A stretch of 13,235 bases of DNA from Gemmatimonadota bacterium (lineage in GTDB: Bacteria; Gemmatimonadota; Gemmatimonadetes; Longimicrobiales; Longimicrobiaceae), in the NCBI GenBank assembly GCA_019348475.1, contig JAHWJJ010000067.1:1-13235 (forward strand), read 5' to 3'. A program made the position numbers and the translations under genes. Below are positions 1 through 13,235 of this stretch, in pieces (positions within the stretch are counted from its first letter, which is position 1; the number at the start of each line of letters is the position of its first letter). The notes under the pieces were generated by a model that made no database searches, was not told where the DNA came from, and saw only the letters and a program-made list of their open reading frames with translations.

Positions 1-54
1 CACCCGTTCACCCGTTCACCCGTTCACCCGTTCACCCGTTCACCCGTTCACCCG
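1..54. repeat. 8-bp tandem repeat, 6.75 copies, at window edge
   Basis: The unit CACCCGTT (AACGGGTG on the minus strand) is repeated six times perfectly and followed by a partial copy CACCCG. It begins at the first base of the window, so the array may be longer upstream. It lies 54 bp past the stop codon of the methyltransferase gene that ends the minus-strand operon. No spacers separate the units, so it is a microsatellite-type array and not a CRISPR. No function can be read from it. Confidence 0.95.
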
Positions 55-107
55 CGGACCCCGCGCGCGCACCACCCCCTCCCAACCACCCGGAACGCTG
101 CACTCCT

Positions 108-1058
108 CTACACGAACGCGCGGGCGTATGCCTGAAGGTTCATCGCCAGCGGGGTGCGCACGCCGAACGGCAGCACCCGCGCGGCGGCCGTCATCCCCCG
201 CCGCACCGCCACCCGGCCGGCGCGGGCGGCGCCCTGGCCCGGCGGCGGGAGGACGGGCGCGGCGGTGGTGATGGACACGTCCACGTAGCCGGCGCGCTCC
301 AGCGCCATCCGCAGCGATCCGGCCGTGAAATGCGACACGTGCACCAGGTTGTCCGCCACCGTGGGCCGGTACCCGGGCACCACCCGCCCCCGGATGCGCT
401 CCTTCATCAGCTGGTGGGGGCCGTGCGGCACCTTTACCGCGATCCACCCGCCCGGCTCCAGCACCCGCTTTACCCCCAGCAGCGCCTCCACCGGCCGCGG
501 GATGTGCTCCAGCACGTCGATCAGCGTCACCGCGGCGTAGCGCCGGCCCTGCGCCTCCAGGTCGCGCAGGTCCGCGCGGTGCACGGGAAGCCCCGTGGCG
601 CGGGCGGCGTACGCACTGGTGCGCGGGTTCAGCTCCACCCCCTCCGCGCGCCACCCCGCCTCCGCCGCCAGCTGGATCAGCCGCCCCACGTGCGCGCCCA
701 GGTCCAGCAGCGTCCGCCGCCTCGCGGGCACGCGGTCCGAGAGCCGGGCGACGACCTCGCGGAAGATCAGGTCCTTGGTGCCGTCCCGAAACTCCGCCTC
801 CATCCACTCGTCCGACCAGCGCTGGTCGTACATCCGCTCGAAGTAGTCCGGCAGCGAGGGGAGCGCCGCCGGCTGCGCGAAACCGCACCCGCGGCAGCGG
901 ACGATCTCCACCGTCGCGCCCGTGTAGCGCGCCAGCTCCGGGTCCTGCTGCGCGTAGGCTGAGAACTCGAAGATCGCCCGCGTCACGGGCCTCAGCCGCT
1001 CGCCTCCGCAGATCCAGCACGCGCCTGTGGGCGCAAAGCCGGCGTGCGCCTCCGTCAC
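108..1058 (-). CDS. Class I SAM-dependent methyltransferase with N-terminal zinc ribbon
   Basis: A 316-residue protein, probably a cytoplasmic methyltransferase acting on a nucleotide sugar or glycan intermediate. The N-terminus carries two cysteine pairs, C14-x2-C17 (CWICGG) and C55-x2-C58 (CRGCGF), a zinc-ribbon arrangement common in sugar-modifying methyltransferases. The Rossmann fold follows: motif I LLDLGAHVG at about 117-125, where the usual G-x-G-x-G is partly replaced by A-H-V-G, an acidic E142 after the second strand, DVLEH at 181-185 and the EPGGW turn near 201-205. The GTG start at 1058 is chosen because it overlaps the stop of the upstream glycosyltransferase in the 4-bp pattern GTGA and gives the Cys motif a normal distance from the N-terminus. 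It is the last gene of the operon. The substrate and methylated atom (C, N or O) cannot be told from sequence. Confidence 0.88.
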   Translation of the reverse strand: MTEAHAGFAPTGACWICGGERLRPVTRAIFEFSAYAQQDPELARYTGATVEIVRCRGCGFAQPAALPSLPDYFERMYDQRWSDEWMEAEFRDGTKDLIFREVVARLSDRVPARRRTLLDLGAHVGRLIQLAAEAGWRAEGVELNPRTSAYAARATGLPVHRADLRDLEAQGRRYAAVTLIDVLEHIPRPVEALLGVKRVLEPGGWIAVKVPHGPHQLMKERIRGRVVPGYRPTVADNLVHVSHFTAGSLRMALERAGYVDVSITTAAPVLPPPGQGAARAGRVAVRRGMTAAARVLPFGVRTPLAMNLQAYARAFV

Positions 1059-2197
1059 CGCGTCGCCTCCAGGATCAGGTTCGTCATCCGTTGCGCCATG
1101 TGGTCCCAGGTGCGCGACCGCAGCTGCGCCGAAGCGGCCCGGGCGGCGTCGCGGTGGATGGGGATCGCGCCGCGCCACGCCCGCAGGCGGACCGCGAGCT
1201 CTGCGGGGTCGTCCGGATCGCGCAGCAGCAGGGGGTGCATCGCGGCCGGGATCACCTCCGCCACCCCCGCCGCCGCGCTGACGATCGCCGGCAGCCCGCA
1301 GCAGAGCGCCTCCTGCACCGCCAGCCCGAACGCCTCGTAGCGCGTGGGCGCGGCGAGCGCGTCCGCCGACCAGAGCACGCGCCGCACGTCCGCCTGAAAG
1401 CCCAGGAAGAGGATGCGCTCCGCCACCCCCGCCTCCGCCGCGCGCCGCCTCCACGCCTCCAGCTCCCCGCCCGCCCCCACCACGGCCAGCCGCGCGTCCC
1501 ACTCCGCGTCCGCGCAGAGCCGCCTCCACGCCGCGAACAGCGTGTCGAACCCCTTGCGCCGGTCCCCTAGCGCCCCGACGAAGCAGACCACCGGCGCGTC
1601 GTCCGTCCACCCCAGCGCCCGCCGCGCCGAGGCACGTTCGTCGGAGGACGGGGGCCGGAAGCGGCCGGGGTCGGTGCCGTAGTGGACGACGTGGGCGGAG
1701 TCCCCGTGCGCGCCGAGCAGTTCCACCGCGTGCCGGCGCGTCAGCTCCGAGTTGCATACGGTGATCCCGGCGCGCCGTACGGCCGCCCGCTCGTCGCGCA
1801 GCGCGCGGGCGCGGGACGCGGCGGCGATCATCCGCCGCACCGGCTGCCCGGCCACCGCCGGGGCGTACGCCGCGTGGACGTAGTGCAGCCACACCGCGTT
1901 CCCCGCGCGGCAGTTGCCGCCGTTCGCCAGGACCACCGGGCCCCGCGCCCGCAGCGCCCGCGCGACGCGGCGGCCCGCGCGGTCCAGCAGGGGAAAGCCC
2001 AGCGTGTGCGAGCCGAGGGGGCGGCGCACCGGGTGGACGCGAAGGTTCGGCAGCGCGGCCAGGTCGTCCGCGACGCGGTGGGCCACCAGGTGCGTCTCCG
2101 TCCCCCGCCGCGCCAGGAACGAGGCCACGGCGTGGTTGGCGGCGTCCATCCCGCCCGTGCGGACGAAGTCGCCGGCCACGATCACCCAGGGCCTCAC
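1055..2197 (-). CDS. Glycosyltransferase family 4 (GT-B fold)
   Basis: A 380-residue GT4-type retaining glycosyltransferase, expected to add a sugar from a nucleotide donor to a lipid-linked glycan at the inner membrane face. The N-terminal acceptor domain has the glycine-rich loop RTGGMDAANH at about 13-22. The C-terminal donor domain begins near 200 with VCFVGALGDRRKGFDTL (204-220), including the phosphate-binding R213/K215 region. The E-x7-E motif is E288-E296 in YEAFGLAVQEAL, and the loop GVAEVI follows at about 311-316. The GTG start at 2197 overlaps the upstream membrane-protein stop as GTGA, and its stop in turn overlaps the next gene. The open frame continues upstream to 3508, but that part is antisense-like noise over the polymerase gene. 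The sugar donor is unknown. Confidence 0.92.
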   Translation of the reverse strand: MRPWVIVAGDFVRTGGMDAANHAVASFLARRGTETHLVAHRVADDLAALPNLRVHPVRRPLGSHTLGFPLLDRAGRRVARALRARGPVVLANGGNCRAGNAVWLHYVHAAYAPAVAGQPVRRMIAAASRARALRDERAAVRRAGITVCNSELTRRHAVELLGAHGDSAHVVHYGTDPGRFRPPSSDERASARRALGWTDDAPVVCFVGALGDRRKGFDTLFAAWRRLCADAEWDARLAVVGAGGELEAWRRRAAEAGVAERILFLGFQADVRRVLWSADALAAPTRYEAFGLAVQEALCCGLPAIVSAAAGVAEVIPAAMHPLLLRDPDDPAELAVRLRAWRGAIPIHRDAARAASAQLRSRTWDHMAQRMTNLILEATR

Positions 2198-3585
2198 GGC
2201 GCCGGAAGCCCGCCCGCCGCCGACCGGCGGGCGTGGCGCGCGGCGGCGAACAGCGTGGCGTTCAGCAGCCAGAACTCCATCCCCGACTGGGAGAGGAAGA
2301 TGGGGTACGAGAAGGTGAGCGCCGTGGCGCCCACGCTGTACGCCAGGACGATGGCGCCCCAGAAGGGAAGGTCGTGCGCCTCCGGGGACGGAGGGCGCGC
2401 CCGCGCCGTGCGCCACGTCGTCAGCAGCGCCACCGCGATGGCCAGCAGGTACGTCGCCAGCAGGGGCGCGCCGCCGTCCACGATCCACCCCGCCCACTGG
2501 ATCTCCACCCACACCTCCTTGGCGGCCTCGCCGCCGCCAAAGTAGGTGGCCGTCATCCCCCAGTGCCCCAGCCCCTCGCCAAAGGGCGCGTTGGGAAGGG
2601 TCTTGAAGAGCGCGTCTTCCAGAAAGCGGCCCCGGTTCTCGTAGTACACCTGCGTGGGGCGGTTGCGGACCAGGGTCTGCATGCGGTTGGCGACGTCCAC
2701 GCCCGCCATGTTGCGCGCCGCCAGGTAGCCCGCAAGCACCATCACCCCCAGCCCCGCCACCAGGGTCGAGAGCCGGCGCACGTCCCGCCGCCACACCAGG
2801 ACCGCCGCCACGGCCACCAGGCTGATCCCCGTCATCACCACCAGCGCGCGGATCTGCGAGAGGTACAGGCACGCCACGCCCAGCCCGATGCTGGCCAGCG
2901 ACGCCGCCATCGCCCCCGGCGTGCGGCGGGTGAGAAAGAAGCCCACCCCCAGCAGCACCGCGTATAGCCCTGAGATCGCCGCGCCGCCGGGGACGTCCGT
3001 GAGCCCCATGGGCCGGAAGACGCGCTGCCCCGTGGCGGTGGTGATCTTGAGGGATTCGACGTAGCCCGTGCCCTTGGACTCGATCACCGCCGAGACGGGC
3101 GGAGTAAAGGTGCCGGGGCGATACACCTGCAGCACCCCGATCCCCGCGCTGAGCGTGTGGAAGCCCCACAGGATGACGACCGCGCGACGCAGCATGCGCA
3201 GGTCGATGCTGGTGAGCCGCGGCACCCAGAACAGCGGCCCCAGCACCGCCGCGTACAGCCCCACCTGCGCCATCCCGCCCATCAGGCTGGCTGTTTCGGG
3301 GTGGAACACGCAGATCCCCAGCACCACCAGCGCCAGCACCGCCGGGCCGGACGCCGGGTGCGCCGAGCCGCGCCCGCGCAGCCCCACCACCAGCGCCAGG
3401 CTGGCGCCGAACGCCGCCATGCGCACCAGCATGCGTCCCCAGCCGATGTCGCCGGAGATGAGCGCCAGCTGGCAGAGCAGTTGAAAGATGATGAAGGCGG
3501 GCACCCACGGGAACGCCGCGCGCGGCCGTCCCCGCGGAGTGCCGTACGGCGCCGCGTAGGGAAGCGGATGCGCGGCCGTGCTCAC
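2194..3585 (-). CDS. O-antigen polymerase/ligase family membrane protein (Wzy/WaaL-like)
   Basis: A 463-residue polytopic membrane protein. Hydrophobic segments appear at about 27-45, 52-69, 80-95, 104-121, 134-152, 199-218, 226-243, 246-264, 271-290, 373-391, 408-427 and 436-450. Between 291 and 372 lies a long polar loop with VYYENRGRFLEDALF and FGEGLGHWG, the type of large periplasmic loop seen in Wzy polymerases and WaaL-type O-antigen ligases. The segment YLSQIRALVV near 241-250 fits the conserved Ser/Arg region before a membrane helix in this superfamily. It would polymerise or transfer undecaprenyl-linked repeat units at the periplasmic face. Polymerase and ligase cannot be told apart by eye. 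The GTG start at 3585 overlaps the upstream FkbM stop as GTGA; the glycosyltransferase and methyltransferase neighbours support a surface-polysaccharide role. Confidence 0.85.
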   Translation of the reverse strand: MSTAAHPLPYAAPYGTPRGRPRAAFPWVPAFIIFQLLCQLALISGDIGWGRMLVRMAAFGASLALVVGLRGRGSAHPASGPAVLALVVLGICVFHPETASLMGGMAQVGLYAAVLGPLFWVPRLTSIDLRMLRRAVVILWGFHTLSAGIGVLQVYRPGTFTPPVSAVIESKGTGYVESLKITTATGQRVFRPMGLTDVPGGAAISGLYAVLLGVGFFLTRRTPGAMAASLASIGLGVACLYLSQIRALVVMTGISLVAVAAVLVWRRDVRRLSTLVAGLGVMVLAGYLAARNMAGVDVANRMQTLVRNRPTQVYYENRGRFLEDALFKTLPNAPFGEGLGHWGMTATYFGGGEAAKEVWVEIQWAGWIVDGGAPLLATYLLAIAVALLTTWRTARARPPSPEAHDLPFWGAIVLAYSVGATALTFSYPIFLSQSGMEFWLLNATLFAAARHARRSAAGGLPAP

Positions 3586-4504
3586 GCGATCTCCATCCCC
3601 GGAAGCGTCCACGGCTGGTGCGGCCAGGCGCCCGGCGGTTCGTCGCCGACGATGGCGCGCAGCCGCGGGCGCGGCGCCGCGCGGCCGTACAGCGCGCCGC
3701 GCTCCGTCGCCGGCTCCCTGTCGATCCACCCGCCGCGGTACCCCGTTCCTTCCATCATCTCATCGTTTCTCCAAGCCGCGCCGCTTCCGGATGCTGCCCC
3801 GGGGGCAGCTCCACCAGGATGCGGCGGTAGCGCCGCTCCGCCAGTCCTCGCGGCGTCCCGCGCACCACCAGCTCTTCCGCGCCCTCCACGTCCACCTTCA
3901 CCAGGTCCACGGACCCGATCCCTGCGCGTCCAGCACGGTCCAGCGGCGCCGTCGCCACGGCGAACGACGGCGCGTCCCCGGCGGGGGCGGCCACCAGGCT
4001 GCTGACCCCGCGGTTGGGGTCCGCCTCCGCGTATTCCGCCACCACCGCCGTTCCCCGAGCGGTCCGACGCGGCGAGGGCCAGCGCGGTCACGTTGCGGAT
4101 TCCGTTCCGCGCCTGGTTGGCCGCCAGCTCCGCGTGCATGCCCGGGTCCGGCTCCAGCGCGACCACGCGTCCGGCGGGCCCCACCGCGTGCGCGGCGACC
4201 AGGGTGAAGTACCCCCAGTTGGCCCCACGTCCACGAACATCCCGCCGGGCGGCAGCGACGCGCGCACGGCCGCCGTCTCCGCGGGCGCCGTGCGCCCCGT
4301 GAGGCATGCCTCACGCGCGATCACGTTGCGCAGGTCGCACCCGTACCGGGCGCCGCCGATCTCCGCGTGCAGCCGGTCCTCGAACGGGGCGAGGGAGATG
4401 CGGCTGAGCCGCTCGAACGCGCGAAAGCGGCCGGCGGGAAGGCGGCGCACCAGGGCGCGCGCGGCGCGGAACCACGCCGGCGGGGGACGGAGGGCGTCAG
4501 CCAT
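3582..4504 (-). pseudogene. FkbM-family methyltransferase, disrupted by multiple frameshifts
   Basis: The gene reads as one FkbM-family SAM methyltransferase only if the frame is changed at least three times. The N-terminal part (4504 to about 4224) runs to FVDVG, then a one-base loss in a G run (CCCC at 4223-4226 on the plus strand) moves the frame to ANWGYFTLVAAHAVG and VVALEPDPGMHAEL. An extra G in the run at 4053-4056 moves it back to VVAEYAEADPNRG and VDLVKVDVEGAEELV. A third shift near 3759-3763 leads into the C-terminal GYRGGWIDREP, which ends at 3582. A further compensating pair is possible near 3915-3935. The ATG at 4504 overlaps the upstream gene by 8 bp (ATGGCTGA), and the stop overlaps the next gene's GTG, so the flanking coupling is intact. 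FkbM enzymes are typically O-methyltransferases. This is either a recently decayed gene or a locally poor read of an intact one. Confidence 0.82.
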
Positions 4505-5171
4505 GCGGTTTGCGCCCGGCCAGCAGCAGGTTGTCGCTCAGCGCGCGCGGAAACGCGCGGGAGAGCGCGGCGGGCCAGTGCGTTCCGGTGGAGGGGACGC
4601 GCCCGCGGCCGCTGTATTCGATGGCGACGTCCACCAGCCCGCACTCCCCCGCCATCCGCCGCAGGTCCACCGCGAGCAGCGCCGTCAGGTGCGCGGGATA
4701 CGACGTATCGGTGAACGCCGCGTGCTCGCCGCGCAGCACGAAGCGCGTCTTGCTGAGCAGGCTGTGCTGGTTGGGGGTGGTGACGATGACCCACCCGCCC
4801 GGCTTCGCCAGCCGCGCCAGCATGCGGACGAACGCGCGCGGGTTCTCCAGGTGCTCGATGGTCTCCACCCCCGCCGCCACGTCCGCGACGCCGTCCGGCA
4901 GCGGCGCCTCGCCGCGGTCCAGGTCCAGCGCGTGGAACTCGCCTTCGGCGGGGAATCCCTCGTAGCGAATCACGTCCACGCCCACATAGCGATGGAAGTG
5001 GGCGCGGAGGTGCGGCCACAGATGCCCCGATCCGCATCCCACGTCCACCAGCGTGCCACCGGCGGGGTGCCGAGCGCGGACCGCCCGCTCCACCATCCGG
5101 TAGATTGCGTCGCCGCTCGCGCCCAGGCTGCGGCGGGCGCGCTCTTCCGTCGTGGGGGCGGATTGCGTCAT
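4497..5171 (-). CDS. Class I SAM-dependent methyltransferase (Methyltransf_23/UbiG-like)
   Basis: A 224-residue methyltransferase and the first gene of the five-gene minus-strand operon. Motif I is VDVGCGSGHLW at about 42-52, followed by YVGVDV (62-67) with the acidic D66, GVETIEHLENP (101-111) and KPGGWVIVTTPN (123-134). This is the standard order for small-molecule or sugar methyltransferases. The ATG at 5171 gives the expected 40 or so residues before motif I. No good Shine-Dalgarno lies at normal distance: GGAAG is about 14 bases upstream. It overlaps the broken FkbM gene by 8 bp. A polysaccharide-related substrate is inferred from context alone. Confidence 0.9.
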   Translation of the reverse strand: MTQSAPTTEERARRSLGASGDAIYRMVERAVRARHPAGGTLVDVGCGSGHLWPHLRAHFHRYVGVDVIRYEGFPAEGEFHALDLDRGEAPLPDGVADVAAGVETIEHLENPRAFVRMLARLAKPGGWVIVTTPNQHSLLSKTRFVLRGEHAAFTDTSYPAHLTALLAVDLRRMAGECGLVDVAIEYSGRGRVPSTGTHWPAALSRAFPRALSDNLLLAGRKPHG

Positions 5172-5669
5172 CCGGGGGTGGAGAACTTCCGGGGCGGAGT
5201 CGTGGCCGTGCGAACCCGCAATCTATTCACAGGCTGGACGTGGTGACCAGATGCGGCGCGTCGATGCGGGCGAAGCGAAGAGAAGTTGGGCTACGATGCT
5301 CGTTGCGAATGTGACCCGTAATCGCCGTCTCCGCGCCAGGAGCGAACGAATTCACCGCTGGAATTCCGAAGTCGGCCTCCGCGGACTGCACCGGGACCGG
5401 CCCTCATGCGGCGGCCCGGCCGCCGGAGCAGTTGAAGCCCCGCGCGGTTTGCGGGGCTTACTGCCTTCGTTGCGGCGGCTTTAGCCGCTCCCGCGCGGGC
5501 CCACCCCTGGACCAGAGCCGCAGCGTCCGGGTGGCGACGTCCCAGCCGGAGCGAATGAATTCGCCGCTGGAAATCGCGAAGTCCGCCTCCGCAAACTGCA
5601 CCTGCGCCAGGCCCTCACGCCACGGCCCCGCCTCCCGGAGCAGTTGAAGCCCCGCGCAGTTTGCCGGGC
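5172..5669. other. Non-coding spacer of about 500 bp
   Basis: There is no credible gene on either strand between the methyltransferase start and the glycosyltransferase stop. The spacer is mostly filled by repeat copy 1 and most of copy 2. The first 165 bp (5172-5338) should contain the promoter and leader of the five-gene minus-strand operon. An AT-rich patch near 5218-5228 is the only place that looks like a possible -10 region, but no convincing -35 partner is present. Confidence 0.7.
5339..5494. repeat. Intergenic repeat, copy 1 (about 156 bp)
   Basis: A direct repeat of the unit at 5548-5706, offset by 209 bp. Shared landmarks, in order, are GAATTC followed by CGCTGGAA, a GAAGTC..CCTCCG..ACTGCAC block, CCGGAGCAGTTGAAGCCCCG, and TTGCGGCGGCTTTAGCCGCT. 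Copy 1 contains two clean hairpins: AAGCCCCGC pairs with GCGGGGCTT (5435-5443 with 5451-5459, 7-base loop), and GCGGC pairs with GCCGC around TTTA (5475-5488). The mix of conserved ends and palindromes suggests a dispersed REP-like element rather than a gene. It sits upstream of the methyltransferase operon and downstream of a glycosyltransferase. Confidence 0.85.
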
Positions 5670-5706
5670 TTACCGCAGTCGTTGCGGCGGCTTTAGCCGC
5701 TCCCGC
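5548..5706. repeat. Intergenic repeat, copy 2, overlapping the end of a glycosyltransferase gene
   Basis: The second copy of the 156-159 bp element. Its stems are more diverged: AAGCCC pairs with GGGCTT, but the inner bases no longer match. The element runs into the minus-strand glycosyltransferase gene, so its last 37 bases (5670-5706) encode the final residues (ending RLKPPQRLR) and the stop codon of that protein. The 53 bp between the copies shows nothing recognisable. No terminal inverted repeats or open frame support a mobile element with its own transposase. Confidence 0.85.
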
Positions 5707-6824
5707 TCGGCCCCGGCCCCGTGCACCACCGCCTCCAGCACGTCTCGCAGCTTCTCCGCCTGTCGCTGGGGATGGCACAGCGCGCGGGCGCGGGCGGGGC
5801 CGGCGGCGCCCAGGCCGGCGCGGAGGGCGGGATCGCGGATCAGCAGCAACAGCGCATCCGCAAGCGGCGCGGGATCTTCCGGCGGGACGAGCAGACCGCA
5901 TTCCGCGCTGACGATCTCCCGCGCGCCGCCGATGGCCGTCGCGATCACCGGCAGCCCGGCGTGCATCCCCTCGACGAACGCGATGCCGAACGGCTCCGGG
6001 CCCAGGTTCGGCTGGCAGAGAACGTCGGCGGAGGCCATCAGCGCCGGCACGTCGTCGCGCTGCCCCAGAAAGCGGATGCGCGGCGCGATCCCCAGCTGCT
6101 GCGCCAGCGCATACGTCTCCGCCAGGTGCGCCTCCTCGTGCGCCCGCTGCGCCCCCCCGGCGATCCACGCCGTCCATCCCCCGACGTCCCGCAGCCGGGC
6201 CAGCGCCTCCACCAGCAGCCGGTGCCCCTTCCACGGCTCCATCCGGCTCGCCTGCAGGATCACCACGTCATCCGCCGGCGTGTCCACCTGCGCGCGCATC
6301 AGCCGCCGGTCCACGCCCGCCCCATCGGGTTGCGGGACGGGGGGATGGACGACGTCGGACGCCACGCCGGACCAGAGCCGGTGCAGCGTGCCCCGCGCGA
6401 ACTCGCTGGTGCAGACGGCGAAGTCCGGCCGCACGCGCTTCGCGAACCGGTCCGCCCACGTCTGCCCCGTCACCGCGTCGTGCAGCCAGAAGACGAGCGG
6501 AATCCCGCGCTTCCGCGCCACCCCTGCCAGCAGCCCGTGCGTCCACGACGAATGGCAGATCACCACGTCCGGCCGCGCATCGTCCAGCACCGCGGCCAGC
6601 CGGCGCCGCGCCCGCAGCACGGTCCAGGGACGGCTCACGCGCACCGCCGCCAGCATCTCCAGCGGCGCGTGCGCGGCCCGGATCTCCTCCGCCAGCCGCC
6701 CTTCGAAGCACAACGCAAAGCGCTGCTCCAGCCCCTGCACCCGCGTCGCGGACAGGGTGGCGAGCATCCGCTCCACCCCGCCGTACAGGTTGCCGGAGTA
6801 TACGTGCAGCGCGCGAACCATCAT
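5670..6824 (-). CDS. Glycosyltransferase family 4 (GT-B fold)
   Basis: A 384-residue GT4 glycosyltransferase. The N-terminal domain opens with RALHVYSGNLYGGVERML, where Gly15-Gly16 forms the acceptor-side loop. The donor domain has ILQASRMEPWKGH (189-201) with R194 and K199 as likely phosphate contacts, E277-E285 as the E-x7-E motif in PEPFGIAFVEGM, and GGAREIV at 299-305. The start is ATG 6824 or the adjacent ATG 6821; GGAAG lies 1 base before the first and 4 before the second, so 6821 may be used. The C-terminal residues after about 373 come from a repeat element and are rich in Arg and Pro, unlike the family. It stands alone, separated from the five-gene operon by about 500 bp. The donor sugar is unknown. 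Confidence 0.9.
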   Translation of the reverse strand: MMVRALHVYSGNLYGGVERMLATLSATRVQGLEQRFALCFEGRLAEEIRAAHAPLEMLAAVRVSRPWTVLRARRRLAAVLDDARPDVVICHSSWTHGLLAGVARKRGIPLVFWLHDAVTGQTWADRFAKRVRPDFAVCTSEFARGTLHRLWSGVASDVVHPPVPQPDGAGVDRRLMRAQVDTPADDVVILQASRMEPWKGHRLLVEALARLRDVGGWTAWIAGGAQRAHEEAHLAETYALAQQLGIAPRIRFLGQRDDVPALMASADVLCQPNLGPEPFGIAFVEGMHAGLPVIATAIGGAREIVSAECGLLVPPEDPAPLADALLLLIRDPALRAGLGAAGPARARALCHPQRQAEKLRDVLEAVVHGAGAERERLKPPQRLR

Positions 6825-6889
6825 GCTTCCGCAGCGAATTGGATGGTAGGTATGGCCGACCGCAGCGCGGACGCCGCTATGGGACCCGA

Positions 6890-6919
6890 TTGCATGGTGA
6901 ATGGTAAATCTACTATATT
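6890..6919 (+). promoter_or_regulatory. Candidate sigma70-type promoter of the toxin-antitoxin pair
   Basis: TTGCAT (6890-6895) and TATATT (6914-6919) are separated by 18 bp and lie in an AT-rich patch unusual for this window. A start of transcription about 7 bp downstream of the -10 would fall at or next to the ATG at 6927, so the mRNA may be leaderless. No clear palindromic operator for the antitoxin is seen. Confidence 0.5.
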
Positions 6920-6926
6920 ATCGGGG

Positions 6927-7307
6927 ATGAGCGACCACACCCGAAGGCCTTTGATCGCGCTCGGCGCCAGCCTTGATGATCTCGGAGAAATGCCCATCGA
7001 GATCAGGAGGGCGTTCGGTCGTGCCATCCGTGTAGCTCAGTATGGTGCTTTTCCAGAAGATAGCAGGCCGTTCGGCGAGGGGCTTCCACGCGAAGTGCTC
7101 AAACTGATCGAGAGCCATCACGGCGACACATACCGTGCCGCAGTGGTGGTCGAGTTCCCGGAATGCGTCTACCTGTTGCACGTGTTCAAGAAGAAGGCGT
7201 CGTCCGGAAAAGCAACGCCCAAACCCGTGCTCGACACCATTCGGGCCCGATGGAGCGCGGCGAAGGAGCACCACCGCATCACTTACGGCCCAGGAAGCAA
7301 AACATGA
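6927..7307 (+). CDS. Type II toxin, RelE/HigB superfamily (Gp49-like)
   Basis: A 126-residue protein of the phage-derived Gp49/HigB-like toxin family, normally a ribosome-dependent mRNA interferase. Recognisable parts are the helical N-terminal region IRRAFGRAIRVAQYG (26-40), the strand region TYRAAVVVEF (68-77), and the diagnostic VYLLHVFKKK..SGKATP at 81-98, ending in a helix (RARWSAAKEHH). The gene overlaps the antitoxin start by 4 bp (ATGA). The ATG at 6927 has no normal Shine-Dalgarno but fits a leaderless transcript; an in-frame ATG at 6894 lies inside the promoter candidate and is less likely. Gene order is toxin first, as in higBA. Base composition is less GC-rich than the flanking glycan genes, consistent with acquisition. 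Confidence 0.88.
   Translation: MSDHTRRPLIALGASLDDLGEMPIEIRRAFGRAIRVAQYGAFPEDSRPFGEGLPREVLKLIESHHGDTYRAAVVVEFPECVYLLHVFKKKASSGKATPKPVLDTIRARWSAAKEHHRITYGPGSKT
7292..7297 (+). promoter_or_regulatory. Ribosome binding site of the antitoxin gene
   Basis: AGGAAG lies 6 bases before the antitoxin ATG at 7304, inside the 3' end of the toxin gene. The toxin itself lacks such a site, so the antitoxin may be translated more strongly from the shared transcript. Confidence 0.65.
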
Positions 7308-7645
7308 AGGACGAGAAGCCCAGCGTGCGAGTCGTCGACGACGACCTGTTCGAGATCCTCGGGATTCCTGATGCGCCCGAGGAGCGCGCCCGCGTGGACC
7401 TTGCAGCGGCGATCACGCTCGAGATCCGGCGGCGTGGACTTACACAGAGTCGCGCGGCAGCTCTGCTCGGGATCAGCCAGCCGGATGTCTCGGCAATCAT
7501 GAACGCGCGCATCGACGGCTTTAGCCAGGAGCGGCTGGAGCGGCTGCTGAACGCGCTGGACATGGAAGTTCGCATCCAGGTGGGTCCACGGCCCCAAGGA
7601 CAGGCGCGCGCCGGGATCACGGTGCAACTGGTCGAAGCCTTCTAG
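7304..7645 (+). CDS. XRE-family antitoxin (HigA-like)
   Basis: A 113-residue helix-turn-helix protein paired with the toxin directly upstream. The HTH is at about 46-66: LTQSRAAALLGISQPDVSAI, followed by the ARIDGFSQERLERLLNAL segment that is typical of this XRE antitoxin subgroup. It would bind and neutralise the toxin and repress the shared promoter. The ATG overlaps the toxin stop (ATGA) and has a good ribosome binding site 6 bases upstream. The gene ends 13 bp from the convergent glycosyltransferase stop, with no terminator hairpin visible between them. Confidence 0.9.
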   Translation: MKDEKPSVRVVDDDLFEILGIPDAPEERARVDLAAAITLEIRRRGLTQSRAAALLGISQPDVSAIMNARIDGFSQERLERLLNALDMEVRIQVGPRPQGQARAGITVQLVEAF

Positions 7646-7658
7646 CTTCGCCGGTCGC

Positions 7659-8960
7659 TCAGCGCGGCGGTACGAGGGATCGATACAGCGGCGCGACCTC
7701 CGCGGCCAGGCGCGCGCGGTCGAAGCGGCGGACGGCGGTTTCGCGGCCGGCGCGGCCCAGGCGGTCGCGCAGCACCGGGTCCAGCGCCAGCTGCCGGATC
7801 GCGTCCGTCAGCCCCTCCACGTCCCCCGGCGCCACGGCCAGCGCATCGTGGCCGTGGGTCACGATCTCCCCCGCCCCGCCGGCCGCGCTGGCGACGACGG
7901 CGCGCCCGCACGCCATCGCCTCCGCGATCACCAGCCCGAACGGCTCCGGCTGGGTGCTGGCGTGCACCACCACGTCCAGCGCCCGGATCGCGGCCGCCGC
8001 GTCCTCCGCGAACCCGGTGAAGCCCACCCGGTCCGCGATCCCCAGCTCCGCCGCCTGGCGCCGCAGGTCGTCCGCGCGCACCTCGCTCCCCGCCGTGCGG
8101 TAGATGCCGCCGCCGATCACGTACGCGCGCACCGGCAGCTCCGGCGGGAGCGCCGCGACGGCGCGCAGGAACACCCCGTGCCCCTTCCACCGTCCCATGG
8201 TGGCCAGCAGCCCCACGAGCAGGGTTCCCGGCGGCGCCGGCGGCATTCCCGCCGCGCCGTCCAGGTCCATCGCCGGCCCCAGCAGGCGAAAGCGGTCCAG
8301 GTCCACCGCGTTGTACACCGTACGCACCGGCACCTCCGCGCCAACCATGGAGGCCGCGTCCTCCGCGACCGAGCGCGAAACCGCGATTACGCCGTCCACG
8401 CGCGCGGCGGAGCGCCGCAGCAGCCCCGCCATCGCGCGCCGCGTGGAGACGAAGTCGTGCAGGTGCCACACGACCCGTGCATCCGCGGGCGCCGCGCGCG
8501 CGCCCAGCAGGTGCATCTTGAGCCCGTTGGTGTGCACCACGTCCGGACGCATCCCCGCCAGCAGCGCGCGCAGCCGCGAGAGGTAGCGCGCCGTGCCGGG
8601 CCCCGCGCGCACCATCCCTGCCAGCAGCGAAAGGGCTCCGCCCCCGCCCGCCGACGCCGCCGCGTCCCCCAGCCGCGCCAGCGCGGGGGGAAAGGCGAGC
8701 ACGTGCCCCTCCACCCCCAGCTCGCGCGCGCCCGCCAGCAGCGGCCCCTCGTCCGGCGCTACCAGGGAGAGCCGCCACTCCGGCTCCGCCGCGCGCAGGC
8801 TGGCCAGCAGGTCCAGCAGCGCGCGCTCCGCCCCGCCCATGGCGGCCGAGGCGCTCAGGTAGACGATGGAAAGCGGGGGGCGCGCGGGACCCGCCGTCGA
8901 CGGGGCGTCGTCGGCGGGGATGAACAGGACCGGAGCGGGATCGGGAGCGGGGTGGGTCAC
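7659..8960 (-). CDS. Glycosyltransferase family 4 (GT-B fold)
   Basis: A 433-residue GT4 enzyme coupled to the WecA-like gene, so it probably adds a sugar early in glycan assembly on undecaprenyl diphosphate. After a loose 30-residue leader rich in Pro and Ala, the fold begins at LSIVYLSASAAMGGAERALL (30-49), with the Gly42-Gly43 loop. HTNGLKMH is at 143-150 and WHLHDF at 165-170. The donor domain has LLATMGRWKGHG (251-262) with R257/K259, E339-E347 as the E-x7-E motif in PEPFGLVIAEAM, and GGAGEIV at 361-367. The GTG start at 8960 overlaps the upstream stop as GTGA. It contains low-complexity Ala/Gly stretches around residues 99-110, as is common in very GC-rich genomes. Confidence 0.91.
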   Translation of the reverse strand: MTHPAPDPAPVLFIPADDAPSTAGPARPPLSIVYLSASAAMGGAERALLDLLASLRAAEPEWRLSLVAPDEGPLLAGARELGVEGHVLAFPPALARLGDAAASAGGGGALSLLAGMVRAGPGTARYLSRLRALLAGMRPDVVHTNGLKMHLLGARAAPADARVVWHLHDFVSTRRAMAGLLRRSAARVDGVIAVSRSVAEDAASMVGAEVPVRTVYNAVDLDRFRLLGPAMDLDGAAGMPPAPPGTLLVGLLATMGRWKGHGVFLRAVAALPPELPVRAYVIGGGIYRTAGSEVRADDLRRQAAELGIADRVGFTGFAEDAAAAIRALDVVVHASTQPEPFGLVIAEAMACGRAVVASAAGGAGEIVTHGHDALAVAPGDVEGLTDAIRQLALDPVLRDRLGRAGRETAVRRFDRARLAAEVAPLYRSLVPPR

Positions 8961-10468
8961 GCCGCGGCGGAGGCGCCGGACGGGCTGGGAACCACGTGGG
9001 GGGGGCGATGCCCATCGGGACGCGGCCGCGGCGGCGCGGGGGGCGGACCGGCCATCCACTCGCGGACGGCCGTGGCCAGGATGCGCGCCGTGCGGTCGGC
9101 CGTGAGCATCCCCAGGTCGTCCGGCGCGTCGGCCCACAGGCGCAGCACGCAGGGATCGGCGGAGCCCGCGTCCACCGGCCAGTCCAGCTTCCACGCCCGC
9201 GCCGCCACGTCCGCCGGGAGTTCCGCGCGCCGCCCTTCCGGCGACGACTCGCGGCAGACGGTGGCGTACAGCAGCCCCAGCGCCCCGGCATTGTCGTGCA
9301 GGATGGCCTGCAGGTGCACCATGGATTCCGCGCGCGCCAGCACCTGCGCCACGTCGCGCGCGTGGATCTGGTCGCGGATGCTCTGCCGCACGCGGCGCAT
9401 TCCCGAGGTGACGACGGACCCCGCCTCCACGAACTCGTGGTACCCCAGCCGCTTGATGGCGAACAGCAGCAGCGCCACGCTCACCCCCGCGCCCGCCAGC
9501 GCCGAGACGGTCACCATGCGGGCCGGCCCGAACGCCAGCACCACCCCCAGCACGGCCATCCCGGCGGCCAGCACGTACAGCAGCACCACGGCGCGCACGT
9601 GCGTAAGGCCGACGGCCAGCAGGCGGTGGTGCAGGTGGCGCTCGTCCGCGCCGAACACGGGTTTGCCGCGCAGCCAGCGGCGCAGGATGGAGAGGAGCGT
9701 GTCCAGCAGGGGAAGGGCCAGGATCAGCAGCGGCACCGCGGCCAGGACGGCGGTGGCGCTCTTGGTGGAGCCGTGCACGGAGAGCACGGCCACCATGAAG
9801 CCCACGAACTGGCTTCCCGAGTCGCCCAGAAAGATGCGCGCGGGGCGAAAGTTGTACCGCAGAAAGCCCAGCAGCGCGCCGCCCAGCGCCGCGCAGACCA
9901 GGGCGACCTCGGTGTTCCCCAGCATCCACGCCACCACGAAGGTGCTCCCCAGCGCCACCAGCCCGATCCCCGTCGCCAGCCCGTCCAGGCCGTCGATCAG
10001 GTTGAACGCGTTCACCACCCCCACGATCCACAGCACGGTGAGCAGCAGCGACAGCACCCCCACCTGCACGGAGATCCCGCCGAACGACACCTGTTCGATG
10101 CGGAACCCCACGCCGTACGCCACCAGCGCGGCCAGGCACTGGGCCAGCAGCTTGGTCACCGGGCTCAGGTCGTACAGGTCGTCCAGCAGCCCCGCGGCAA
10201 AGATGAGCCACCCCGCCAGCAGCGTCCCGGCCAGGAAGGCGTTCTCGGACGCGCCGGCCGCCCGGTCGGGCATGAGCACCGCCGCCCCCAGCGCCGCCGT
10301 GGTCGCCAGGCACACCGCGATCCCGCCCAGCCGCGGCACCCGCGGCGCGGCCGGATCCGCGCCCGGGCGCACGTGGCCATAGACGCCGTGCGCGGTCACC
10401 ACCCGCACCACGGCGGGGGTTACCAGCAAGGCGGCGACGGCGGCGATGGCGAAGACGGAAAGGATCAC
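8957..10468 (-). CDS. WecA/MraY-family undecaprenyl-phosphate sugar-1-phosphate transferase with C-terminal extension
   Basis: A 503-residue polyprenyl-phosphate N-acetylhexosamine-1-phosphate transferase-like protein that would load the first sugar of a surface glycan onto undecaprenyl phosphate in the inner membrane. Hallmarks, in order, are RVPRLGG (43-49), the Mg-binding LLDDLYD (94-100), NAFNLIDGLDGLATG (153-167), FLGDSGSQFVGF (213-224) and ADERHLHHRLL (274-284), with about ten hydrophobic segments up to about 340. Typical members end near 350; this one has about 155 further soluble residues, helical and then Pro-rich. The GTG at 10468 is preferred over GTG 10534 because GGAAG lies 7 bases upstream and the protein then begins at its first membrane helix. 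It is first in a two-gene operon with the glycosyltransferase. Confidence 0.92.
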   Translation of the reverse strand: MILSVFAIAAVAALLVTPAVVRVVTAHGVYGHVRPGADPAAPRVPRLGGIAVCLATTAALGAAVLMPDRAAGASENAFLAGTLLAGWLIFAAGLLDDLYDLSPVTKLLAQCLAALVAYGVGFRIEQVSFGGISVQVGVLSLLLTVLWIVGVVNAFNLIDGLDGLATGIGLVALGSTFVVAWMLGNTEVALVCAALGGALLGFLRYNFRPARIFLGDSGSQFVGFMVAVLSVHGSTKSATAVLAAVPLLILALPLLDTLLSILRRWLRGKPVFGADERHLHHRLLAVGLTHVRAVVLLYVLAAGMAVLGVVLAFGPARMVTVSALAGAGVSVALLLFAIKRLGYHEFVEAGSVVTSGMRRVRQSIRDQIHARDVAQVLARAESMVHLQAILHDNAGALGLLYATVCRESSPEGRRAELPADVAARAWKLDWPVDAGSADPCVLRLWADAPDDLGMLTADRTARILATAVREWMAGPPPAPPRPRPDGHRPPHVVPSPSGASAAA

Positions 10469-10475
10469 GGAAGCG

Positions 10476-10480
10476 CTTCC
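10476..10480 (-). promoter_or_regulatory. Ribosome binding site that decides the WecA-like start
   Basis: GGAAG on the minus strand, 7 bases before the GTG at 10468. The upstream in-frame GTG at 10534 has no such site and would fall right at the predicted transcription start. Confidence 0.6.
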
Positions 10481-10531
10481 GGAGGGCGTGCGCGCGACAG
10501 CAGGCGCGACGACCTGCGCAAATCGCGTGCA

Positions 10532-10554
10532 CACAGCTGTTTAGATTAGCTGTG
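10532..10554. repeat. 7-bp inverted repeat over the promoter -10 region
   Basis: CACAGCT (10532-10538) and AGCTGTG (10548-10554) form a perfect inverted repeat with a 9-bp AT-rich centre. It spans the predicted -10 element and start of transcription of the WecA-like operon, a position where a repressor operator would act. A stem-loop at the very 5' end of the RNA is the alternative. Confidence 0.55.
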
Positions 10555-10571
10555 CGACAGGCGCTGGTCAA
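10543..10571 (-). promoter_or_regulatory. Sigma70-type promoter of the WecA-like/GT operon
   Basis: On the minus strand, TTGACC (10566-10571) is followed by a 17-bp spacer and TAATCT (10543-10548). The -35 matches consensus at five of six positions and the spacing is ideal. The start of transcription should be near 10536, giving a leader of about 68 nt before the GTG at 10468. Confidence 0.68.
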
Positions 10572-10636
10572 GCTTCATGTAGCAGCGCGTAGCACTTCGG
10601 GGCAGATGTTTACCACGCTCGACCTGCTCACGCCCG

Positions 10637-11566
10637 TCAGAACAGCTCCTGGAGCGAGCGGTCCTGCGTCAGCTGGCGCAGCGCGTGGGCCAGCAGGGGC
10701 GCCACCGACACCACCTGGACGATGCCGCGCCGGTCGTCGCAGGGCGGAACGGTGTCGGTGACGAACAGCCGCTCCACGCCCGCGTCGGCCAGGCGGTCCA
10801 CGGCGTTGCGCAGCAGCAGGCCGTGGGTGGCGCACACCAGGAACCCCGCCGCGCCCGCCTCGCGCAGCGCGGCCACGCTCTCCACCAGCGTTCCGCCGGT
10901 GGAGATCAGGTCGTCGATGATCAGGCAGGGGCGCCCCTCCACGTCGCCCACCAGGTGCGTCACCTCGGTGCGCGTGCCGCTGTCGCGCCGCTTGTGCAGC
11001 ACGGCGAGCGGGCGGTCCAGCCGGGTCGCGTACTGCGTCGCCAGCTTTACGCGCCCGGCGTCGGGGGATACGACCACGGCGTCCGCGGCGAGCCGGGGCG
11101 CCAGCGCCTCGCACAGCGGGGGCACGGCGGTCAGGGTGTCGAAGGGGCCGGGAAAGAAGCCCTCCACCTGGTCGGTGTGCAGGTCCAGCGTGACCACGTG
11201 GTCGATGCCGGCCGCGCGCATCAGCAGGGCCACCATGCTGGCGGTGATGGCCTCGCGGCGGCCGTGGCGCTTGTCGGAGCGCGCGTAGCCGTAGTACGGG
11301 ACGATGGCGTGGATGCGGCGGGCGGCGGCCCGCCGGCACGCGTCGGCGAACACCAGCAGCTCCATCACGTTGTCGTTCACCGGTGGGCAGGTGGGCTGCA
11401 GCAGGTACACGTCCTTTCCGCGGACGGACTCCAGCACCTTTACGCTGGATTCCCCGTCAGGAAAGCGCTCCACCTGCGCGGTCCCCGCCTGCACCCCCAG
11501 CGCCTGCACCACCGCCGCCGCCAGCGCCGGGTTGGCGCTTCCCGCGAACACGATGAACTCCGCCAT
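10637..11566 (-). CDS. prs: Ribose-phosphate pyrophosphokinase (PRPP synthetase)
   Basis: A 309-residue cytoplasmic class I PRPP synthetase that transfers diphosphate from ATP to ribose 5-phosphate, feeding purine, pyrimidine, His, Trp and NAD synthesis. It is of normal length for bacterial Prs. Visible motifs are RFPDGES (34-40), VNDNVMELL (63-71), the flexible loop PYYGYARSDKR (90-100), the metal-binding DLHTDQVEGFF (128-138), the PRPP-binding IIDDLISTGGT (216-226), and a C-terminal SLQELF resembling the family's usual end. The ATG at 11566 has a strong Shine-Dalgarno (AGGGGAGG). It is a housekeeping gene transcribed alone between the RiPP genes and the glycan operon. No convincing terminator hairpin is seen in the 65 bp after the stop. 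Confidence 0.97.
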   Translation of the reverse strand: MAEFIVFAGSANPALAAAVVQALGVQAGTAQVERFPDGESSVKVLESVRGKDVYLLQPTCPPVNDNVMELLVFADACRRAAARRIHAIVPYYGYARSDKRHGRREAITASMVALLMRAAGIDHVVTLDLHTDQVEGFFPGPFDTLTAVPPLCEALAPRLAADAVVVSPDAGRVKLATQYATRLDRPLAVLHKRRDSGTRTEVTHLVGDVEGRPCLIIDDLISTGGTLVESVAALREAGAAGFLVCATHGLLLRNAVDRLADAGVERLFVTDTVPPCDDRRGIVQVVSVAPLLAHALRQLTQDRSLQELF

Positions 11567-11569
11567 CCG

Positions 11570-11577
11570 CCTCCCCT
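11570..11577 (-). promoter_or_regulatory. Strong ribosome binding site of prs
   Basis: AGGGGAGG on the minus strand ends 3 bases before the ATG at 11566; the AGGGG part is at 6 bases. It fixes the start. Confidence 0.75.
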
Positions 11578-11614
11578 CGTCAGCCGTCCGCCGTGCCTTC
11601 CCGTTCCCGCATCG

Positions 11615-11643
11615 TTATTAGCATGCCGCAGGCCCCCGCACAA
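11615..11643 (-). promoter_or_regulatory. Candidate promoter of prs
   Basis: On the minus strand, TTGTGC (11638-11643) is followed by 17 bp and TAATAA (11615-11620), with TG one base upstream of the -10 (extended -10, TGCTAATAA). It would start transcription about 40 nt before the prs ATG. The match is modest: half of each hexamer. Confidence 0.45.
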
Positions 11644-12129
11644 TCACATCGGAAAAAGCTCTTTGTCGATTCGGTCGCAGGCGAAGCGTACGTATTTAGT
11701 TCCGAGGAAGGCGCCCCGTGCGATTCTTGACCCATCCTCATCTGTTCTCCGCGTCCTCCGCGCCCTCCGCGTGAGACCCGCAGTAGAACTCTCGGTGCCA
11801 CAGCAGACCGGGCGCGTGCGACGGCCGGAGGCGGACCGGAGGGGATCGGCAGGATGGCGGCGTCCCTTGAAGAGAGGATGCTGCCGGCGAGGAGACGGGA
11901 TCCGCATTTTTGGGAGGGGCAGGGATCAAGGTGACGCGGCGGGGGGTCTGCCGGGGCACATCATCCACCTGATTGCGATCCGTAAAAAGCCGCCCCGGCT
12001 GGACGGCGGACAAAAGAGTGGACAAGCCCCATCCAGTGGGCGCGGCCCGACAGTCCGTTGCTCCGCGCGGCAACCGCAGTCGGCGAAGAGCATCGTGTTT
12101 ATGCGGATCGGGAAGACCGGATGACGGCG
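11644..12129. other. Non-coding stretch between prs and the RiPP peptide genes
   Basis: I see no supported gene here. Open frames on both strands lack ribosome binding sites and read as arginine/proline-rich noise. No tRNA cloverleaf was noticed. The stretch contains one short tandem repeat (11747-11773) and some AT-rich patches near 11655-11700. Confidence 0.6.
11747..11773. repeat. Three tandem copies of a 9-bp unit
   Basis: CTCCGCGTC, CTCCGCGCC and CTCCGCGTG follow each other without gaps. Translated on the minus strand, this gives the 'HAEGAEDAE' type of peptide seen in spurious frames. It looks like part of a non-coding low-complexity segment. Confidence 0.7.
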
Positions 12130-12165
12130 GAAGAAACGCCAGCGCGGCGGGGGAGCCGCGCTGGC
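12130..12165 (-). terminator. Rho-independent terminator of the RiPP peptide genes
   Basis: A perfect 11-bp stem (GCCAGCGCGGC at 12138-12148 pairs with GCCGCGCTGGC at 12155-12165) with a 6-base loop. On the minus strand it is followed by GTTTCTTC, a short T-rich tail. It lies 27 bp past the stop of the second peptide gene, so the peptide operon ends here. Confidence 0.85.
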
Positions 12166-12192
12166 GCTGGTTCGAGCGGAGGATGCGTCCGT

Positions 12193-12360
12193 TCAGTATC
12201 CGGCGGTTCCGGGAACGTACACGCGCTCCAGTCCGCCGACCACGTGCTCCAGGTCGGCGTCCTCCAGTTCCGGCGCGTCCGCCGGCGCCATCACCTGAAC
12301 GGCGGCAGGCGCCGGGGCGGAGGCGGGGCGAAAGAGGCGGATGCGCTCCAGCAGGCGCAC
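12193..12360 (-). CDS. Small putative RiPP precursor with shortened leader and Gly-Gly site
   Basis: A 55-residue peptide beginning at GTG 12360, one base after the stop of the upstream precursor. GGAAG lies 8 bases before this GTG. It has no nitrile-hydratase-like body. It starts with a basic patch (RLLERIRLFR), has an Ala/Pro-rich stretch at 12-31, and then ELEDADLEHVVGG (31-43), matching the DDLENVAGG end of the neighbouring leader. After the Gly-Gly would be a core of 12 residues, LERVYVPGTAGY, with no Cys. A longer reading from ATG 12417 overlaps the upstream gene out of frame and is less likely. It could be a second precursor, an accessory peptide, or a degenerate copy. The gene is followed directly by a terminator. 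Confidence 0.68.
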   Translation of the reverse strand: MRLLERIRLFRPASAPAPAAVQVMAPADAPELEDADLEHVVGGLERVYVPGTAGY

Positions 12361-12361
12361 G

Positions 12362-12646
12362 CTACCAGCTTCCGCAGACGTCCGTGTCGGCACCGCCCGC
12401 CACGTTCTCCAGGTCATCCTCGTCCAGCTCCTCTCCCATGGGGGGCAGCACGATCAGCGCGTCCAGCTCGCGGGGGCGCTCGATGAAGCGGATGCGGTAG
12501 TTGTGCGGGAGGATCACGCCGAAGGCGTGGCGGATGGCGGCCGCGGGATCGGCCAGCAGGCGCGTGCGGAACTCGCCGTCCGTGGAGGCGCGCTCGATCA
12601 CTTCCCGGAGCAGGTCGTCGTTCTTTTTCCTGTCGGAGGCTGCCAT
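12362..12646 (-). CDS. NHLP-leader RiPP precursor peptide
   Basis: A 94-residue precursor with a nitrile-hydratase-alpha-like leader (NHLP family). The leader signature runs LLREVIERASTDGEFRTRLL (12-31), ADPAAAIRHAFGV (32-44), LPHNYRIRFIE (46-56) and LIVLPP (64-69). It then ends in an acidic helix, ELDEDDLENVAGG (73-85), which is the double-glycine signal for a C39-peptidase ABC exporter. The core would be ADTDVCGSW (86-94), with one Cys, one Thr and one Ser, so at most one thioether ring or one azoline-type change at Cys. The leader function is known for the family; the product class is not visible, because no modifying enzyme is in the window. AGGA lies 8 bases before the ATG. A 172-bp gap separates it from the upstream unknown gene. 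Confidence 0.88.
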   Translation of the reverse strand: MAASDRKKNDDLLREVIERASTDGEFRTRLLADPAAAIRHAFGVILPHNYRIRFIERPRELDALIVLPPMGEELDEDDLENVAGGADTDVCGSW

Positions 12647-12654
12647 TGGTCCAG

Positions 12655-12658
12655 TCCT
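12655..12658 (-). promoter_or_regulatory. Ribosome binding site of the NHLP precursor
   Basis: AGGA on the minus strand, 8 bases before the ATG at 12646. It supports this start over downstream ones. Confidence 0.55.
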
Positions 12659-12818
12659 GTGCGGAGGGAGAAACGAGGGGGCCCGCCCCGCGTTCGGGCA
12701 ACTCGGATGCCGCCCGCCACCGCCCCCGAAACCGGCGCCACTGCTGGATTTGCAGCGATGTGGCCGCGCCCCGGCCCACCGCCTCCGCGCCCGCGCTCTA
12801 GGACGTAGAGGCGCGTCT

Positions 12819-13235
12819 CTATCCCGCCGCCGCCCCGCCGCGGGCGCCGCCCCGGGAGCAGGGCTGGTGAAAGGCGAGCAGGTAGGCCTTGGCCTGCGGC
12901 TCGCGGCCGGGCTCGTAAACCAGCTTTATGCAGTTCACGCGGCGCACCAGCCAGCTGGGCCACAGCTCGTGCCGGAGGGTGTGCACCTCGTAGCCGGGCC
13001 ACGCCTGCAGCGCGTCCCGCCGCTCCGGGGCGCACAGGCCGCACTCCACCAGCCGGTCCAAGAACGCGCCTTCGGCGATCCCGCCGTGCACCTGCGGGCT
13101 GCGCTCCAGCGTGTACTCCAGCCCCAGCCGCGGCAGCAGCGCCCCCTCCAGCACGTCCACGTGCAGCATCCCCAGCTGCGGGGCCGCGCCCGCATCCACC
13201 GCCCGAGCATACGCCTCGCGTTCGGCGCTCGCGGT
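12819..13235 (-). CDS. Protein of unknown function, C-terminal part (gene cut by window edge)
   Basis: The C-terminal 138 residues of a minus-strand gene whose start lies beyond 13235; the frame is open to the edge. I do not recognise a named family. Visible are a strand-like LGMLHVDVLEGALLPRLGLEYTL split over about 20-42, then FLDRLVECGLC and PERRDALQAWPG (helical), HELWPSWLVRRVNCIKLVYEPG, and AKAYLLAFHQP, then a Gly/Ala/Arg-rich tail with no clear fold. GTG 13199 is an internal in-frame codon, not necessarily a start. It lies 172 bp upstream of the NHLP precursor on the same strand, so it may be a partner in the RiPP pathway, but this is inference from position. Confidence 0.75.
   Translation of the reverse strand, partial: TASAEREAYARAVDAGAAPQLGMLHVDVLEGALLPRLGLEYTLERSPQVHGGIAEGAFLDRLVECGLCAPERRDALQAWPGYEVHTLRHELWPSWLVRRVNCIKLVYEPGREPQAKAYLLAFHQPCSRGGARGGAAAG

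Follow-up and report, generated by a model that had tools for sequence, protein, structure and literature searches.

The window, meaning the whole stretch of DNA that was analyzed, is the entire contig C455 (13,235 bp) of a genome that comprises 504 contigs and is 76.6% complete. Three genes were found on the minus strand when reading inward from the right end of the contig: the fragment of an enzyme gene, then, after a gap of 172 bp, the gene for an NHLP-leader peptide, and then the gene for a second small peptide. The features are as follows.

12819..13235, minus strand: C-terminal 138 amino acids of a predicted ABBA-prenyltransferase-like protein, 91.6% identical over 119 amino acids to the relative P0100
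12362..12646, minus strand: NHLP-leader precursor peptide of 94 amino acids, matching TIGR03793, with 64 other proteins found
12365..12391, minus strand: core ADTDVCGSW after the double glycine
12193..12360, minus strand: second double-glycine peptide of 55 amino acids with a GTG start, 31 proteins including itself
12196..12231, minus strand: core of the second peptide, LERVYVPGTAGY, with LERVYVP in 30 of 31 rows
11989..12007, minus strand: terminator-like stem and TTTTT past the end of the second peptide gene (consensus scan only)
12137-12149: weaker second terminator-like stem (consensus scan only)

The contig stops 417 bp inside the prenyltransferase-like gene and the 5′ portion of that gene is lost. 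Two terminator-like stems were found where 0.5 were expected from shuffled sequence, in a consensus scan only, and with a stem and TTTTT lying downstream at 12007-11989 the second peptide gene appears to close the group. The next gene on the minus strand encodes a PRPP synthetase (10637-11566), and several of the remaining window genes are of polysaccharide type; those on the minus strand at 4497-10534 include a Glycos_transf_4 protein, a Glycos_transf_1 protein and a methyltransferase. A HigBA-like toxin-antitoxin pair was also observed, made up of a Gp49-like gene (6924-7307, plus strand, 56.3 bits) and then an HTH_37 gene (7310-7645, plus strand, 73.5 bits). The left end of the contig (positions 1-54) is a tandem array of CACCCGTT in 6.8 perfect copies, which may have ended assembly of the contig.

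The two double-glycine peptides

An earlier note had described this region as the edge of a RiPP locus carrying an intact NHLP leader and a very short core, and that description is supported here. The 94-residue peptide matched TIGR03793 with 54.4 bits (cut-off 50.9, E 8.2e-15) across residues 10-85 and, judged by this profile match, belongs to the NHLP precursor family; it was the sole TIGR03793 match detected in its genome, which is 76.6% complete. The C terminus encoded by the open reading frame at 12362-12646 (minus strand) reads DEDDLENVAGG and then ADTDVCGSW, giving the nine-residue core with one Cys and a terminal Trp that had been claimed.

A homologue search of 5.8 billion proteins returned 65 sequences including the window peptide, and 64 of the 65 were aligned, with P0065 (161 amino acids, carrying PF03739) left out. 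The homologues with a named organism were from Longimicrobium. All 64 aligned rows contained VAGG followed by a core, typically [AG][DE]T[DE]xCGxW, and the features of that core proved to be conserved: 63/64 end in Trp, 63/64 hold a Cys and 54/64 are nine residues long, the exception among them being P0064 with the core NAGAWSDATEPPPPPPPGTP. The short core is thus conserved and not truncated, and a pseudogene was ruled out by the same Trp-terminated cores. Two of the three outcomes that the earlier note had named as counting against it, a leader unmatched by the NHLP model and an unconserved core, did not occur; as to the third, a lack of modification or export genes within 20 kb, the contig breaks off inside the neighbouring gene, which itself probably encodes a modification enzyme. 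Within the alignment Trp94 was classed as invariant and Cys91 and Thr88 as nearly invariant. The residue preceding the Cys is highly variable (V, T, I, A, E, D, G, P or L), the T, C and W hardly vary, and the Gly following the Cys is absent or substituted in 4 of the 64 rows. The arrangement T-x-x-C, a spacing of Ser/Thr and Cys suited to a thioether ring, was present in 59/64 cores. The conservation of the core partly reflects shared descent, because identity to the window peptide is 70-88% for most rows. In addition, the sequence GGAAG, which is the likely ribosome-binding site of the second gene, overlaps the Gly-Ser codons of CGSW and could explain part of the conservation at the C-terminal end of the core. 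Two scans of genome contigs with the NHLP peptide detected no relative.

The interval 12193-12646 also contains the second small gene, which was absent from the earlier note and whose GTG start lies one base past the stop codon of the NHLP gene. The encoded peptide ends in LEHVVGG followed by LERVYVPGTAGY. Thirty homologues were found at E 0.01, and GGLERVYVP was retained in 30 of the 31 rows while the remaining tail was variable. The gene order in the window agrees with public locus tags: VLK84_30120 and VLK84_30125 belong to the NHLP peptide and the enzyme, and VF006_14025 and VF006_14035, with one tag between, to the enzyme and the second peptide.

Predicted fold and conservation of the neighbouring enzyme

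Members of the enzyme family are ~370 amino acids long, and the closest full-length relative of the window fragment, P0100, has a chain of 368 amino acids. An AlphaFold2 model of P0100 (pLDDT 92.0, pTM 0.91) was compared with known structures, and prenyltransferases accounted for 50/50 of the matches listed by Foldseek and 50/50 of those listed by VIA. The first nine Foldseek matches were tryptophan enzymes, namely the bacterial Trp dimethylallyltransferases IptA, PriB and CymD, and these extended over nearly the whole length of the P0100 model. IptA, PriB and CymD act on free Trp. A viral structure library gave no match at E 0.001 or better. By predicted fold, the neighbour of the precursor gene in the window belongs to the ABBA superfamily, the model being that of P0100 and not of the fragment itself.

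In sequence searches, no family member scanned scored above cut-off in Pfam or NCBIfam, and none matched a prenyltransferase model. Five family members had no match in Pfam, and six more gave three single hits below cut-off, the best of them at E 0.0084 (PELOTA_1, 16.3 bits, cut-off 25). Membership of the Pfam family Trp_DMAT by sequence was rejected, since PF11991 matched none of these 11 members at E up to 5; a search of 21 genomes with PF11991 also gave no match, and the control genomes were silent too. The hits of 62 members in NCBIfam were confined to single members (best E 0.042), and the only row from a search of PDB sequences with one sequence and one profile was a designed protein (E 0.38).

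Conservation was counted in 59 of the 62 aligned rows, those of 330 amino acids or more. Invariant in these 59 close rows were E58, R60, D69, W126, E128, D130, R210, R216, E278, K342, K354 and Y356, and invariant in 28 distant members were E58, D69, E128, D130, R210, R216, D265, K342, K354 and Y356; R60, Y218, E278 and W330 were not retained in the distant set. ABBA enzymes use basic, acidic and Tyr residues on their strands for the diphosphate and the indole.

Pairing with Trp-bearing precursors and exporters across the phylum

A profile of the enzyme family was used to scan 395 genomes drawn from Gemmatimonadota, and the family was present in 42 of these genomes and 11 of 138 genera. Matches of over 200 bits were taken as the close family, which comprised 15 loci in 13 genomes. 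A double-glycine NHLP peptide was encoded at most 566 bp from the enzyme gene at 12 of the 15 (G000, G001, G003, G006, G007, G008, G014, G015 C7, G087, G162, G170 and G265), and these are referred to below as the paired loci. A Trp was present in the adjacent core in 12/12 cases, with examples being GDGTWSDD and then polyproline, GDGTPW, VDGAWEDPNN and then polyproline, EDDPPPSPPPAPW, and TDGGW...SGTW, while a Cys was present in one of the 12, that of the window. Across the 16 genomes searched, a Trp was present in 7/19 of the remaining double-glycine NHLP cores, giving a one-sided Fisher p of 3.6e-4 for a test that was picked after the pattern was seen and in which the rows are related and 9/40 rows were dropped. 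The dropped rows had no double-glycine core (three from G002, two from G003 and one each from G001, G007, G009 and G014), and a Trp follows the leader in two of those from G002 and in the one from G009. Two further G170 peptides, encoded less than 1.5 kb from the enzyme gene and one of them with a Trp, were counted among the other cores as a nearer peptide exists.

A short peptide with GGLxR, comparable to the second peptide of the window, was found at 8/8 paired loci of family f1, the window included, and its fifth core position was W, Y or H in seven of the eight, with a W at the seventh position in the remaining one. At G003, G008 and G014 this peptide precedes the NHLP gene. A pattern scan for a second peptide at the four f5 loci found none.

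The remaining three loci of the close family (G002, G015 C4 and G015 C200) are RiPP loci too, in this case with lanthipeptide synthetases. G002 encodes a LanM (680 bits), with two NHLP peptides bearing Trp and Cys ~4 kb away, and the NHLP piece that touches its enzyme gene is without a double-glycine core and without Trp. The G015 C4 locus encodes a LanM of 761 bits and two precursors ending in SCWS and SCWA, and the one of these tested was mersacidin-like (46 bits, cut-off 23.5). At G015 C200 the enzyme adjoins a synthetase resembling LanL (614 bits, below the cut-off of 650), and no precursor was found. LanM-like genes were also present within the fetched stretch at four of the 12 paired loci (G001, G015 C7, G170 and G265), and the enzyme therefore need not act alone; none was seen in the fetched stretch at the other eight. 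In G018 and G020, on short contigs (4.8 and 3.1 kb), Trp-bearing NHLP peptides were found together with exporter genes but with no adjoining enzyme of this kind; the family profile did not match in G018, nor did the window fragment in G020.

Two further features of these loci were recorded. A polyproline run follows the Trp, at or near the C terminus, in the enzyme-adjacent cores of G001, G003, G008, G014, G015 and G170. Locus L113 (G170:C30) encodes six NHLP peptides in one stretch (3380-11474) with LanM-like genes on both sides, where one Trp/polyproline core comes directly after the prenyltransferase-like gene and the other five peptides have long hydrophobic cores.

Models for the NHLM exporter components HlyD, ABC1 and ABC2 were passed in relatives. 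Exporter genes were present in the fetched stretch at 9/12 paired loci, with TolC and HlyD only at G170; at the three without (the window, G014 and G015 C7) a contig end interrupts the locus. Among 60 other genomes, the window fragment had its best match in G006, where the exporter lies upstream of the enzyme gene on the same strand; with a similar gene order, the exporter would lie off the contig of the window. On a separate 5.7-kb contig, C316, the genome of the window does encode TolC, HlyD, ABC1 (1078 bits, cut-off 853) and the beginning of ABC2.

A more diverged clade of the enzyme behaved differently. An NHLP peptide touches the enzyme gene at 8/30 of its loci, and the eight cores were LCCCG in six cases, LCCCW in one and a longer core with Trp in one (G009). 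The Trp rule is limited to the close family, because six of these eight cores are without Trp. The substrate of the diverged enzymes beside LCCCG and LCCCW peptides may be Cys instead of Trp. The ending AGLCCCG was seen at L116, L117, L119, L120, L143 and L144, and AGLCCCW at L118, in other families of the phylum. Separately, L122:11227-12534 (plus strand) encodes an NHLP-like leader fused to a squalene-hopene-cyclase-like domain, the protein scoring 27.0 bits for nitrile hydratase alpha (cut-off 27.2) and 24.3 bits for the cyclase-like domain (cut-off 26.1). Similar open reading frames are present at L118, L123, L124, L126-L130, L132, L135, L139-L141 and L148, the L122 protein being the one scanned, and in several loci such a frame lies ~2.3-2.4 kb from a diverged prenyltransferase-like gene.

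A candidate prenylated peptide pathway

By analogy, the window resembles PalX/PalQ of Paenibacillus alvei in its likely working, with an enzyme fold like that of MppC. In the PalX/PalQ report (PMC10853753), the system has, like the window, an NHLP-type precursor, a conserved C-terminal Trp, a short core and an adjacent prenyltransferase; PalQ prenylates the C-terminal Trp of PalX, and the NHLP domain is helpful but not essential. PalQ is there placed in the isoprenoid-synthase superfamily, whereas the predicted fold of the window enzyme is ABBA, and the cluster as described consists of three genes with a histidine kinase and has no exporter among them (PMC10853753). Features of the window locus that set it apart from PalX/PalQ as so described are a double-glycine site, a second peptide and, going by its linkage in relatives, an NHLM exporter. 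The MppE/MppC/MppM system of Moorena producens PAL shares with the window an ABBA-type enzyme (by predicted fold in the window), a core Trp and a leader-bearing precursor (PMC12715784), the likeness of MppC to the window family being drawn from fold and description. MppC geranylates one Trp of a LanM-cyclized precursor and requires the leader, which is of Nif11 type (PMC12715784). The mpp system combines a Nif11-type leader with a LanM-made macrocycle (PMC12715784), whereas in the window the leader is of NHLP type, and the incomplete genome gave no LanM score over the cut-off. The cyanobactin prenyltransferases are leader-independent and act once the leader has been removed (PMC12715784); PagF, PirF, LimF and KgpF have the ABBA fold, all four are among the Foldseek matches listed, and in those matches they are 280-297 amino acids long compared with 368 for P0100.

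For the NHLP/NHLM system (TIGR03793, TIGR03794, TIGR03796, TIGR03797), the leader was over cut-off in the window, and the exporter models in relatives, with ABC1 in the window genome. The linked candidate modifier is a prenyltransferase-like protein, in contrast to the maturases named in the earlier note. A 2026 review covers cyanobactin-type and trans-IDS-like peptide prenyltransferases (PMC13290415), and a term search of it gave no occurrence of 'NHLP', 'nitrile hydratase' or 'Longimicrobi'. Predicted RiPPs that have no known relatives are mentioned in the Longimicrobium terrae genome announcement (PMC7291104). Among the literature matches listed, which covered titles and the starts of abstracts, nothing described an ABBA enzyme of this kind in the phylum or the pairing of any ABBA enzyme with NHLP precursors, with most subscription papers and all preprints outside that scope.

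Taken together, the locus probably makes a small, lipid-modified and exported peptide. The interpretation we favour, with moderate confidence, is that this is a RiPP operon whose modifying enzyme represents a new family of ABBA-fold prenyltransferases that prenylates the core Trp ahead of C39 export. From the genes observed, their conservation, their linkage and the predicted fold we infer the prenyl transfer itself, which residue is modified, the prenyl donor, the order of steps, the role of the second peptide and any activity of the product. The prenyltransferase would bind the NHLP leader and would then, with an isoprenoid diphosphate as donor, prenylate the Trp at the C-terminal end of the core, as suggested by the fold, the adjacency of the genes and the conservation of the Trp. 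Cleavage after the Gly-Gly and export of the modified nonapeptide would fall to an NHLM ABC transporter that carries a C39 peptidase domain, and the second peptide would be cut and exported by the same transporter, either as a partner or as a second substrate. Such a pathway would yield a small prenylated peptide that, by analogy, perhaps serves as a signal or membrane-active compound. Weighing against this reading are the Trp-bearing NHLP peptides of G018 and G020 with no adjoining enzyme, the mostly Trp-free cores of the diverged clade, the LanM-like genes at four of the 12 paired loci, the negative result for prenyltransferase sequence models in the members scanned (11 in Pfam, 62 in NCBIfam) and the ribosome-binding site that overlaps CGSW.

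The earlier note had looked toward a lanthipeptide or proteusin-like pathway, which is so far unsupported, with no LanM above cut-off in the incomplete genome and a neighbour of prenyltransferase fold. A hybrid in which a synthetase closes a methyllanthionine ring across the Thr-x-x-Cys of TDVC before prenylation of the Trp, giving a prenylated class II-like lanthipeptide in the manner of mpp, is unlikely but carries some weight. T-x-x-C occurs in 59/64 cores and Cys in 63/64, macrocyclization of MppE comes before its Trp is prenylated (PMC12715784), and family members sit with a LanM at G002 and, beside the SCWS and SCWA precursors, at G015 C4. LanM-like genes likewise occur at four of the 12 paired loci, one of them (418 bits, cut-off 304) just upstream at G015 C7. 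However, the eight other paired loci show no LanM-like gene in the fetched stretch, T-x-x-C is missing from five of the 64 cores, and the window core is the only one with Cys among the 12 Trp cores beside the enzyme. The best LanM scores in the window genome were 252 and 75 bits against the cut-off of 304, both on other contigs, and one of these sub-threshold matches adjoins genes that by eye are class I/thiopeptide-like. The absence of a LanM is itself weak evidence, given a genome completeness of 76.6% and the loss of the upstream flank.

Modification elsewhere than on Trp94, either as S-prenylation of Cys91 or on the Tyr of the second peptide, appears improbable. It would fit the Cys of 63/64 cores, the diverged members that adjoin NHLP peptides ending in LCCCG (six loci) or LCCCW (one locus), and the LERVYVP of 30/31 second-peptide rows, relatives of which have W, Y or H in or close to that position. 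Yet beside the close-family enzymes Cys is missing from 11/12 cores and Trp from none, and the first nine Foldseek matches are Trp enzymes. It is likewise improbable that the fold carries out no prenyl transfer to the peptide, whether as a leader-binding or folding partner or as an enzyme of free tryptophan or another small molecule: no relation to characterized enzymes was found at the sequence level, as that reading would allow, but the charged positions are retained across both clades, and the family repeatedly adjoins Trp precursors and lanthionine synthetases.

Prenylation of the core Trp may extend well beyond the window. A broader proposal, which is put forward tentatively, is that of a new phylum-wide RiPP class, in which the undescribed ABBA family modifies NHLP peptides, at many loci as the sole modifying enzyme, to give linear prenyl-Trp mini-peptides (nine residues here) that are cut and exported by NHLM together with a second conserved short peptide. 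The diverged branch may have shifted to Cys-rich LCCCG/LCCCW cores. The products could be two-peptide signals, by analogy with ComX of Bacillus, a pheromone with a prenylated Trp. If this is true, prenylation would have become associated with Trp-ended NHLP precursors on two or more occasions, through enzymes of unrelated folds (the isoprenoid-synthase fold of PalQ and the ABBA fold here). A family of peptide prenyltransferases would also have gone unrecognized under the label 'hypothetical protein', since none of the members scanned matched a Pfam or NCBIfam model. The family would provide a testable set of leader-guided Trp prenyltransferases, and an easy genome-mining rule, namely a gene of this enzyme family beside an NHLP gene with a Trp in its core. 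The products would be worth making because the known prenylated peptides include the bacterial signal ComX.
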